NCBI RefSeq assembly: GCF_006274605.1
Contig: NZ_CP040846.1
Location: 930,001 to 994,000 of the forward strand
Length of the DNA stretch: 64,000 nt
Direction of reading: 5' to 3'
Source of the DNA: Thermococcus indicus
Lineage (GTDB): Archaea; Methanobacteriota_B; Thermococci; Thermococcales; Thermococcaceae
Below the pieces are notes generated by a model that had not been told where the DNA came from, made no database searches, and was given only the letters and a program-made list of their open reading frames with translations. Made by a program: the position numbers and the translations under genes. The stretch's first letter is position 1; each line of letters opens with the position of its first letter. Below are positions 1-64,000 of the stretch, one piece after another.

Positions 1-126
1 GCGGGTACGAACGCCAGGAAGTTCGCGGAGATAATAGCCGGTGCCGTCCTCGCTGGGGAACTCTCCCTTCTGGCGGCAATAGCTGCAAAGCACCTGGCGA
101 AAGCCCACGCCGAGCTGGGGCGTTAG
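1..126 (+). CDS. hmgA: HMG-CoA reductase, C-terminal fragment
   Basis: The window opens inside a plus-strand reading frame that runs to a TAG at 124-126. The 41 visible residues include [20 protein letters not shown] and end in [13 protein letters not shown], which matches the C-terminal helix of archaeal 3-hydroxy-3-methylglutaryl-CoA reductase. The family makes mevalonate from HMG-CoA with NADPH, the committed step to isoprenoid membrane lipids in archaea. The start and catalytic domain lie outside the window. The stop overlaps the end of the convergent minus-strand gene at 123 by a few bases. Confidence 0.85.
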
Positions 127-776
127 CTGCTCCTCTTCTTTTCTGCCCTTTTGACCTTGATAACGAAGACCTTTGCGGAAGGTTCCGGGTTCTGGATGAC
201 CTCGACGCCCTTGATGTAAAGCAGGGAGAACGGGTAGTCAAGGATGATAAAAATGGCCAGGGCCAGAAGGAGCATAAGGGTAGCCTGGCCCCAGTACCCC
301 TCGATGTTCACTGCGCTTGAAAGCAAAAGGCTCCCAACGAAGCTGATCAGAAAGTTCAACAGGGAGCGGTGTTTGTGTCTGATGCCCCCGATTCTCTTCC
401 GTCCTATGACATCGAGGAGGGCGCGGAATCCTTCTCTTCTCTTCACGCGAAACGCAAGGACGAACTCCGGGTGGGGAATTTCCTTGAGGCTCACGGGCAC
501 GTCCGAGGCGGCCAGATAAAAAAGGCGGCCCAGTCCATCGGTTAGCTCTATCACCGTTAGAAACTTTCCGCGGTCGTAGAGGTCCTCCCCCGACGATACC
601 AACAGGTACGGGTCGGGGTCGGTCAGACGGGTGAATCTCATCCCTATAGATTTGAGGGCCCTCTCCACAGGCCGTGTGCAGTTCGAGAGAATCTCGCATC
701 TGACGCGCGCGTAGGTGCACCTCTTTCCGTCCATCCAGCCGGAGATGATGCTTTCAACCTTCGCTTTGAGCTCCAT
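123..776 (-). CDS. hypothetical membrane protein, paralogue of the next gene
   Basis: 217 residues with no family I recognise. The first ~115 residues form a soluble region with a segment of the pattern [18 protein letters not shown], followed by two hydrophobic stretches (about 143-160 and 165-190), so it is probably a membrane protein with a cytosolic N-terminal domain. The ATG at 776 is preceded by GGTGAT. The segment around residues 45-95 resembles the equivalent part of the neighbour at 801-1319 (FIRLVNPDEYTLM), and both place hydrophobic segments at the C-terminus, so the two look like diverged tandem duplicates. Function unknown. Confidence 0.7.
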
Positions 777-800
777 ACCATCACCCGGCCCTTCCCGTGC

Positions 801-1319
801 TCACTTTTTCCTCTTTTTGTAGCCCCTCCGGAACCCCTCTATGAGGCCAGACAGGAGCAGCACAAGGGGCAGGAGACTGTTGATCCACTCCAGCTCGTCG
901 TTTTTGTAGCCCAGATAGCTCAGGACGAGAAATCCTCCCCAGAGCAGGAGCTGTAGCATCGCGGAGAATTTATCCACGCCGGGCTTCCCGTGTGCGGACC
1001 CCTCAGCTATTTCTCGGAATACCACTTCAAGTGCCTCTTCCTTCCCAATCTCGTACTCGTAAGCCGCTTTGGGCTTTTCCAGGCCATTCACGCCCTTAGT
1101 CAGGTAGAACCATCTGTTGATGTCGTTTCTAATCTCGATCACGTGGGCCTCCTTTGAGGTTCCGAGGATGCTTTTGAAATTCGTCATGAGGGTGTACTCG
1201 TCCGGGTTCACCAGCCGAATGAAGCGGCCGAGCTTTGATTCAACGGCCTTCGCGTAGTTCCCGAGGGGCTCGTCTTTAACCTCGTAGAGGTAGTAGACGA
1301 TTTTGATCCTCTGGCCCAT
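801..1319 (-). CDS. hypothetical membrane protein, paralogue of the previous gene
   Basis: 172 residues from the ATG at 1319. A GTG at 1328 would add three residues. The soluble N-terminal part contains RFIRLVNPDEYTLM and HVIEIRNDINRWFYL, which parallel [14 protein letters not shown] and [15 protein letters not shown] of the protein at 123-776. Two hydrophobic segments follow near residues 120-135 and 145-160, then a basic tail (RRGYKKRKK). The same order of parts suggests tandem duplication. The two genes are about 25 bases apart and probably co-transcribed. An inverted repeat lies over the likely promoter at 1349-1364. Function unknown. Confidence 0.7.
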   Translation of the reverse strand: MGQRIKIVYYLYEVKDEPLGNYAKAVESKLGRFIRLVNPDEYTLMTNFKSILGTSKEAHVIEIRNDINRWFYLTKGVNGLEKPKAAYEYEIGKEEALEVVFREIAEGSAHGKPGVDKFSAMLQLLLWGGFLVLSYLGYKNDELEWINSLLPLVLLLSGLIEGFRRGYKKRKK

Positions 1320-1348
1320 GCTTCCCACAAAGGGAAGTAAGAAAAGGA

Positions 1349-1483
1349 GGTTAAAAACTTAACCGTTTCCGCTTCCAGTTGCGTTTGTTGCAACTGGTGC
1401 GGTTGGCTTCCACTCCCGTTCACACTGGGGCCACCGGCCACCTCAAACGGGAGGTCATCAACCTTAAGGCCGAACGGAAACGA
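1349..1483. ncRNA. candidate structured RNA or regulatory element with three nested inverted repeats
   Basis: The gap between gatE and the hypothetical gene holds no convincing protein but contains nested inverted repeats. CGTTTCCG (1364-1371) pairs with CGGAAACG (1475-1482). Inside it, CCAGTTGC (1375-1382) pairs with GCAACTGG (1390-1397) over a 7-base loop, and CTCCCGTT (1413-1420) pairs with AACGGGAG (1446-1453). Together they could fold as a closing stem with two hairpin arms. GGTTAA/TTAACC (1349-1354/1359-1364) lies beside it. On the minus strand a T5 run follows the closing stem. Strand and transcription are unknown, so this is a structural candidate only. Confidence 0.35.
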
Positions 1484-1502
1484 CCCGCAGGACAGAATTA
1501 CA

Positions 1503-1556
1503 CCAAAAACCTCAAAAAACTTACGGTTACAAAAACAAGCAAAAACAACAAAAGAA
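1503..1556 (-). terminator. oligo-T terminator region downstream of gatE
   Basis: On the minus strand, within about 70 bases after the gatE stop, there are several T runs, seen as A5-A6 runs on the plus strand at 1505-1509, 1514-1519, 1531-1535 and 1541-1545. Archaeal transcription ends at such oligo-T tracts without needing a hairpin, so this is the likely end of the gatD-gatE transcript. Confidence 0.6.
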
Positions 1557-1574
1557 ACCATTAAAAGAACAGCC

Positions 1575-3461
1575 TCAGCTCAGCTCCCCTATCTTCTTCC
1601 TCACGAGCGAGCTGACGAGCTTTCCGTCCGCCCTTCCGCGGAGCTTCGCCATGGCCCTGCCCATGACCATTCCCATCGCGCCCATTCCCTTGGCTTTGAT
1701 GACTTCGATGTTCGCCTGAACGACCTCGTCTATTATCCTCTCGACCTCTTCTTCGCTGAGGAGGGTGAGGCCCTTCTCCTCCGCGACCTGTTCTGCGGTC
1801 TTCTCAGGATTCTCTGCCAGCTCCTTGAATATCTCCTCGAAGGCTTCCTTGGCTATCTTTCCACCGAGGTACAGGCCAAAGGCTTCTCTGATGTGCTCAT
1901 CGGTGATATTCTCGATGGGTACCTCCTTCTTGAGTCCCTTGAGAACCACCACGAGGATTGAAGCCGCTAAAGAGGGCTTGACTCCCCTGGCTATCAGCTC
2001 CTCGAAGAGCTCGTCGCGCTCGTCGTTAACGAGGGTCTCGGCAAGGCTTCTGTCTATCCCGTACTCTTTCACGTAGCGCTCGACGCGCTCCTGCGGGAGT
2101 TCGGGCAGGTTGGCTAGTATCCCCTCCTTCATCTCGCTGGTTATCAGTATCGGCGGTATGTCCGTTTCCGGATACATCCTGGCCTTCCCCGGGAGCGGAC
2201 GCATGTACTGGGTGTTGCCGTCGGGCAGAGCCCTTCTTGTCTCCTCAGGAACACCTTCGATGGCCTCCCTGGCGCGCTTTACAACCTCGTAGAGGGCGTT
2301 CTTTGCGGTTTCCTCCTCTGCCGCGACGAGTACGAAGGCGTCAAGCTCGCCAAGACCAAGTTTTTCGATAACTGCATTAACCTCTAATTCTGTAATTCCA
2401 TAATTCGGTAGTTCATCGATGTGGAAGATTCCCTTCACGTACTTCTTGGCCCTGTCCGCCATCTCGGTGCCCAGGCGCCTGCCGGGCTGTATCTCCTTCC
2501 CTATAAGCCCGCGGAACTTGGGGAGTTTAACGGCGAGAACCTTTCCGCCCTTCTTTACGGTGCGGGCGATTATCTTCGAGCCGGTGTTCTGGAATATCTC
2601 GGTGACGTCGTGAAACTCCTCTTCGATGTCCTCAGGCTTGAGGCCCCTCGATCTGAGCTCGTCCCTGATTTTGAGCAGGTTCACCTGCCTCTCTATCTCG
2701 CGCTCAATGATGACCGGAATCATGTCCAGCTCCTGGACACCCTTGATCTCGACCCTTGCTCCGCCCCTGATGGAGACGTTCAGGTCCTGCCTGATGGTTC
2801 CGAGGCCGCGCTTGACCTTCCTCGTTGCCCTGAGCGCGTCGCCGATGTACTTGGCGACGACCTTCGCCTGCTCCGGATGGTGTATGTCAGGGGTCGTGCT
2901 TATCTCAACGAGCGGAATACCGAGGCGGTCGAGGCGGTAGATGACCTCCTTCTCGCCCCTCTCGACGATTCTGCATGCGTCTTCCTCAAGGCAGATCGTC
3001 GGGATGCCGACGCTTCCCCATGGCGTATCGACCTTTCCGTTCATGGCGATTATCGCGGTTCTCTGGAAGCCGGAGACGTTGGAGCCGTCTATGACGATTT
3101 TGCGCATGAAATGGACCTCGTCAACCGGCGTCGCGTTGAGGAGGTAGCTTATCTGGAGGGAGATCCTGAGCGCCTCCTCGTCCGGCATGTGGGGAGGCTC
3201 CTCATCCATATAAACGAGGTCCGCCAGCCTGTAGTTGCCCTCGTAGATGTAGGTTTTTCCCTTCTTGAACTCCTCAAGGGCGGCCGGGTCGATTTCACCC
3301 AGCTCGCTTATCGTCGGCCTGAGCCTGCGCTGGAACGTGAAGTCCACCTCGTCGCTCATCTCGCTGGGAACCGGGGAGAACAGTCTCCTCGTGTCGAGCT
3401 GTCTGTGGATTTCAAGGCCCACCTTGAGGCCAAGCTCCTCGTAGTTGAACTTCTCAACCAT
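1575..3461 (-). CDS. gatE: glutamyl-tRNA(Gln) amidotransferase subunit E
   Basis: GatE binds misacylated Glu-tRNA(Gln), activates the glutamate with ATP and transfers ammonia delivered by GatD, giving Gln-tRNA(Gln) in archaea. The protein is about 628 residues, the usual length, and begins [17 protein letters not shown], the GatB/GatE cradle signature. It carries the GatE-specific AspRS-like insertion in the middle and a YqeY-like helical tail at the end ([20 protein letters not shown]). The start at 3461 is chosen because GAGGTGAT sits just before a run of in-frame GTG/ATG codons (3470, 3467, 3464, 3461). The gene follows gatD almost without a gap, forming the standard operon. Confidence 0.95.
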
Positions 3462-3466
3462 CATCA

Positions 3467-4786
3467 TCACCTCAGGAACGTGTCAAACCTCGTGTACGGC
3501 GTTATCTCTCCGGCGTAGTTCGTGAGCATCATCTCACGCACTTCCTTCGGGTCGTTGGTGTGGCCGAGAACCCACATGAGCTTGACGTATGCCGTCTCTG
3601 GGAGCATGTCCTCGCACGGTATGACACCTGCCTTTAGGAGCCTCCTTCCGGTGGAATACACGTTGAGGTTCACCCTGCCGTAGAGGCACTGGCTCGTCAT
3701 GCAGACGGCGACGCCTTCCTCTGTAGCGCGCTTTATCGAATCGATGACGTAGGTGGGCACGTGGCCGAGACCCGTTCCTTCGATGACCAGCCCTTTGTAC
3801 CCTCTGTCAACGAAGAAATCTATTATCTCCGGCTGGATTCCCGGGAAGGCCTTGATGATGGCCACCTTCTCCTCCATCTCGTCGTCCACCCAGACCTCGC
3901 TCTCGGTTCTCCTGCGGTAGTCGTTTCTCATGAATTCTACCTTTCCGTCGCCCCATATCCTGGCGATTGGGACGTCGTTTATGCTCCTGAACGCGTCCCT
4001 CCTGCTCGTGTGCATCTTCCTGGCCTTGGTCCCGCGGTGGGCGAGGCAGTAGGTGTCGCTGGTCTCGCCGTGCATGACGATGGCCACCTCACCGAAGTCG
4101 GCGGTCGCCATCCGGACGGAGCAGATGAGGTTCATCGCCGCGTCGCTGCTCGGCCTGTCGGAGCTCCTCTGGGAACCTACGAGGATGACCGGCTTTCCGA
4201 GATCGCGGAGCATGAAGCTGAGCGCCGAGGCGGTGTAGGCCATCGTGTCCGTTCCGTGGGCGATGACAACTCCATCCTCGCCGTTGTTCAGCATTCCGGC
4301 TACCTCGTGGGCTATCTTAACCCAGTACTCCGGGCGCATGTCCTCACTCATTATGTTGAAGAGCAGCTTCGGCGTTATGTTCGCTACCTCGAATATCTCG
4401 GGGACGGCTTTGGCGAGCTCCTCGGCGGTGAAGGCCGCGTGAACAGCGCCCGTCTTGTAGTCAATCCTGCTCGCTATGGTTCCGCCGGTTCCTATTATCG
4501 CGACGCTTGGAAGGCCTGGCTTCTTGGGGAAGACCTCCTCGAACTTCAGCTCCTCCCTGGGGGCGGCCTTCTCGATCACCTCGACCTCCAGGATTTGATC
4601 CACGAGGATTCCAACGTTGTACCCGTTGTCGAGCTTCAGCGTGAGGGTTTCGCCGCTGGACAGCTCGTAGGGGTTCATGACAACGCCCTCATAGACGCTC
4701 GTGTTTCCGTTCTCCTTTTCGATTATCCGGACGTGATCTCCGACTTCGAGGCCTTTCTCCTTCATAAACCTCTCAACTTTCCGCAT
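3467..4786 (-). CDS. gatD: glutamyl-tRNA(Gln) amidotransferase subunit D
   Basis: GatD is the L-asparaginase-like glutaminase of the archaeal GatDE complex and releases ammonia for GatE. The 439 residues show an N-terminal beta domain (~1-85) and then the asparaginase core, with the first catalytic Thr in [11 protein letters not shown], the second Thr-Asp motif in [14 protein letters not shown], and the [10 protein letters not shown] segment. The ATG at 4786 is preceded by GGAGGGAG. A TATA-like element (GGTTTATATT on the minus strand, about 4822-4831) is well placed for a short leader. The stop lies next to the gatE start, consistent with coupled translation. Confidence 0.95.
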
Positions 4787-4891
4787 AACTCTCCCTCCGC
4801 CCTAAGCTGATACAAACCCAATATAAACCTTCGGGCTGGACAGGTGACAAAAACCGGCCACAATTATCGGCAAGCTTTGTCGAAATGACAA

Positions 4892-5185
4892 CTATCTGGC
4901 CTCAATCTTAAACCTGGGTTCCTCTATCCACTCCGACCGGCACCTTGGGCAGCGGGAGGGGACGTTTATCTCCTGCCGGAAGACGAAGCCGCACTTCCTG
5001 CACTCCGCGGGCTTTATGAGGAGCACCTTTCCCTCGCGCTTGAGGGTCTTCTGGATGGCCTTCAGGTCCTCCAGCACGGTTTTCTTTGCACCCCAGCCGC
5101 GGAGCTCAAGGGCCAGTGCCAGCTCGCTCGGTGAGTAGTCCCGCTCCTCCAAAAGCTTTATTATTCTCTGCCTGCGAGTCATCAT
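4892..5185 (-). CDS. putative transcription regulator, winged helix plus zinc ribbon
   Basis: 97 residues from the ATG at 5185 (a second ATG follows at 5182). The N-terminal half (TRRQRIIKLLEERDYSPSEL, then ALELRGWGAKKTVLEDLKAI) looks like a winged helix-turn-helix. The C-terminal half has a four-Cys zinc ribbon, CRKCGF then CPRCRSEW. This pairing is common in archaeal predicted regulators (COG3357 type). A longer frame back to 5269 would overlap pus10 and is rejected: a TATA element at 5209-5216 on the minus strand sits about 27 bases before 5185, so the mRNA is probably leaderless. The target is unknown. Confidence 0.75.
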   Translation of the reverse strand: MMTRRQRIIKLLEERDYSPSELALALELRGWGAKKTVLEDLKAIQKTLKREGKVLLIKPAECRKCGFVFRQEINVPSRCPRCRSEWIEEPRFKIEAR

Positions 5186-5208
5186 CGCGAGAAGCTTTGA
5201 GCCGCGGG

Positions 5209-5216
5209 ATATAAAT
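5209..5216 (-). promoter_or_regulatory. TATA box of the HTH/zinc-ribbon gene
   Basis: ATTTATAT on the minus strand lies about 27 bases before the ATG at 5185, the usual archaeal TATA-to-start distance, and no ribosome binding site lies between. This supports a leaderless transcript and the short form of the gene. The same element is only about 19 bases from the pus10 ATG at 5231, so it is unlikely to serve pus10. Confidence 0.5.
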
Positions 5217-5230
5217 CTTAGGGTGAGAGC

Positions 5231-6391
5231 ATGATAACCGAAAAGGCTGCGAAGGTTCTTGAATCTCACGAACTATGCGACCACTGTCTGGGCAGACTGT
5301 TCGCGGGGCTTGGGAAGGGCACCAACGAGGAGCGCGGGAAGGCGATAAGGTTCGTCCTCAACATGGAGCGCTCCGCCGAGGGCTTGCCCCCGGTTGAAAG
5401 GCCCGAAACGTGTGAGCTGTGCGGTAACGTTTTCGAAAGGATTCCCGAACTCACCGGAAGGATGGAGGAGGCCGCGGCTGGCGTCGAGTTCGAGACTTTC
5501 CTCGTCGGCTCCCGCTTCCCCGAGGAGGTCAAGGAGAACGAGAAAGCCCTCTGGGAGGAGTTTGGGATAGAGACTGCTGAACCAATAAACCGCGAGTTCA
5601 ACCGCGAGCTCGGCAAGGCCTTTGGGAAGGCGACGGGAAAAGACACAGCGAAGAACCCCGACGTGGTTTTCATCGTCGAGCCGTATTCCGGTAGAATCGA
5701 ACTCCAGATAAACCCCCTCTACATTTACGGCCGCTACAGGAAGCTCGTGCGGGGAATTCCCCAGACGCCCCTCCCTGACTTTGATGAGAGCGTTGCCTCG
5801 ATCATCTGCAGGGCGTTCTCCAGGGCGAGCGGTGGGAAGTGCGTCTTCAAGGGGGCAGGAAGGGAGGACGTTGACGTCCGCATGCTTGGAAACGGCAGGC
5901 CATTTATCGTTGAGGTAAAGCGGCCGAAAAAACGGAAGCTAGACCTCGACGCGATGGCGAAGGAGATAAACGCAAGCGGAAAGGTTGAGGTTCTGAACCT
6001 GCGCTTCGTTTCACCGAAAGAGGCCGAAGAGGTCCTCACATGGAGTCACCGCAAAGAATACCTCGCGCTGGTTCTGGTCGAGGATGGGGTAACCCCCGAG
6101 GAGGCCGAGGATGTTGCCAGAAAGCTCAAAGGACTTGAAATTCACCAGAGAACCCCCTGGCGCGTGAGGAATGTGAGGGCCGATAAAGTCCGCGTCCGGA
6201 GGGTTCACGAGGCGAAAGCAAGGTGGCTCGATGGGAAGCACTTCGAGCTCCGCCTCGTCACCGACGGAGGTCTGTACATCAAGGAGCTCATATCCGGCGA
6301 TAAGGGGCGCACGAAGCCCTCGGTGAGCGACCTGCTCGGAAAACCTGCCTGGTGCAAGAGGCTCGACGTCATGAACATTCTTGATGAGTGA
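5231..6391 (+). CDS. pus10: tRNA pseudouridine synthase Pus10
   Basis: Pus10 makes pseudouridine 55 (and 54 in archaea) in the tRNA T-loop, replacing bacterial TruB for this site. The 386 residues start with a zinc-binding region (CDHCLGRLF near 16-24 and CELCG near 60), continue with a THUMP-like region, and contain the catalytic motif GREDVDVRMLGNGRPF with its conserved Asp around residue 215-220. A typical C-terminal catalytic fold follows. GGTGAG lies a few bases before the ATG. The next genes encode ribosomal and RNA-related proteins, which fits a translation neighbourhood. Confidence 0.93.
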   Translation: MITEKAAKVLESHELCDHCLGRLFAGLGKGTNEERGKAIRFVLNMERSAEGLPPVERPETCELCGNVFERIPELTGRMEEAAAGVEFETFLVGSRFPEEVKENEKALWEEFGIETAEPINREFNRELGKAFGKATGKDTAKNPDVVFIVEPYSGRIELQINPLYIYGRYRKLVRGIPQTPLPDFDESVASIICRAFSRASGGKCVFKGAGREDVDVRMLGNGRPFIVEVKRPKKRKLDLDAMAKEINASGKVEVLNLRFVSPKEAEEVLTWSHRKEYLALVLVEDGVTPEEAEDVARKLKGLEIHQRTPWRVRNVRADKVRVRRVHEAKARWLDGKHFELRLVTDGGLYIKELISGDKGRTKPSVSDLLGKPAWCKRLDVMNILDE

Positions 6392-6394
6392 AAA

Positions 6395-6527
6395 CTTTAT
6401 AAACGGTTCCCGCCGATTGGATAGCGGAGCCATAACAGGCTTAGTCGATACGCCGAAGAGGCGTGAAACTCTGAGAAGTGCCTTTGCGTCTGTTGCGCGA
6501 TGAGTAAAACCCTGCGAGGTGATTGGA
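6395..6527 (+). promoter_or_regulatory. rpl21e promoter and long structured leader (possible small RNA)
   Basis: A strong TATA element (CTTTATAAAC, 6395-6404) lies about 125 bases before the L21e ATG, so transcription should start near 6425 and leave a leader of roughly 100 bases, long for this genus. The leader contains a perfect hairpin ACGCC-GAAGA-GGCGT (6450-6464). It could be a regulatory leader for the ribosomal protein operon or a small RNA processed from the transcript. I looked for C/D box spacing and did not find a convincing set. Confidence 0.4.
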
Positions 6528-6824
6528 ATGGTTAAGAAAGCACACAGCTTCAGAAGGAAGACCCGCGGCAAGCTCAGCAAGAAGCCGAGGAGGAGAGGTC
6601 TCCCGCCCCTCACCAGGTTCCTCCAGGAGTTTGAGACCGGACAGAAGGTCCACATAGTTATCGAGCCGAGCTACCACAGGGGCATGCCGGACCCGAGGTT
6701 CCACGGAAGGACGGGAACCGTTGTCGGTAAGCGCGGCGATGCCTACGTCGTCCAGGTTAAGGATGGTGGCAAGGTCAAGACCTTCTTCATCCACCCGGTT
6801 CACCTCAGGGCTCAGAAGGGATGA
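6528..6824 (+). CDS. rpl21e: 50S ribosomal protein L21e
   Basis: 98 residues starting [20 protein letters not shown], basic throughout, with the SH3-like ribosomal core [20 protein letters not shown], diagnostic of L21e. It is a large-subunit protein of archaea and eukaryotes. The ATG at 6528 is preceded by GAGGTGAT with good spacing, so a GTG at 6519 in the same frame is not the start. The stop overlaps the rpoF start (ATGA), meaning translational coupling. The gene lies behind a long leader (see the leader entry). Confidence 0.96.
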
Positions 6825-7159
6825 GCATGATAGGGAGGAAGAAGCTCGAGGAGCGCTACCTCACGATATCCGAGACCAAGGAGCTCCTCGAGAGGCGCAA
6901 GGCTGAGGGCATGGTGGAGAACCCGGAGGAGCCCATGTTTTACGAGGCCAGGGTTAGCCTCGAGCACGCCGAGCGCTTTGCCAAGCTCAAGCCCGAGCAG
7001 GTCGCCGAGCTGAAGGAGAAGCTCCTCGGCCTCTTTGAGTGGATAGACGAGAGGATAGCCGTGAAGCTCGTCGACTTCATGCCGGAGGACTACTTCGACA
7101 TCCGCGTCCTCTTCGCCAAGGAGGACTACATGCCCACCAGGGGGAGGCCGAGGAAATAA
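6821..7159 (+). CDS. rpoF: RNA polymerase subunit F (Rpb4-like), C-terminus frameshifted
   Basis: RpoF pairs with RpoE to form the RNA polymerase stalk. The first ~107 residues ([45 protein letters not shown]) match the archaeal family. The annotated frame then ends abruptly in RGRPRK at a TAA (7157-7159). One base added in the G5 run 7140-7144 would restore a frame reading [16 protein letters not shown] with a TGA at 7192-7194, which is the HRDC-like end expected for RpoF. The present sequence therefore lacks the last helix because of a one-base loss. Start 6821 or 6827 (MIGRKK). It is coupled to rpl21e. Confidence 0.9.
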
Positions 7160-7263
7160 TAAGGCTCCTCAACGACTACCGTCCCGAGGAGTGACCCTCC
7201 TTTCCTTTTCTCTTAGACAAAGTATAAAAACTCCGGACGGGTATAATTTCTGGGGGAGAGACA

Positions 7264-9216
<1,953 letters not shown>

Positions 9217-9246
9217 ACAGATCCCCCAGATATGTCAACGCCTACA

Positions 9247-9254
9247 TTTTTAAA
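9247..9254. promoter_or_regulatory. bidirectional TATA box between ferritin-like and radical SAM genes
   Basis: TTTTTAAA reads as a TATA box on both strands. On the plus strand it is about 26 bases before the ATG at 9277, implying a leaderless transcript. On the minus strand transcription would start near 9224, giving a leader of about 8 bases before the ATG at 9216. It explains why the plus-strand gene begins at 9277 and not at the upstream frame opening. Confidence 0.5.
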
Positions 9255-9276
9255 CATGTCTCGCAAACATGCCAGC

Positions 9277-11025
9277 ATGATAGTTGCCATCATCGACGGC
9301 TACACTGACGAGCCCGCGGGACTCGGTGTTCCACCGTATCTGGGGATATACCCTCGCTATGCTTACGGCGCCATAAAAAAGGCTCGAAGGGACGCCAGGG
9401 TTTTCTACCTGACCATAGATGACCTGAGGGCCACCTTCGAGGGCGAAAGGGGAGTGGCCACTAAGAACAAGACCCCAAACTTCCCCCGAACCCGTGAGAT
9501 ACTCGAGAGGGCGGACGTTATCGTGTACATAGGTGGCCTGCACACCCCCGGTAAGTACCTCTCAGCCGTCCCGTCCCAGGTCGAGGAGGTCGCGAGGTTC
9601 CTCCGGCCGTTTCAAGGGGTTAAAATCCTCGGCGGCCCGGCGTTCATGGGCTCCGCCCACGCCGGCGGGACGAGGATAACCTCCCGCGAGCTTCTCCTTG
9701 CCCAGTCCGTCTTTGACCACATCGTCTACGGCGACCTCGAGGCGTTTCTGCACGATTACCTCGTGAATCCGTCCGATGCCGACCCCCTCCGCTTCAGAAC
9801 CTACGGGGAGCTGAGGGACTACGCACTGCTCGGGGCGGAGGTGGTGGGGCAGTTCCCCGACTTTCCCGACTTCGTGATAGCTGAGATAGAAACCCAGCGT
9901 GGCTGTCCCAAGGCGATGGGCATAGGCGGCTGCTCCTTCTGCACCGAGCCGGTTCGCTACAGAAACGTCGAGGACAGGCCCATCGAGGATGTCGTTGCGG
10001 AGGTCGAGGCCCTTTACACCCTGGGGGTGAGGCACTTCAGGGTCGGCAGACAGAGCTGCATCTTCTCGTACATGGCCAGACCGGACGGAAGGGTCCCGAT
10101 ACCTAATCCAGAGGCTCTGGAGAAGCTTTTCCGGGGTATTCGCTCCGTCGCGCCCGGACTTAAGACCCTCCACGTGGACAACGCGAACCCCGCCGTCATA
10201 GCCAACTACCCGGAGGAAAGCGTTAGGATAGCCAAGGCGCTAATAAAGTACGGGACCCCCGGAAACGTCGTTGCCTTCGGGCTCGAGAGCGCCGACCCGA
10301 AGGTGGCGAAGCTCAACAACCTGAACGCCACCGCCGAGGAGACCTACGAGGCGGTGAGGATACTCAACGAGGTGGGGGCAAAGAGGGGCCCCAACGGCAT
10401 GCCGTGGCTCCTGCCCGGGATAAACGTGATTTTTGGCCTTCCTGGGGAGAGGAAGAAGAGCTACGAGCTGACTTTCCAGTTTTTCAAGAGGCTCCTGGAC
10501 GATGGGCTGATGGTCCGCAGGATAAACATCAGGCAGGTGGTCGTCTTCCCGGGAACTCCACTGTGGCACATGCGGGATAGGGTCAGGACCGAGAAGCACA
10601 AGAAGCTCATCCAGCACTACAAATACAAGATAAGGCACGAGATAGACCTCCCGATGCTCAGGCGCGTTGTTCCCGTGGGAACCATCCTCCGCGATGTCCG
10701 CGCGGAGGTCCTTGAGAACGGCCTGACCTACGGCAGGCAGATAGGGAGCTATCCCCTGATCGTGGGCATGCCCAAGGAGGTGCCCCTGAACAGGTTCTAC
10801 GACGTCCTGATAGTTGGACATGGCTACCGGAGCATCACGGGAGTTCCCGTCCCGATAAACGTCAACCGCGAGAGCCCCAGGGTTCTTCAGTACCTGCCGG
10901 GGATTGGGAAGAAAACCGTGGTGAGAGTACTGGCGGAGAGGCCTTTCGGGAGCAAGGATGAATTCTTCCGGGTGGTGGGGGAAGAGAAAAGGAAAACCCT
11001 TGGGGATGTAATCACCCTGAAGTAG
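9277..11025 (+). CDS. COG1031-type radical SAM protein with C-terminal helix-hairpin-helix
   Basis: 582 residues from the ATG at 9277 (MIVAIIDGYTDEPAGLGVPP), chosen from the TATA position. An N-terminal region resembles a cobalamin-binding or Rossmann-like domain (FLRPFQGVKILGGPAFMG). The radical SAM cluster Cys lie in CPKAMGIGGCSFC, spaced CX8CX2C and not the usual CX3CX2C, followed by TEPVRYRNVEDRP. The end carries a helix-hairpin-helix (YLPGIGKKTVVRVLAE). COG1031 proteins have this layout and no assigned reaction, though a nucleic acid substrate is plausible from the HhH. The neighbours do not clarify the role. Confidence 0.85.
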   Translation: MIVAIIDGYTDEPAGLGVPPYLGIYPRYAYGAIKKARRDARVFYLTIDDLRATFEGERGVATKNKTPNFPRTREILERADVIVYIGGLHTPGKYLSAVPSQVEEVARFLRPFQGVKILGGPAFMGSAHAGGTRITSRELLLAQSVFDHIVYGDLEAFLHDYLVNPSDADPLRFRTYGELRDYALLGAEVVGQFPDFPDFVIAEIETQRGCPKAMGIGGCSFCTEPVRYRNVEDRPIEDVVAEVEALYTLGVRHFRVGRQSCIFSYMARPDGRVPIPNPEALEKLFRGIRSVAPGLKTLHVDNANPAVIANYPEESVRIAKALIKYGTPGNVVAFGLESADPKVAKLNNLNATAEETYEAVRILNEVGAKRGPNGMPWLLPGINVIFGLPGERKKSYELTFQFFKRLLDDGLMVRRINIRQVVVFPGTPLWHMRDRVRTEKHKKLIQHYKYKIRHEIDLPMLRRVVPVGTILRDVRAEVLENGLTYGRQIGSYPLIVGMPKEVPLNRFYDVLIVGHGYRSITGVPVPINVNRESPRVLQYLPGIGKKTVVRVLAERPFGSKDEFFRVVGEEKRKTLGDVITLK

Positions 11026-11794
11026 TGGTCTGGTTCTCGGTGGGCCACTTAAACTGCATGATTTTTTCGATTAACACCACTTCCGCACGGAGCGCGCCGT
11101 CGGATTTGCCTTCGAGGACTATCAGCCCGGGTCTGGGAACGATGACCCTGTTCACCTCGGCCCCTTCCGCCGGACCCAGCAGCACAACCGCCAGGTGGTC
11201 TTTGTTGCCTATCCTCCCCAGCCCGAGGGAGGTCTTTGTCATGAAGGAGAGGTACCTGGTGTCGTGGCGCTTCATGGTCTCTTCGTATGCGTACCCTCTT
11301 GCGCTGGCCTCGTCCATCCCGTTCTTCAGGGCCTCAACGTAGTAGTACCGTTTAAACAGTGTGGCAGTGAAGGCACTCATCTCAGCCACTGCCGCGGTGC
11401 GGTCTGAGCAGCTTCCCGTAAACTCCTCAGGATTGGAGGAGCAGACCTTGACGCTGGGGTCTCCAAGCACGATTGTGAAGCGCTGGTAGGGCGCGTTCAT
11501 CGTCATGTTTACATCGACTTCGGGTATGCCCGTTATATACCCCGTAACGTTGATGGCGTAGCCCTTTGTTCCCTTGGGTATTCTGAATCCGCGCATTGTT
11601 AGATTGACGTACTGGGGAAGCGTGAAAACAGCGTACTGGCCGCTTGGGAACCTGAGTACTATGTATGTGTGCTCCGGAGCGGGTTTGTCCGGGTTTACTG
11701 AGACATCGTATTTGGAGTATCCATACAGCAGGTAGCCGATGGGCGAGAGAATCAGGACTGCCAGAAGGAGCGCGACCAAGAACTTCCTTGACAC
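11012..11794 (-). CDS. membrane-anchored hypothetical protein
   Basis: 260 residues with one N-terminal hydrophobic segment (about 5-28, FLVALLLAVLILSPIGYLLYGY) and an extracellular remainder rich in beta-type sequence. An AFTATLFKRYYYVEALKNGM helix lies near the middle. It contains one likely disulfide pair (CSSNPEEFTGSC). No family is recognised. It lies 50 bases downstream of the S-layer gene on the same strand, so it may share its transcript and act at the cell envelope, which is inference. The 3' end overlaps the convergent radical SAM gene by 14 bases. Confidence 0.7.
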   Translation of the reverse strand: MSRKFLVALLLAVLILSPIGYLLYGYSKYDVSVNPDKPAPEHTYIVLRFPSGQYAVFTLPQYVNLTMRGFRIPKGTKGYAINVTGYITGIPEVDVNMTMNAPYQRFTIVLGDPSVKVCSSNPEEFTGSCSDRTAAVAEMSAFTATLFKRYYYVEALKNGMDEASARGYAYEETMKRHDTRYLSFMTKTSLGLGRIGNKDHLAVVLLGPAEGAEVNRVIVPRPGLIVLEGKSDGALRAEVVLIEKIMQFKWPTENQTTTSG

Positions 11795-11844
11795 TCTGGA
11801 AACCTCCTAGAAGTGTTGGGAAGTAAAGGAAGAAGAAAAGGCCT

Positions 11845-13659
11845 TCAGCTGAGGCCAGCGAGGTACTCCATAAGGGCCTTGGCGGCGGCAGCGGTGCCCT
11901 CCCTGTCGGTACCGGCGACAAGGACGACGCCGTAGCCGTTGATGTCGCCGCACTCGGCGACGTACTTGACAACGCCGCTGTCGGCACCGGTGCCGTACTC
12001 CTCCTTCCAGCCGTCGTAGTCACTCGGGACCTCGAGCTTCTCGGCGAGGGCGGCGGTGACGCTGTTGACGACCGGACCGCCGATGAGGATGAGGTTGCTG
12101 TCAACCTTGTCGAGGCCCTGCTCCATGACCTCGGTGTCGAGGACGGTTATCGGGGTGGTTATCTTGCTGACGACGGCGGCCTGGGCCGGGTCGGCGGTGG
12201 CGGTTATCTCGTCGATGGTCCATCCCTCGAGCTCGTCGCCCGGCTTGAGGGTCTCGGTGGTGTAGTCGGGCTTGAGCGGGTCGATGACGACCCATGCCTC
12301 CATGGCGGCGTAGGTCCTGTCGTCGTCCGGGTTCTTCTTCTTCATTATGTCGGCCTTGTAGTCCATGACGTAGGTGTTGAAGAGCTTGACCTCCTTACCC
12401 TCAAGCTCATCCTTGTTCTCGAGGGCGAACCAGTTGAGCTTGCCATCACTGATGCCAAGGCGGGCGATCCATCCGGGTATGTACTCCTTACCATCCTTTA
12501 TGTAGCTGATGTCGGTCTGAACTGCAACCTTGACGCTGGAAGTTCCGCCGATACCGATGAAGGTGTCAGTGAGGGTGACCCTTATGCCCCCGTCAAAGAG
12601 CTCCTCCGTTGGGTGGTCATCGGTGTTGAGGGTGATCATTTCGCTTCCGTCCGGGCCGGAGACCTCGAGGAACGCCTTCTCCTGGTTGACGTCGATGTCG
12701 AGGACCTTTATGGTGTAGTCGCCGAAGGTCTTGGCCTTGCCGGCGTCGATGTAGGTCTCGCCCCAGTCGTTACCGTACTCTATTGAGTCACTTCCAATGT
12801 CGAGGACCTTGACGGTCTTGCCGAAGAGGTCGATGGTGTCCCCAACCTCAACGCCCTTGATGACACCGCTCTCATATTCGCTGTATCCTTTCGGCTTGGT
12901 GTCGCTGACGGTGTAGGTGGTTCCAGTCTCACCGAGGACCGGGTCCCAGAGGGGCTTCTCGTAGGCGTTGAGGGCAAAGGTCACGTTGGCGACGACGTTG
13001 TCCACTATGAGGGTGAAGTCCTTGAAGTCGTCGATGTCGGTGTACTCGGTCGGGTCGTCGTTGAGCTGCTTGAGGGTGACCTTACCGATGTTAACGGTGT
13101 AGTGGAGCATGACGTCATCGGCAGTGTGCTTCTTATCGTTCGGGTCCGTCCAGTAGTTGTTCTTGACGTTCTTCCACTCGATGGCATCGTAGACGGTAAC
13201 CTTCCAGCCCCCGTCAAAGACTCCACCTGACCAGACGGAGTCGTCGAAGGTCTCGCTGAATATCGGGTTGTCATCGTCGTCGAAGCTGCCGTTCCACCAG
13301 TAGGCCTGGTCCTGGAGGTCCTCTCCGTCCCTGTACTCGCCGGTGTAAGTGTTGTCGAACACCGGGATGTCGTCCGGGTCGTAGGCGGTGTCCTTCTTGA
13401 CGACGACGCTGGCGTCCTTAACCTTAACGTCCTCGGTGGTGTAGAGCATGGTACCGAGAGCGACAGCTATGTCAGCGGCGCTTGAAACGTCAAGAGCAGC
13501 ACCCTGGCTTCCAACGACGATTTTAACGTTCGGCTGTCCGTCTTTAACGAAGAAGTCCTTCGGTATTTCCGGGACGGTCGGCTGAGCGGTGGCGAGGCCG
13601 ATGGTTGCTCCAACCATAGCGGCACCAACGGCGAGCGCCGCGATCTTCTTCACTTTCAT
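11845..13659 (-). CDS. S-layer protein
   Basis: 604 residues from the ATG at 13659, preceded by GGAGGTGTTGTGAA; a frame extension to 13719 runs through the leader and is rejected. The signal peptide MKVKKIAALAVGAAMVGATIGLATAQ is followed by a long, very acidic, beta-rich chain with the Thermococcales/Methanococcales S-layer N- and C-terminal domains. The terminus reads VVLVAGTDREGTAAAAKALM. It forms the protein lattice outside the membrane. Expression should be very high, consistent with the near-consensus promoter and hairpin leader. Codon use is strongly biased toward GAC, AAG and GTC. Confidence 0.93.
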   Translation of the reverse strand: MKVKKIAALAVGAAMVGATIGLATAQPTVPEIPKDFFVKDGQPNVKIVVGSQGAALDVSSAADIAVALGTMLYTTEDVKVKDASVVVKKDTAYDPDDIPVFDNTYTGEYRDGEDLQDQAYWWNGSFDDDDNPIFSETFDDSVWSGGVFDGGWKVTVYDAIEWKNVKNNYWTDPNDKKHTADDVMLHYTVNIGKVTLKQLNDDPTEYTDIDDFKDFTLIVDNVVANVTFALNAYEKPLWDPVLGETGTTYTVSDTKPKGYSEYESGVIKGVEVGDTIDLFGKTVKVLDIGSDSIEYGNDWGETYIDAGKAKTFGDYTIKVLDIDVNQEKAFLEVSGPDGSEMITLNTDDHPTEELFDGGIRVTLTDTFIGIGGTSSVKVAVQTDISYIKDGKEYIPGWIARLGISDGKLNWFALENKDELEGKEVKLFNTYVMDYKADIMKKKNPDDDRTYAAMEAWVVIDPLKPDYTTETLKPGDELEGWTIDEITATADPAQAAVVSKITTPITVLDTEVMEQGLDKVDSNLILIGGPVVNSVTAALAEKLEVPSDYDGWKEEYGTGADSGVVKYVAECGDINGYGVVLVAGTDREGTAAAAKALMEYLAGLS

Positions 13660-13681
13660 TTCACAACACCTCCCTGACTTT

Positions 13682-13757
13682 GGGCTTACGCCCTGGAATG
13701 GTCTAACATGTGTTGTCACTGAGTTTCTCCCCTTTAGGGGTATATATACTTTTCGCT
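13682..13757 (-). promoter_or_regulatory. S-layer gene promoter and hairpin leader
   Basis: On the minus strand GCGAAAAG (13750-13757) directly precedes TATATATA (13741-13748), a near-ideal BRE plus TATA. Transcription should begin near 13716-13720, leaving a leader of about 55-60 bases. The leader contains GGGC-GTAA-GCCC (13682-13693), a stem closed by a GNRA-type tetraloop, a few bases upstream of the GGAGGTG ribosome binding site. A CCCCTAAAGGGG inverted repeat lies just after the TATA box. The hairpin may stabilise this abundant mRNA. Confidence 0.65.
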
Positions 13758-13860
13758 TTCAGACCCTTTCTATGCTTAAAAAAAGCTCGCTCATTGCCGT
13801 AAAAATGAAAGGGAGCTTAATTAAATGACTATAAGCTTTTCGCCTTTTGACGATAATATC

Positions 13861-14703
13861 TCATGGATTTAGTCTGAACTCGGTGTTCTTTTTTTCGAGG
13901 ATGCGCTTTTTCAGGGGGCGCATTGTGAGCTCGTAGACAAAACCCGCCACGTCCGCCAGTGCACCCTGGAGTTCCGGAGCGGTTATGTCCACCACTTCGG
14001 GTTCCAGTATCGCTATCGCCACGGGAGAATATTTGGCGGTCAGCTGGATTAGATTCTCAAACGTGGACAGAAGCTCCGCCGCGATTAGTATGTACTTCCT
14101 TCCGTTCTCGTCTTCGCTCTGGACTTTAGGAACGAGTTTGTTTATGGTGCATCCCTCATACGCGAGGGCCTTTGCAAAATTCCTGGTGACTGTTTCCTCG
14201 TCGTCCCCAAAGACCTCCACGACAAAGCGGTAGAGGATTTTTCTATCCTCCACAATGAACTCTTCAATCTCCTCCCTGCTGTACCCTATCTGGGGCTCGG
14301 GAAACTCTTCCAGGGAAGGATAGGCCGCCAGTGGACCAAATTTGTCTATGAGCTGCCCCATGGCGTAGGAAAGCCCTCCAAGTAGTTCCATGAGTCCCTT
14401 TGCGTCCACTTCAATCTTTGGAGGGGATACAACCTCCACGGCGGCCGGTGCGTAGCGCACCGCGGTATTGAACACCGCATTGAGGGGTCCTGAGATCCTT
14501 GCCTCTATCATTCCGGAGTACGGCAACGTGTCGTTGTTGGGGTCTTCGATTATCTCTTCCACCCTCACGTCATGAACCCTGATGGATTTTTCAGCCTTCA
14601 GCCGTTCCGCGGTCTCCTCCATAGCCCTTTCTAAAACTTTCTTATCGCTTCCCAGGCCTTCGATGTAGAAAATAACCTCAATCGTCTCCAATTTCACCAC
14701 CAC
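13861..14703 (-). CDS. conserved hypothetical protein
   Basis: 280 residues, no transmembrane segment and no family recognised. Two halves look alike: ETIEVIFYIEGLGSDKKVLERAMEETAERL near the start and ILYRFVVEVFGDDEETVTRNFAKALAYEG from about residue 150. Each is followed by a beta strand and by a stretch ending in an A(V/I)xxxxP motif (VRYAPAAVEVVSPPK; AKYSPVAIAILEPEV). This suggests an internal duplication of a ferredoxin-like alpha/beta domain. The start at 14703 overlaps the stop of the upstream AmrS-type gene by 10 bases, so the two are probably translated together. A T7 run on the minus strand at 13778-13784 may end the transcript. Confidence 0.7.
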   Translation of the reverse strand: MVVKLETIEVIFYIEGLGSDKKVLERAMEETAERLKAEKSIRVHDVRVEEIIEDPNNDTLPYSGMIEARISGPLNAVFNTAVRYAPAAVEVVSPPKIEVDAKGLMELLGGLSYAMGQLIDKFGPLAAYPSLEEFPEPQIGYSREEIEEFIVEDRKILYRFVVEVFGDDEETVTRNFAKALAYEGCTINKLVPKVQSEDENGRKYILIAAELLSTFENLIQLTAKYSPVAIAILEPEVVDITAPELQGALADVAGFVYELTMRPLKKRILEKKNTEFRLNP

Positions 14704-15743
14704 GTCCTGTCATATCGCTTTTTTTGGTATGCCCCCACCACGGGAATCGGTTCGCCGCAGTACTTACACTTCCCATCGTCGGTCAGGTTGTACTCGGTGA
14801 TTTTGAATCCCCAGCGGACTATTAAAGGTTTGCCGCACTTGGGGCAGTAGGTGTTCTCTCCATCGTGCCCGGGTATGTTACCGACGTAGATGAATTTCAA
14901 CCCCTCCTCCCGGGCAACGCGGTGGGCCATTTCAACCGTTTCGACCGGCGTTGGAGGGAGGTGGGTCATCTTGTAGTGCGGGAAGAAGCGGGAGAAATGA
15001 ACCGGCGTGTCGTCCCCGAGGTTCTCGACCACCCATCTGGCGAAGGTTCTGATCTCCTCCTCTTTGTCGTTGAGCCTTGATATTATGAGATATGTCAGCT
15101 CGACGTGGATTCCGAACTCCTTTTTGGCTATCTCCGCGGTTCTCCTGCTCGGCTCGCCGCCCGGAACGCCGGCTATCTTCATGTAGAAGGCGTCATCGAA
15201 CGCCTTGATGTCGATGTTCATTGCGTCTATGTACGGTGCCAGCTCCCTGAACGGCTCCTCGTTTATGTAGCCGTTGGTTATCAGGAGGTTGTATATTCCC
15301 TCCTTCCTGGCGAGCTTCGCCGTTTCGAGCACGAGCTCATACCAGATTATTGGCTCGTTGTAGGTGTAGGCTATGCTCTCGCAGTCGTATTTTCTCGCCA
15401 GGGCAACTATCCCCTCCGGGCTCGCGTCGTGGAGGTAGGGGAAGTTCTCGTCGGCCTGGCTTATCTCCCAGTTCTGGCAGTGCTTGCAATGCATGTTGCA
15501 GCCGACGGTGCTTATTGAGAGGGCGCACGAACCGGGCCAGAAGTGGAAGAGAGGCTTCTTCTCCACCGGGTCGGCCCCTATCGCCGAGACCTTGCCGTAG
15601 TTGAGGGTGTAGAGCTTACCACCGATGTTCTTTCTAATCCTGCAGGAGCCGCGCTTTCCCTCGTTTATTATGCAGTTGAGGGGGCACAGTCTGCACCTTA
15701 CTCTTCCGCCCTCTAGCGGCTCCCAGTAGGTAGCTTCACGCAT
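14694..15743 (-). CDS. amrS: AmmeMemoRadiSam-type radical SAM enzyme (PflA-like)
   Basis: 349 residues from the ATG at 15743, which follows GGTGAG. An N-terminal CRLCPLNC cluster site precedes the radical SAM motif CNMHCKHCQNWEIS (CX3CX2C). A C-terminal zinc ribbon (CPKCGKP ... CKYCGEP) follows the barrel. This order matches the AmrS family of pyruvate-formate-lyase-activase-like proteins, which in other genomes accompany AMMECR1 and Memo proteins; neither partner is in this window. The reaction is unknown. It is translationally linked to the hypothetical gene downstream. Confidence 0.85.
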   Translation of the reverse strand: MREATYWEPLEGGRVRCRLCPLNCIINEGKRGSCRIRKNIGGKLYTLNYGKVSAIGADPVEKKPLFHFWPGSCALSISTVGCNMHCKHCQNWEISQADENFPYLHDASPEGIVALARKYDCESIAYTYNEPIIWYELVLETAKLARKEGIYNLLITNGYINEEPFRELAPYIDAMNIDIKAFDDAFYMKIAGVPGGEPSRRTAEIAKKEFGIHVELTYLIISRLNDKEEEIRTFARWVVENLGDDTPVHFSRFFPHYKMTHLPPTPVETVEMAHRVAREEGLKFIYVGNIPGHDGENTYCPKCGKPLIVRWGFKITEYNLTDDGKCKYCGEPIPVVGAYQKKRYDRTWW

Positions 15744-15767
15744 GCTTCTCACCGCATTGTAGTAGGT

Positions 15768-16493
15768 TCACTCCCGTTTAAGTTTTTGGTACATTTCATA
15801 GTACTCACGCATCGTCAGGAACTTTGCGTTCTGGCTCTTGTAGTGATCTATAAGCCTTCCGAGCAGTTCAACGGCCTTGTCTCCTGTGTTGAACCTGCAG
15901 TCCCACCGGATTTTTTCTTTCTGCATGGGAACGAACTCCCATGGGTGGGCGAAGTAAACGCGGGGCTCCTTCAGGCGGGCATGGATGAGCTTCTGCGCCC
16001 TCCAAGGTAGTCTTATGACCGAGCTCGTGGTAGATGCTGGGACTTCAAGAACATCACCGAAAAACCTCACGCCCCCCCGGTAGCCCTTGTAGGTCGCCTT
16101 CGAAGAGTCCACCAGTATGCCGTTTCTTTCCAGTATATCATAATAGTAATCCGGAAACTGCAGATTGGGCGCGCGGAACGAGACGACCTCCCCAAACTCC
16201 CTCAGCACCTTCAGGGACTTCACGATGGCCCTCTCGCCCTCCTTCTTGGTGAGCTTATCCAGCCGCTCGTGGTTGTAGTTGTGGCTTCCAAGCTCGTGGC
16301 CCTCGTCGATTACACGCCTGACCAGCTCGGGGAAGCGCTTCGCCATCTCCGCGGTGAAGAAGAACGTCGCCTTTACCTTCTTCTCAGCCATCAAATCCAG
16401 CAGCTTCGGGAGCCCCTCCTCCATGCCCCGCGTCGTCACCAGGTACGGCGGGCAGTCGTGTTCGACGTCAAACGTTATTGAGACGAGCATCAT
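15768..16493 (-). CDS. polysaccharide deacetylase family protein
   Basis: 241 residues. The NodB-type deacetylase signatures are present: SITFDVEHDCPPYL at the start (catalytic Asp and metal-binding Asp), ELGSHNYNHERL (the HxxxxH metal site) and SFRAPNLQFP (Arg motif). It would remove acetyl groups from N-acetylated sugars. The ATG at 16493 overlaps the stop of the glycosyltransferase gene by four bases, so it works in the same operon, probably on a surface or lipid-linked glycan made by the next two genes. No signal peptide is seen, so the site of action is likely cytoplasmic. Confidence 0.85.
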   Translation of the reverse strand: MMLVSITFDVEHDCPPYLVTTRGMEEGLPKLLDLMAEKKVKATFFFTAEMAKRFPELVRRVIDEGHELGSHNYNHERLDKLTKKEGERAIVKSLKVLREFGEVVSFRAPNLQFPDYYYDILERNGILVDSSKATYKGYRGGVRFFGDVLEVPASTTSSVIRLPWRAQKLIHARLKEPRVYFAHPWEFVPMQKEKIRWDCRFNTGDKAVELLGRLIDHYKSQNAKFLTMREYYEMYQKLKRE

Positions 16494-17713
16494 CCCAGCC
16501 TCCTCATCAGCTTGTAGGTGAGGTACAGCCTGTCTACCTCCGAGCCCACCTCAATCGTCATTCTGTAAACCCGGAGGAGTCTCTTGAGCACGACCTCCCA
16601 CGAGAACTCCCTTTCGGCCCTTTCTCTCGCGCGCACTCCCATCTCTACCAAAAGTTCAGGCTCCTCAAAGACCCTCGCGAGGTTCTCGGCCATTCCCTCC
16701 TCGCTGACCGCCAGAAGGCCGGTGGTACCGTGGACTACCATATCCGACAGCCCGCTCTCGTTCCGGCCGATGACGGGATTACCAGTCGCCATCGCCTCAA
16801 GTCCCACGACGGGAAATGCCTCAAGGATGCCGGGCATGAGAACCAGGTCCGCCGCCCAGTACAGCGGGAGAAGTCTTCCCCTCTCCATGAAGTCGTACAG
16901 TTCGGTTATCTCCCCGATGTCGGTTTCCCTGAGGTTTCTCTCCAGCAGGGGGCGCATGGGGCCGTTTCCCACCATTATGAGCTTTACCTTGCTTTTCGGA
17001 ATTCCGCTCCGTTTCAGCGCCTCCCTCATCATCACCGGTATCCTGTGGGCCTGCTTGCGCTCGGTCATCCTTCCGAGGTAGAGCACGACTATCTCGTCCC
17101 TCACCCCGATGTCCCTTCTGGCCCTCTCCCTCTCCTCGGGCTCGGGGGGACGCCATTTTTTAACGTCTATTCCGTTGGGAACCACGACGACCGGACGCCC
17201 GTTGAGCTCCTTTCCCAGCAGGTTTCTGGTATCCTCGGCGACGGGAGTGCTGACGGCCACGAAGGTGTCTATTCGTTTAAGGTGATGTCTGATGAATGGG
17301 CCGATTAAAAAGTCCAGGGGTGGCTTGCCGTAGAAGGAGTGGTTGGTGGCTGCGACAGGGACGTCCCTGATTCCCCTCGATATCTTTGACACGGCAACGG
17401 CCAGGGGTGAATATATGCTGTGGACGTGGGTTATGTCAAACCCCTCTCTCTTGTAGAACTCGTTTATCTTCCAGAACTGCGAAAATCCAACGCTGGAGTG
17501 GTATTTGCGGAAGTAGAGGGTCGCGGGAAACCTGACAACGTGGTAGGGGAAATTATCAACGTAGGGTTTCATGTACCTGTAGTCATGGGTCAGGACGTAG
17601 GGCTCGTGCCCGGTGAGAACGAGGTTGCGGGCGAGTTCATCGATGTGTGATTCTATTCCCCCGATTTTGGGGTAGAACCAGTCGCTTGCTATTGCGATTT
17701 TAAGGCTTTCCAT
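16490..17713 (-). CDS. GT4 family glycosyltransferase
   Basis: 407 residues with the GT-B fold order. The N-terminal acceptor domain begins IASDWFYPKIGGIESHIDEL. The C-terminal nucleotide-sugar domain contains VVVPNGIDVKKW, VLYLGRMTERKQAHR, and the EX7E-type motif PGILEAFPVVGLEAMATGNP. It should add a sugar with retention of configuration. The sugar and acceptor cannot be told from sequence. It overlaps the flippase-like gene upstream by 25 bases and the deacetylase downstream by 4, so the three form one translation-coupled glycan operon. Confidence 0.9.
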   Translation of the reverse strand: MESLKIAIASDWFYPKIGGIESHIDELARNLVLTGHEPYVLTHDYRYMKPYVDNFPYHVVRFPATLYFRKYHSSVGFSQFWKINEFYKREGFDITHVHSIYSPLAVAVSKISRGIRDVPVAATNHSFYGKPPLDFLIGPFIRHHLKRIDTFVAVSTPVAEDTRNLLGKELNGRPVVVVPNGIDVKKWRPPEPEERERARRDIGVRDEIVVLYLGRMTERKQAHRIPVMMREALKRSGIPKSKVKLIMVGNGPMRPLLERNLRETDIGEITELYDFMERGRLLPLYWAADLVLMPGILEAFPVVGLEAMATGNPVIGRNESGLSDMVVHGTTGLLAVSEEGMAENLARVFEEPELLVEMGVRARERAEREFSWEVVLKRLLRVYRMTIEVGSEVDRLYLTYKLMRRLG

Positions 17714-18576
17714 ATTTCAACCCCTCCGGACGTCAGGAGAACCGCTAGCCCCACTAAGCTGCTGGCAACGTACGATACAAAGCGCTCCAGGAGGGTTATC
17801 GAAACCGCGAGCGCCATGGGGATTCCGAAGTATGTGAGCGTCCCCACAAGGCCACCCTCGATTATACCCACACCTCCCGGGGTGAAGGCTACGAGGCCGA
17901 AGAGGAGATTGGCCACTGAAACCACCGCTATGAAGCTCCATGCCAGGTTGAGACCGAAAGCTAGAGCTATGAGCTTCAGCCTGACGACGTCGAGGAGCCA
18001 GACTGCGGAGCTGAGCAGGACCGCAGCCATGTTAAGACCGTGCATGCTCCGGAGTGCGGTTATCTTCCTCATCTCCTCATCCGTCACAGGGGTGCGGAAC
18101 AGGTGGAGCGAGAGCCTCACGAAGGCGTCCCACTTAATCCATATCAGGATTACCCCAGCTATGCCGAGGATCACGAAGGGAAGGGGTTCCCCCGATGAGA
18201 AGTAGGTCATCCCTGCGAGGAACAGGGCAAAGACCGGAATCGTCTCCAGTATGCGCTCGTAGACTATGCTGACCGCCGAGACACCGGCCGGAATGTTGGC
18301 CTTTTTGGAAACCCACGCCATCCTGAGCAGTTCCCCGCCGCTCCTGCTCATTGGGGTGACGTTGTTCATGAAAATCGAGGCGAGTATGGCCTTGACGAGC
18401 TCATGGAGGGGTGCATCCCTGCCGACACCCCTCAGAACCAGCTTCCAGCGGATGCCGTAGAGAACGACGCTCACGTAGTACGTTAGAAAGGCTAAGATGA
18501 GGTACTTGAGGGACGCGCTAACGACCACTGAAAAATACTGCTGCGCCGACGTTGCGATACTCTCCAGCATAGTCAT
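17689..18576 (-). CDS. flippase-like / LPG synthase TM-domain membrane protein
   Basis: 295 residues with about eight hydrophobic segments and the family signature RWKLVLRGVG, then SIFMNNVTPMSRSGGELLRM, of the lysylphosphatidylglycerol synthase transmembrane (UPF0104/YbhN) family. Members in archaea lack the synthase domain and are thought to move or modify lipid-linked molecules. The operon with a GT4 transferase and a deacetylase suggests export of a lipid-linked glycan (inference). A TATA-like GTTTTAAAAT at about 18600-18609 on the minus strand is about 27 bases before the start, suggesting a very short leader. Confidence 0.8.
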   Translation of the reverse strand: MTMLESIATSAQQYFSVVVSASLKYLILAFLTYYVSVVLYGIRWKLVLRGVGRDAPLHELVKAILASIFMNNVTPMSRSGGELLRMAWVSKKANIPAGVSAVSIVYERILETIPVFALFLAGMTYFSSGEPLPFVILGIAGVILIWIKWDAFVRLSLHLFRTPVTDEEMRKITALRSMHGLNMAAVLLSSAVWLLDVVRLKLIALAFGLNLAWSFIAVVSVANLLFGLVAFTPGGVGIIEGGLVGTLTYFGIPMALAVSITLLERFVSYVASSLVGLAVLLTSGGVEIWKALKSQ

Positions 18577-18610
18577 GACCTACCCTAAGTCGGCCCAGGA
18601 TTTTAAAACG

Positions 18611-19579
18611 TTATCGGAACATCTCTCTATACGTCCCTTTTACCCCTCTGTTAAGGTGTTCCCAGCCGAGAACAGGCATCTCCCTTCTTTTTCCATCGGT
18701 GGTAATGTAAACCCCGGCCCCTTCAAGAACCCTTCCGATGACGGTGCATCGTATGGGGAGTTCCTCCAGCAGGTTTTCGGGAATGGTGAAGATCAGCTCG
18801 AACTCCTCCCCGCTCGCGAGGGCCATCTCAATCGGGTCCAGTCCCAGGGCCTTCGCTACTTCCCTAGCCTCCTCCCGAACTGGCAGTTTTTGAGCCTCGA
18901 CCTCTATTCTCACGCCGCTCATCCTGGCCAGGAGGTGCAGCTCCTTGCTCGGGCCGTCACTCACATCGATGGCCGCGTTCGCAAGCTTGCTCAGTTTGGT
19001 TCCCTCCTCTACTCTGGCCCTCGGTTCGAGGAGCTTCTCATAGAGGGGTTCCCTTATCTTTTCAGGCACGTCGAGACCATGCTTCCATACGAGGAGTCCA
19101 GCCAAAGCTCTTCCAAGGTCCCCCGTAACGCAGACCAAATCCCCTGGCCTCGCCCCGCTCCTCGTGAGGAGTCTCTTGGTCCTCCCAAGGGCGATTCCGT
19201 CTATTATCAAATCGTCCGCCTCGTTCGTGTCGGCGCTGAGAACGGGGACCCCGTAGAACTCGATGGCCTCACCGATGCCCTTGGCTATTCCTTCGAGGTA
19301 CTCCCCGCTCAAATTCTCAGGAACGCCGAGGGAGAAGAGGAAGCCTACAGGCTTTGCTCCCATAGCCGCGACGTCGCTCACGTTCATTGTGACGGCCTTG
19401 AAGCCGACCTGTTCGGGCGTCATTACCTCCGGCACGTCGGTCTTTCTGACCAGCATGTCGTTCGTTGCCACAAGCCATTCGTCGCCGAGCTTGATTGCCC
19501 CTGCATCGTCGCCCAGGGGCAGGCCCCCCTGCCTCTTGAGGTGCCTGAGGAAGAGGGAGATTATCTCGGATTCCCTCAA
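18611..19579 (-). CDS. thiL: thiamine-monophosphate kinase
   Basis: ThiL phosphorylates thiamine monophosphate to the active cofactor thiamine diphosphate. The 322 residues contain the family ATP/metal motifs LPLGDDAGAIKLG, NVSDVAAMGAKP, a TGDLGRALAGL segment and AAIDVSDGPSKEL. The start overlaps the stop of the EndoQ gene upstream by four bases, so the two are coupled. TPP is needed by 2-oxoacid:ferredoxin oxidoreductases, central in Thermococcus peptide metabolism. No riboswitch is visible upstream because the gene lies inside an operon. Confidence 0.92.
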   Translation of the reverse strand: MRESEIISLFLRHLKRQGGLPLGDDAGAIKLGDEWLVATNDMLVRKTDVPEVMTPEQVGFKAVTMNVSDVAAMGAKPVGFLFSLGVPENLSGEYLEGIAKGIGEAIEFYGVPVLSADTNEADDLIIDGIALGRTKRLLTRSGARPGDLVCVTGDLGRALAGLLVWKHGLDVPEKIREPLYEKLLEPRARVEEGTKLSKLANAAIDVSDGPSKELHLLARMSGVRIEVEAQKLPVREEAREVAKALGLDPIEMALASGEEFELIFTIPENLLEELPIRCTVIGRVLEGAGVYITTDGKRREMPVLGWEHLNRGVKGTYREMFR

Positions 19580-20838
19580 CGTTTCACCTCCAGAAACTCG
19601 GTTATGCTCCTCTGCCTCGGCCTTTCCTCCTCCGGGACGGAAACCTCAACGCTCTCAAGCTCCTCAACGCTCGCCTTCCTTATTTCCTCGGGGAGCTTTA
19701 TCTCGCCGTACTTTCCTCCGCCGCCGGGAATAACTATCAGCTTGCCCTCCCTGTAGGCCCACACCGCTTTGGCAACTTCCTCGTGGACTTCAGCCAGGTT
19801 TTCCAGCGGCACATCGACGAGAACCCTTATCTCGCTCCCGAACTCCCTCAAAAAGCGCTCCCAGATTAGCCTTACCGCCTTTGTCTCCACTCCCCTGCCG
19901 ATTACCATCGCTATTATCTCCGCGAGTGGGGCTAAACGGAGGTAAGGCGGCCTGTCCTTCGGCCTCTCCTCAGTGTCAGCCAGCTCGAGGATCCTGTCGT
20001 GAACGCCCTTCTTTATCCGGCCGCCGCACTTCGGGCACTTCCATTTGAAGGCCCTCGCCTCGCCGGGGGAGTAGTGGGTGTAACAGCGGGAACAGGCGGT
20101 TAAATGGTACTTGCCCAGCCTCGGGTCGAGGCCGGCGTTGAGAACGATTTTCCTGCCCCCTTTCCTTAGAATCGCCTTCCGGATCTCCTCGAAGGTGGCA
20201 TCTTTGACCTCGAAGCGGTTGAACTCCCTTCCGAGCCGGTGGGGCATCGGGGAATGGGCATCGCTGTTGCTGAGGTAGGTTAGGGAGTGGTGGGCCTTTA
20301 TCCTGTCGGCCATCTCCGAATCCGCCGAGAGGCCCAGCTCGAGGAACTGAATTTTTGCCCCTTGGTAGGCCTCCTTTAAGCTGTCGTACTCCTTGTAGAG
20401 ACTCGTCCAGGGGGTGAAGGCGTGCGCTGGGCCTATTAGAACGCCGAGTTCGTTGGCGAGGTCTGCTATCTCCGCTGCCGGAAGGTTAACCCTCGGCCTT
20501 CCTTCGGCCTCGATGTCCCCCGAGTACTTCCTCAGCTCCTCCCTCATCTCCCGGACGGTGGAGATGCTCGGAAAGATTAGGACGTGGTGAACGCGCCGGT
20601 TGTCTTCCACCTCGGCCGTGAGGAGGAAGCGAATCCCGTTCCTCTCGTAGGTCCCCTCGTCCACCTTTTCGGTGTACCTCAGCAGCTCCTCCTCCCACTT
20701 CGGGTTGAGTATATCGCCGGTTCCGACTACCCCGAGACCCTTGAACCTTGCGTTCTCGGCGAGATTGGGAATAGTCATGGCCTTCGAGACGGCCTTTGAG
20801 TAGCGCGAGTGTATGTGAAGGTCGGCATCAACATGCAT
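19576..20838 (-). CDS. endoQ: endonuclease Q (PHP domain, TIGR00375)
   Basis: EndoQ nicks DNA 5' of deaminated bases such as uracil and hypoxanthine and is a repair enzyme of Thermococcales. The 420 residues start with the PHP metal motif DADLHIHSRYS, continue with ETAEVED/HHVLIFP-like histidine motifs, GPAHAFTPW and SNSDAHSPMPHR, then a four-Cys zinc ribbon (CSRCY ... CPKCGG at about 263-285). The C-terminus has QRSITEFL, a PIP-box match (QxxIxxFL), as expected for PCNA binding. GAGGTGG precedes the ATG. It sits between the ClC gene and thiL on one strand. Confidence 0.9.
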   Translation of the reverse strand: MHVDADLHIHSRYSKAVSKAMTIPNLAENARFKGLGVVGTGDILNPKWEEELLRYTEKVDEGTYERNGIRFLLTAEVEDNRRVHHVLIFPSISTVREMREELRKYSGDIEAEGRPRVNLPAAEIADLANELGVLIGPAHAFTPWTSLYKEYDSLKEAYQGAKIQFLELGLSADSEMADRIKAHHSLTYLSNSDAHSPMPHRLGREFNRFEVKDATFEEIRKAILRKGGRKIVLNAGLDPRLGKYHLTACSRCYTHYSPGEARAFKWKCPKCGGRIKKGVHDRILELADTEERPKDRPPYLRLAPLAEIIAMVIGRGVETKAVRLIWERFLREFGSEIRVLVDVPLENLAEVHEEVAKAVWAYREGKLIVIPGGGGKYGEIKLPEEIRKASVEELESVEVSVPEEERPRQRSITEFLEVKR

Positions 20839-20847
20839 GAAACCACC

Positions 20848-22569
20848 TCATTCTATATACATTCCCTCCAGACCGCGGTAGTAGGCGCGGTATATGTCCC
20901 TTTTGGTGACCACCCCGACGAGCCTCCTGCTCTCGGGGCTTTCCAGGACGGGCAGGAGGTTCTGGTCGTGGGCCATGAGCTTCTCGAAGGCATCCTCCGC
21001 AGTTTCCGTTGGATAAGTTACTCCGTAGGGCCGGCGGATGAATCGCTTCACCGGAAGCCGCTTTACACCCGACGGCTTTTTTAGAATGTCCTTTATTCCG
21101 ATTATACCAACCACTTCCATTTTCTCGTTGACCACGGGGAAGCAGTCGTGTCCGGTTTCACCTATCAGGTGCTCCACGTCAAAGAGAGTCCTGTTCTCGG
21201 TCACATAGACCGGCTCGCGGGTCATTATCTCGCCTACGGATATCGTTTCCAGGATTACGGGCTTTCCGGTCTTGACGCGGTAGCCCTTTCTGATGAGCTT
21301 GAGGGTGTAGATGGACTCCCCGTTGAGGAAGAATCTCGCGGTAAGGAAGCCTATGGTCGCGGAGGTCATCACCGCAGGGAGAACCGCGTAGCTTCTCGTT
21401 AGTTCGGTCACCATTAGTATCTGGGTCAGCGGTGCTTGAGTCATTCCGCTGAAGAAGGCCGCCATTCCCGCTAGAGCATAAACGGCAGGATTGGCACCGA
21501 GACCCGGGAAGAGGAGTCTCACGACCTCCCCAAAGGCAGCTCCGAACATCGTTCCTATGTAGAGGCTCGGGGCGAAGACGCCGCCGCTCTGGCCGGATCC
21601 TATCGTCAGGGCCGTTGCCAGCATCTTAACCAGTCCGAGAATTATGAGCAGCTCTACCGCCAGCTCCCCGTAGAAGGCCATCTTCATCCCCTCGTAGCCT
21701 ATTCCGAATATACCGTAGGCCGGGAACAGCATCCCCAGAACTCCGACCCCAAAACCGCCCATCACGGGTTTTATGATTTCGGGCACGTTGGCCTTCGAAA
21801 ATCCGTCAACCACGCGGTAGAGGAAGCGGGCGTAGAACGCCGCCAGAAGGCCGAGGCCCAGGCCAAGGAGAAAGAACAGGGGGAGCTCTGGCAGTGTATG
21901 GCCGATCTCTCCGGGAACCTCTATCTCCACCGCCCCCTTGAGAACGGCGAGCGTCAGGGCGTTGCCGGTGACGGCGGCGATGAATATGGGCACGAGGTTT
22001 ATCGAGAAAGCCCCCATGTAGACAACCTCCAGGGCGAACATTGCCCCCGCGAGCGGGGTGTTGAAGGTTCCGGCTATGCCCGCCGCCAGGCCACATGTTA
22101 CGAGGAGCTTTTTCATCTCCCTCGATAGGTTGAACCAGCGCGCCAGAATGGAGGTCAGGGAAGCTCCGATGAACCCTATCGGCCCCTCACGCCCCACGCT
22201 GCCACCGGAGCCTATGGTTATCGCGGTGGCTATCGTCTTCAGAACCGCGAACTTTCCGGGGATGTTGCCCCCCTTGAATATGACCGCCTCTATGACCTCG
22301 GGGATGCCGTTTCCCTTGATTTCGGGGCATTTGATTACGAAGAACGCAACGATGAACGCGCCGAGCGTGGGGAGGAGGATGTATCCGATATTAAAGCTCC
22401 CGACGTTATAAGAAACGTTCGGGAGAAGCCATTCAAAGAAGAACCTGTGAACGAATCCTATGAACACCCTGAAAACGACGGCCCCTACACCTCCCACTAG
22501 GCCGGCCAGTATGGAGAACACCATTACGATGCCCCACTTCCTGAGGTACGCCCCGTCTCCGGAGGTCAT
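20848..22569 (-). CDS. ClC family chloride channel/transporter with CBS pair
   Basis: 573 residues from the ATG at 22569. The membrane domain carries the ClC anion-binding motifs: KGNGIPEV near helix D, GSVGREGPIGF with the gating Glu at helix F, and GQSGGVFAPSLYIG at helix N. Two CBS domains follow from about residue 440 (VGEIMTREPVYV and VKRFIRRPYGVTYPTETAE), likely sensing adenine nucleotides. Channel or proton-coupled antiporter cannot be decided. A TATA-like TTTTTATTT at about 22590-22600 on the minus strand implies a leaderless or very short leader. The gene heads the run toward EndoQ and thiL. Confidence 0.9.
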   Translation of the reverse strand: MTSGDGAYLRKWGIVMVFSILAGLVGGVGAVVFRVFIGFVHRFFFEWLLPNVSYNVGSFNIGYILLPTLGAFIVAFFVIKCPEIKGNGIPEVIEAVIFKGGNIPGKFAVLKTIATAITIGSGGSVGREGPIGFIGASLTSILARWFNLSREMKKLLVTCGLAAGIAGTFNTPLAGAMFALEVVYMGAFSINLVPIFIAAVTGNALTLAVLKGAVEIEVPGEIGHTLPELPLFFLLGLGLGLLAAFYARFLYRVVDGFSKANVPEIIKPVMGGFGVGVLGMLFPAYGIFGIGYEGMKMAFYGELAVELLIILGLVKMLATALTIGSGQSGGVFAPSLYIGTMFGAAFGEVVRLLFPGLGANPAVYALAGMAAFFSGMTQAPLTQILMVTELTRSYAVLPAVMTSATIGFLTARFFLNGESIYTLKLIRKGYRVKTGKPVILETISVGEIMTREPVYVTENRTLFDVEHLIGETGHDCFPVVNEKMEVVGIIGIKDILKKPSGVKRLPVKRFIRRPYGVTYPTETAEDAFEKLMAHDQNLLPVLESPESRRLVGVVTKRDIYRAYYRGLEGMYIE

Positions 22570-22644
22570 CAAATGGGGGTTGGTGTCCCAAATAAAAAGC
22601 TTAAGCTTTTATACCACCTTCCCGAACTCCCACCGGTGGAAACT

Positions 22645-23115
22645 ATGAAAGTTGAAGGATTTGTTGCTTCCCTTAGAAACGCCGAGAGTATAGGCGAGCT
22701 TTTCAAGATACTGGCCGAGAAAGGTGCCCCCCTGGCCGAGCTGGACGGGAAGAGGTTTCTCATCGTCGTTGAGGGTGACTTTGAGGGCAGAAAGTTCTGG
22801 ACCGAGATAAACGGAGAGAAGGCCAACCAGGCCCTCGGCGATGCGATGCTCAACTCCTCAAGCTTCCCCTTCAAGTGCAGGCGCCCCTACACGGGCGGAA
22901 ACGTTATCTTTGTGGACTTCGGCGATATTGAGGTCGAGGAGTTCCTCGTTGCGTACCGCGACCCCGAGTACGGTATCTTTTACCGCGTCAGGAACGGAGA
23001 GGCCGAGGAGATAACAAAGGAGGAATACGAGAAACTGCTCCCCGAGATGCCCGAGTTCAAAATAAAGTCAATGAGCGAGGAGGAAATGAGCGCCATGGGG
23101 GCTTTCTTCGGCTGA
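22645..23115 (+). CDS. conserved hypothetical protein
   Basis: 156 residues from the ATG at 22645 (MKVEGFVASLRNAESIGELF), preceded by GGTGGA; the longer frame from 22573 is rejected because a TTTTATA element at about 22608-22614 places the transcript start near 22637. Soluble, acidic, alpha/beta, with no family recognised and no catalytic motif visible. It contains a possible partial-duplication pair of strands, FLIVVEGDFEG and NVIFVDFGDIEV. It is divergent from the ClC gene and convergent with the antiporter remnant. Codon use is like the surrounding core genes, so it is probably a real and expressed gene. Confidence 0.7.
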   Translation: MKVEGFVASLRNAESIGELFKILAEKGAPLAELDGKRFLIVVEGDFEGRKFWTEINGEKANQALGDAMLNSSSFPFKCRRPYTGGNVIFVDFGDIEVEEFLVAYRDPEYGIFYRVRNGEAEEITKEEYEKLLPEMPEFKIKSMSEEEMSAMGAFFG

Positions 23116-23127
23116 GAAAAGGAGGGC

Positions 23128-23798
23128 TCACCCGGAGCCCTTCAGCTCTTTTATCCTCTTCTTCGTGCTCTCTATCCTCTCAACCTTTGCGCTGGCCTTC
23201 TGCGCCCTCGTTGTCTCTATCTCCTCCTTGAACGCCCATTTGAGCAGCGGCGGGGTTATCAGCACCGAGACAGTTATGAATATCAGCGTCGCCGCTATGA
23301 ACTCGGGGGCATGCTCGGGGCTTATCGCTCCCCCGTGTATTGCCACCATAAGGTCAACGAGAGCAACTTCAGTTCTTGGCACGGAACCAATACCCATCTG
23401 GAGCGACATACGGAGGTTCTCCTTTGTGAAGAGGAAATCCCTTCCGCGGCCCCAGGCGGTTATCCACGCTCCCAGTCCCCTTCCCGCCACTTTTCCGAAG
23501 ACGGCAACGGTGGTAAGAACCGCCGCGAGGATAAGGGCGTTGGCGTTTTGGAAGACGGTCAGGTTGAGCATCGCTCCCGCGTGGACGAAGAAGAAGGGTA
23601 TCAGCAGGCCGTAGCCGATGGCCCTCACGTCCTCCATGAGGCGCTTTCCTTCGGGGAGTTTCGAGAGGACGAGGCCCATCATGAACGCACCCTCTATCGC
23701 AGCCGCGAACCAACCTTCAGCCAAAGCCGCGAAGAGGAACATCATTCCGAGAACCACTCCGAGGATTCCCTTCTCCACGTGAAGCCTCTCGGCGAATT
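23128..23798 (-). pseudogene. CPA2 Na+/H+ antiporter, C-terminal half only
   Basis: About 216 residues from the first in-frame ATG, with the frame open further back through KFAERLH to the TnpB end. The sequence is the second half of a NapA/KefB-type cation:proton antiporter, with about six hydrophobic segments including AIGYGLLIPFFFVHAGAMLNL and MSLQMGIGSVPRTEVALV. Full-length members have about 12 segments and 380-400 residues, so roughly 180 N-terminal residues are missing. The break falls exactly where the TnpB element ends, and the missing half is not found on the other side. The simplest reading is a gene destroyed by insertion with deletion. Confidence 0.75.
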
Positions 23799-23970
23799 TT
23801 ATCTGACCTCCTCTCCGCCCTGAAGGGCGAGGGTTCCAGCGAGGAACCCCCTACCCAACTGGCGGGGAGGTTTGGGGGTTCTCATCAGGGCAACCCTTGA
23901 AAAGGGTTCTTCGAACCCCTCCGGCCCGGTCTCAGGCCAGTTACCCCTCCTCTGAGCGTAAAGACCGCTC
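23799..23970 (-). ncRNA. predicted omega/reRNA region at the TnpB 3' end
   Basis: In characterised TnpB elements the guide RNA scaffold is made from the 3' end of tnpB and the right end, with the guide read from flanking DNA. Here the last ~170 bases are unusually rich in GC stems on the minus strand, and CGCCC-TTCA-GGGCG (23816-23829) is a perfect terminal hairpin. If the rule holds, the guide would begin just past the element, in AATTCGCCGAGAGGCTTC of the antiporter remnant. Exact ends are not fixed by sequence alone. Confidence 0.4.
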
Positions 23971-25157
23971 AAGTTCGGGGTTATGGTTTTGAGAGCCTTC
24001 TTCAAAATATTAAAAGCTCCAACCAAGTCAGCATTGAAGATAAGCCCCGTTGCGGGACACTTAAATAATCCACGAATGAAGCGAGCCCCCTCGTGGGGCT
24101 TCCCGCAAACGGGGCAAAGCTTAGACGTGAAGGCCTCATTCACAACCACAACACAAATACCATACTCTTCCGCAACCTCAGTCAAGCGTTTAATCACGTA
24201 ATTGAACCGCCAGACGTGAGAGAGGAGGAAATTCTGTTTACTGCCCTTATCAGAGTTTCTGGTTATGCCTTTCGGATAGCCAACGACAATTCTGCTAACT
24301 CCCAAATCGTAGAGTTTCTTAACAGTCTGTCTAATGGCGGTATTGATGTAGTGTTTTGCCTGAAGTTTCGCTTTATTGTGCATTTTCCTGAGTTTTCTAC
24401 TCGTGTTAGCCCCACTCTTGTTGAGTTTGGACTGATACTCTGCAATCTTCTTCCGCCAGTAAAAGTCAATGCTCTTTACCGGCCTCCCGTTCACGAGGAG
24501 GCTTTTTCCGTTTTCAACGTAAACGGCCATGAGATTGTTTACTCCAAGGTCAATTCCCGCTGAGAGATTTCCCCGTGGTGTTCTTGGGAGTTTAATCCAT
24601 TCCTCACCTTCGAGTTTTTCCTCAACTGCGAGGCTTAAGTGAGCATACCACTTCCTCTTTATGGAGTCGTAAGTTATTTCTAACCGCCCTTGCTTGCCCT
24701 TTAAGTGTATTCTGCCCTTGAATTGAATTTCAAGGCGTCCGAACTTCCCAAGACCTTTTAGAATAAGCTTATTCCCGTCAATCTTGTACTGGTCGTTTCT
24801 CAGGACGATTACGAGTTTTCTCTTCCTGTCTTCCTTCAAGTAGTTCGGTGGTTTTGGCTTGAGCCAGTCAGGAAGTTCTCCATTTCGCTTTTTTCGAAGG
24901 AGGGAGAAGAAGGAACGCCAGGCTTCCGCGTTTTTTCTGGCTATTTGCTGGACTGTGGCTGAACCGATTTCTCTCTTAAACTCCTTATAAACGGTCTTCT
25001 CTGTTGAGTTGAAGTCCACGATTTGCCCTTGGAAGAATTGTTGTCTCCTCAGGTAGTTTATTCTGTTCCAGACTTTGGCTCCAAGGTCGGCTAACTCAAA
25101 GAGTACTTTCTCTTGTTCTTTGCTTGGTTGGAGTTTTACCGTTACGCTCCTTTTCAT
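23799..25157 (-). mobile_element. tnpB: IS200/IS605-type TnpB (RNA-guided nuclease) element without TnpA
   Basis: 452 residues. The N-terminal domain (MKRSVTVKLQPSKEQEKVLF) is followed by the split RuvC nuclease: D203 in GIDLGVNNL, E341 in VVVVNEAF, D377 in FNADLVGAFNI, so all three catalytic acids are present. The zinc ribbon between them has C348, C351 and C367 but Thr370 where the fourth Cys is usual. No tnpA is beside it, so movement would need a helper. A perfect 5-bp hairpin (23816-23829) lies at the right end. The TnpB fold cuts DNA guided by an RNA from its own 3' end. A TATA-like TTTTTTAAAG lies upstream of the ATG at 25157. Confidence 0.92.
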
Positions 25158-25199
25158 TCCAAAGTATAGTGTGAGTTTTAGGCTTTAAAAAAGTATCGA

Positions 25200-25214
25200 T
25201 CTTCCATTCGAAGA
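25200..25214. repeat. possible left-end hairpin of the TnpB element
   Basis: TCTTC-CATTC-GAAGA is a perfect 5-bp hairpin about 45 bases before the tnpB ATG, where a subterminal IS605 left-end hairpin would be expected. The boundary of the element toward 25250 is not clear, and no target duplication is expected for this family. Confidence 0.3.
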
Positions 25215-25336
25215 CTCGTTAGTTTACTTGCCGTGCTCCCATCGTGAACGGCGAAGCTTGAGGAAGAAAAACATAAAAAATAAGTTCCCCGGCATGCTTA
25301 TTAACTATGAAGGCAAAATCTTGGGGAGGAATAGCG

Positions 25337-26684
25337 ATGTCTGTGACCGGTGCATCGAACGTCCTGGTTCCAAGCGTTGACCTGCTGGTCTACGTATTCT
25401 TCGTCGTCCTTGCGGTGGGACTGGTTTCACTCCTCGTGAGCAGGAGGTTCAATGTATCCTACATTCCCCTCTTCATGTTCCTCGGCATACTGGTCGGCCC
25501 CGTTCTTGGGCTCCTGAACCGGAACCTTGCCAACGAGCTCTTCAACTACGTCCGCGTCTTCGGCCTGGTGATGATACTCTTCACGGAGGGTCACACCCTC
25601 AGCTGGAAGATGCTCAAAAGGAACTTCAAGACCATACTGGCCCTGGACACCATCGGACTCCTTCTCACCGCGTTCATCATTGGCGGAATCTTTTCATGGC
25701 TCTTTCACGTGCCCTTCATCGTCGGGTTCCTTTTCGGGGCGATCATAGGTGCCACCGACCCGGCCACATTAATTCCCCTCTTCAGGCAGTACCGCGTCCG
25801 CGAGGACATCGAGACCGTCATCGTCACCGAGTCGATATTCAACGACCCGATGGGAATAGTTCTCGCATCGGTGGCCGTCGCGATGCTGGTTCCAGAGGCG
25901 TCCAGCGCGAGGTTTCTGGAGGCCATAGCCAGCTACATCGGTCTCTATCCAGCCGCCATCGTTTTCTTCCTGTATCAGATGGGTGCGTCGATACTCATGG
26001 GGGCACTGCTCGGTGTTGTCGGGTACAACATCCTGAAGAGGACGGAGGTTAGGGACTTCCCTGAGATCGTCATATTCTCCCTTGTGATGGCCTTTGGGGG
26101 CTTTCTTCTGGGTGAACTGACTCAAGCATCGGGCTACCTTGTGGCCACAGTTACGGGCATCGTTCTCGGCAACCATAAGGTCTTCTTCAGGGACGATATC
26201 TCCGTGGTCAAGAAGGTCATGAGGGCCGTCGAGAGGGAGGTTCACTTCAACGAGAGTCTCGCTACAATCTCCACCATCTTCATCTTCACCCTCCTGGGCG
26301 CGAGCCTGAACCCCGGGATAATAAAGGGCCACATCGTGGGGGGGTGTTATCATAGCGTTCGCCCTGATGCTGGTTGCAAGACCCCTTGCCTCCCTTCCCG
26401 TTCTGAAGTGGCGCTCCTTCAAGGACTACCTGTTCATATCGCTTGAGGGCCCGAGGGGCGTCGTTCCCGCTGCCCTTGCCAGCCTTCCCCTGACTCTTGG
26501 AATCACCTACAACAACCCCGACCTGGTTCAGTGGGGAGAAACCATCCTCAGCGTCACCATAATCACCGTCCTCGTCACGGTCCTCGTGGAGACCCTCTGG
26601 GTTCCGATACTCAGGAGGGAACTGCTCGAGGTGAGGAGCATCGAGAGGGAGATGGAGAAGGCAGGCTACCGGCCCAATTCTTAG
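25337..26684 (+). pseudogene. NhaP-type Na+/H+ antiporter, frameshifted in a G7 run
   Basis: A CPA1-like antiporter with about 12 hydrophobic segments, including VSYIPLFMFLGILVGPVLG, GATDPATLIPLF and VTESIFNDPMGIVLA (the ND transport motif). The start at 25337 follows GGGAGGA; an upstream ATG at 25307 is less likely. The frame leaves the family at 26338-26344, a run of seven G, and ends at 26446 in unrelated residues. Shifting by one base gives GGVIIAFALMLVARPLASLP and the rest of the antiporter to 26684. Six G would restore one frame of about 448 codons. Either a recent mutation or a homopolymer sequencing error. The functional neighbour at 23128 is also a broken antiporter. Confidence 0.85.
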
Positions 26685-26814
26685 GCCATCTTTTACGGTT
26701 CCCGAAGGGATTGGGTTTTGTTCTGGCTTATTTTGGTTCGGATGCGGCCCATTTTTGGCCGGCAAGTATATAAAGTTCGGCAGATTATAGAATTACACGG
26801 GAATGGTGGTTTGA

Positions 26815-27504
26815 ATGCGGACTTGGGAAAGATGGGTGATCCTGCTGGCCAGGGGCATTGTTTTTATTGGTCTGATAAGTGCCTTGCAGTATGGCAAATC
26901 CGATCAGATAGCGGCCGCCGCGGCCGGGTTCGTGGCGCTGTTTGTCCCGGACATCGTCAGGAGGATCTATCCAAACCCAAGCAGGAGGATCTGGCCCTGG
27001 GTGAGCCCCTTTTACAACGATGGTGTTTACACACTCTTCTCGATATTCATGGCCGCCCACATAACGTTCCTCAACGTGCCATTCGTCCATCTGGATCTCT
27101 ACAACCAGGTCTGGGGTGGAGCTGACATACCCAGTCACTACCTCAGTGGTCTTGTAACGTGGGTCATATTCAACGAGGTCGTTCTGGAATCGTCGAGGAC
27201 GTACAATCTCAACTGGAGCCAGAGGAGGATAATCGGCATAAGTCTCTTTGCACTGGTCCTCGTGGGGGTTGTCTGGGAGTTCTTTGAGGTTGTAATGCAA
27301 CCATCAATGCCGTGGCTCTATGAGAGCCTGAGAAACAAGACCCAGGACGTCGTGATGGAAGTTCTGGGCTTCCTTACTGGAATACTCCTGGTGTACCGCC
27401 TTGAGTACCCGTATTCCATGGTCAAGCCATTTCCGGGTAGTAGGGGAGCCGGAAAGGAACCCTCGGTTAGTGCGCTCCCTGATATAAAAAAAGTCGGGAG
27501 GTAA
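26815..27504 (+). CDS. polytopic membrane protein, YjdF-like
   Basis: 229 residues with about six hydrophobic segments. Conserved-looking polar residues lie in membrane regions: PSHYLSGLVTWVIFNEVVLE, VGVVWEFFEVV and KTQDVVMEVLGFLTGILLV. This H..G / WEF.E / D..ME..GF..G pattern resembles DUF2238 (YjdF) inner membrane proteins, whose role is unknown. ATG at 26815 follows GGTGG, and AGTATATAAAG at about 26764-26774 is a good TATA box. The gene ends one base before the convergent agmatinase gene ends. Confidence 0.65.
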   Translation: MRTWERWVILLARGIVFIGLISALQYGKSDQIAAAAAGFVALFVPDIVRRIYPNPSRRIWPWVSPFYNDGVYTLFSIFMAAHITFLNVPFVHLDLYNQVWGGADIPSHYLSGLVTWVIFNEVVLESSRTYNLNWSQRRIIGISLFALVLVGVVWEFFEVVMQPSMPWLYESLRNKTQDVVMEVLGFLTGILLVYRLEYPYSMVKPFPGSRGAGKEPSVSALPDIKKVGR

Positions 27505-28365
27505 TCACAACCGTCCCATCGCCCCGATGAAGTGGAACAGCAACTTTGCCGCCGTTAGGGCAGTCACGTCCCCAAGCTCGCTTCCCGCGACCTCCATTAT
27601 GTCGAAGCCGGCTATCCTCTTGTTCTCCACGAGCCATTCCACGGCTTCAACGACGTCCCAGAACCTCAAACCACCCGCTTCGGGGGTTCCGGTAGATGGA
27701 ACCAGGGAGAGGTCGAACGCGTCGATATCAATCGAGATGTAAACCGGCTCCGGGAGGGGCTTCACCAGCTCGACGAAGGCGTCAAAGCTGTAGTCCCTCG
27801 CGTGCACCCACTGAATTCCGCTCTCCTCTGCATAAGCCACCTCCTCCCTCGTGCCGCTCCTTATTCCGAACATCGCCTCCTTGACCCCGAGCTCCGCTAT
27901 CCTCCTCGCCACGCAGGCGTGGTTGTATGGGTTGTCCTCGTAGCTCTCGCGCAGGTCGAGGTGGGCATCGAAGACGACGTAGCTTTTGGGTTTCAATGCC
28001 TCGACCGCCCCCAGGGTCTGGGAGTGCTCGCCGCCCAGGAGTATCGGGATAACAGAAGGATTGGCACGCTTGAGCTCCTCGACGGTTTCCCTAACCCTGT
28101 CCGCGGTCTTACGAGGATCACCGGCGACAACGGCAACGTCCCCGATGTCCGCTATGGGAAGTTCAGCTATGTCAACGTCGTAGTCGAGGACGTAGCTCTC
28201 GAGGTTGAGCGTCGCGTGCCTGATGAGCGTTGGCCCGAACCTCGCGCCGGGCTTGAAACTAGTCGTTCCGTCGAAGGGCACACCCAGGATAACGAATCTG
28301 GCATCCTCGGGCTCAGCAAGGGGAAATTCAAGCTTGAGCGTCTCGTAGGTGTACAGGAAGTCCAT
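27505..28365 (-). CDS. speB: agmatinase / ureohydrolase family enzyme
   Basis: 286 residues with the Mn-binding ureohydrolase motifs GGEHSQTLG, FDAHLDLRESYEDNPYNHAC and SIDIDAFDLSLVPSTGTPEAGG. In Thermococcus the homologue removes urea from N1-aminopropylagmatine to give spermidine, which differs from the bacterial agmatine route; assignment here is by family. It lies about 70 bases downstream of the aIF5A gene on the same strand, which is meaningful because spermidine supplies the aminobutyl group that modifies aIF5A. ATG at 28365 is preceded by GGAGGTGCGAGT. Confidence 0.9.
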   Translation of the reverse strand: MDFLYTYETLKLEFPLAEPEDARFVILGVPFDGTTSFKPGARFGPTLIRHATLNLESYVLDYDVDIAELPIADIGDVAVVAGDPRKTADRVRETVEELKRANPSVIPILLGGEHSQTLGAVEALKPKSYVVFDAHLDLRESYEDNPYNHACVARRIAELGVKEAMFGIRSGTREEVAYAEESGIQWVHARDYSFDAFVELVKPLPEPVYISIDIDAFDLSLVPSTGTPEAGGLRFWDVVEAVEWLVENKRIAGFDIMEVAGSELGDVTALTAAKLLFHFIGAMGRL

Positions 28366-28434
28366 ACTCGCACCTCCGGGAAGAATTGGAGTGTACTCTT
28401 AAAAGGTTGCGGGAAATAGAAGAGCGGAGAGGGC

Positions 28435-28845
28435 TCACTCGCCCTTGAGCCTCATTATCTTGATCCTGCCAAGGGTCTCCCAGTACTCGACGTTGATACC
28501 TTCCTTGAGCTGGTCCTTGACTTCGTCGGCGACGCCGCCCTCGAGCGGGATGTCGAAGAGCTCGTAGGTCTCCATGTCCATGATCTGGACGGTGTCCGGG
28601 GTCATGGCTATTATCTGGGCGGTTCTCTTGTCGATGATCGGAACGTCAACCTCGGCGCTGGTGGGCTTGACGATGCTCCTGACCTTGCCGTCGAAGATTC
28701 CAACGGCCTCGATCCTGGCCTTGGCTGAACCGTGCTTTCCGGGCGAGGAAACGGTTATGTTGCCGATCCTGCAGGGCTCACCGTCGATGAGGATGTACCT
28801 TCCGGGCTTGAGCTTGCTAACCTGAACCTTGGTCTTGTCTCCCAT
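28435..28845 (-). CDS. translation factor aIF5A
   Basis: 136 residues, full length. aIF5A helps the ribosome through difficult peptide bonds and carries deoxyhypusine or hypusine on one lysine. The modification loop is visible as [17 protein letters not shown], with K37 as the expected site, followed by the OB-fold C-terminal domain ([14 protein letters not shown]). The ATG follows GGGAGGT, and TTTTTTAAAG at about 28888-28897 on the minus strand is a likely TATA box. The speB gene downstream provides the spermidine used for this modification. Confidence 0.95.
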
Positions 28846-28919
28846 TTTTCAGACCTCCCATAAGCGTTCTAAAACCGATTGGGAAGGGTCTTTAAAAAAT
28901 TTTTGAATAAAGGGAGAAA

Positions 28920-30299
28920 TCAACGGCGGGTCTTCAGCAGCATGCCGTTCATGAGCACCGGCACGAGGAGCACGAGACCCAGCACCGCACCGATCTTCAC
29001 CGGCATCTTCGGGGCGGTGAGCGAGTAGTAGAGGGTCGCCAGCCCGCTGACGAAGAGGAGCAGTATCACAGCCGAGACCACCGCTTTATTATGTGTCAGC
29101 TCCGAGGAAAGCAGCGGGTAGCTCTCGACCGCGGCCATGAGCGCCGCCACGGCAAATGGCACAACAACGAACATCGTCCTGACGTCACCCACCACCATGG
29201 CGCCGGCAACTATCATGCCTATGAGCCCCACGAACCCCAGGCTCTGGTTTCTCCCCAGCTGCATAACCTCGGAGAGCATCTGGCTGCCCATCTCTATGAG
29301 GATAATTATGGTCGTGAGGCCCGCGAGGTATAGGGACAGCATCAGTAGCGCTATGAGGGTCGTGTCGTTGGGCACGTTGCCCCTCAGTATCTCGGGAATC
29401 GAGTAGAACACCTCGATGGAATCCATCGGACTCTTCTCGCTGTTGGTGGCGTAGTCCTTGAGGTCGTTGAACTTCATGAAAAGCTTCATGGACTCATCCG
29501 CGGGGATGTTCGGGTTCTGGAACGCCTCGCCGTAGGCCTGGTAGGCGGCGCCCAGGGAGTAGGCGACGGTGAAAGCCGCGGCGAAGCTGAGGAGTATCTG
29601 GAGGGCGAAAACCGCCGCGAGGACTTTCCTCAGGTCGAGCTCCTCGGGGGTGAAGCTGCCTATAACGTAGTAAACCCCCGCGCCAAGACCAAGGGAGATG
29701 AAGACGGAAACGGTCATGAACAGAACTCCCCTCGTCGTCAGGGGCAGGTCAAAGGACGTTATTGAGGATACCGCACCCTCCATGTACTGGACCGCCTGTG
29801 GCGCGGTGACCGTGCTGAGTGCCTGGTTTCTGATCATGAACGCCGAAGCGAGGGCGAAGAGAACGAAGAGTATCGAGACGACCGAGATGAACTCGAGGGT
29901 TCTGCCCTTTGCCATTATGAGCATAATGACGGAGAGCAATACAGTTCCAAGGGCCAGGACTGGAATGTACCTCGAGCCCACCCCGAAGATGAGGGCGAGG
30001 CCGTAGGAGGAGTAGTAGGTGGTGACGCCGAGCATTATCATCAGGAACATCATCAGGCTGAATATCAGTGCGGGAGTCCTGGCTATCTTAAAGAACAGCT
30101 CGTATATGAGGTAGCGGGTCTTCTTGGTGCTCTCAGCCTCGCTGTATATCAGGAACAGTGCCACCAGCATCGGAAGGAGCGAAATCAGGAATCCCTTAAG
30201 CCCAAAGGTTATGTAGTACTTCGGCATAACCAGGAAGTTCCATATTCCAAGGACGTATCCGGCGATTAAGAACGCCATCAGGAAGCTTATTTTTCGCAT
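28920..30299 (-). CDS. polytopic membrane protein, possibly a secondary transporter
   Basis: 459 residues with about 12 hydrophobic segments. The beginning (AFLIAGYVLGIWNFLVMPKYY, then KGFLISLLPMLVALFLIYSEAE) resembles the first two helices of sodium:neurotransmitter symporters and related LeuT-fold carriers (unwound GxxxGxxNFxxxP and a Glu at the end of helix 2), but the match is weak. A 40-residue loop (PNIPADESMKLFMKFNDLKD) separates two six-helix halves. Substrate unknown. GGGGGTG precedes the ATG. It reads toward aIF5A with T runs between them. Confidence 0.6.
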   Translation of the reverse strand: MRKISFLMAFLIAGYVLGIWNFLVMPKYYITFGLKGFLISLLPMLVALFLIYSEAESTKKTRYLIYELFFKIARTPALIFSLMMFLMIMLGVTTYYSSYGLALIFGVGSRYIPVLALGTVLLSVIMLIMAKGRTLEFISVVSILFVLFALASAFMIRNQALSTVTAPQAVQYMEGAVSSITSFDLPLTTRGVLFMTVSVFISLGLGAGVYYVIGSFTPEELDLRKVLAAVFALQILLSFAAAFTVAYSLGAAYQAYGEAFQNPNIPADESMKLFMKFNDLKDYATNSEKSPMDSIEVFYSIPEILRGNVPNDTTLIALLMLSLYLAGLTTIIILIEMGSQMLSEVMQLGRNQSLGFVGLIGMIVAGAMVVGDVRTMFVVVPFAVAALMAAVESYPLLSSELTHNKAVVSAVILLLFVSGLATLYYSLTAPKMPVKIGAVLGLVLLVPVLMNGMLLKTRR

Positions 30300-30400
30300 G
30301 GATTAACACCCCCGGTAGGTTTACCTTTTGGTGCTGCTTTGAACGCCAAAAAATAAGCATAAACGAAATATAAAAACATTATGTAGCTTTTTCGCTTTTT

Positions 30401-32126
<1,726 letters not shown>

Positions 32127-32153
32127 GGTAACACCCTTAGTAACTTGGCGAAG

Positions 32154-32164
32154 GTATATATAAG
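32154..32164. promoter_or_regulatory. bidirectional TATA box of SDH-like gene and metallophosphoesterase
   Basis: GTATATATAAG is a TATA box on both strands. On the plus strand its centre is about 26 bases before the ATG at 32185, implying a leaderless transcript. On the minus strand it places the start of transcription near 32133, a few bases before the ATG at 32126. The two genes are therefore likely to compete for, or share, one TBP site. Confidence 0.5.
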
Positions 32165-32184
32165 CCCTGCTCCTACTCTTCTTG

Positions 32185-32763
32185 ATGCCGATACGACTTC
32201 CCCTCTTTCGAAAAAAGGTCCTGGAGCTGCTGTCCTCCACCGACGAGACGAAGGTCATGCACATCAGCGACACCCCGGAGAGCGCCTACCGCTTCATAGG
32301 TGAGCTTATCGAGGAGGTCCGCCCGGAGTACGTTATCCACACGGGCGACCTCGCGGACAACATAAAACTTGAGCGAAGACCCGACATGAAGCCGCTCTAC
32401 ATTGGGGCGGTGAGGAAGCTGGCCCGCGTACTCAAAAACCCCGGGATGGAACTCTACGTGGTCCCCGGCAACGAGGATGATCCCCCGGTAGTCCGGGAGT
32501 TCTTCAGGGAAAGCGTCGTCGAACCCGGAACCATCGTTGAGATAGTGGGCAGAAGGTTCGCCCTTGGCCACACGTGGAGGGAGGTAGCCAACCTGGACGC
32601 CGATTTCAGACTGTACGGCCACAACTTTAAGCTGATAGACCGGGGACTGAACGGCGTCCTCGGTGTTAACTTCGTTCTTCTCCCGAGCGGGAAGGCCTAC
32701 CGGGTGAAGTATCCCGGCGGGACGGATTTTGAGAGGGGATACAAGATGTGGAGGGGATTATGA
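32185..32763 (+). CDS. calcineurin-like metallophosphoesterase
   Basis: 192 residues from the ATG at 32185. Motifs of the small YfcE/MJ0936-type phosphoesterases are visible: VMHISDTPES (in place of DxH), VIHTGDLADN, VVPGNEDDP (GNxD) and FALGHTWR with LYGHNFK (GH motifs), giving a two-metal phosphodiesterase site. The first motif reads SDTPE and not the common SDTHG, so the usual His ligand is replaced. The substrate is unknown. The stop overlaps the start of the next gene (ATGATG), so the two are coupled. Confidence 0.85.
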   Translation: MPIRLPLFRKKVLELLSSTDETKVMHISDTPESAYRFIGELIEEVRPEYVIHTGDLADNIKLERRPDMKPLYIGAVRKLARVLKNPGMELYVVPGNEDDPPVVREFFRESVVEPGTIVEIVGRRFALGHTWREVANLDADFRLYGHNFKLIDRGLNGVLGVNFVLLPSGKAYRVKYPGGTDFERGYKMWRGL

Positions 32764-33737
32764 TGAAGGTTCTCCGCTTTGGGCCGTCCATTATTTTCCT
32801 CAGAACCGGGGACATCCCGGCCGTGAAGAGGGCCCTCTCTGAGGCCTTTGGGGTCGATGAGATACCAACGGACGATGCGATTAAGAGGAGCAGCGAGTTC
32901 GAGACGATAGTCTTCGTCACGGACGAATGGAAGAAGGAGACGATACCGCCTGAGACGGCGTTTCTTCTGAGCTGTCATGCTCCCGTCGTTCTGAGCACGG
33001 TGGTTAACAGAAGGCTTCCGGTAGAAAAGGTTCATGTGGAGAGCACGCTGGTATTCATAAGGGTCCCCAGCAAGGTTGAGGAGGGCCTGAAGCTCCTCTC
33101 CGAAAAGTATGGCGGAGAGATAATGGACATAAGGACCGCCCTTGACGAGGGTGAGGCCGGAGACACTATAATCGGCGTAACCAGGAAGAAGCTCAACTCC
33201 CCAATCGGGCCGGAGGACATCGATGGTGCAGTCCTCGTCCGCAGGGACTTTCTTGAGGTTTACAGGGAGCTGAGCGTTGACCTCCCGGTTCTGCTCCTCA
33301 AGCTGATGCCCGAGTGGAACGAGATCACGATTAAAATCTACGACACCGACAAGCGCTACGAGGAGAACATAGAGCGGCTGATGATGGTCATAGAGGACCT
33401 TGACCTTGGCTTCGTCGTTGGAGAGGGCTGGGACTGGGACTATCCAAGGCCGTTCATGCGCGTTCCGGTTTACAAGCTCAAGCTCCTGACGTGGGAGGAC
33501 CCGGTTCGCGTTAAGTTCCTGCTCAAAGGCATTGAGTACCACGGCTACAAGCGCCTCTGCGACATAGACGTTTTTGTCGAGGGAAAGAAGATTCACTGGA
33601 CGGCCCTCGGGAAGTTCGATTCAAAGTTCGAGCTGGCCAAGGCCGCGCGGGAAGAGCTGGAGAGGAACCTCAGCGGGGATGTTCTGGAGAGGCTTAGAAA
33701 AGTAGAGGAAGCCCTGGTTGCGGAATCAAAGGATTAA
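32763..33737 (+). CDS. conserved hypothetical protein
   Basis: 324 residues (325 if the ATG at 32760 is used); GGAGGGG lies seven bases before 32763. No family recognised. Soluble, alpha/beta. The N-terminal ~125 residues look like a small domain (VLRFGPSIIFLRTGDIPAVK), followed by a second region with IKIYDTDKRYEENIERLMMV and GEGWDWDYPRPFMRVPVYK. No membrane segment or metal motif is seen. It is coupled to the metallophosphoesterase and ends convergently with the m5C methyltransferase gene (4-base overlap). Confidence 0.75.
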   Translation: MKVLRFGPSIIFLRTGDIPAVKRALSEAFGVDEIPTDDAIKRSSEFETIVFVTDEWKKETIPPETAFLLSCHAPVVLSTVVNRRLPVEKVHVESTLVFIRVPSKVEEGLKLLSEKYGGEIMDIRTALDEGEAGDTIIGVTRKKLNSPIGPEDIDGAVLVRRDFLEVYRELSVDLPVLLLKLMPEWNEITIKIYDTDKRYEENIERLMMVIEDLDLGFVVGEGWDWDYPRPFMRVPVYKLKLLTWEDPVRVKFLLKGIEYHGYKRLCDIDVFVEGKKIHWTALGKFDSKFELAKAAREELERNLSGDVLERLRKVEEALVAESKD

Positions 33738-34663
33738 AGCTTTTTAATCTTTGTAACAAAAAAGCCGCTCGTCCCGTGCCTGTCGGGATAGAAGCGCCTT
33801 GCCTTCCTTATTTCCTCACTCAGCTCGATTCCGAAGGGGTTTGTCAGTGCTGGCTCGCCGTGGCGGAGCGGAAGCAGTTCAACGTTGAAGTTATCAAGAA
33901 CCCACTGGATAACGAACTCGTTTTCTTCGGGCTCGAGGGAGCAGGTGGAGTAGACGAGGATTCCTCCTTTCTTGAGGACGCTCAGTCCCTTTTCGAGGAG
34001 CTTCATCTGAAGGTTCTGGCAGAACCTGACATCCTCCATCGTGCGGCTGGACTTTCTCTCGGGATTCTTGTGTATGGTGCCTGAGCCGGTGCACGGGGCG
34101 TCGAGGAGTATTTTGTCGAACTCGACGCCAAGTTCGTCTATGTGGAGCGAGGACTTGTGGATGAGCACGGTATTGGTTATCCCGAGGCGCGAGAGGTTTA
34201 ACCGGGTCTCCTTCAAGCGCTCCTCACCGACGTCGAAGGCGTAGATTATCCCCTCGTTCTCCATGAGCTGAGCCATGTAGCTCGTCTTTCCGCCGGGGGC
34301 GGCGGCCATATCCGCAACTACCTCGCCGGGCTTAGGTTCGAGAGCTACGGGAGGATACATCGAGCTGGCCTCCTGAATGTAGAGGAGGCCGCTGAGATAT
34401 TCCGGGGTGGAGGTTATCGAGAAAGGCTCACGCGTGAGACAGAAACCTTCCCTCGCCCAGGGGACTCTCTTAAACTGGAAGCCCTTCTTGTTGAGGAGTT
34501 TGGTGAGCCCTGGAACTTCGATGCGAAGGGTATTCACGCGAAAGCACCTTGGCAGGGGCCTCTCCATTGCCTCTGCTATGCTTAAGGCCCTCTCGCCCCA
34601 TAGCTTGTAATAGCGCTCCGCGAAGGTTTTTGAGTAGCCGAGACTAAAGAGCTTTTCCAGCAT
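33734..34663 (-). CDS. NOL1/NOP2/Sun family RNA m5C methyltransferase
   Basis: 309 residues from the ATG at 34663. SAM motif ADMAAAPGGKTSYMAQL, DAPCTGSGTI (the TC motif Cys that resolves the intermediate) and the catalytic Cys in VYSTCSLEPEENEFVI are all present, preceded by the family N-terminal segment RCFRVNTLRI. It should methylate C5 of cytosine in tRNA or rRNA; the site cannot be told. An in-frame extension to 34759 is rejected because GATTTTAAACC at about 34684-34694 on the minus strand is a TATA box that puts transcription at the ATG itself. Confidence 0.9.
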   Translation of the reverse strand: MLEKLFSLGYSKTFAERYYKLWGERALSIAEAMERPLPRCFRVNTLRIEVPGLTKLLNKKGFQFKRVPWAREGFCLTREPFSITSTPEYLSGLLYIQEASSMYPPVALEPKPGEVVADMAAAPGGKTSYMAQLMENEGIIYAFDVGEERLKETRLNLSRLGITNTVLIHKSSLHIDELGVEFDKILLDAPCTGSGTIHKNPERKSSRTMEDVRFCQNLQMKLLEKGLSVLKKGGILVYSTCSLEPEENEFVIQWVLDNFNVELLPLRHGEPALTNPFGIELSEEIRKARRFYPDRHGTSGFFVTKIKKL

Positions 34664-34691
34664 GGGGGAGAGTTGGGATAGGGGTTTAAAA

Positions 34692-36011
34692 TCATATTGA
34701 CCTTCTGCTCTTCTCCAGACCGTAGAGGTAGAGCGAGACCGGGACGGTGTCTTTCCCAAGCTCGTCCTTTGAGAGGTAGATGACAGGGAATGAATAGGTT
34801 TTCCGCTTTACCTTTCCGTACTTGACCTCGATTCCGAAGAACTTTCCATGCTCCTTTATCACGAGGTCGCACTCCTTGTTCCTGTCGTAGTAGAAGCCCG
34901 CAAAGGCGTGCTTCTCCCGGAGTATAGGCTCCTCAATGTGCCATATGGCGTGGGAGGCGACGGTGTTTTCAACGAGCCACTCCACGTTGGCCTCAACGAA
35001 CTCAACCGGATTCTCCCCGAGGTAAACCGCGAGGGCAGTCGCTATGAGCGGGCTCTGAAAGACTATCTTCTTTTCCTTCCGGTGGGCGTGCCGTTTTTTG
35101 GTTATGTCCCAGGCCTCAAGGGTGTAAATCACCCTCGCGCTCTCAAGGGTCGAAAGGTATTCCCTCACCGTTGGGTGGGAAACCCCGATTTCCCCTGCGA
35201 GGGTCACGTAATCAACGCGGTTGCCCCTGAGCCTGAAAATCGCCTCCAAGAGCTCCCTCGCAATCTCCTCGCTCTTCCCGGATTTTGCAATCTCGCCGAG
35301 GACCAGCCTTATTATCTCCTCGTAGCGTTCCTCCTTCACCGTTCTGGAGCGTTTAAACTCAAGAATCGCCTCCGGAAAACCGCCCGTGAGAAGGTACGAG
35401 TAGAACAGCCCTTCAAGCTCCTCATACCAGGGGAAGATGCCATCAACGTCCGGTTCACTGTACCGAAATGAGACGTCGGGCAGTTTGGGGTTCATAAACC
35501 GTGCGAATTCCCTGAAGTTGAGGGGGTCGAAGTAGTACTCGTTGCCCTCAATGCCCCTGCCGGGTAAAAGCTCGGCCTTCTTCTCCAGCTCAACAGGATT
35601 CGAGCCTGTGGCTACTGTAGTTATCCCTTCTTCGCCGAGTTCCTTGAGTAGGAGACGCCAGCCATCGAGATAAGTTATCTCGTCGAGGAAAACATAAAGC
35701 TCCCCGTGTCTCAGCCTTAGCTCGTCTATAAAGCCCTTAACTTCCCTCCGCGTGAACCTGTCGCAGGGAATGTAGACGATTCTCTGAGCGGGTATGTCTT
35801 CCGAGATTAGCCTCTTCACGAGGGTTTTAATGTAAAAGCTCTTGCCGGCACGGCGGATTCCTCTGAGGAGCGTTATAGAACCTTCTCTTATCCCAATTTC
35901 CTTTCTTGGGATTACCTCCTTTGCACGGGAGAGGTTCGGGTCTTCCCGCTCCCAGCCTTCTCCCCTCCACCACGGGTTGTGCCTGACGAGTTTAACTATC
36001 TTGACTGTCAT
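34692..36011 (-). CDS. archaeal AAA_14/DUF4143-type ATPase
   Basis: 439 residues from the ATG at 36011. The Walker A motif is LLRGIRRAGKSFYIKTL (about residues 48-64), Walker B LYVFLDEITYL, and a sensor-like VATGSNPVEL. A winged helix follows (YVTLAGEIGVSHPTVREYLS). The DUF4143-type C-terminal region ends with a restriction-nuclease-like fold, KECDLVIKEHGKFFGIEVKY. The family is abundant in hyperthermophilic archaea with no fixed role. Its promoter carries four palindromes at exact 32-bp spacing and a TATA box in the spacer between sites 1 and 2, so it is probably tightly repressed, perhaps by itself. Confidence 0.85.
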   Translation of the reverse strand: MTVKIVKLVRHNPWWRGEGWEREDPNLSRAKEVIPRKEIGIREGSITLLRGIRRAGKSFYIKTLVKRLISEDIPAQRIVYIPCDRFTRREVKGFIDELRLRHGELYVFLDEITYLDGWRLLLKELGEEGITTVATGSNPVELEKKAELLPGRGIEGNEYYFDPLNFREFARFMNPKLPDVSFRYSEPDVDGIFPWYEELEGLFYSYLLTGGFPEAILEFKRSRTVKEERYEEIIRLVLGEIAKSGKSEEIARELLEAIFRLRGNRVDYVTLAGEIGVSHPTVREYLSTLESARVIYTLEAWDITKKRHAHRKEKKIVFQSPLIATALAVYLGENPVEFVEANVEWLVENTVASHAIWHIEEPILREKHAFAGFYYDRNKECDLVIKEHGKFFGIEVKYGKVKRKTYSFPVIYLSKDELGKDTVPVSLYLYGLEKSRRSI

Positions 36012-36130
36012 GTGTGAAAGTGCGCTTTCATAGCTTATAAGATTTATGAAGCTCAACTTTCACAGAAGGTACATTTTATGAAAGTGCACTTTCATAAACT
36101 GCACCATTTATGAAAGCTGGTTTTCATAAA
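36011..36130. promoter_or_regulatory. array of four palindromic sites at exact 32-bp pitch
   Basis: Four 24-bp sites begin at 36011, 36043, 36075 and 36107. The best copy (36075-36098) is a perfect palindrome with arm TTTATGAAAG, centre TGCA and the complementary arm. Site 4 has 10-bp perfect arms over a 6-bp centre. Site 1 matches site 3 at 19 of 24 positions and site 2 at 18 of 24. The 8-bp spacers differ. The first spacer (36035-36042) reads TCTTATAA on the minus strand, the likely TATA box of the ATPase gene, with start near 36011. The pitch is close to three DNA turns, so bound dimers would lie on one face. Confidence 0.75.
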
Positions 36131-36330
36131 TGCGGAGGACATAAAGGGAGTTTATAAAGCCCCAGAAGGTCAGAGAACTCCAAACCCACCACCCAGAAAT
36201 GCGAATCACGATTATAATAATCAAGCGTCGAATATCGAGACTGCCTCATGCCGGCAAAATACGTACTCCCGAGTATGATACTTTAGAGTAAGATTTCCGC
36301 GAGAATCTAAACCAGAAAAATAGAAGAGAA
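36131..36330. other. non-coding gap between palindrome array and argF end
   Basis: About 200 bases with no supported gene. A TTTATAAA-type element at 36150-36157 could act as a promoter in either direction. A small palindrome TACTC-CC-GAGTA lies at 36264-36275. I see no RNA gene or repeat that continues the upstream array. Confidence 0.4.
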
Positions 36331-37278
36331 TCAGACCTTTATCCCGCCCATGATGAGGGCCATCACCGCCTTCTGGGCGTGGAGCCTGTTTTCGGCCTCG
36401 TCGAAGACGACGCTGTTCGGGGAGTCAACAACGTCGTCCGTAACTTCTTCTCCGCGGTGGGCAGGGAGGCAGTGCATGAAGATGTAGTCCGGCTTGGCGT
36501 GCTTGACGAGGTCCTTGTTCACCTGGAACGGCTGGAATATCTTCCTCCTCTCCTCGGCCTCGGCCTCCTGGCCCATGCTGGCCCAGACGTCGGTGTAGAT
36601 GACGTCCGCGTCCTTAACCGCCTGAACCGGGTCGTGGAGGAGCTCGAAACTGCCACCACTCTCGGCCGCGTTCTTCTCGGCCCACTTGATGACCTTCTCG
36701 TCCGGCTCGAAGCCTTCGGGGGTTGCAACAACGACGTTTGCCCCAAGCTTGGTTCCGGCTATCATGAGCGAGTGGGCCACGTTGTTTCCATCACCGACGT
36801 AGACTATCTTGAGGCCGGCTATGCGGCCCTTCTTCTCGAGGATGGTCTGGTAGTCCGCTAAAGCCTGGCACGGGTGGGAAAAGTCAGACAGGCCGTTGAT
36901 GACCGGGACGCTGGCGTACTTGGCGAGGTCCTCGACGTCCTTGTGGGCGTAAACCCTCGCCATCATTCCGTCCACGTACCTGCTGAGGACGCGCGCGGTG
37001 TCGGCGATGGTCTCGCCGCGCCTGAGCTGGAGGTCGTTAGCGTTGAGGTAGAGGCCGTAGCCGCCGAGCTGGTAAATTCCAACCTCGAAGGAAATCCTCG
37101 TTCTGGTCGAGGGCTTCTGGAAGATCATGGCGAGCGTTTTGCCCTCGAGAACGCGGTGCGGCTTGCCTATCTTGTTCCAAATCTTCATCATTTCGGCCGT
37201 CTTGAGAATAGTCTCAATCTCCTCCCTCGTGAAGTCCTGAAGGCAGAGAACATCCCTTCCTGCAAGGCTAACCACCAT
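36331..37278 (-). CDS. argF: ornithine carbamoyltransferase
   Basis: 315 residues from the ATG at 37278, which follows GGTGAT; this equals the length of the Pyrococcus enzyme. It transfers the carbamoyl group between carbamoyl phosphate and ornithine/citrulline. The carbamoyl-phosphate motif STRTRISFEV and the ornithine-side motif FMHCLPAHRGEEVTD are present, with HPCQALADYQT and YTDVWASMGQEAEAE in place. No other arginine gene is beside it, so it may serve citrulline catabolism or salvage as well as synthesis (inference). A TATA-like GTTATTAAAA lies at about 37306-37315 on the minus strand. Confidence 0.95.
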   Translation of the reverse strand: MVVSLAGRDVLCLQDFTREEIETILKTAEMMKIWNKIGKPHRVLEGKTLAMIFQKPSTRTRISFEVGIYQLGGYGLYLNANDLQLRRGETIADTARVLSRYVDGMMARVYAHKDVEDLAKYASVPVINGLSDFSHPCQALADYQTILEKKGRIAGLKIVYVGDGNNVAHSLMIAGTKLGANVVVATPEGFEPDEKVIKWAEKNAAESGGSFELLHDPVQAVKDADVIYTDVWASMGQEAEAEERRKIFQPFQVNKDLVKHAKPDYIFMHCLPAHRGEEVTDDVVDSPNSVVFDEAENRLHAQKAVMALIMGGIKV

Positions 37279-37512
37279 GTGCATCACCGTCTAAAGCTGG
37301 GGCCCGGTTTTAATAACCCTTTCGTCGGAGAAAGCGTGATGGGACTGAAATCTTTTGAGCATCACTACACGTAGACTTTCCAAACGTAATGAGCGTTCCC
37401 GTATTCTCTGTCGCTTGCAGTACTTCCAATATTGGTGTGTTATGCTTTTATAGTCTCAGGTGGAAAACCTTTTAAATACTTATGAAGACATTTATTTTCG
37501 AGGTGATTGCCC

Positions 37513-38031
37513 GTGGGTGATTTGAAAAATGCCAAAATGATGGGTGGCATTGGAGCCATCCTGACCGTTGTGGGCCTCGGCTTCATAGGGTTTATCCTGA
37601 AGCTCCTGGCCGTCAAGAACATCGCCGAGGCCACCGGCAAGGGCGAAATATTCAGCAAGTACCTTTGGGCCGCCATACTGAACATACTGGCCAGCCTGAT
37701 ACTCGTGGGAACCATGTGGGGCGCGATACTGGGTGCCTCAAAGTCACCCGGGTTTGGTCTCGGCATGATGGGAGTGGGCGGTATCATCGCAGTGATTCTC
37801 ATGATAGCCGGTGTCTGGTTCATGAAACAGAGCTACGACATGATCTCAGAGGAGACCGGGGTGGGCATGTTCCACACGGTCGCACTGCTGTACATCGCCG
37901 GTGCCATCCTAATGATAGTCATGATCGGTGGACTGCTTATCATCATAGCGGCAATCCTCGAGATAATCGCGTTCTTCTCACTGCCCGACGAGCTTGAGAA
38001 ACCTGGCGAGGACGCAGTAGTCGTCGCCTGA
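37513..38031 (+). CDS. DUF996 family membrane protein
   Basis: 172 residues from the GTG at 37513, which sits six bases after GAGGTGAT. Four hydrophobic segments with repeated Gly, the first GGIGAILTVVGLGFIGFILKLL and the last AGAILMIVMIGGLLIIIAAIL, as in DUF996. The short hydrophilic loop KNIAEATGKGEIFSKYL after helix one is the family signature. Role unknown. TTTTAAATACTT at about 37469-37480 is a likely TATA box. The N-terminal sequence (DLKNAKMMGG) shows no signal peptide. Confidence 0.8.
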   Translation: MGDLKNAKMMGGIGAILTVVGLGFIGFILKLLAVKNIAEATGKGEIFSKYLWAAILNILASLILVGTMWGAILGASKSPGFGLGMMGVGGIIAVILMIAGVWFMKQSYDMISEETGVGMFHTVALLYIAGAILMIVMIGGLLIIIAAILEIIAFFSLPDELEKPGEDAVVVA

Positions 38032-38142
38032 CCTCCTTTCCTTTTTGAACGACGGTGTCGTTTGGCAACTCGAGTTTCACTTTTCTCGGACCTCCCCAGT
38101 AAACCTAATAAACCCGGGACTCTTTTTCCTCCGGTGGCGGTC

Positions 38143-39780
38143 ATGGGCAGTGGAATCAAGGTCAGGCTCGTCAATTATACGAAAAAACCCCTGGAAACTG
38201 TCACCTGGTCGGCACTTATAAGTTACTGGGACGGCTGGGAGAGCGAGGCCTTCGAGCGGATTACCGAAAAGGACGTCGAGATGCACCTGCCGAGGGTTCT
38301 CGGCTACGGCCACGAGTCAATACTGGAGCACGCGGTTCTGACGTTCTCGATTGAGGGCTGTTCTCGCGTGTGTTCCCATCAGCTCGTGAGACACAGGATA
38401 GCGAGCTACACTCAGCAGTCGCAGAGGTATCAGTTCGTCACGAATGCTATGCTAAAGGAGTATAAACTCCCAGAGCCTTCTGGGGAAAAGCGAAATTCCC
38501 GGTGTAAGCTCCACATTAACCAGGAGAAGGAGATAGTGAGATGGTACTTGGAAGATGGACTTTCAACGTGGCAGATTGCAAGGATAGTCGGTATGCACCC
38601 AACCTCGGTGCTGGGTATTTTAAGGGAATACGGAGTAACCCCTCGGAAAGCGGGCGAAATATACAACGGACGAGTCGTAGACAGAACATTTTTCGAGAGC
38701 ATTGACCACCCCGATAAAGCATACATACTTGGATTTATAATGGCCGATGGGTCCATAGTGAAATCAAAAAATGCCCTTGTAATAGACCAAAAGAACGTTG
38801 AAAAGACCCTCCTTAGGGAAATCGCTGAGCGTTTGGGTAAGGGAGTTAAGGTAAGGGTTCAGCGTGGCAGGGATACCCTCAGGATATGGGTCGGAAGTAG
38901 GAAGCTCATAGAGGATTTGCTGAGATACGGAGTAACCCCACGAAAATCGAAAACCCTGTCCTTTTCCCAGATCATTGAGGGTGTCCCGCGGGATTTGTGG
39001 CCCCACTTTCTCAGGGGGTATCTCGATGGGGATGGGCACATAAAGATAGTGACTAAGGGCGGCGCATTCCAACGAGCGGAGGTAACCTTTGTAAGTGCCA
39101 GCAGAGAAGCCTTGGAGGACACCCAATACATGATATCCGAACTAGGATTACCCGAAGGGAAGCTCAAATACTACGAGGACAGGGAGATTGGATACCTGAG
39201 GTACGGTAAAGGGGATGGCTCCGAGCAACTTTTGAAGGTTCTCTATCGGGACGCGGACCCGTTCCTCGTAAACCGCAAAAACATTCTAAAGGTAATATTG
39301 CTGCTCCCAGAGCTTAAAGAGCGCATCAGCAGGGCCATAAGGTCAAGGTTAGCGGAATACGAGTTCACCGTTCCAGACAGCGTTCTTGAAGAACCCACGC
39401 TGGCGTACAAATGGTATGACCTTATGATCGATTCAAGGGAGCTGTACATAAAATCCGTACTAGCGGGAGTGCCGAGAGAGGACGCGCGCTTTATACTCCC
39501 CCAGGCGGTGAGGACGAAGCTCGTCATGACCATGAACCTCCGCGAGCTGAAGCACTTCTTCGGTCTGAGGGCGTGCGAGAGGGCCCAGTGGGAGATAAGG
39601 GAAGTGGCATGGAAGATGCTGGAAGAAATCGCAAAGAACGATGACCTCCGGCCCATCATAAAGTGGGCCAAGCTCGGGCCCAGGTGCGTTCAGCTCGGCT
39701 ACTGCCCAGAGGGCGAACTCATGCCCCCTGGTTGCTGGAAGAGGACGAAGGAGAGGTGGACAAAGATAGCCAAAATATGA
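38143..39780 (+). CDS. thyX: FAD-dependent thymidylate synthase ThyX interrupted by a LAGLIDADG insertion
   Basis: 545 codons from the ATG at 38143. ThyX makes dTMP from dUMP using FAD, NADPH and methylene-tetrahydrofolate. Residues 1-107 and 407-545 join to a normal ~246-residue Thy[14 protein letters not shown] (83-95) carries the ThyX motif, and the second part starts [11 protein letters not shown] and has [15 protein letters not shown] and [14 protein letters not shown]. Residues 108-406 are an in-frame foreign domain (separate entry). The joined loop [18 protein letters not shown] has the length expected between SQRY and the xVPxS strand. No stop or frameshift is present. Whether the insert is removed from RNA or protein is unknown. 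Confidence 0.9.
38464..39360 (+). mobile_element. in-frame HTH-LAGLIDADG homing endonuclease domain inside thyX
   Basis: 299 codons. After a short linker the insert has a helix-turn-helix ([20 protein letters not shown], residues 140-159), then LAGLIDADG motif 1 ILGFIMADG (195-203) and motif 2 LRGYLDGDG (290-298), with a second YGVTPRK element between (263-268) that repeats one at 163-169. It lacks intein hallmarks: the residue after the left junction is Lys, there is no terminal His-Asn, and the first downstream residue is Glu, not Cys, Ser or Thr. The flanks read LKEY and LAEY, suggesting a short imperfect duplication. Base composition is lower in GC than the thyX parts. Confidence 0.8.
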
Positions 39781-39938
39781 ATTAATTTTCATTAATTTTT
39801 GGCCAAGCGTTCATTTTTCCGGATAATATTTGTGCAAAGCAGATTGTTAGAGGGCTTCTGTGCATCTTGTTGCTCATTGTTGCCATACTAAGGACGAGCA
39901 TGCAAAAATTAACCAAAAAACAGACATAAACGTTCTAA

Positions 39939-39990
39939 AAAGACTTTTATACTGTACCAATGATATCTTCTCGGTTAGTGTCCCTAACCG
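39939..39990 (+). promoter_or_regulatory. nhaC promoter and leader hairpin
   Basis: A TATA element (GACTTTTATACTG, around 39942-39954) should start transcription near 39970. The leader then begins with a perfect hairpin CGGTTAG-TGTCC-CTAACCG (39972-39990), 20 bases ahead of the GGTGGTGAT ribosome binding site. Either an operator at the transcription start or a protective 5' stem. Confidence 0.5.
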
Positions 39991-40011
39991 TACAGCGGTG
40001 GTGATGTGACG

Positions 40012-41640
40012 ATGGGTGACTTTGGAGTACTCTCACTCCTGCCACCTCTTGTGGCCATCGGTCTCGCCATCCTGACCAAAAGGGTTCTCTTTGCCCTGTT
40101 CTTTGGAGTGTGGGTTGGCGGACTGCTGGTCGCTGGAGGAAACCCCATAGGAGCCACAACTGAAACCCTCAAGTGGATAGCCTTCAACATAGCGTCAGCA
40201 TGGGAGGAAAACGGGCAGATCGTCACTGACCTTTGGAACACAAGGATTCTCCTCTTCGACGCACTCATCGGCGCCGGGGTGGCGCTGATATACAAGGCCG
40301 GAGGCATGAACGCCATAGCGAAGGCGGTGACGCGGAAGGTTAAAACGAGCCGTGCAGCCTCGCTGATGGCGGCCATCTTTGGAACGATAATATTCTTCGA
40401 CGACTACACCAACACCATCATCGTCGGCAACACAATGAGGCCTATCACGGACAGGGCGAGGGTCTCCAGGGAGTTCCTGGCCTACGCCGACGATTCCACA
40501 GCCGCGCCGGTGGCGGTTCTGGCGGTCGTCTCCACCTGGATCGGTTACGAGCTCGGCCTCCTGAAGGACGCGATAGCGAGCGTCGGTGCGGGTATAAGCG
40601 CATACTCAGCATGGTTCTCCAGCTGGCCCTACAGGTTCTACCCGATTCTTGCGGTGATCCTCGTTTACCTCGTTGCCTCCACCCACAGGCACTACGGTCC
40701 GATGCTCAAGGCAGAGTACCGCGCCAGGACCGAGGGCAAGGTCCTCCGCGACGGTGCACAGCCGATGATGACGACGGAGGTTGACGTTGGGATGCCCATC
40801 GAGGGTAAGGAAAGCGTCTGGGTGTTTATACTGCCTGTTCTGGCCCTGGTCTCCATGACCTTCCTCGGCCTGTGGGTTACCGGTGGGGGCAGCGGCGCCT
40901 ACGCGAAAGGTGGCTTCCAGGAGGTTCTCTCCAACGCGGACTCAACGTGGGCCCTCGTCTGGGGTTCGTTCTCCATGGTCATTGTCGCAATGGCCCTCGT
41001 TCTGGCGATGAGGATAATGACACTGGAGGATGTTGAGCACACCCTCGTTGCCGGAATGAAGCAGATGCACTTCGCCATGATGATACTCATCCTTGCGTGG
41101 AGCATCAAAAGCGCCTGCGACGCGGTTGGTACTGCAGACTACATAGTTAGCGTGGCATCGAACGTCCTCTCTCCGGGTCTGGTTCCCTTCGTCGTTTTCG
41201 TGGTGGCGGCATTCATATCCTTCACGACAGGAACGAGCTGGGGAACCTTTGCCATAATGATGCCGATAGCGGTTCCCCTCTCCTACGGGCTCAGCGGGAG
41301 CTTTGGACCTGTCGTCTACGCCAGCATCGCCTCGGTCTTTGCCGGTGGCGTTTTTGGAGACCACTGCTCGCCGATCAGCGATACGACCATTATGAGCTCC
41401 ATGTTCTCGGGCTGCGATCACATCGACCACGTGAACACCCAGATACCTTACGCCCTCACCGCAGGCTTCGTCGGCGCCCTTATGCTTCTGCTCTTCGCCG
41501 CTGGGCTGAGGAACGGCTGGCTGCTGCTCGCCATCGCGGTACCGCTCCTCGTTGTACTCCATCGCTTCCTCAGTGAATGGTACGGCAAAAAAGCTGGAAT
41601 TCCGCACGGAAAGGTCCATCTCTACGCTGTTGAGGACTGA
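40012..41640 (+). CDS. nhaC: NhaC family Na+/H+ antiporter
   Basis: 542 residues from the ATG at 40012 (a GTG at 40006 is also possible). About 11-12 hydrophobic segments, with the family motifs FFDDYTNTIIVGNTMRPITD, FTTGTSWGTFAIMMPIAVPL and FGDHCSPISDTTIMSS. It exchanges sodium for protons, or may carry organic anions as some NhaC-like proteins do. The C-terminus is cytosolic and charged. A hairpin and strong TATA box lie upstream. It is the only intact cation antiporter of three seen in the window. Confidence 0.9.
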   Translation: MGDFGVLSLLPPLVAIGLAILTKRVLFALFFGVWVGGLLVAGGNPIGATTETLKWIAFNIASAWEENGQIVTDLWNTRILLFDALIGAGVALIYKAGGMNAIAKAVTRKVKTSRAASLMAAIFGTIIFFDDYTNTIIVGNTMRPITDRARVSREFLAYADDSTAAPVAVLAVVSTWIGYELGLLKDAIASVGAGISAYSAWFSSWPYRFYPILAVILVYLVASTHRHYGPMLKAEYRARTEGKVLRDGAQPMMTTEVDVGMPIEGKESVWVFILPVLALVSMTFLGLWVTGGGSGAYAKGGFQEVLSNADSTWALVWGSFSMVIVAMALVLAMRIMTLEDVEHTLVAGMKQMHFAMMILILAWSIKSACDAVGTADYIVSVASNVLSPGLVPFVVFVVAAFISFTTGTSWGTFAIMMPIAVPLSYGLSGSFGPVVYASIASVFAGGVFGDHCSPISDTTIMSSMFSGCDHIDHVNTQIPYALTAGFVGALMLLLFAAGLRNGWLLLAIAVPLLVVLHRFLSEWYGKKAGIPHGKVHLYAVED

Positions 41641-41733
41641 TTTCTTTTTTTCTTTCCTCTTGCACCGGGTTCCAAACCAACGGTTTAAGAAACGCTTTTT
41701 ATATCTCTTTCTATGGTTTCTGTGGGGATAAAC

Positions 41734-42426
41734 GTGAAAACGAAGAGCTGGGAAGTTGAAATCTCTCACCCGTGGGAAAGCCTTCAGGTTATCCTCAGCG
41801 AGCCTGAGAAAACCCTTCCGTTCTTCCCGTACTTCGAGGATATCCAGGGCGACAGGGTTCGCTTCAAAGTGCCCCGCTTCATCTTCAACTTCGGCTACGA
41901 GTTCAAACTAACCGTGGGATTCCAGGAGCACCGTGCCGTTTACACATTCACCGGGGACAGGGGGATACTCACAATAACCTTTGAGGTGGTCGGGGGAAGG
42001 CTGAGGGTCTCCGCGAGCTGGGCAGGCTTTGGAGAGGCGCTCATGGGCAAGCCGCTGGAGAACTTCGCAAGGGGTATAGCCGAGGCGATAAAGGACTTCT
42101 GCAGCGCCCGGGCCAGCTGTCCCGTTGCAAGGATAACAGGGAAGGAAGGGGTCGTGGAGCACATAACCTCAGAAACCGCACCCGCCCTGATAAAGCGCGT
42201 TTCCTGGGAGCTGGAAGGGAAGGACTTCCTTCTGGAGGGCAGGGCCGAGGACGGCACCCGCCTGTCCGCGGAGGTCAGGGGAGGAAAGCTCGTCAGGCTG
42301 GTGGTTTATGAGTCTGGCAGGAGGAGCGTCATAGAGTCGGACGTCCCCGTTCTGGAGCTCGATGGAGAGGTATTCAGGGGACTTCCCCTTGAAAAGAGGT
42401 TTGAGATAAAGGTCAGGGAGCTTTAG
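41734..42426 (+). CDS. conserved hypothetical protein, possibly SRPBCC-like
   Basis: 230 residues from the GTG at 41734; the ATG at 41713 would add seven residues but lies only about 13 bases after the TATA element TTTTTATAT (41697-41705), so the later start is more likely. The first 140 residues alternate beta strands with one long C-terminal helix (GKPLENFARGIAEAIKDFC), an order reminiscent of START/SRPBCC lipid- or ligand-binding folds, but no specific family is recognised. A second beta-rich part follows. Cytosolic. The end overlaps the convergent HIT gene by 14 bases. Confidence 0.65.
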   Translation: MKTKSWEVEISHPWESLQVILSEPEKTLPFFPYFEDIQGDRVRFKVPRFIFNFGYEFKLTVGFQEHRAVYTFTGDRGILTITFEVVGGRLRVSASWAGFGEALMGKPLENFARGIAEAIKDFCSARASCPVARITGKEGVVEHITSETAPALIKRVSWELEGKDFLLEGRAEDGTRLSAEVRGGKLVRLVVYESGRRSVIESDVPVLELDGEVFRGLPLEKRFEIKVREL

Positions 42427-42922
42427 GCTCTCCCTCGCCGGTTATTTCATCTATCGCCCTCTTGAGCTCGTCGTAGGCTTCTTCCAGCGACTCTGGGATA
42501 ACCTTGGTGTCCGCTATGACGGGCATGAAGTTGGTGTCGCCGTTCCACCTCGGCACTATGTGGAGGTGGACGTGGTCGTCTATTCCCGCTCCAGCCACCC
42601 TACCAAGGTTCACGCCAAGGTTGAAGCCGTGGGGGTTCATGGTCTTCTTCAGGGCCTTTATCATGAGCTGGGAGAGCTTCATAATCTCGAGGAGTTCCTC
42701 ATCTGTGAGGTCTTCCCACTTCCCCACGTGCCGGTAGGGTGCTATCATGACGTGCCCCGGGTTATAGGGGTAGTTGTTCATGATTATGAAGCAGTGCTCC
42801 CCGCGGTAGAGAATTAGCCTCTCCCTGTCGCGGTTTTCCTTCGGGAAGTCGCAGAAAATGCAGCCATCGTGTTTGGGTGAGCGTATGTACTCGATTCTCC
42901 ACGGTGCCCAGAGGGTTTTCAT
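42413..42922 (-). CDS. HIT family hydrolase/transferase
   Basis: 169 residues. The histidine triad is HVHLHIVPRWNGD (around residue 116-128), preceded by a zinc-binding CIFCDFP at the start (residues 21-27) and NLGRVAGAGIDDH. Members split nucleoside-phosphoryl bonds such as in Ap4A or AMP-lysine; the CxxC and NLGRVAGAG patterns resemble the archaeal/bacterial Ap4A phosphorylase-like branch. Cytosolic. It faces apgM across a gap of about 120 bases. The ATG at 42922 is preceded by GGAGGTTA on the minus strand. Confidence 0.9.
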   Translation of the reverse strand: MKTLWAPWRIEYIRSPKHDGCIFCDFPKENRDRERLILYRGEHCFIIMNNYPYNPGHVMIAPYRHVGKWEDLTDEELLEIMKLSQLMIKALKKTMNPHGFNLGVNLGRVAGAGIDDHVHLHIVPRWNGDTNFMPVIADTKVIPESLEEAYDELKRAIDEITGEGEPKAP

Positions 42923-43045
42923 AACCTCACCTCCAGTGGGAGAAACGGGGGTAGGTTAAAAGCTTTTTTGGGGTTGGTGGGAGGGGCCACAATCATCCAA
43001 CAAAGCTTTTAACTCCACCCTTCTACTCACCCCAGGTGATAGATT

Positions 43046-44281
43046 ATGAAGCAGAGAAAGGGACTTCTTATAATCCTCGATGGCCTCGGAGACAGGCCGA
43101 TAGAGGAGTTCGGCGGAAAGACCCCGCTGGAGTACGCTGACACTCCAAACATGGACAGGCTTGCCAAGCTCGGAATCCTCGGCCAGCAGGATCCGATAAA
43201 GCCCGGACAGCCGGCCGGCAGCGATACCGCCCACCTGAGCATCTTCGGCTACGACCCCTACAAGGTCTACCGCGGCAGGGGCTACCTTGAGGCCATGGGA
43301 GTGGGCCTCGACCTCAGCGAGGAGGACTTAGCTTTCCGCGTGAACTTTGCCACCATCGAGAACGGAGTCATCACCGACCGGAGAGCTGGCAGGATAAGCA
43401 CCGAAGAGGCACACGAGCTGGCAAAGGCAGTTCAGGAGAACGTTAAGCTCCCGGTTGAGTTCATCTTCGCTGGAGCCACCGGCCACAGGGCGGTTCTTGT
43501 GCTCAAAGGCATGGCTTCCGGTTATCGCGTCGGGGAGAACGACCCCCACGAGGCCGGAAAACCGCCCCACGGGTTCACCTGGGAGGATGATGAAAGCAAA
43601 AAGGTTGCCGAAATCCTTGGGGAGTTCGTTCAGAAGGCCCACGAAGTTCTGGACAAGCACCCGGTAAACGAGAGGCGCAGGAAGGAGGGCAAGCCGGTAG
43701 CCAACTACCTCCTCATCCGCGGCGCCGGAACCTACCCGGGCATCCCGATGAAGTTCACCGAGCAGTGGAATGTTAAGGCCGCTGGGGTTATAGCTGTCTC
43801 GCTCGTCAAGGGCGTTGCCAGGGCGATAGGCTTTGACATATACACGCCGGAGGGCGCGACTGGGGAATACAACACCGACGAGATGGCCAAGGCCAGGAAG
43901 GTAGTTGAGCTTCTGAAGGACTACGACTTCGTGTTCCTGCACTTCAAGCCGACTGACGCCGCCGGTCACGACAACAATCCGAGGCTCAAGGTAGAGATGA
44001 TAGAGAAAGCCGACAGGATGATAGGCTACATCATCGACAGCATCGACCTCGAAGAGGTTGTCATCGCCATCACCGGCGACCACAGCACGCCGTGCGAGGT
44101 CATGAACCACAGCGGCGACCCCGTTCCGGTTCTCATAGCCGGTGGCGGTGTTAGGCCCGATTACACGGAGAGCTTCGGCGAGCGCGAGTGCATGCGCGGC
44201 GGCCTTGGCAGAATTAAAGGGCACGATATAGTGCCCATCATGATGGACCTCATGAACAGGAGCGAGAAGTTCGGGGCTTAG
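43046..44281 (+). CDS. apgM: 2,3-bisphosphoglycerate-independent phosphoglycerate mutase, archaeal type
   Basis: 411 residues, standard for ApgM. It interconverts 3- and 2-phosphoglycerate in the lower part of the Embden-Meyerhof pathway and in gluconeogenesis. Alkaline-phosphatase-superfamily motifs: ILDGLGDRP at the start, the phosphoserine nucleophile region AGSDTAHLSIFGYDP, HFKPTDAAGHDNNP and ITGDHSTPCEVMNHSGDPVP for the two metals. The ATG follows AGGTGATAG. The last bases overlap the convergent small membrane gene by four bases. A TATA-like CTTTTAA lies around 43003-43013. Confidence 0.95.
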   Translation: MKQRKGLLIILDGLGDRPIEEFGGKTPLEYADTPNMDRLAKLGILGQQDPIKPGQPAGSDTAHLSIFGYDPYKVYRGRGYLEAMGVGLDLSEEDLAFRVNFATIENGVITDRRAGRISTEEAHELAKAVQENVKLPVEFIFAGATGHRAVLVLKGMASGYRVGENDPHEAGKPPHGFTWEDDESKKVAEILGEFVQKAHEVLDKHPVNERRRKEGKPVANYLLIRGAGTYPGIPMKFTEQWNVKAAGVIAVSLVKGVARAIGFDIYTPEGATGEYNTDEMAKARKVVELLKDYDFVFLHFKPTDAAGHDNNPRLKVEMIEKADRMIGYIIDSIDLEEVVIAITGDHSTPCEVMNHSGDPVPVLIAGGGVRPDYTESFGERECMRGGLGRIKGHDIVPIMMDLMNRSEKFGA

Positions 44282-44571
44282 GTTGGTCTGCCCTTCGTTC
44301 CTTTTTTCACCATGAAGTAGATGGACATAGGGAGAAGGGTCAGGGCGAAGGCCCATATCACCGCGGCGTAGAGGCCCGCGTCGATTCTGCCCTGCCTCAG
44401 CAGAGCGGTCAGCATCCCCATGGTTATGAGATAAGCACCCAGTTCCAGTGTGAAAATCCATGAAATCCTCGAGATCCTCCTGTTAGAGGAGAGCTTCTGC
44501 CGGACTTCGACCGCAAGATAAACCACGCCCATGACGATGGCCAGGAGGGCCGCTATCTCCCCCCAGTCCAT
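44278..44571 (-). CDS. small membrane protein
   Basis: 97 residues from the ATG at 44571, preceded by GGTGAG; the longer frame to 44646 runs through the promoter and is rejected. Three hydrophobic segments (EIAALLAIVMGVVYLAVEV, a middle one near 37-60 and AAVIWAFALTLLPMSIYFMV) and a basic tail. No family recognised. It is divergent from the DUF2202 gene, and TTTTAAG at about 44605-44612 on the minus strand is a likely TATA box. Confidence 0.6.
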   Translation of the reverse strand: MDWGEIAALLAIVMGVVYLAVEVRQKLSSNRRISRISWIFTLELGAYLITMGMLTALLRQGRIDAGLYAAVIWAFALTLLPMSIYFMVKKGTKGRPT

Positions 44572-44684
44572 TACCCTCACCTTGCGTATGTTGGACCTTT
44601 GGCTTAAAACCTTTCCCGCCAAAAACTTTATAAACCCTGCATGCATATGTAATATTGAACTTACACATGGAGAGGTGAAGAGAC

Positions 44685-45344
44685 ATGAGGAAAAAGATTT
44701 GGGGTATCGCCCTGTTGATGTTAGCTGCCCTGGGGTTCACCCTCGGGAGCGTGGCAGCGTGGCACGGGACTCCAGGAGAGAACCCGTACGCCGGTCGGAC
44801 AACCGCGCCCATGCTTAACGGCACTATGGAGACGTACTACTCCGACCTCAGCCAGGAGGAGATAGACGGCCTGCTGTACATGGTGGAGGAGGAGAAGCTT
44901 GCACGTGACGTTTACCTGACACTCTACGAGCAGTGGGACCTTCCGGTGTTCAGCAACATAGCGAGGAGCGAGGGGATGCACATGGACGCGGTTCTTTCAC
45001 TTATAGAGAAATACAACCTGACCGCTCCAGAGACTCTCGACGAGGTGGGTGTCTTCCAGAACGACGATCTCCAGGCCCTCTACGACCAGCTGGTTGAGAT
45101 GGGAAGCGCAAGCCAGGAGGATGCACTTAAGGTCGGCGCGCTGATAGAGGAGACCGACATAAAAGACCTCGAGGACTGGATAGCCCAGACCGATAACGAG
45201 GACATCAAGCAGGTCTACGAGAGCCTCATGGCTGGCAGCGAGAACCACCTCAGGGCCTTCACAAGGCTGCTGGAGAACCGGTACGACGTGACGTATTCCC
45301 CGCAGGTGCTCAGCGAGGATGAATACCGGACCATAGTGGGATGA
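44685..45344 (+). CDS. secreted DUF2202 ferritin-like protein
   Basis: 219 residues with a signal peptide or N-terminal anchor (KKIWGIALLMLAALGFTLGSVAA). The mature part is a four-helix ferritin-like DUF2202 domain: LSQEEIDGLLYMVEEEKLARD with EGMHMDAVLSLIEKY in the first half, and a second pair ending SLMAGSENHLRAFTRLLEN, giving E...ExxH-like metal positions. It probably binds iron or another metal outside the cell membrane. CTTTATAAAC at 44627-44636 is the TATA box, and GGAGAGGTG precedes the ATG. This is the second ferritin-like protein in the window (the other at 8695). Confidence 0.85.
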   Translation: MRKKIWGIALLMLAALGFTLGSVAAWHGTPGENPYAGRTTAPMLNGTMETYYSDLSQEEIDGLLYMVEEEKLARDVYLTLYEQWDLPVFSNIARSEGMHMDAVLSLIEKYNLTAPETLDEVGVFQNDDLQALYDQLVEMGSASQEDALKVGALIEETDIKDLEDWIAQTDNEDIKQVYESLMAGSENHLRAFTRLLENRYDVTYSPQVLSEDEYRTIVG

Positions 45345-45405
45345 GCGGAAAGCTTTTATCTCTTTTTTCCAACCCTCCTTTAGTCTTGACTCAGCGGTGT
45401 TGAAA

Positions 45406-45699
45406 ATGGCACAGAGCGTCGAGGAGCTGGCCACCGTCTGCGATGCACTCTCAAATCCCGTTAGGGTCAGGATACTCAAGCTTCTCTGTCGGAAGGAGTG
45501 GTACGTTTATGAACTCGCCAAGGAACTCGGAATATCGCGGCAGCTCCTTTATCTCCACCTCAAGAAGCTCGAAAAGGCCGGTCTCGTCGAGAGCGAGCTT
45601 AGACTTGAGCCAGATGACCCGAGGGCCAAGAAATACTACCGTGCAAGGCCGTTCAGGCTCGTTATAGACAACGACGTGATTATGAATCTGGAGGGATAA
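45406..45699 (+). CDS. ArsR-type winged-helix transcription regulator
   Basis: 97 residues from the ATG at 45406. LATVCDALSNPVRVRILKLL is the ArsR/HTH_20 first helix, WYVYELAKELGISRQLLYLH the recognition helix, and a wing follows (VESELRLEPDDPRAKKYYRA). It has no metal-binding Cys cluster, so it probably senses something other than a soft metal. The next gene starts three bases after its stop and encodes a small membrane coiled coil, a pairing found often in archaea where the partner may anchor or signal (inference). Confidence 0.85.
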   Translation: MAQSVEELATVCDALSNPVRVRILKLLCRKEWYVYELAKELGISRQLLYLHLKKLEKAGLVESELRLEPDDPRAKKYYRARPFRLVIDNDVIMNLEG

Positions 45700-45701
45700 A
45701 A

Positions 45702-45911
45702 ATGCCGTGGGGAGGGGAACCCATGTCGACTCCGAGCGGGTGGATAAGCATAATACTCGGTTTGATACTCCTCGTGGTTTTGGTGTTTGCCTTCTACCAG
45801 GTGAACAGAACCCTGAACGAATTCAAGGTCGAGCTTGAGAGGCTCAAGAACGCCCTTGAAGAAACGCGGAAAAACACGGAAGACGTAAAGAAAAAGCTGG
45901 AGGAGGTTTAA
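45702..45911 (+). CDS. small membrane protein with coiled coil
   Basis: 69 residues (62 from the second ATG at 45723). One hydrophobic helix (WISIILGLILLVVLVFAFYQV) is followed by a 35-residue heptad-rich helix (NEFKVELERLKNALEETRKN). Two good ribosome binding sites exist: GGAGGG before 45702 and GGGGAGGGG before 45723, so the start is open. Operon with the ArsR-type regulator three bases upstream; its stop overlaps the convergent membrane gene by four bases. Confidence 0.7.
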   Translation: MPWGGEPMSTPSGWISIILGLILLVVLVFAFYQVNRTLNEFKVELERLKNALEETRKNTEDVKKKLEEV

Positions 45912-46201
45912 CCCGTCAGTAGCTCCAGCTCCTTTTTCATTATGCTTCTGTTCATGAGCAGGTGGATTATTATCAGGACCATCATAAGGAGGCCGTAGCG
46001 GGCCCGGAGCTTGAGGAAATCAAGCTGGTTCATCCCCAGGAAAGTCCCCTGCTTTGCAGAGATGAACGTTCCGATGGTTATGAATATCACGCCTAAAAAC
46101 GCTATGAACAGCGTCATCGAGAAGATTGCCTTTATTCTCAGCTTCTTTCTCATCTGGGGGTTTTTCTTGGCTTTTTCAAACACCTCTGCCATCGGGTCCA
46201 T
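45908..46201 (-). CDS. small membrane protein
   Basis: 97 residues from the ATG at 46201, preceded by GGGGTGAT; the longer frame to 46252 is rejected. A basic N-terminal region (EVFEKAKKNPQMRKKLRIKA) leads into two hydrophobic segments (FSMTLFIAFLGVIFITIGTFI and RYGLLMMVLIIIHLLM). No family recognised. TTTTTAAG at about 46231-46239 on the minus strand is a suitable TATA box. Convergent with the ArsR operon. Confidence 0.65.
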   Translation of the reverse strand: MDPMAEVFEKAKKNPQMRKKLRIKAIFSMTLFIAFLGVIFITIGTFISAKQGTFLGMNQLDFLKLRARYGLLMMVLIIIHLLMNRSIMKKELELLTG

Positions 46202-46263
46202 GGTATCACCCCTCGTTGAAACCACATTCAGCTTAAAAATGTGCCTTCCCATTTTTGGGTACT

Positions 46264-46319
46264 CGTCTTAGCGTTAAGACGCAAACTTTAATTAGTTCGG
46301 AAACCTAATCCCATTAGGT
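46264..46319 (+). promoter_or_regulatory. two inverted repeats flanking the aldo/keto reductase promoter
   Basis: CGTCTTA-GCGT-TAAGACG (46264-46281) lies just upstream of the likely TATA element CTTTAATTAG, and ACCTAAT-CCC-ATTAGGT (46303-46319) lies over the transcription start and covers the GGTG of the ribosome binding site. Both have perfect 7-bp arms. They look like operator sites on either side of the TATA box, and the second could also fold in RNA and hide the ribosome binding site. Confidence 0.5.
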
Positions 46320-46326
46320 GCCTCCA

Positions 46327-47151
46327 ATGGGACGGGATCTGAATGTTATCGGCTCGGATAATGTCACGGCAATCGGTTTGGGAACATGGGGCATCGGTGG
46401 TTACGAGACACCGGACTATTCCCGCGATAAGGAAAGTGTTGAAGCCCTGAGGTACGGCCTTGAGCTGGGGATCAATCTCATAGACACGGCGGAGTTCTAC
46501 GGGGCCGGCCACAGCGAAGAACTCGTCGGGAAAGCCATCAGAGACTTCGAGAGGGAAGGACTCTTCATCATCAGCAAGGTCTGGCCGACGAACTTCGGCT
46601 ATGAAAAAGCCAAGAGGGCCGCGAGGGCGAGCGCGAAGAGACTCGGCACGTACATAGACCTCTACCTCCTCCACTGGCCCGGCGATAGCTGGGAAAGGAT
46701 AGAGGAAACCCTCCACGCGCTGGAAGAGCTTGTTGACGACGGCCTAATCCGATACATCGGCGTGAGCAACTTCGACCTGGAGCTTCTCAGGAAAAGCCAT
46801 GAGGTGATGAGGAAGTACGAGATAGTTGCCAACGAGGTGAAGTACTCGCTCAAGGACCGCTGGCCCGAGACGAGCGGTCTGCTCGAGTACATGAAGCGCG
46901 AAAAGATTGCCCTCATAGCTTACACTCCGCTGGAGAAAGGCTCCCTAGCGAGGAACGAATGCCTGGCCGAGATTGGGAGGAAGTACGGCAAAAGCGCCGC
47001 CCAGGTTGCGCTAAACTACCTCATCTGGGAGGATAACGTTATCGCCATTCCAAAGGCGGGCAGTAAAGCCCATATCGAAGAGAACGCCGGTGCCATGGGT
47101 TGGAGACTGAGTAAAGAGGACAGGGAGAAGGTCAAGTTATGCGTCGGGTAG
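46327..47151 (+). CDS. aldo/keto reductase
   Basis: 274 residues from the ATG at 46327, nine bases after GGTG. The (beta/alpha)8 family motifs are present: GLGTWGIGG at the start, the tetrad Asp and Tyr in LIDTAEFYGAGHSE, Lys in IISKVWP, His in LYLLHWPGD, and the cofactor loop IPKAGSKAHIEENAGA. It reduces aldehydes or ketones with NAD(P)H; the substrate is unknown. Two inverted repeats around the promoter suggest specific control. GC-rich like the core genes, unlike the operon that follows at 47249. Confidence 0.9.
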   Translation: MGRDLNVIGSDNVTAIGLGTWGIGGYETPDYSRDKESVEALRYGLELGINLIDTAEFYGAGHSEELVGKAIRDFEREGLFIISKVWPTNFGYEKAKRAARASAKRLGTYIDLYLLHWPGDSWERIEETLHALEELVDDGLIRYIGVSNFDLELLRKSHEVMRKYEIVANEVKYSLKDRWPETSGLLEYMKREKIALIAYTPLEKGSLARNECLAEIGRKYGKSAAQVALNYLIWEDNVIAIPKAGSKAHIEENAGAMGWRLSKEDREKVKLCVG

Positions 47152-47248
47152 ATGTTTTATTTTCCCTGAACAAATCCAGCATTTATTCTATCCTTAGGGG
47201 TAATCGTTAAATAGGACGAACGATTTTCTTTGATAGTGGTGGGGTCAG

Positions 47249-48085
47249 GTGACATTAGTTTTGGCATTGAAATGGATTTGGGACAAGGAGAAAAACCACG
47301 ATGCCGTTTTGATGGTCTCGGACTCCAGAGTCACCTACGGCCCTGTAACGTATGAGGCCAAGAAGATTCATTCGGTATTTGTCAATGGCATCCCGGTGGC
47401 AATAGCCGGCGGTTCTGGAGATGCCGCAATCGTCAAATACGGATATCACGTTGTTGATGAAGTCGCCCAAAAATACATGGAAAATGGGGATAGAGGTACA
47501 ACGCTCACTCAGGAAGAGTTTCGAGAACTTGTTGGTGAGGTAGAAAAGGCCCTGATTAAACGGTTCAGGGAGCTCAGGGAAATGGGAATTGACGTGAGCT
47601 TTAACATGATCCTGTCGAGTGTGGACCCTGAAGGCAGGGCTTCAATATATCACTTCGACAGCAGAGGACTCGCGGAGCCTGTTCACGATACCCCGGGGTT
47701 CGCGATAATCGGCTCGGGCTCCATAACCGGTGGTCTCTTGCTCCTCAGGCTTCTCGGCTACTCGCCGAGCGTGGAACTTAACTGGGGTCTGCTCTCCACG
47801 TTTATAGTGGACATGGTCAGCGAAATTGACCCGTCTGTCGGCCCATTCGTCGGCGAGAGCTGGCTCATGAGGGTTGAAAATGAAAAGGTAGCCCTAGGCC
47901 AGATAAAGGACGAAGCCCTGAGAGAGTTCAAAGAGCAAGTCAGAAAACGGAAAGAGCTAATTCAGGAGCTCATGTTCCTCTGTGATGTCCTTGGCGAGGA
48001 GAAAGTTGAAGAGGTTCTTTTCAGTTCCCTAATGGAGGTTGATGAAGATGACAGACGTGAGGGAGATGATAAGGGACAAAGTTAA
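47249..48085 (+). CDS. proteasome-beta-like Ntn hydrolase
   Basis: 278 residues starting at GTG 47249, so the chain begins Met-Thr; removal of Met would expose Thr2 as nucleophile. The proteasome beta pattern is clear: TLVLALKW, a hairpin about seven residues longer than usual, VSDSRVT with D25 and R27 (D17/R19 of the proteasome), AKKIHSV with K39 (K33), and IAGGSGDA. A GSGSITGGL segment may hold the Ser near 129. The last ~70 residues are a long charged helical tail not found in proteasome subunits. There is no propeptide. It is the first gene of a four-gene AT-richer operon and overlaps the next by about 38 bases. Confidence 0.85.
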   Translation: MTLVLALKWIWDKEKNHDAVLMVSDSRVTYGPVTYEAKKIHSVFVNGIPVAIAGGSGDAAIVKYGYHVVDEVAQKYMENGDRGTTLTQEEFRELVGEVEKALIKRFRELREMGIDVSFNMILSSVDPEGRASIYHFDSRGLAEPVHDTPGFAIIGSGSITGGLLLLRLLGYSPSVELNWGLLSTFIVDMVSEIDPSVGPFVGESWLMRVENEKVALGQIKDEALREFKEQVRKRKELIQELMFLCDVLGEEKVEEVLFSSLMEVDEDDRREGDDKGQS

Positions 48086-48953
48086 GGAAGCTGTGGAGAA
48101 AAAGCTGGAAGGGCTCTTCATTGATTTTCTCACCAAAGAGTTTGTTGAGCGGAGGAAGTATCGGGAGTTGCTGGCGGTTTGGCTCATTGCACATCCTGAA
48201 TTATATAGCTACCCGAAAATACTTGAGGTGGAATGCTACCACAGGGAATACTGCAGGGTTGGGGACACCAGAATACTTGAATACAAAGCAATAATGGCAA
48301 TCACCAGGCAGATAGTGAAATCCTATGAATCGGAGCTTGTGTTGAACGCTCAGAATGCCCTTGATGGTATTATCAGGAACCCAAGTTCAGTAGACGAGAA
48401 GATAACCACAAGGCAGATTTACACGAGTACACTTAACAGCCTTAAGGAGGGCATTCAGAAATACGTTGAAAACCAAGAGAGCACGCTTAAATTTAACGTT
48501 GGTTATGAGTCCATTTATCTCGAACCTCCAAAGATACTCTCAAAAGCGGCGGAGTTTATTCTCGAACGCGATAGAAATGTCACTGGATACTTTGAGAAAG
48601 AGCTCATTGAGAACATCAGAGTACTCTCAAAGGAGGCCAAGATGGCCTTCGTCGTCCTGTCGGCGTATCCAAGAACACACAATGGAGCCCCGTTCAGTTT
48701 AAGCACCTTTGATGTGGTTTGGGAAGTGGTGTCACAGGAATCCCTAAAAGCATCCAAACTTAACACCGGATGGGTACGGGAGGAGTTATATAAAGCGGGC
48801 TTAATAGCGTCTGCGGATAAAAACATCGTCCCTCCATTTGCACTCGACATCTGGAAAAACGCCGCTAACATCAGGGAAATAATCCCGGACGTGCCTCCTG
48901 AAGTCGTCGCGAGGGTTAGAACGATACTGTCATGGAGGGAGGTCAATGATTGA
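48048..48953 (+). CDS. unrecognised helical protein of the Ntn-hydrolase operon
   Basis: 301 residues from the ATG at 48048, eight bases after GGAGGT inside the end of the previous gene. I do not recognise it. Predicted mostly helical, starting with a charged amphipathic helix (REMIRDKVKEAVEKKLEGLF); a cysteine pair lies in VECYHREYCR. The last third (LSTFDVVWEVVSQESLKASK, then WVREELYKAGLIA) could be a winged helix. No membrane segment. It overlaps the gene before by 38 bases and the gene after by 8, so it must work with them, perhaps as adaptor or regulator of the peptidase (inference). Confidence 0.7.
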   Translation: MTDVREMIRDKVKEAVEKKLEGLFIDFLTKEFVERRKYRELLAVWLIAHPELYSYPKILEVECYHREYCRVGDTRILEYKAIMAITRQIVKSYESELVLNAQNALDGIIRNPSSVDEKITTRQIYTSTLNSLKEGIQKYVENQESTLKFNVGYESIYLEPPKILSKAAEFILERDRNVTGYFEKELIENIRVLSKEAKMAFVVLSAYPRTHNGAPFSLSTFDVVWEVVSQESLKASKLNTGWVREELYKAGLIASADKNIVPPFALDIWKNAANIREIIPDVPPEVVARVRTILSWREVND

Positions 48954-50091
48954 GGGAAGAATACCGTACCACGATGAAAAGGCGTGGGAAGAGTATATAG
49001 CCCAGCTCTCTCACCTTTATATGAAAATCGAGGAAGTTCTCAGACTGAGGGACTGGCTGTTTGAGGAGGCGGGGGACAGAACCGTTGATGCTCTTCTCGG
49101 CGAAAACAAAATCTGGGAAAAGGTTCTGTTCGGAGGTCTGAACGAGGACACCATAGAGAAGAACGGCCTCGCCAGGTTCTACTTGGAGATTCTCGGATTT
49201 GGGATAGCCGGGGAAGACATGGAGAGGATAGTTTCCTACCTCAAGGAAGGCATAGACCTTGAGAGTGCGTCCTCTGGAATCAAACCAGAGCTAAGGGAAA
49301 CGGACTTCATAACACTCCTCCGCTCAATGAAAAAGAACCTCTCGGATATCTTTGATGCGCTTGGGAGAGAACTTCCTTTAGTAGGCGAAGTTTCGCTGTC
49401 ATCCCCTATGGCAGGGCCGCAGGTCGTTGGTGAACTCCTTATGGCAGCAAAGGGGCTACTACCACTTTTCAACCCCCTATCCCTGTTTATAATCTCCATC
49501 CGCTCAACGCCCCGCTTTTATCTGGAGGCGAGCTACCAAAAACTGTTCACCGAGGAAGTGCAGGAGCTCTTACGCCGATACGGTATCGTTCTGGTGGACA
49601 TTGTTTTACCCGACCTACCGCTGGAGCGGGAGAAGGAGAAGCGAGCAGTTGTCGGGTTAAAACCTGGCACCGTCGGCTACAAAATTTATGAGATAATCTT
49701 TGAGTGCTACAGGCTCTTCCAGATTCGGGAGGTTGGCGACTTCTTCTTGGTCGAGGATGAGTTTGAGAAATACCTAAAGGTGTACTCCGAAAGGCTGAGA
49801 GACGTAATCCCATATGAAGAACTAACGAAAGTACATGATACACTGATCTCAGGATGGCACCCTCATGATAGTGAATTCAACTCTCTCAGAGTTTCCAGTC
49901 CATTTAGGGTATATCAAGGGACAGCCACAATAGAGGGGGGCCACATAAAGTTTGAATCAGGACTGCAGGAGAGGGTAGGCTACACCAATTTTATAGCATT
50001 CATTGCTCCCCTTGCGTTCTGCGGATTCGCAGTTCTGGACAGGCAGGGTGACAAAATCAACTATCAGGTGATTATGGGATGGGAAAGCTGA
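48946..50091 (+). CDS. unrecognised protein of the Ntn-hydrolase operon
   Basis: 381 residues. I do not recognise it. The N-terminal third is helical (WEEYIAQLSHLYMKIEEVLR). The middle has a hydrophobic but probably soluble stretch, AAKGLLPLFNPLSLFIISIR. A beta-rich end follows (SPFRVYQGTATIEGGHIKFE, then FIAFIAPLAFCGFAVL). The local order beta-helix around LLRRYGIVLVDIVLPDLPLE suggests an alpha/beta domain. No catalytic motif is apparent. ATG at 48946 lies inside the previous gene with GGAGG before it, and the end overlaps the next gene by 13 bases. Confidence 0.7.
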   Translation: MIEGRIPYHDEKAWEEYIAQLSHLYMKIEEVLRLRDWLFEEAGDRTVDALLGENKIWEKVLFGGLNEDTIEKNGLARFYLEILGFGIAGEDMERIVSYLKEGIDLESASSGIKPELRETDFITLLRSMKKNLSDIFDALGRELPLVGEVSLSSPMAGPQVVGELLMAAKGLLPLFNPLSLFIISIRSTPRFYLEASYQKLFTEEVQELLRRYGIVLVDIVLPDLPLEREKEKRAVVGLKPGTVGYKIYEIIFECYRLFQIREVGDFFLVEDEFEKYLKVYSERLRDVIPYEELTKVHDTLISGWHPHDSEFNSLRVSSPFRVYQGTATIEGGHIKFESGLQERVGYTNFIAFIAPLAFCGFAVLDRQGDKINYQVIMGWES

Positions 50092-51713
50092 CAAAAATGG
50101 AGGTTAAAACAAAGAGAAAACCACTGGTAGTGGAAGAAATTATCGTCACAGACTTCACGCCGGATGCGATAGTATCAAAAAGGGAAGATACCAAAACCAA
50201 GGTCAAAAAGCGAACCATTAAAGTCCCCCTGCTTCTACCGGTGTTTCAAAAACCTCGTGATATAACATTCCACACCGTAGAGGGAGTTTCCTTTCCAGAG
50301 CCGTTTAACCTATCCAAAATCCGACCAGTTGAGAGGCTGATGTTTCTCAAGGCCGAGGGTGTTGAATACAGGGAAATTAAGGCAGAAGTTTTTACCCCTT
50401 ACCTTTCCCATTTGCTCGACATAATTCTCAAAAAATTTCCTGAGGTTCACTTTGAGGAGCCCGAGCCTGTTGGTTTTGATGTTACTGAAGATGTTAGAAC
50501 GCCTCCCAAAAAAGACCTGAATTCACTTTCCGTTCCAGTGGTCACACCCATTTTCTTGAAGTTATCCGGTGATGTCAGTTATTCAATAACAACGGAAATC
50601 GGCTTGGTGGTTGCTGCCGGGTCTTCAGGGGAAATCCCTGAAATAGAACTTCCAGTGGAAGACATGTTTTCAAAGGCCTTTGGCTCGGGTGTATCGTTCC
50701 TCCCCGAAGGGCCCGTTATAATTCTCGCCAAAAAGCCCGAGGAAAAGAAGCTGGGATACATAGAGTTTCTGAAACGCGTTCTCAGAGAGATTTACAGGGT
50801 AAGAGTCGGAGGATTACCAACCGCATACCATGTCATGTTGCCAGAGGATACAGATAGATTACAGTCTCTCCGGGCAGGAAAATCCATTTTTGTCCTTGAC
50901 TGGGTGGGTAAGAAGGAGCCGGAGGAAGAACTGAAAAAACAACACTTAAAAATCATGACCGAAAAGGTTAGAGAGCTGTTTTCCCAAGGTTTTGGTTTCT
51001 TGGTATTCTACGGCAACGAAGAGTTCCTTAAGTGGGTAAAACATAAGGTGTTCAATTCGGTACTTTATATTTCGGACTCGGGCAACGTTAAAATGTCACT
51101 AGTCCAAAAATGGGTTAAGCTAGATCTACAATCCGCCGAAAGTTTATGCAAGCTCATTCACAATTTTTGGGGTTTCTATGGTGAGCAGGAACCTGTAGAC
51201 AGGGGATTCGATTATCTCGCCCCGCATCTGGAGGACAAATATCGGGAATTCTTAGAAACCTACACAAGAACCATCCGGATACACGGCAAAACAATTCCAT
51301 CCCCACTGTATATTGAAGGCAACCCTGGAGAGAGCTTGATTCACTACGCCCTGAAGGCCTTTGTGTTTGAAAGATTGGTGGAAGATTATGGCGTTAATCC
51401 AAACGACATAGAAACTGAGTATCCCGAAGGGGAGATGAGAATAGATGTGCACGTCAAGTCTCAAAACATTGCAGTTGAGATAGAAACGTTCTATGGGGAG
51501 ACCCTTCCATTACTGAAACTGAGAAAAGACGTGGAGAGCCGACTGACCACTAAATCAGAGCTGTGGATAGTTTTACCCCCAACATCGTACGTGCTTTTCA
51601 AGAACGATGTGCATGCGTTTATAAAATGGACTCTCGCCAGACCGGAGTATAGAAATCGCGTTAAGGTTTTCACGGTGGATGTAAACAACAGAAAGCTGAT
51701 TCAGGTGTCTTAA
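50079..51713 (+). CDS. large protein with C-terminal PD-(D/E)xK-like nuclease domain
   Basis: 544 residues. The first ~400 are unrecognised, beta-rich at the beginning. The C-terminal ~140 residues fit a restriction-endonuclease-like fold: helix GESLIHYALKAFVF with E418, then strand RIDVHV with D456, then AVEIET with E467 and E469, then helix LLKLRKDVESRL. The usual ExK lysine is Glu469; a nearby K480 or K483 could substitute, as in families where the lysine has moved. The final strand ELWIVLP and RVKVFTVD complete the core. Start ATG at 50079 has GGTGAT six bases upstream. Last gene of the operon. Confidence 0.75.
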   Translation: MGKLTKMEVKTKRKPLVVEEIIVTDFTPDAIVSKREDTKTKVKKRTIKVPLLLPVFQKPRDITFHTVEGVSFPEPFNLSKIRPVERLMFLKAEGVEYREIKAEVFTPYLSHLLDIILKKFPEVHFEEPEPVGFDVTEDVRTPPKKDLNSLSVPVVTPIFLKLSGDVSYSITTEIGLVVAAGSSGEIPEIELPVEDMFSKAFGSGVSFLPEGPVIILAKKPEEKKLGYIEFLKRVLREIYRVRVGGLPTAYHVMLPEDTDRLQSLRAGKSIFVLDWVGKKEPEEELKKQHLKIMTEKVRELFSQGFGFLVFYGNEEFLKWVKHKVFNSVLYISDSGNVKMSLVQKWVKLDLQSAESLCKLIHNFWGFYGEQEPVDRGFDYLAPHLEDKYREFLETYTRTIRIHGKTIPSPLYIEGNPGESLIHYALKAFVFERLVEDYGVNPNDIETEYPEGEMRIDVHVKSQNIAVEIETFYGETLPLLKLRKDVESRLTTKSELWIVLPPTSYVLFKNDVHAFIKWTLARPEYRNRVKVFTVDVNNRKLIQVS

Positions 51714-51803
51714 TCACAGGCTCTCCCCGCTGCCGCAACCTCTATAAACACCTCTGCTAACCTATTTTAATATGGATCTCTTAATGGTTCGAGGTGTATT
51801 GAT

Positions 51804-53669
51804 ATGATGGGATACCACAACAGGCTCGCGAGGGTGAACCTTAGCAGGGGAAAGGTAACCTACGAGGAACTGCCCGACGAGGTGATAAGGAAGTTCATAG
51901 GTGGAAAGGGCCTCGGCTACTACCTTATTTACAGGGAGGTTCCACCGGGGACAGATCCACTCAGTCCGGCCAACAAGTTCGTCTTTGCTCCGGGCGGACT
52001 AACAGGATTAATTCCGGGTTCGAGCAAGGTCATAGCGGTGAGCAAGAGCCCCGAGACGGGACTAATCAGCGACTCCAGTGGGGGAGACGCTTTCGGCCCA
52101 AAGCTCAAGGGCCACTTCGACGCGCTCGTAATCGAGGGGAAGGCTGAAGAGCCAGTTTACCTCCACGTCCACGATGGAAAAGTCGAGATTAGAGACGCGA
52201 GCCACCTCTGGGGGAAGGGCAACTATGAGGTTGCCAGAAGGCTCTGGAAGGAACACCCGAAGGCGAGCATGGCCCTGATAGGCCCTGCAGGCGAGAGACT
52301 CAGCAGGATCGCCAACGTGGTTTACGACACCGAGAGGGCCAGCGGAAGGGGCGGCCTTGGAGCGGTTCTCGGAAGCAAGAAAGTTAAAGCTGTGGTTGTC
52401 GAACCGGGCGAGAAGCCCAAGGTAGCCAACCCAGAGGAGTTCCAGAGGCTATGGGAGGAGTTCTACGAGCACTTCGCCACAGACCCGAAGTACGAGCACA
52501 CGAGGAACTACGGCACGAGCGATGCCCTCAGGAGTGCCGCCTCGCTCGGCATGAGCCCCGCCTACAACTTCTCGAGGCCATACATCCCGGACGAGCTCGC
52601 GAGCAAATTAGCCGGAGACGAGGTCAAGAAGTATGAAGTCGAGCCGGAATGGTTCGTCCACGGCAAGAGCTGTCCGATTAAGTGCGCCCGCTACGTTGAG
52701 GTGGAATACAAGGGCAGAAAAATCCGCGTCAAGCCGGAATACGAGAGCATAGCCATGCTTGGAGCCTCAACAGGAGTTTTCAACTTTCCAGCGGTGGCCT
52801 ACTTCAACTGGCTCGTGAACGACCTTGGATTGGACAGCATAGCCACTGGAAACACGATAGCGTGGCTCTTTGAGATGGTCGAGAAAGGTCTGATAAGCGA
52901 AGACGAGATAGGCCTCCCCGTTAAGGGCTTCGGTGATGAGGAAGCGGAGGAAAGGCTCATCAGGCTGATGGCAGAGAGGAAGGGCTTTGGGGCAATTTTG
53001 GCGGACGGCGTTAAAAGGACCTGCGAGAGGCTCGGCAGGGGCTGTGAGTTCGCCGTCCACGTGAAGGGAATGGAGAGCCCCGCATGGGACCCGCGTGGAA
53101 GGAGAACCTACGCTTTGAGCTACGCCACCGCTGACGTCGGAGCGAGCCATCTGAGGGGCTGGCCGAGACCGCACCAACTTCCGAACCAGGGGCCGGCAAA
53201 GGAACTGGTGCCTTCGATGATAGAGGGCAGGGACGAGAGCTACATCACCGACATGCTCGGAACCTGTAAGTTTGTGTCCTACAAGATGGAGGATCTGGCC
53301 AGGTTCTACTCCCTGGCAACTGGCGAGGAGTGGACGGTTGAAAAGCTCAGGAAGGTCGCCCAGGCGGTTGAGAGCATCGCCAGAATACACGACGCTCTCG
53401 ACTGGGTTACGCCTCCACTCGACGACACCATTCCACCGCGCTGGTGGGAGCCGGAATCAGAGGGGCCAGCGGAGGGCAACGCGGCTTTCATAGACTACAA
53501 CGACTTCATTGAAGCAAGAAGGGAGTTCTACAGGCTGAGGGGCTGGCATGAAGAGCTCGGAGTTCCGCTACCGGAGACCATGGAGGAGCTCGGCTATCCA
53601 GAGTTCAAGGGCGACGCGGAGAGGGCGTTGGAGGTCGTAAAGAAGAGAATGGGGTTCAGGCAGGACTGA
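51804..53669 (+). CDS. tungsten aldehyde:ferredoxin oxidoreductase family protein (WOR4-like)
   Basis: 621 residues, AOR family size. Family motifs for the bis-pterin tungsten site include APGGLTGLIPGSSKVIAVSK and VVYDTERASGRGGLGAVLGS. Active members oxidise aldehydes with ferredoxin. The iron-sulfur site differs: where AOR has CxxCxxxC, this protein reads GKSCPIKC, so the first Cys is replaced by Gly, while the later DMLGTCKF Cys remains. Three ligands would suit a 3Fe-4S cluster, which is what has been reported for Pyrococcus WOR4. GAGGTG precedes the ATG, with TTTTAATATG around 51765-51774 as TATA. GC content returns to core level here. Confidence 0.88.
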   Translation: MMGYHNRLARVNLSRGKVTYEELPDEVIRKFIGGKGLGYYLIYREVPPGTDPLSPANKFVFAPGGLTGLIPGSSKVIAVSKSPETGLISDSSGGDAFGPKLKGHFDALVIEGKAEEPVYLHVHDGKVEIRDASHLWGKGNYEVARRLWKEHPKASMALIGPAGERLSRIANVVYDTERASGRGGLGAVLGSKKVKAVVVEPGEKPKVANPEEFQRLWEEFYEHFATDPKYEHTRNYGTSDALRSAASLGMSPAYNFSRPYIPDELASKLAGDEVKKYEVEPEWFVHGKSCPIKCARYVEVEYKGRKIRVKPEYESIAMLGASTGVFNFPAVAYFNWLVNDLGLDSIATGNTIAWLFEMVEKGLISEDEIGLPVKGFGDEEAEERLIRLMAERKGFGAILADGVKRTCERLGRGCEFAVHVKGMESPAWDPRGRRTYALSYATADVGASHLRGWPRPHQLPNQGPAKELVPSMIEGRDESYITDMLGTCKFVSYKMEDLARFYSLATGEEWTVEKLRKVAQAVESIARIHDALDWVTPPLDDTIPPRWWEPESEGPAEGNAAFIDYNDFIEARREFYRLRGWHEELGVPLPETMEELGYPEFKGDAERALEVVKKRMGFRQD

Positions 53670-53755
53670 ACCATGCGAAGAGCAGAGAATCGGCCCTGTT
53701 ATTCCCCTTTTCTTCCTTATCAGTACGAGCGGAACAGATGCCATCAGCGTGCCAA

Positions 53756-54308
53756 TCAGGGAGGAGTAGGCCAGCTCACCAGCTCCAGGGACCCGGGTAA
53801 GTGCGCATCAACGCCTAGCCCATCAAACACGGCGGCGGCCTGAAAGGTAAAAACTATGGAATAAAAAAGGGCGTAGAGGGGGAAAGGCAATCTCTCGGGT
53901 AGAAGGAAGAGGAGCCCGTAGAGGATGATAGAGAGAATGGGTAGCTGGACCATCGGAATACTTCATCCGTTCACCATTACACAGGCTGGAACAACACTCC
54001 ATCACTCTAACGGTGCTCGTGCCGTTGTATGTTGCCTTAACTGTGGAATTACATGGAAAAACTTTCCCATCGTGCTCACTGAAGAATTCAAGATACTTCT
54101 GCACCGCACTTTCGTTTGCAGGGGGAGATTCAGGCTCCTGTTCTGGAAGTCGAAGAAGGCCGGATACATCCTGTTCCCTAACTTCCACTATGGATTACAT
54201 ACGCAGTATCCGGCAGTCGGGAGAGAATTTCTTGCAGGTTTTACCCTCAACCCAATATGTAAACTGAGGTTTAAGTGAGAAGTTGCTCAACTTTGCATCG
54301 TAGAGCAT
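53756..54308 (-). pseudogene. decayed gene for a small membrane protein
   Basis: On the minus strand a leaderless-type start (ATG at 54308, about 27 bases after a CTTATATT element) opens MLYDAKLSNFSLKPQFTYWV and is cut by an in-frame TAA at 54195-54197. The same frame continues as EVREQDVSGLL through a Cys-containing region (FFSEHDGKVFPC, VMECCSSLC), then a frameshift near 53945-53960 leads into a hydrophobic end (VQLPILSIILYGLLFLLPER, then FYSIVFTFQAAAVF) stopping at 53756. One nonsense and one frameshift separate what reads as a single protein of about 180 residues. No family recognised. AT-richer than its neighbours. Confidence 0.5.
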
Positions 54309-54402
54309 GTTTAAGGCTGTATCTGGAGCCAGTCAATATAAGAGCCAAAAAACTTTAACCTGGAATTGACTTCAAAAAAGAATAGAGATAGGCATCAGTA
54401 TA

Positions 54403-55482
54403 TTAACCGTGAAACACAGTATGGGGTGGGTAGACAAATACTGAAACGTCTATGTCTTCAGGTGATTTTGTTATCACTGTATAGTCGGGGGTTTTGAAAT
54501 AGAACTCTCCACTTACCCGGTATTTGAAGACACCGAAATACGTAGTGGTAGCTGTTGATGTGGTTTTCATGGTAGTGGCCGTTTTCATGTAGAAAGAACG
54601 ACCCCACGCGGGAGGGTCCCTCCACCAAGATTTTTTCTTGAAGTCATATGCATGGAAATCCACGTAGCTGTTAGGATCTGCAGTGTGGGTATCAATCCTA
54701 AAGTAGTAATCATCGTTTGTGTTTACAGAATAGCCTGCACTGGCGCTGATCTTGGTTGCCTCTTCTGGAGTCAATTCGACGGTCAGGGATTCATAATAAC
54801 TTGTAGTTGGTCCAATGTGTCCGTCCGGAAGGAAATCGTCTATTACCTCATGTGTGTGCCCCCGACTTACGTGGAGGTCAAGATCCTTAACTGCAACCGC
54901 TGATGAGGATACATCCCCACGAAGCTTTGTTTGGGCATAGTACTCAATAGTATTCTGGTCAATCACGTAATAATAATAGAACCCCTTAAATTCAAGATAC
55001 CCGCTCTGTCCAAGATAGGAGACAGTATGAGTTATATAGTCAATACTCCCGGCATAGTTCCAGTTTACGTTGGGTTCGATGCTCGATGCAATTTTAATGT
55101 CCGAAACCTGAGCCCTAAAGTGACCTTCTGCAAATTCTGTAAACTTTCTCTGAATGAGAGAATATTCCCAAGGCTTTGCCCCTTGAACTATGTAATATGC
55201 AGGAATGTACGCCCCATTACCTGCTGGTCTCAGGGCTATTCCAATGAAAGTTATGTTATTCATGGTGTCGAAGTTTAAAGTAAGTGTTACCGGGAGTCCC
55301 TTAAGAAAAGCACGGGCTTGAATTTGTGCGTTGGGACCTGTGAAAGCTTTTGTCAGAGGTTGGGATGGCAGAATTGGATGGATGGGCTTTTGTACCACAG
55401 CATGGACACTCCCCGTAGTCGCCCCCACCACCAGCAGTCCGAGGAGGACTGCCAGCAGAGACTTCCGCTTCAAGTGCTTCAC
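54403..55482 (-). CDS. secreted protein of unknown function
   Basis: 359 residues with a clear signal peptide (KRKSLLAVLLGLLVVGATTGSVHA). The mature part is Tyr- and Thr-rich and looks like beta structure (GYLEFKGFYYYYVIDQNTIE; TTMKTTSTATTTYFGVFKY). One HTHEVIDDFLPDGH segment has two His and three acidic residues that could bind a metal. No family recognised. TTTATATAGG at about 55517-55526 on the minus strand is a good TATA box, and CGGAGG precedes the ATG. Codon and base composition are less GC-rich than the core, suggesting a lineage-specific or acquired gene. Confidence 0.7.
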   Translation of the reverse strand: MKHLKRKSLLAVLLGLLVVGATTGSVHAVVQKPIHPILPSQPLTKAFTGPNAQIQARAFLKGLPVTLTLNFDTMNNITFIGIALRPAGNGAYIPAYYIVQGAKPWEYSLIQRKFTEFAEGHFRAQVSDIKIASSIEPNVNWNYAGSIDYITHTVSYLGQSGYLEFKGFYYYYVIDQNTIEYYAQTKLRGDVSSSAVAVKDLDLHVSRGHTHEVIDDFLPDGHIGPTTSYYESLTVELTPEEATKISASAGYSVNTNDDYYFRIDTHTADPNSYVDFHAYDFKKKSWWRDPPAWGRSFYMKTATTMKTTSTATTTYFGVFKYRVSGEFYFKTPDYTVITKSPEDIDVSVFVYPPHTVFHG

Positions 55483-55670
55483 CTCCGAGGAGTTATCATA
55501 ATTTGATACACATTATCCTATATAAATCTTTCCTTTTACTATTCGTATAGTTTCTTCCTTTTTTTCCGAGTATAAATTTATTCAGAGTTGGGTTTTACGA
55601 TGGAGATGGGCTAAAAGAAAGAAGAGTAATCGAGTAAGCTAGTGAATACATCGGAACAAAAAGCGAAAAG

Positions 55671-56396
55671 TCACCCCTTCAGAAACGCCTCCACTAAATT
55701 CCTCGTCTCGTTGAAGGCCTCGAGCGGAACTCCCTTGGGCAGGCCGCCTATTTCTCCCTTCACGTCCTTGAGGACTCCCTCTCCCGCTCCCAGGAACATG
55801 CCCTCGCTGACTATTCCGCGGAAGTTGGCCGGCGGGAGCAGGGCAACGGCAACGCGGTTTCCTTCCTTCACCGTCAGGTCGTTGGTGACAACTGTTATCG
55901 CCCTGTCACCGATGTTCACGTTGGTAACCAGAAGCCTGTCGGCGTTCGGGTGCTTCCCGACGCTCATGACTTCGCCGACCTTGATGTCGACCGCTATGAC
56001 GGGGTCGTTTATCTTTCCGAGGGCGAGGCGTCTCTCGAGGCCGAGCACCGTGTTCAGGAAGAAGCGGACTTTGGCTACCTGCTCCTCGACCTTCTCGCGC
56101 TCGCTCTTATCCGCCAGGCTGATGAACTTGTGGTGCCAGTCCTCTCCGCCGAGGGCCTCGATTATACCGCTGGCCTTCTCCTTCAAAGCTTTCATCTGAG
56201 GAGTCTCAATCAGCTCCTTTGGTTCTACGTAGCTGTACCTCATCGCCTGTATCTCCGGAATCATCTCCTTCGCCAGCTGAATCGCTCCCTTCTTGTTCCA
56301 CTTCCCCTTGAACTTCGCGTGCTCCACCGTCTTCAGAAACAGCTCCACTGCCTTTTCCGCCACCAGTAAGCGGTAATCCTTGCTCGTGTCCCACAT
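55671..56396 (-). CDS. tRNA-binding OB-fold (EMAPII/MetRS-beta-like) protein
   Basis: 241 residues from the ATG at 56396, preceded by GGTGAG. The N-terminal ~120 residues are helical. The C-terminal part is the tRNA-binding OB domain: [40 protein letters not shown] and [16 protein letters not shown], as in MetRS beta, Arc1p and EMAPII. In archaea such free proteins can bind tRNA and assist a synthetase; the partner is unknown. The gene for a helical-repeat protein upstream overlaps its first ~190 bases in another frame, which is odd and may reflect a mutation in that gene. Confidence 0.85.
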
Positions 56397-57438
56397 AACT
56401 CTCACCCTCCAGTGCCTCTAAAACGCGGTTCTTAACGCTTTCGTCCCGTATCCCCTCGGCTATCGAGCGGGCTTTGGCTCCATAGCCCCAGCGGGCGTAG
56501 GCCAAAGCCACCTCCCCGAGAAGCTCCGACGCTATCCCATCGTCCCGGATAACCCCGGCCAGAATCAGCGGCTCCTCCAGGAAGCCTATGCGAAGGAAGC
56601 GCCTCGCTATCCCCCCCAGCTCCCGGTCAGTCGGTCTGAACTTGCCCACGAAGATTATCTCGAGGGCATCGTCGAAGACCCTCCTGCCGAGCCTTGGCTG
56701 CTCATGGAGGTAGAGCCAGTAGGCCAGCTCGAGCATAGCTATGGCTCTCCCCTCTAACGGGAGGAAGCGCATCATTGAAATCGCGGGCTCAACCTCCCCC
56801 TTCTCGAGCAGTTCCTCCACCGCCGTTTTGCCCCTCTTCAAAACGTCCCTGATGAGTTCCATCTTGTCTTCGATGTACTTTGCCTGGAGCTTGAAGAATA
56901 TCGAGGTGTAAACTTCCCGTGCCAGCCCGTAGAAGTTGAGGGCTATCTCGTTGGGTATCTCGTCGGCGCTCTTCTCGATCAATCTGGCGACCTTTATCAG
57001 CGACGACGTTGCCGCCGATGACAGCCCCCGCGAGGCCTGAAGCAGCTCCACAGCCTCCCTGAACAGCTCCAGACCGTCCTTATAGCGGTCTGAGAGGACG
57101 AGGTTTCTCGCTATTCCCGCTAAAACTTCACCCCTTACCCTTGGAGAGTCTATATTACTCGCGATTTCCATGGCGTTTTCAAAGTAAGCCTCCGCGTCCC
57201 TGTCCCTGTCGAGTACGTAGAGGGCTCTGCCGAGGATTGAATACGCCAGAGCCTTCTCCGGCGTTCCGCTTATGGATTCGAGCGTCTCCAGCATGTGACT
57301 TAAAACCTCGTCTCTCGGGAAGGCCGTCAGCACCTCTGTGAGGGCCACCAGCCGTCGTATCCCGTCCCCTATTGCCAGCGCGTTCCTCAGAGCGTTCTTG
57401 TAATCCCCCTTTGAAAGGTAAAGCTCTACGGCCTCCAC
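56206..57438 (-). CDS. TPR-like helical repeat protein, 3' end doubtful
   Basis: About 410 residues from a GTG at 57438 (TTG 57450 and GTG 57447 also possible; GGTGG lies just before 57438). Tandem helical hairpins of TPR type are visible: [60 protein letters not shown]. Similar proteins are common in Thermococcales, without a known partner. From about residue 345 the sequence ([20 protein letters not shown] and on) becomes low-complexity and simply reads the start of the tRNA-binding gene out of frame for ~190 bases, so the natural end is probably near 56390 and a one-base shift or lost stop is likely. Confidence 0.7.
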
Positions 57439-57488
57439 GAGAACCACCAACCGCTGGAAATAGGGAACGAAAGTAAAAAAGGCTATCG

Positions 57489-57815
57489 CTAACCCTTGAC
57501 CTTCCTATCCCACTGCTCAAGCATAGTGTCGAGCGCCAAAAGGCTGTTGAGCCTCAGGCGAACCTTCCGGTTCTCCCAGTCTATGGAGCCCTTAAACTCT
57601 TTGAGCAGGGCGAAGACCTTTTCGGCTTCTTTTCTCGGTAGATTCTTGCCGTAGAACTCCTCACCGCAGTGGGGGCACTTGAAGACGAAGCCTTCAAAGG
57701 TTTCCATAAACCTTTCTCGCTCCCGGAAAATCTCCTCCGCGTTCTCAAGGACGAGCATCTGCCCGATTAACTCCGCCCAGTCGAGGGGCTTTCCGCAGAG
57801 CGGGCACTTTGCCAT
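57489..57815 (-). CDS. small protein with two zinc-knuckle CxxC motifs
   Basis: 108 residues from the ATG at 57815, with GGAGGTTGATTG upstream. CPLCGKPLDW at the start and FKCPHCGEEFYG at about 46-57 give a four-Cys zinc site, with a helical linker between. The C-terminal half is helical (KEAEKVFALLKEFKGSIDW). Family not recognised. The gene lies directly downstream of the DHH phosphoesterase gene (2-base spacing) and should be translated with it. Confidence 0.75.
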   Translation of the reverse strand: MAKCPLCGKPLDWAELIGQMLVLENAEEIFRERERFMETFEGFVFKCPHCGEEFYGKNLPRKEAEKVFALLKEFKGSIDWENRKVRLRLNSLLALDTMLEQWDRKVKG

Positions 57816-57816
57816 A

Positions 57817-58800
57817 TCAATCAACCTCCCTCAAAAACTTCTCAATCTCCTTCAGGATGAGCTTTATCGCCTCGTCGAGGCTCCTCTTCCCGTTCGCCCC
57901 GGCAGCTCCAGCGTGGCCGCCGCCCGAGCCGTCTATGACTGGCCCGACCTTCTCCATGATTTTGCCGAGGTGCAGGCCCTTCTTCACGAGGTTCTCCTTC
58001 GCCCTCGCGGAAATTCTCACTCCCTTCTTCTCGCTTCCGACTATGGCTATGTCCGCGCCGAGGTTCAGGAACGTCTTGCAGGCGAGGGACTCGTAGGCTG
58101 AAACCCTGGAGACGGCTATTAGGTACTTCCTGAACTTCCTTATCTCCATTCTCTGGCAGGCCTTGAGGATGGCCATGCGCTTCGCCTGGTCTATGTTCTC
58201 GTCGCTGACAGGAGCCACAAGCTGGAATATCTCCCCCATCTGAATTGGAAAGCGCTCCAACATTTCGCTCACTGCCTTGAAGGTCTTCGCGTTCGCAAAG
58301 CGGAAGTTTGCCGTGTCGGTGACTATTCCGGCCAGGAGTGCCTTAACGGCCTTCTTGTCATAGAAGTCTAGGTATTTAAACAGCTCCCAGACTATCTCGG
58401 CCGTGGAGGTTCGTGATGAATCGAGGACGGCTATATCAGCCCTGATCGGCTTCTCCTTCTCGGCATGGTGGTCGATGACGATAACGGTCTTACCGCGCGG
58501 AATCTCGATGGGTTCGAGCTGTTCGAGGGAGGAGGTGTCGAAGATCATAACCACGTCTTCCCTAACAAGGGGATCCTTTTCGAGCGGAACGGATGAGAGG
58601 ATGAGCAGTCTCTTGGCGTAGGAGGAGACGCTCTGGGCGACGCCGATTTTAACCCTTTCAACGCCGATTGATTTTAGGTAGAGGGCGAAGGCTATCGCCG
58701 AGCCGAGGGAATCGGGGTCGGCGTTGTGGTGGCAGAGGAGGAGGAAAGATTTATCCCTTGAGCGTTCAAGGAAGCGCTTAAGCCTTATTTTGCCCCTCAT
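57817..58800 (-). CDS. DHH family phosphoesterase (NrnA/RecJ-like)
   Basis: 327 residues. DHH superfamily motifs for two Mn ions: LLLCHHNADPDSLGSAIAF (motif I), VMIFDTSS (II), VIVIDHHAEKE (DHH) and GIVTDTANFRFA (IV). The DHHA1 domain ends with the substrate motif IDGSGGGHAGAAGANG. Such proteins degrade short oligonucleotides, cyclic dinucleotides or pAp. It is shorter than RecJ and lacks the OB domain, so an NrnA-like role fits better. The start overlaps the stop of the HEPN gene by four bases. Confidence 0.88.
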   Translation of the reverse strand: MRGKIRLKRFLERSRDKSFLLLCHHNADPDSLGSAIAFALYLKSIGVERVKIGVAQSVSSYAKRLLILSSVPLEKDPLVREDVVMIFDTSSLEQLEPIEIPRGKTVIVIDHHAEKEKPIRADIAVLDSSRTSTAEIVWELFKYLDFYDKKAVKALLAGIVTDTANFRFANAKTFKAVSEMLERFPIQMGEIFQLVAPVSDENIDQAKRMAILKACQRMEIRKFRKYLIAVSRVSAYESLACKTFLNLGADIAIVGSEKKGVRISARAKENLVKKGLHLGKIMEKVGPVIDGSGGGHAGAAGANGKRSLDEAIKLILKEIEKFLREVD

Positions 58801-59183
58801 TTCATCTCCTCCAGAGCCTTTTCTATGCGCTCTATGAAGTGTTCGGCATCTTCGACGATAGATTCTGCCTCTTCTCGGCTTGGACGGTAAGTTGGGTCGT
58901 AATCCGCCTTTTCTCTGCTGGTCTCGGCCAGGGATAAGGCTTTTGCATAGTATTTCTCAACAACACCGGTGTTCACAAACTCAAGACCAAATTTCGCAAT
59001 GACTCCTCTGTGGCTTTTCGTTACTATTCCCCTCGCCCTGAGGAGTGCACTTGCAGCGTAAAACATTGCATAGTACGCCCTGCTTATGGCATCTCTATAG
59101 AAACCCCTCTCAAAGAGTATCTTAGCAGCATTAAGTGATTCATGGGCATCCTTCAGCAGAATCTGGACTTCCTCGCTAACCAA
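58797..59183 (-). CDS. HEPN domain protein
   Basis: 128 residues starting at a TTG (59183) with GGAGGG eight bases upstream; no ATG or GTG is better placed. Pattern of the COG1895 HEPN family: LLKDAHESLNAAKILFERGF and DAISRAYYAMFYAASALLRA, then HRGVIAKFGLEF. The toxic RNase HEPN motif RX4-6H next to a Tyr is not clearly present. It overlaps the MNT nucleotidyltransferase gene by eight bases, the usual MNT/HEPN pair that behaves as a toxin-antitoxin in several prokaryotes; whether this one is toxic is unknown. Confidence 0.85.
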   Translation of the reverse strand: MVSEEVQILLKDAHESLNAAKILFERGFYRDAISRAYYAMFYAASALLRARGIVTKSHRGVIAKFGLEFVNTGVVEKYYAKALSLAETSREKADYDPTYRPSREEAESIVEDAEHFIERIEKALEEMK

Positions 59184-59496
59184 CAGGTATTCCCTCCCTG
59201 CTTATGTTGATGTAAAAGGAGGAGTTTATGCGCTTCATGAATTCGAACTCCTCAAGGCTAATGGCTTTCGGAGAGACATAAATGCCGTATTTTAGCAGAT
59301 AATCCACCACGAGGTCAGCGAGCTTTTTCTGGGCTTCCCAGGGATAATCTCTTACAACCACAAGAATATCCACATCGCTTTCCTCGCTCTGCTCTCCCCG
59401 GGCCACGGAACCAAAGAGTATTGTCTCCACAAGGTTATCCCCCAACAGCTTTCGAACGTCCCTTGCAAAGGCCTCGGCGACTTCCCTGTGTCCCAT
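59176..59496 (-). CDS. minimal nucleotidyltransferase (MNT)
   Basis: 106 residues. The polymerase-beta-like motif ETILFGSVARGEQSEESDVD (GSxxxRGxxxxxSDxD) is intact, with the third acidic residue expected in a later strand. Such proteins act as antitoxins by adding AMP to the HEPN partner. GGTGGG precedes the ATG. The stop overlaps the HEPN start, so the two proteins are made together. Confidence 0.9.
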   Translation of the reverse strand: MGHREVAEAFARDVRKLLGDNLVETILFGSVARGEQSEESDVDILVVVRDYPWEAQKKLADLVVDYLLKYGIYVSPKAISLEEFEFMKRINSSFYINISREGIPVG

Positions 59497-59529
59497 ATTC
59501 CCACCGGTTCATTATTGATCAAACTGGAT

Positions 59530-59850
59530 TTAACCCTTGCCCGCAATCTCCCTCAGCTTCCTCTCAACGGCCGCGTAGGCCTTCTCAACCGCCTCGTCTA
59601 TGAGCCCCTCAACGTCCACCTTCACGAAAATTGGGACCTCCAGGTAGACCTCAACCTCAAGGTCGAGGGTCTCGTTCCGGTTTATCCTCATCGTCACCTC
59701 GATGTCCTTGACGTCGCTCCTGTTGAGGGCATCAAAGACGTGATCTATTATCGTCTCCTGCGCGATCTCACCGACCTCTATGAGCTGCTCCTCGCTCAGC
59801 TCCGGCAGACCGATGTGGATAATCCTTTTCCCGCTGGCTCCCTCGTCCAT
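59530..59850 (-). CDS. DUF3194 family protein
   Basis: 106 residues from the ATG at 59850, with GGAGGGATAGTG upstream. Helix LSEEQLIEVGEIAQETIIDH, then two strands with alternating charges (VKDIEVTMRINRNETLDLEV) and a C-terminal helix. This is the small archaeal DUF3194 fold, resembling Pcc1-like dimeric proteins, usually found next to prefoldin beta as here (about 30 bases downstream). Function unknown, though the conserved neighbour suggests a role in protein folding or translation. Confidence 0.75.
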   Translation of the reverse strand: MDEGASGKRIIHIGLPELSEEQLIEVGEIAQETIIDHVFDALNRSDVKDIEVTMRINRNETLDLEVEVYLEVPIFVKVDVEGLIDEAVEKAYAAVERKLREIAGKG

Positions 59851-59879
59851 CACTATCCCTCCAAATGAAAGAGAAGAGG

Positions 59880-60230
59880 TCAGCCCGCAGTGGGCCTTAT
59901 GGCAGACTGTATCTTCGCGGTGAGCTCCTTGAGCTTCTCGTTGAGCTTCTTCTCCTGCCTCTCAAGGGCGTTTAGGCGGACCTCAAGGGTCTCGACCTTC
60001 TCCTTCAGCTCCTCGACGGCCTTAGCCTTGTCGGTCTTGACGATAAGCGTTCCAACGGTCTTGTAGATGACCGTTCCATCCTCGACCTTCTCAAGCTCTT
60101 CTAAAGCTTTCTTTGCCTCGGTGAGCTCGAGCTGAACCTTCTGCTTCTGCTGGATGACGAGCTGGAGCTGCTGCTGGTAGCTCTCAAGCTGGCCGAGCAT
60201 GGCTTGGACCTGGGGCGGAATGTTCTGCAT
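59880..60230 (-). CDS. pfdB: prefoldin subunit beta
   Basis: 116 residues from the ATG at 60230, preceded by GGAGGTG. N-terminal coiled coil (QVQAMLGQLESYQQQLQLVI), a beta hairpin (DGTVIYKTVGTLIVK), and a C-terminal coiled coil (LEVRLNALERQEKKLNEKLK), the standard beta-subunit layout. Prefoldin holds unfolded chains and passes them to the thermosome. TTCTTAAACTT at about 60274-60284 on the minus strand is a likely TATA box. Confidence 0.94.
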   Translation of the reverse strand: MQNIPPQVQAMLGQLESYQQQLQLVIQQKQKVQLELTEAKKALEELEKVEDGTVIYKTVGTLIVKTDKAKAVEELKEKVETLEVRLNALERQEKKLNEKLKELTAKIQSAIRPTAG

Positions 60231-60302
60231 AACCAACACCTCCGTAATCGTAATGCCGGGTTAGAATTGGGGGTGAAGTTTAAGAAAGTTTGGGAGGGAT
60301 AC

Positions 60303-60390
60303 GGACTATATAGTCCATGTGTCTATATAGTTCATTGGTTAATATCCATTGATAGGTGGTTAACTATATTCTACTGCGGTAAAATTTATA
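60303..60390 (+). promoter_or_regulatory. pst operon control region with palindromes and TATA box
   Basis: The 180-base gap before pstS holds a 14-bp perfect palindrome GGACTATATAGTCC (60303-60316) and a second copy of its half, CTATATAGTTCAT (60323-60335), 17 bases after CTATATAGTCCAT (60306-60318). Further related pieces (TTAATATCCATTGATAGG, TTAACTATATTC) follow. AAAATTTATATTCC (60381-60394) is the likely TATA box of pstS, about 30 bases before the GGTGA ribosome binding site. The palindromes are probable operator sites for phosphate control. Confidence 0.55.
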
Positions 60391-60423
60391 TTCCATGATA
60401 AAATCCATTCATTGGTGAAAGCC

Positions 60424-61608
60424 ATGAAGAAAGCAGTTGTTGTGTTTGTGGTTCTTTTGCTGGCTTTTTCCGTAGTGGCCAGCGGATGCATTGACAATTT
60501 AAGAGGGAGTACGGAAACGTCCTCAAGCCCTGCTCCGACATCTTCAGCCACGTCAGTTACTTCAGACACCCAGAAGGAAAGCCCCTCTGGAACGACCACC
60601 ATAACACTCCGCACCACGGGAGCCACTTTTCCACAGTACCAGATTCAGAAGTGGATTGAAATATACATGCAATCCCATCCAAACATCAAGATTGAATACG
60701 AAGGAGGCGGAAGCGGGCACGGGCAGGAGGCTTTTCTGAAAGGTCTCACGCACATAGGCCGAACAGATCCTCCAGTTACTGAGGCTACATGGCAGAAGTT
60801 TCTCGAAACGGGTGACCAGCCCCTCCAGTTCCCGGAAATAGTCGGTGCCGTTGTCATAGCCTACAACGTTCCCGGCGTTGATGAGCTCAAACTCGACGGA
60901 GAAACCCTTGCCATGATTTTCATGGGCGAAATCGAATACTGGGACGATGATACGATAAAATCCCTCAACCCCGGTGTCAACCTGCCCCACGAGAAGATTA
61001 TCGTTGTCCACAGGAGTGATTCGAGCGGAACCACTGCGATATTCACTACCTATCTGAGTCTCGTCAGCGATGAGTTCGCCGAGAAGGTGGGTGCCGGAAA
61101 GCTCGTGGACTGGCCGGTTGATAAAGTGGGAAGGGGGATTGGAGGTAAGGGTAACCCCGGTGTTGTCCAGGCCCTGAAGAGCACGAAATACAGCATCGCA
61201 TATACGGAGCTTTCCTTTGCGATAGAGGAGAACCTACCAGTTGTCGCGCTTAAGAATAAGGCTGGAAAATTCGTCAAGCCAACTGATGAGACCATAAAGG
61301 CCGCCGTCGCAGGCGTCAAGTCCTTCATACCCGAGCCGACAGAGGGGTACAAAGAAGACCTCAAGCAACTACTAAACGCTCCAGGTGAGGACTCCTACCC
61401 GATAGTGGCCTTCACCCACCTGCTCGTCTGGCAGAACAAGAACGGGAAGCACTACCCCCCTGAAGAGGCCAAGGCCATAAAGGACTTCCTCATGTGGATA
61501 CTCACCGAGGGTCAAAAACCTGAGAACCTCGCGCCGGGCTACGTTGGACTTCCAAAGGATGTTGCCGAGATAGGCCTTAAGGCGGTTCAGATGATCCAGG
61601 AGGGCTGA
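60424..61608 (+). CDS. pstS: phosphate ABC transporter substrate-binding lipoprotein PstS
   Basis: 394 residues from the ATG at 60424, nine bases after GGTGA. The signal peptide ends in the lipobox VVASGC, then a Ser/Thr-rich linker (about residues 25-65, TETSSSPAPTSSATSVTSDT) spaces the binding domain from the membrane. The phosphate-binding type 2 domain includes ITLRTTGATFPQYQIQKWIE, GGGSGHGQEAF, and the phosphate loop HRSDSSGTTAIF. It captures phosphate outside the cell for PstC/PstA. The operon continues with a TIM-barrel gene before pstC. Confidence 0.93.
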   Translation: MKKAVVVFVVLLLAFSVVASGCIDNLRGSTETSSSPAPTSSATSVTSDTQKESPSGTTTITLRTTGATFPQYQIQKWIEIYMQSHPNIKIEYEGGGSGHGQEAFLKGLTHIGRTDPPVTEATWQKFLETGDQPLQFPEIVGAVVIAYNVPGVDELKLDGETLAMIFMGEIEYWDDDTIKSLNPGVNLPHEKIIVVHRSDSSGTTAIFTTYLSLVSDEFAEKVGAGKLVDWPVDKVGRGIGGKGNPGVVQALKSTKYSIAYTELSFAIEENLPVVALKNKAGKFVKPTDETIKAAVAGVKSFIPEPTEGYKEDLKQLLNAPGEDSYPIVAFTHLLVWQNKNGKHYPPEEAKAIKDFLMWILTEGQKPENLAPGYVGLPKDVAEIGLKAVQMIQEG

Positions 61609-61636
61609 TGTCCTCCTTCTTTTTCAGGTGGTTCAA

Positions 61637-62416
61637 GTGAAGCTGGGGATAACTTCGTCCCTCGTGATGGAACTTTCGGGGAAGGGTCTTTCCATTGACG
61701 AACTCGGTGTTTCGCTCGTTGAGGTTTACATGGACGATCTTCCACTCCTTGTGGGAACGTCCGTTGACTGGGGACTCGTGAGGGAAATAAGCTCCCTCGG
61801 TATCCAGCTGACGGTTCATGCCCCCACTCACACTGGAAAGTTCAGCGCACTTGACCTCGGAGTGAAATCAGGAATCAACATCAAGACGGTGGAGAGGGTT
61901 ATGCAGATAGCGTCATCTCTGGATGCCCTCAAAGTGGTGATACACGGGGGCAGGATTGGGAAAAATTACCACCGGGCATACCTGAACACGAAGCGGCAAC
62001 TGGAAATCATAGGCTCGATAGCAGACGACTTTGGGGTTCCCGTCATGCTGGAGAACCTTTTTGGTCCCTCCGTTGGTATTCTGCCCCCGGAACTGATGTC
62101 CCTGCTTGAGCCAGACATGGGGATATGCTTTGACTTTGGCCATGCCTTCCTGACTGCTATGGAGTTAGGCATCAACATGGACGAATTTTTGACGCTGTGT
62201 CCGATGATTGACCATCTTCACATCCATGACAACAATGGGAGCAGAGACGACCACCTTCCACCGGGTAAAGGGCTGATAGGAATCAAGTTCGTGAAGAAGG
62301 TCATTGAAACGGCGCGCCCCTCGACAGGAATCCTTGAGGTGAGGAACTATTCTTCCTTGGAGGAGATATTGAGGGCAATTCAGGTCTTTGAAAACATCCC
62401 TATCGCTGCGAGGTGA
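61637..62416 (+). CDS. xylose-isomerase-like TIM-barrel protein (AP endonuclease 2 fold)
   Basis: 259 residues from the GTG at 61637, five bases after AGGTGG. The PF01261-type barrel residues are visible strand by strand: VEVYMDDLP, LTVHAPTHTGKFS, VVIHGGRIGKNYH, VMLENLFGPS, GICFDFGHAFL, DHLHIHDNNGSRDDHLPPGK, GILEVRNYSS. Glu and His residues on these strands form a possible divalent metal site as in endonuclease IV or sugar isomerases. The substrate is unknown. Placement between pstS and pstC is unusual and suggests a phosphate-linked role, for example on a sugar phosphate. Confidence 0.8.
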   Translation: MKLGITSSLVMELSGKGLSIDELGVSLVEVYMDDLPLLVGTSVDWGLVREISSLGIQLTVHAPTHTGKFSALDLGVKSGINIKTVERVMQIASSLDALKVVIHGGRIGKNYHRAYLNTKRQLEIIGSIADDFGVPVMLENLFGPSVGILPPELMSLLEPDMGICFDFGHAFLTAMELGINMDEFLTLCPMIDHLHIHDNNGSRDDHLPPGKGLIGIKFVKKVIETARPSTGILEVRNYSSLEEILRAIQVFENIPIAAR

Positions 62417-62420
62417 TAAC

Positions 62421-63344
62421 ATGGCAAAGAGAAAGATTGACACCTTTGACGCCCTTACCTTTCCCGTCGTGTTGATGGTGTTCCTGCTCTTTGCCGGCAT
62501 GCTCTTCGTCTTCTTTACAAAAGCCCTGCCGGCATTTGAGCGCTACGGTCTGGGTGTTTACCTGGAAAACGTATGGAAGGCCGCTGAGATACCCGAGGAA
62601 GAAGTTTACGGCATAGCAGCGGCGCTGTGGGGCAGTGTCTACACATCTGTGGTAGCGGTGACGATAGCATTGCCGATATCGATAGCATTCTCAATCTTTG
62701 TTGATTATGCCCCAAAGAGAGTAAGACATGTCCTTGTTGTGCTCTCCGATGTCATGGCCGGCTTGCCGACGATAATCTACGGCATATGGGGTGCCTTCGT
62801 GCTGGTTCCCTTTCTTAGGGACTGGGTGATGAAGCCCCTTTACGATCACCTTTCCTTCGTTCCCCTTTTCAACTATCCTCCCGTTGGGGGCTACAGCTAC
62901 CTCTCGGCGGGGGTTCTACTGGCGATTATGATAACACCCTTCGTTTCAGCCGTTGTTAGAGAGGCGTACAGCATGGTGCCTTTCACATATCGGGAGGCGG
63001 TCTATGCCCTTGGAGCCACCAGGTTTGAGGCCACGAAGATACTCATCGGCTACATCAAGCCCGCTATAATATCGGGAGTAATCCTTGGATTTGGAAGGGC
63101 AGTAGGCGAGACGGTGGCGGTTTCTCTCGTCATCGGAAATACGTTCAACATGACGTTTAAGCTCTTTGCCCCTGGCTACACGATTTCATCACTAATAGCG
63201 AACCAGTTCGGCAACGCGTTCATCTACCACCATATGACGTCCGTACTTTTTGCAGCGGGTCTCGCACTGTTCCTGATAGGGTTTGCAATTAACATGGCGG
63301 GCCTCAGAGCACTGAGGAGGTGGGAGGAGAATGTTCAGCTTTAA
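62421..63344 (+). CDS. pstC: phosphate ABC transporter permease PstC
   Basis: 307 residues from the ATG at 62421, after AGGTGATAAC. Six hydrophobic segments. The permease EAA loop is YREAVYALGATRFEATKILI and the family segment FGRAVGETVAVSLVIGN follows. DVMAGLPTIIYGIWGAFVLV marks PstC. The end overlaps the pstA start by 14 bases. Its partner in the membrane is PstA. Confidence 0.94.
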   Translation: MAKRKIDTFDALTFPVVLMVFLLFAGMLFVFFTKALPAFERYGLGVYLENVWKAAEIPEEEVYGIAAALWGSVYTSVVAVTIALPISIAFSIFVDYAPKRVRHVLVVLSDVMAGLPTIIYGIWGAFVLVPFLRDWVMKPLYDHLSFVPLFNYPPVGGYSYLSAGVLLAIMITPFVSAVVREAYSMVPFTYREAVYALGATRFEATKILIGYIKPAIISGVILGFGRAVGETVAVSLVIGNTFNMTFKLFAPGYTISSLIANQFGNAFIYHHMTSVLFAAGLALFLIGFAINMAGLRALRRWEENVQL

Positions 63345-64000
63345 CCCGGACAGGAAGCTGATGGAAAGGGCATTTCTTTCGGTGATTGCCCTCTTTACCC
63401 TGCTTGCCGTGTTTCCGCTCTTCCACATTATTTACGTGGTTTTTTCGCGGGGCGCCAGCGTGTTGCTTGAGAGGGGCTTTTCATTCCTTACGGGCACTTT
63501 CTCCACCGGGGGAATAGGGCCGGCCATTGCTGGAACCTTTCTGCTGACCTTCCTTTCCAGCTTAATAGGGATTCCTCTGGCAATAATAATCGGCGTTTAC
63601 GCCTATGAGAATCCAAAGAGCTCAATAGGGCGATGGACAAAGTCGCTTTTGGAGATAATGATGGAGTTTCCGACGATACTCGTCGGTGTGTTCGTCATGC
63701 AGATTCTCGTCGTCCCGATGGGAAGTTATTCGGCGATAGCTGGGGCTTTTGCGCTGGCGATAATTCTCATACCATACGTTGCCATCTACACTCACGAGGC
63801 CATGAGGAGCATCCCTTTCACCTACAAGGAGGCCGGCTACGCACTCGGCCTGACCAGGATCAAGGTTCTCTTCAGAATCCTCGCACCGATGGCAAAGCGC
63901 GGGATAATGACGGGGGTGCTCATAGGAATGGCCAAGGCTGCCGGTGAAACGGCACCTCTCCTCTTTACCGCGGGGGACTTTATGAGAGTTATCCCACCTC
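63331..64000 (+). CDS. pstA: phosphate ABC transporter permease PstA, 3' end beyond window
   Basis: An ATG at 63331, preceded by GGGAGGA, opens a frame that stays open to the end of the window (223 codons, MFSFNPDRKLMERAFLSVIA). Hydrophobic segments, the PstA segment EIMMEFPTILVGVFVMQILV, and the EAA loop YKEAGYALGLTRIKVLFRIL are present, followed by MAKAAGETAPLLFTAGD. About 60 residues and the likely pstB and phoU genes lie outside. It overlaps pstC by 14 bases. Confidence 0.92.
   Translation, partial: MFSFNPDRKLMERAFLSVIALFTLLAVFPLFHIIYVVFSRGASVLLERGFSFLTGTFSTGGIGPAIAGTFLLTFLSSLIGIPLAIIIGVYAYENPKSSIGRWTKSLLEIMMEFPTILVGVFVMQILVVPMGSYSAIAGAFALAIILIPYVAIYTHEAMRSIPFTYKEAGYALGLTRIKVLFRILAPMAKRGIMTGVLIGMAKAAGETAPLLFTAGDFMRVIPP

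Follow-up and report, generated by a model that had tools for sequence, protein, structure and literature searches.

A mobile archaeal gene cassette linking a proteasome-like peptidase to a nuclease-like protein

The proteasome-like proteins were recently extended by 22 new families, including ACC, a rare archaeal family with a C-terminal coiled coil, and genomic context hinted at function for none of these new homologues (Fuchs, Alva and Lupas, 2021; PMC8665760). Thr1, Asp17 and Lys33 are taken here as the catalytic positions of the family, following the definition given in that work. In bacteria, the Hachiman, AVAST and canu loci were shown in 2025 to encode pro-nucleases together with the protease, trypsin-like or a caspase, that activates them (PMC12799240). 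For archaea, the main text of a 2026 survey of immunity contains no words starting with "proteas" or "peptidase" (PMC12988326).

The DNA analysed here, hereafter the window, is a stretch of 64,000 nucleotides from the Thermococcales genome of Thermococcus indicus (G000:C1:930001-994000). Four genes on the + strand, P1 to P4, span positions 47249-51713 (Table 1) and overlap in the ORF list by 38 bases (P1/P2), 8 bases (P2/P3) and 13 bases (P3/P4). A previous sequence-only reading had described four same-strand genes with overlaps of 8 to 38 bases that were AT-richer than their flanks, and it was correct on both counts: the GC contents of P1 to P4 are 0.50, 0.46, 0.49 and 0.44, compared to 0.56 and 0.58 for the flanking aldo/keto reductase (AKR) and aldehyde ferredoxin oxidoreductase (AOR) genes and 0.543 for the window. 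AT-richness alone is little proof, since the gene at 54403-55482, with a GC content of 0.456, is equally AT-rich. The four genes are not debris, because purifying selection acts on all of them, with dN/dS values between the window and genome G036 of ≈0.10 for P1, ≈0.18 for P2, ≈0.17 for P3 and ≈0.13 for P4. The AOR pair with genome G006 was out of frame and was left out of the dN/dS comparison.

Table 1. Positions of the cassette genes, their domains and the flanking elements in the window.
Feature	Positions	Strand	Basis
Left flank: aldo/keto reductase (AKR), core gene, 74 of 81 genomes	46318..47151	+	Library match, genome survey
Cassette leader: TATA-like TTAAATA (47207-47213) and GTGGTGGGG ribosome-binding-like run	47152..47248	+	Direct reading; similar AT-rich element in other carriers
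P1: 278-aa proteasome-like (Ntn, threonine) peptidase, GTG start, Thr2, no propeptide	47249..48085	+	Pfam PF00227 match and family alignments
P1 catalytic triad codons: Thr2 (47252-47254), Asp25 (47321-47323), Lys39 (47363-47365)	47252..47365	+	Alignment with proteasome beta subunits of the same genome
P2: 301 aa, family unrecognised, only with P1 in Thermococcales	48048..48953	+	Library and homologue searches
P3: 381 aa, fold unrecognised, constant upstream partner of P4-type nucleases	48946..50091	+	Homologue loci
P4: 544 aa; variable N-terminal region of ~190 residues, middle alpha/beta region, C-terminal nuclease-like domain	50079..51713	+	Alignments, model
P4 middle region, residues ~205-375	50691..51203	+	P4 profile match to Halorussus; alpha/beta order in low-confidence model
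P4 PD-(D/E)xK-like domain, residues 415-544: E418, D456, E467-x-E469, K480	51321..51710	+	Near-invariant columns, structure prediction
Insertion right end: TATA-like TCTATAAA (51741-51748) and GAGGTG site before AOR	51714..51803	+	Conserved in carriers, absent in non-carriers
Right flank: aldehyde ferredoxin oxidoreductase (AOR); abuts AKR gene in 27 of 27 non-carrier loci	51804..53669	+	Library match, locus reading

When 81 Thermococcales genomes were surveyed, P1 was present in six and P4 in nine (E ≤ 0.001), the latter count including a remnant in G002 and a distant homologue in G040. At every non-carrier AKR locus that was read, AOR follows AKR directly, abutting or overlapping it, and most of the junctions read have a TGATG stop/start overlap. 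Since the two flanks are contiguous at all of these loci, the 4.6-kb block must have been inserted exactly between them. The carriers G000 (the genome of the window), G036, G006 and G021 have the whole cassette precisely between AKR and AOR, with its own AT-rich leader, and AOR, which overlaps its upstream neighbour in non-carriers, is preceded in carriers by a new TATA-like element and a ribosome-binding site. No transposon terminal repeats common to the carriers were found at the insertion. Among the Pyrococcus-like genomes (genus g2), the cassette is found at other sites: an intact operon adjoins a phosphohexomutase-like gene in G050, and at the same site in G002 and G027 (G027:C2) only a C-terminal remnant of P4 is left. 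The sequence-only reading had named conservation of all four genes at the same place in all Thermococcus genomes as the outcome that would speak against its proposal of a defence system; instead, the genes occur in a minority of Thermococcus, at an insertion site. Patchy presence, insertion in syntenic loci and horizontal spread are general marks of a defence or conflict cassette, and all of them are observed here.

P1 matches the Pfam Proteasome family (PF00227) just above the cut-off (22.9 bits, cut-off 22.4, E = 7.7e-5). It reaches no NCBIfam proteasome model, scoring 13.8 with arc_protsome_B against a cut-off of 224, and a profile search of the PDB gave E = 0.72 for the best proteasome-family chain. 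The genome separately encodes a proteasome alpha and two beta subunits. Alignment of P1 with these subunits placed a Thr directly after the Met and revealed equivalents of Asp17, Lys33 and the oxyanion Gly, as well as a GSGS segment. Thr2, Asp25, Lys39 and Gly54-Gly55 (equivalent to the oxyanion Gly47) are invariant in P1 relatives down to 56% identity. The proteasome beta catalytic pattern proposed earlier is therefore retained in these residues; its remaining member, Arg27, is replaced by Lys in two relatives. The absence of a propeptide, also part of the earlier proposal, is borne out, because a stop at 47234, 15 bases upstream, precedes the sole in-frame start, GTG at 47249. This gene layout fits an enzyme that would be activated by mere removal of the Met, exposing the Thr. 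Thermococcus ORFs of ≈570 aa that match P1 residues 196-267 were rejected as P1 homologues, the match being to the tail of an aminopeptidase-like protein. P1 is better conserved than P4, and the divergence rates of the two proteins are therefore not matched.

A proteasome-like sequence need not mean hydrolysis: the archaeal proteasome homologue connectase is a specific ligase (PMC8665760). Like connectase, and perhaps like further members of the family, P1 might be a protein ligase or scaffold rather than a peptidase. We consider this very improbable, given that the sequence of P1 shows no helical insertions of the connectase type between the corresponding strands.

In the C-terminal domain of P4, the residues H422/K426, D456, E467, E469, T470 and K480 are kept in 17 divergent homologues, with E418 at the start of a helix. 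An AlphaFold model of P4, made from a two-sequence alignment (the window and L016), had an overall pLDDT of 38. Residues 420-542 of this model form a helix, three strands, a helix and a strand at pLDDT 54-85, with D456 and E467/E469 on neighbouring strands. This predicted order of elements is that of the PD-(D/E)xK fold and, at this confidence, suggests a PD-(D/E)xK-like domain; it is the one part backed by structure prediction. The position of the motif Lys is occupied by Glu469 in all P4 homologues and the conserved K480 lies elsewhere, so that the sequence does not conform to the pattern of Asp plus (Asp/Glu)-x-Lys. P4 would therefore be a variant of the PD-(D/E)xK superfamily, in which variants with another residue replacing the Lys exist. 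The sequence-only reading had predicted a C-terminal fold of this type with E418, D456, E467 and Glu469 in place of the Lys, and both the residue conservation and the predicted topology agree with it. The structure comparison that it had suggested was less conclusive: the C-terminal order of elements was recovered, but a Foldseek search of the PDB with the P4 model gave nothing below E 0.001. A profile search of the PDB with P4 gave no credible match either. The P4 profile finds a Halorussus plasmid protein with E = 1.4e-44 over model positions 240-588, showing that the middle and nuclease regions are conserved together.

The full proteasome-type active site of P1, the replacement of the motif Lys by Glu469 in P4 and the metabolic genes on the flanks would also suit a niche system for stress, repair or protein quality, in which P1 resembled Anbu or HslV and P4 either served as a nuclease in repair or had a PD-(D/E)xK fold without catalysis. 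However, the patchy, transferred and decaying distribution is unlike that of housekeeping genes, the operon has no AAA+ unfoldase, and the near-invariant D456, E467 and E469 argue for catalysis. Such a system is, in our view, rather improbable.

The two middle proteins had been described as matching nothing known, and P2 and P3 indeed gave no credible match in Pfam, NCBIfam, PADLOC or PHROGs. Profile searches of the PDB gave nothing credible for P2 or P3, the matches of P3 being helical or designed proteins. An AlphaFold model of P3, made from a two-sequence alignment (the window and L016), had a pLDDT of 32 and was unusable. No homology was found between P2 and P3.

Profile searches showed the two-gene order P3-P4 at many other Thermococcales loci and in several other archaeal families, mostly with P3 directly upstream of P4. 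Some of these copies are fragmented, and most P3-P4 loci are without P1. The core of the cassette is thus the P3-P4 pair, patchily spread over many archaeal lineages and often decayed, to which P1 was added in one P4 subclade. Among the 396 archaeal relatives searched, G298, which is related to the genome of the window at the domain level only, has a P1 homologue with 56% identity. In this genome, P1 adjoins P3-P4 on the opposite strand, in a convergent arrangement, and there is no P2. P1 adjoins P3-P4 in each of the seven cases in which it is intact and its surroundings can be read; the other P1 copies, those of G332 and G407, are either broken or situated at the end of a contig. P2 was found only in Thermococcales and only together with P1, with nothing but weak partial matches outside that order, and is missing from the P1-P3-P4 loci of both G027 and G298.

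In a tree of 28 P4 proteins, 21 are without P1, and the P1-linked P4s form a near-clade. The P1 label requires two changes on this tree, a number as low as that being reached in 1 of 500 shuffles. The P4 of G219, which is without P1, nests inside the near-clade, where the order of lineages departs from kinship. The link thus survives transfer, sequence divergence and a change in gene order, which argues strongly for a joint function of P1, P3 and P4. The four-gene unit of the sequence-only reading consequently has to be redrawn: what travels together is the P3-P4 core, with P1 in one subclade, and P2 is optional and dispensable to the cassette. The survey of neighbourhoods that it had called for made the link between protease and nuclease much firmer than the window alone could show, with P1-P3-P4 recurring together in the distant archaeon G298 in altered order, and found P2 confined to Thermococcales.

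The restriction of P1 to one P4 subclade, with most P3-P4 pairs managing without it, would suit a defensive or selfish cassette in which P1 were a clearance protease that degraded P4, P3 or damaged protein and so, much like an antitoxin, switched off a toxic nuclease or kept it safe. Also in line with this is G021, where P4 is broken by stops but P1 is retained intact, indicating that P1 alone is harmless. The P1 copies in G332 and G407, broken or orphaned with no P3-P4 in view, do not discriminate. Published protease-nuclease pairs, on the other hand, run toward activation (PMC12799240), and we regard a clearance role as unlikely.

Genes associated with defence were found next to several P3-P4 loci, as picked by eye and without a background rate. 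The P1-P3-P4 locus of G027 is bordered by a PIN-domain gene at one end and, at the opposite end, by AbiEi, AbiEii and a resolvase. The P3-P4 pair of G268 comes after type I restriction-modification genes and an IetA-like ATPase, that of G289 comes after a DNA methylase, and some P3-P4 loci adjoin VapBC genes. The presence of AbiE and VapBC among the neighbours, together with the tight P3/P4 overlap, the patchy spread, the insertion between core genes and the frequent decay, would also suit a selfish addiction pair of the toxin-antitoxin kind that provides no defence to the cell, with P1 and P2 as passengers. However, P3 and P4 are both long for classical toxin-antitoxin genes, and the link between P1 and P3-P4 is kept across very distant archaea, making an addiction pair quite unlikely; the P4 C-terminal remnants that remain without P3 are neutral in this respect.

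Up to E 5, none of the component models in PADLOC-DB 2.0.0 was matched by P1, P2, P3 or P4, and the cassette is therefore not a known system. P4, like P2 and P3, matched no Pfam, NCBIfam, PADLOC or PHROG model. Viral contigs were searched for P1 and for the nuclease domain of P4, plasmids for P1, and phages for P3 and P4, all without a match; the one plasmid match in all is the P4 homologue of Halorussus. Searches of an open-access library, which covers part of the literature, found no published description of the cassette. The suggestion of an undescribed defence or abortive system, made from the window alone, is consistent with the patchy, transferred and decaying distribution and with some defence neighbours, but finds no counterpart among the known defence models. 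These data give good support to a mobile and conserved conflict cassette of peptidase and nuclease, and a defence function and proteolytic gating are put forward as hypotheses.

Tentatively, we favour a horizontally moving archaeal conflict cassette that is most likely directed against viruses or plasmids, with P1 most likely triggering or braking the P4 nuclease. The mechanism that we infer extends to the activities of P4 as a nuclease and of P1 as a peptidase, to a role in defence and to how the regulation is directed. In it, P4 would be a PD-(D/E)xK-type nuclease, restrained by P3 and/or by its own long N-terminal region, and P3 would be the constant regulator or sensor. P1 would be a proteasome-family threonine peptidase that was recruited in one P4 subclade and turned on by removal of the initiator Met, exposing the Thr. 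It would most likely set off or hold back the nuclease by cutting either P3 or P4, with P2 as a further candidate substrate in this window, and after the cut P4 would destroy invader and/or host DNA. No P1 cleavage site was found in P4. A P1-specific cleavage insertion was sought in the N-terminal region of P4 and none was seen; the repeats that this region contains are most pronounced in the P1-free clade. In favour of the conflict cassette are its insertion, patchiness and decay, the P1-P3-P4 linkage, the recurrence of P3-P4, the defence neighbours, the purifying selection and the bacterial precedent. Against it count the missing library matches of P2, P3 and P4, the near absence of matches in viral contigs, phages and plasmids, the many P4s without P1, whose core evidently does not require P1, the Glu in place of the motif Lys and the unmatched divergence of P1 and P4. 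In a more specific form of the proposal, P1 would be an archaeal immune protease of proteasome descent, which works on its own as a threonine peptidase to gate a DNA nuclease and so trigger an abortive or anti-invader response. This arrangement, which would be independent of the bacterial trypsin- and caspase-gated nucleases, appears somewhat unlikely.

The P3-P4 core, the tie of P1 to one P4 subclade and the P1-P3-P4 linkage in a distant archaeon are new here. A proteasome homologue of archaea now has a constant partner pair, which gives it a directly testable role. The P3-P4 family, for which Pfam, NCBIfam, PHROGs and PADLOC have no model, is a widespread conflict-system candidate in archaea, whose defence systems are poorly catalogued.

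P1 is similar to Anbu, HslV and the 20S proteasome beta subunit in fold and active-site residues, but reaches none of their NCBIfam models. It is also like ACC (PMC8665760) in being rare and restricted to archaea, in having no propeptide, in its catalytic Thr, Asp, Lys and Gly and in its C-terminal extension past the core, and it may belong to ACC. The ACC survey found no informative context, whereas P1 has a fixed partner pair that includes a nuclease-like protein. The middle and nuclease module of P4 forms the end of the 1403-aa protein in a Halorussus pelagicus plasmid operon (NZ_CP035121.1; 629, 792 and 1403 aa); in that operon, however, there is no P1, the neighbours are a PLD-domain protein and an unrecognised protein, and the module is fused to ≈950 other residues.

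Like Hachiman, AVAST and canu (PMC12799240), the cassette links a nuclease-like protein and a protease in a modular, transferred unit. Those systems are bacterial and combine an MBL-fold pro-nuclease with a trypsin-like or caspase protease, folds for which Pfam and PADLOC gave no match in the cassette proteins, whereas the cassette is archaeal and combines a proteasome-type Thr peptidase with a PD-(D/E)xK-like protein and an obligatory P3. By analogy, P1 and P4 would follow the logic of Hachiman, AVAST and canu with other protease and nuclease folds, and if P1 does gate P4, proteolytic activation of a nuclease would have arisen again, from a third protease fold.

Genes resembling a tRNA-modification gene and a clamp-loader gene, with names assigned by eye, flank or adjoin pairs of the cassette core genes P3 (381 aa) and P4 (544 aa, with a C-terminal PD-(D/E)xK-like domain) at loci L099, L100, L101 and L189. 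These neighbors recur at P3–P4 pairs of Thermococcus as well as of a second archaeal family (f46), suggesting that the site is an insertion hotspot common to the two. The 208-aa protein encoded between P3 and P4 in genome G289 is a third partner of another sort.

The P4 homologues that occur without the proteasome-like peptidase P1 carry a tandem repeat of ≈32 residues in their N-terminal region, with the pattern [IV]P-x-[FIV]...F...L-x-[VI]. This pattern, which was derived from the same P4 homologues, matched 18 times, compared to 0.7 expected from shuffles. The repeat is weak or absent in the P4 of the window.

The C-terminus of P1 resembles that of aminopeptidase-like proteins of ≈570 aa from other Thermococcus genomes, with tails at L035, L040 and L041 matching at E-values down to 3e-7. 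The tail may be common to two unrelated peptidases. In genome G332, a P1 homologue appears to be interrupted by ≈7 kb containing toxin–antitoxin-like genes.

In genome G021, the aldehyde ferredoxin oxidoreductase gene (AOR) downstream of a broken P4 is also cut to its first residues. The 359-aa gene near the cassette had no credible match in Pfam; in L032, AOR is followed downstream by a homologue with 72% identity to it.

Coordinates of the cassette-related features
Feature	Location	Strand	Remarks
P1 C-terminal tail (≈residues 196–267)	window 47834–48049		
AT-rich 359-aa gene	window 54403–55482	−	near cassette
Broken P4 and truncated AOR	L025 ≈8330–8830 (G021)		
P4 repeat, ≈32 residues	L098 8430–10307		P4 residues 101–188; also L102, L099, L100, L189
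208-aa protein	L193 7619–8245 (G289)		weak TFIIE-alpha-like helix-turn-helix match
Apparently split P1 homologue	L149 3868–11918 (G332)		
Three-gene unit	L042 3609–12435		Halorussus pelagicus plasmid NZ_CP035121.1; integrase nearby

The three-gene unit on the Halorussus pelagicus plasmid encodes an unknown protein of 629 aa, a 792-aa protein with a PLD domain and a 1403-aa protein that ends in the P4 module, and is a candidate haloarchaeal relative of the system.
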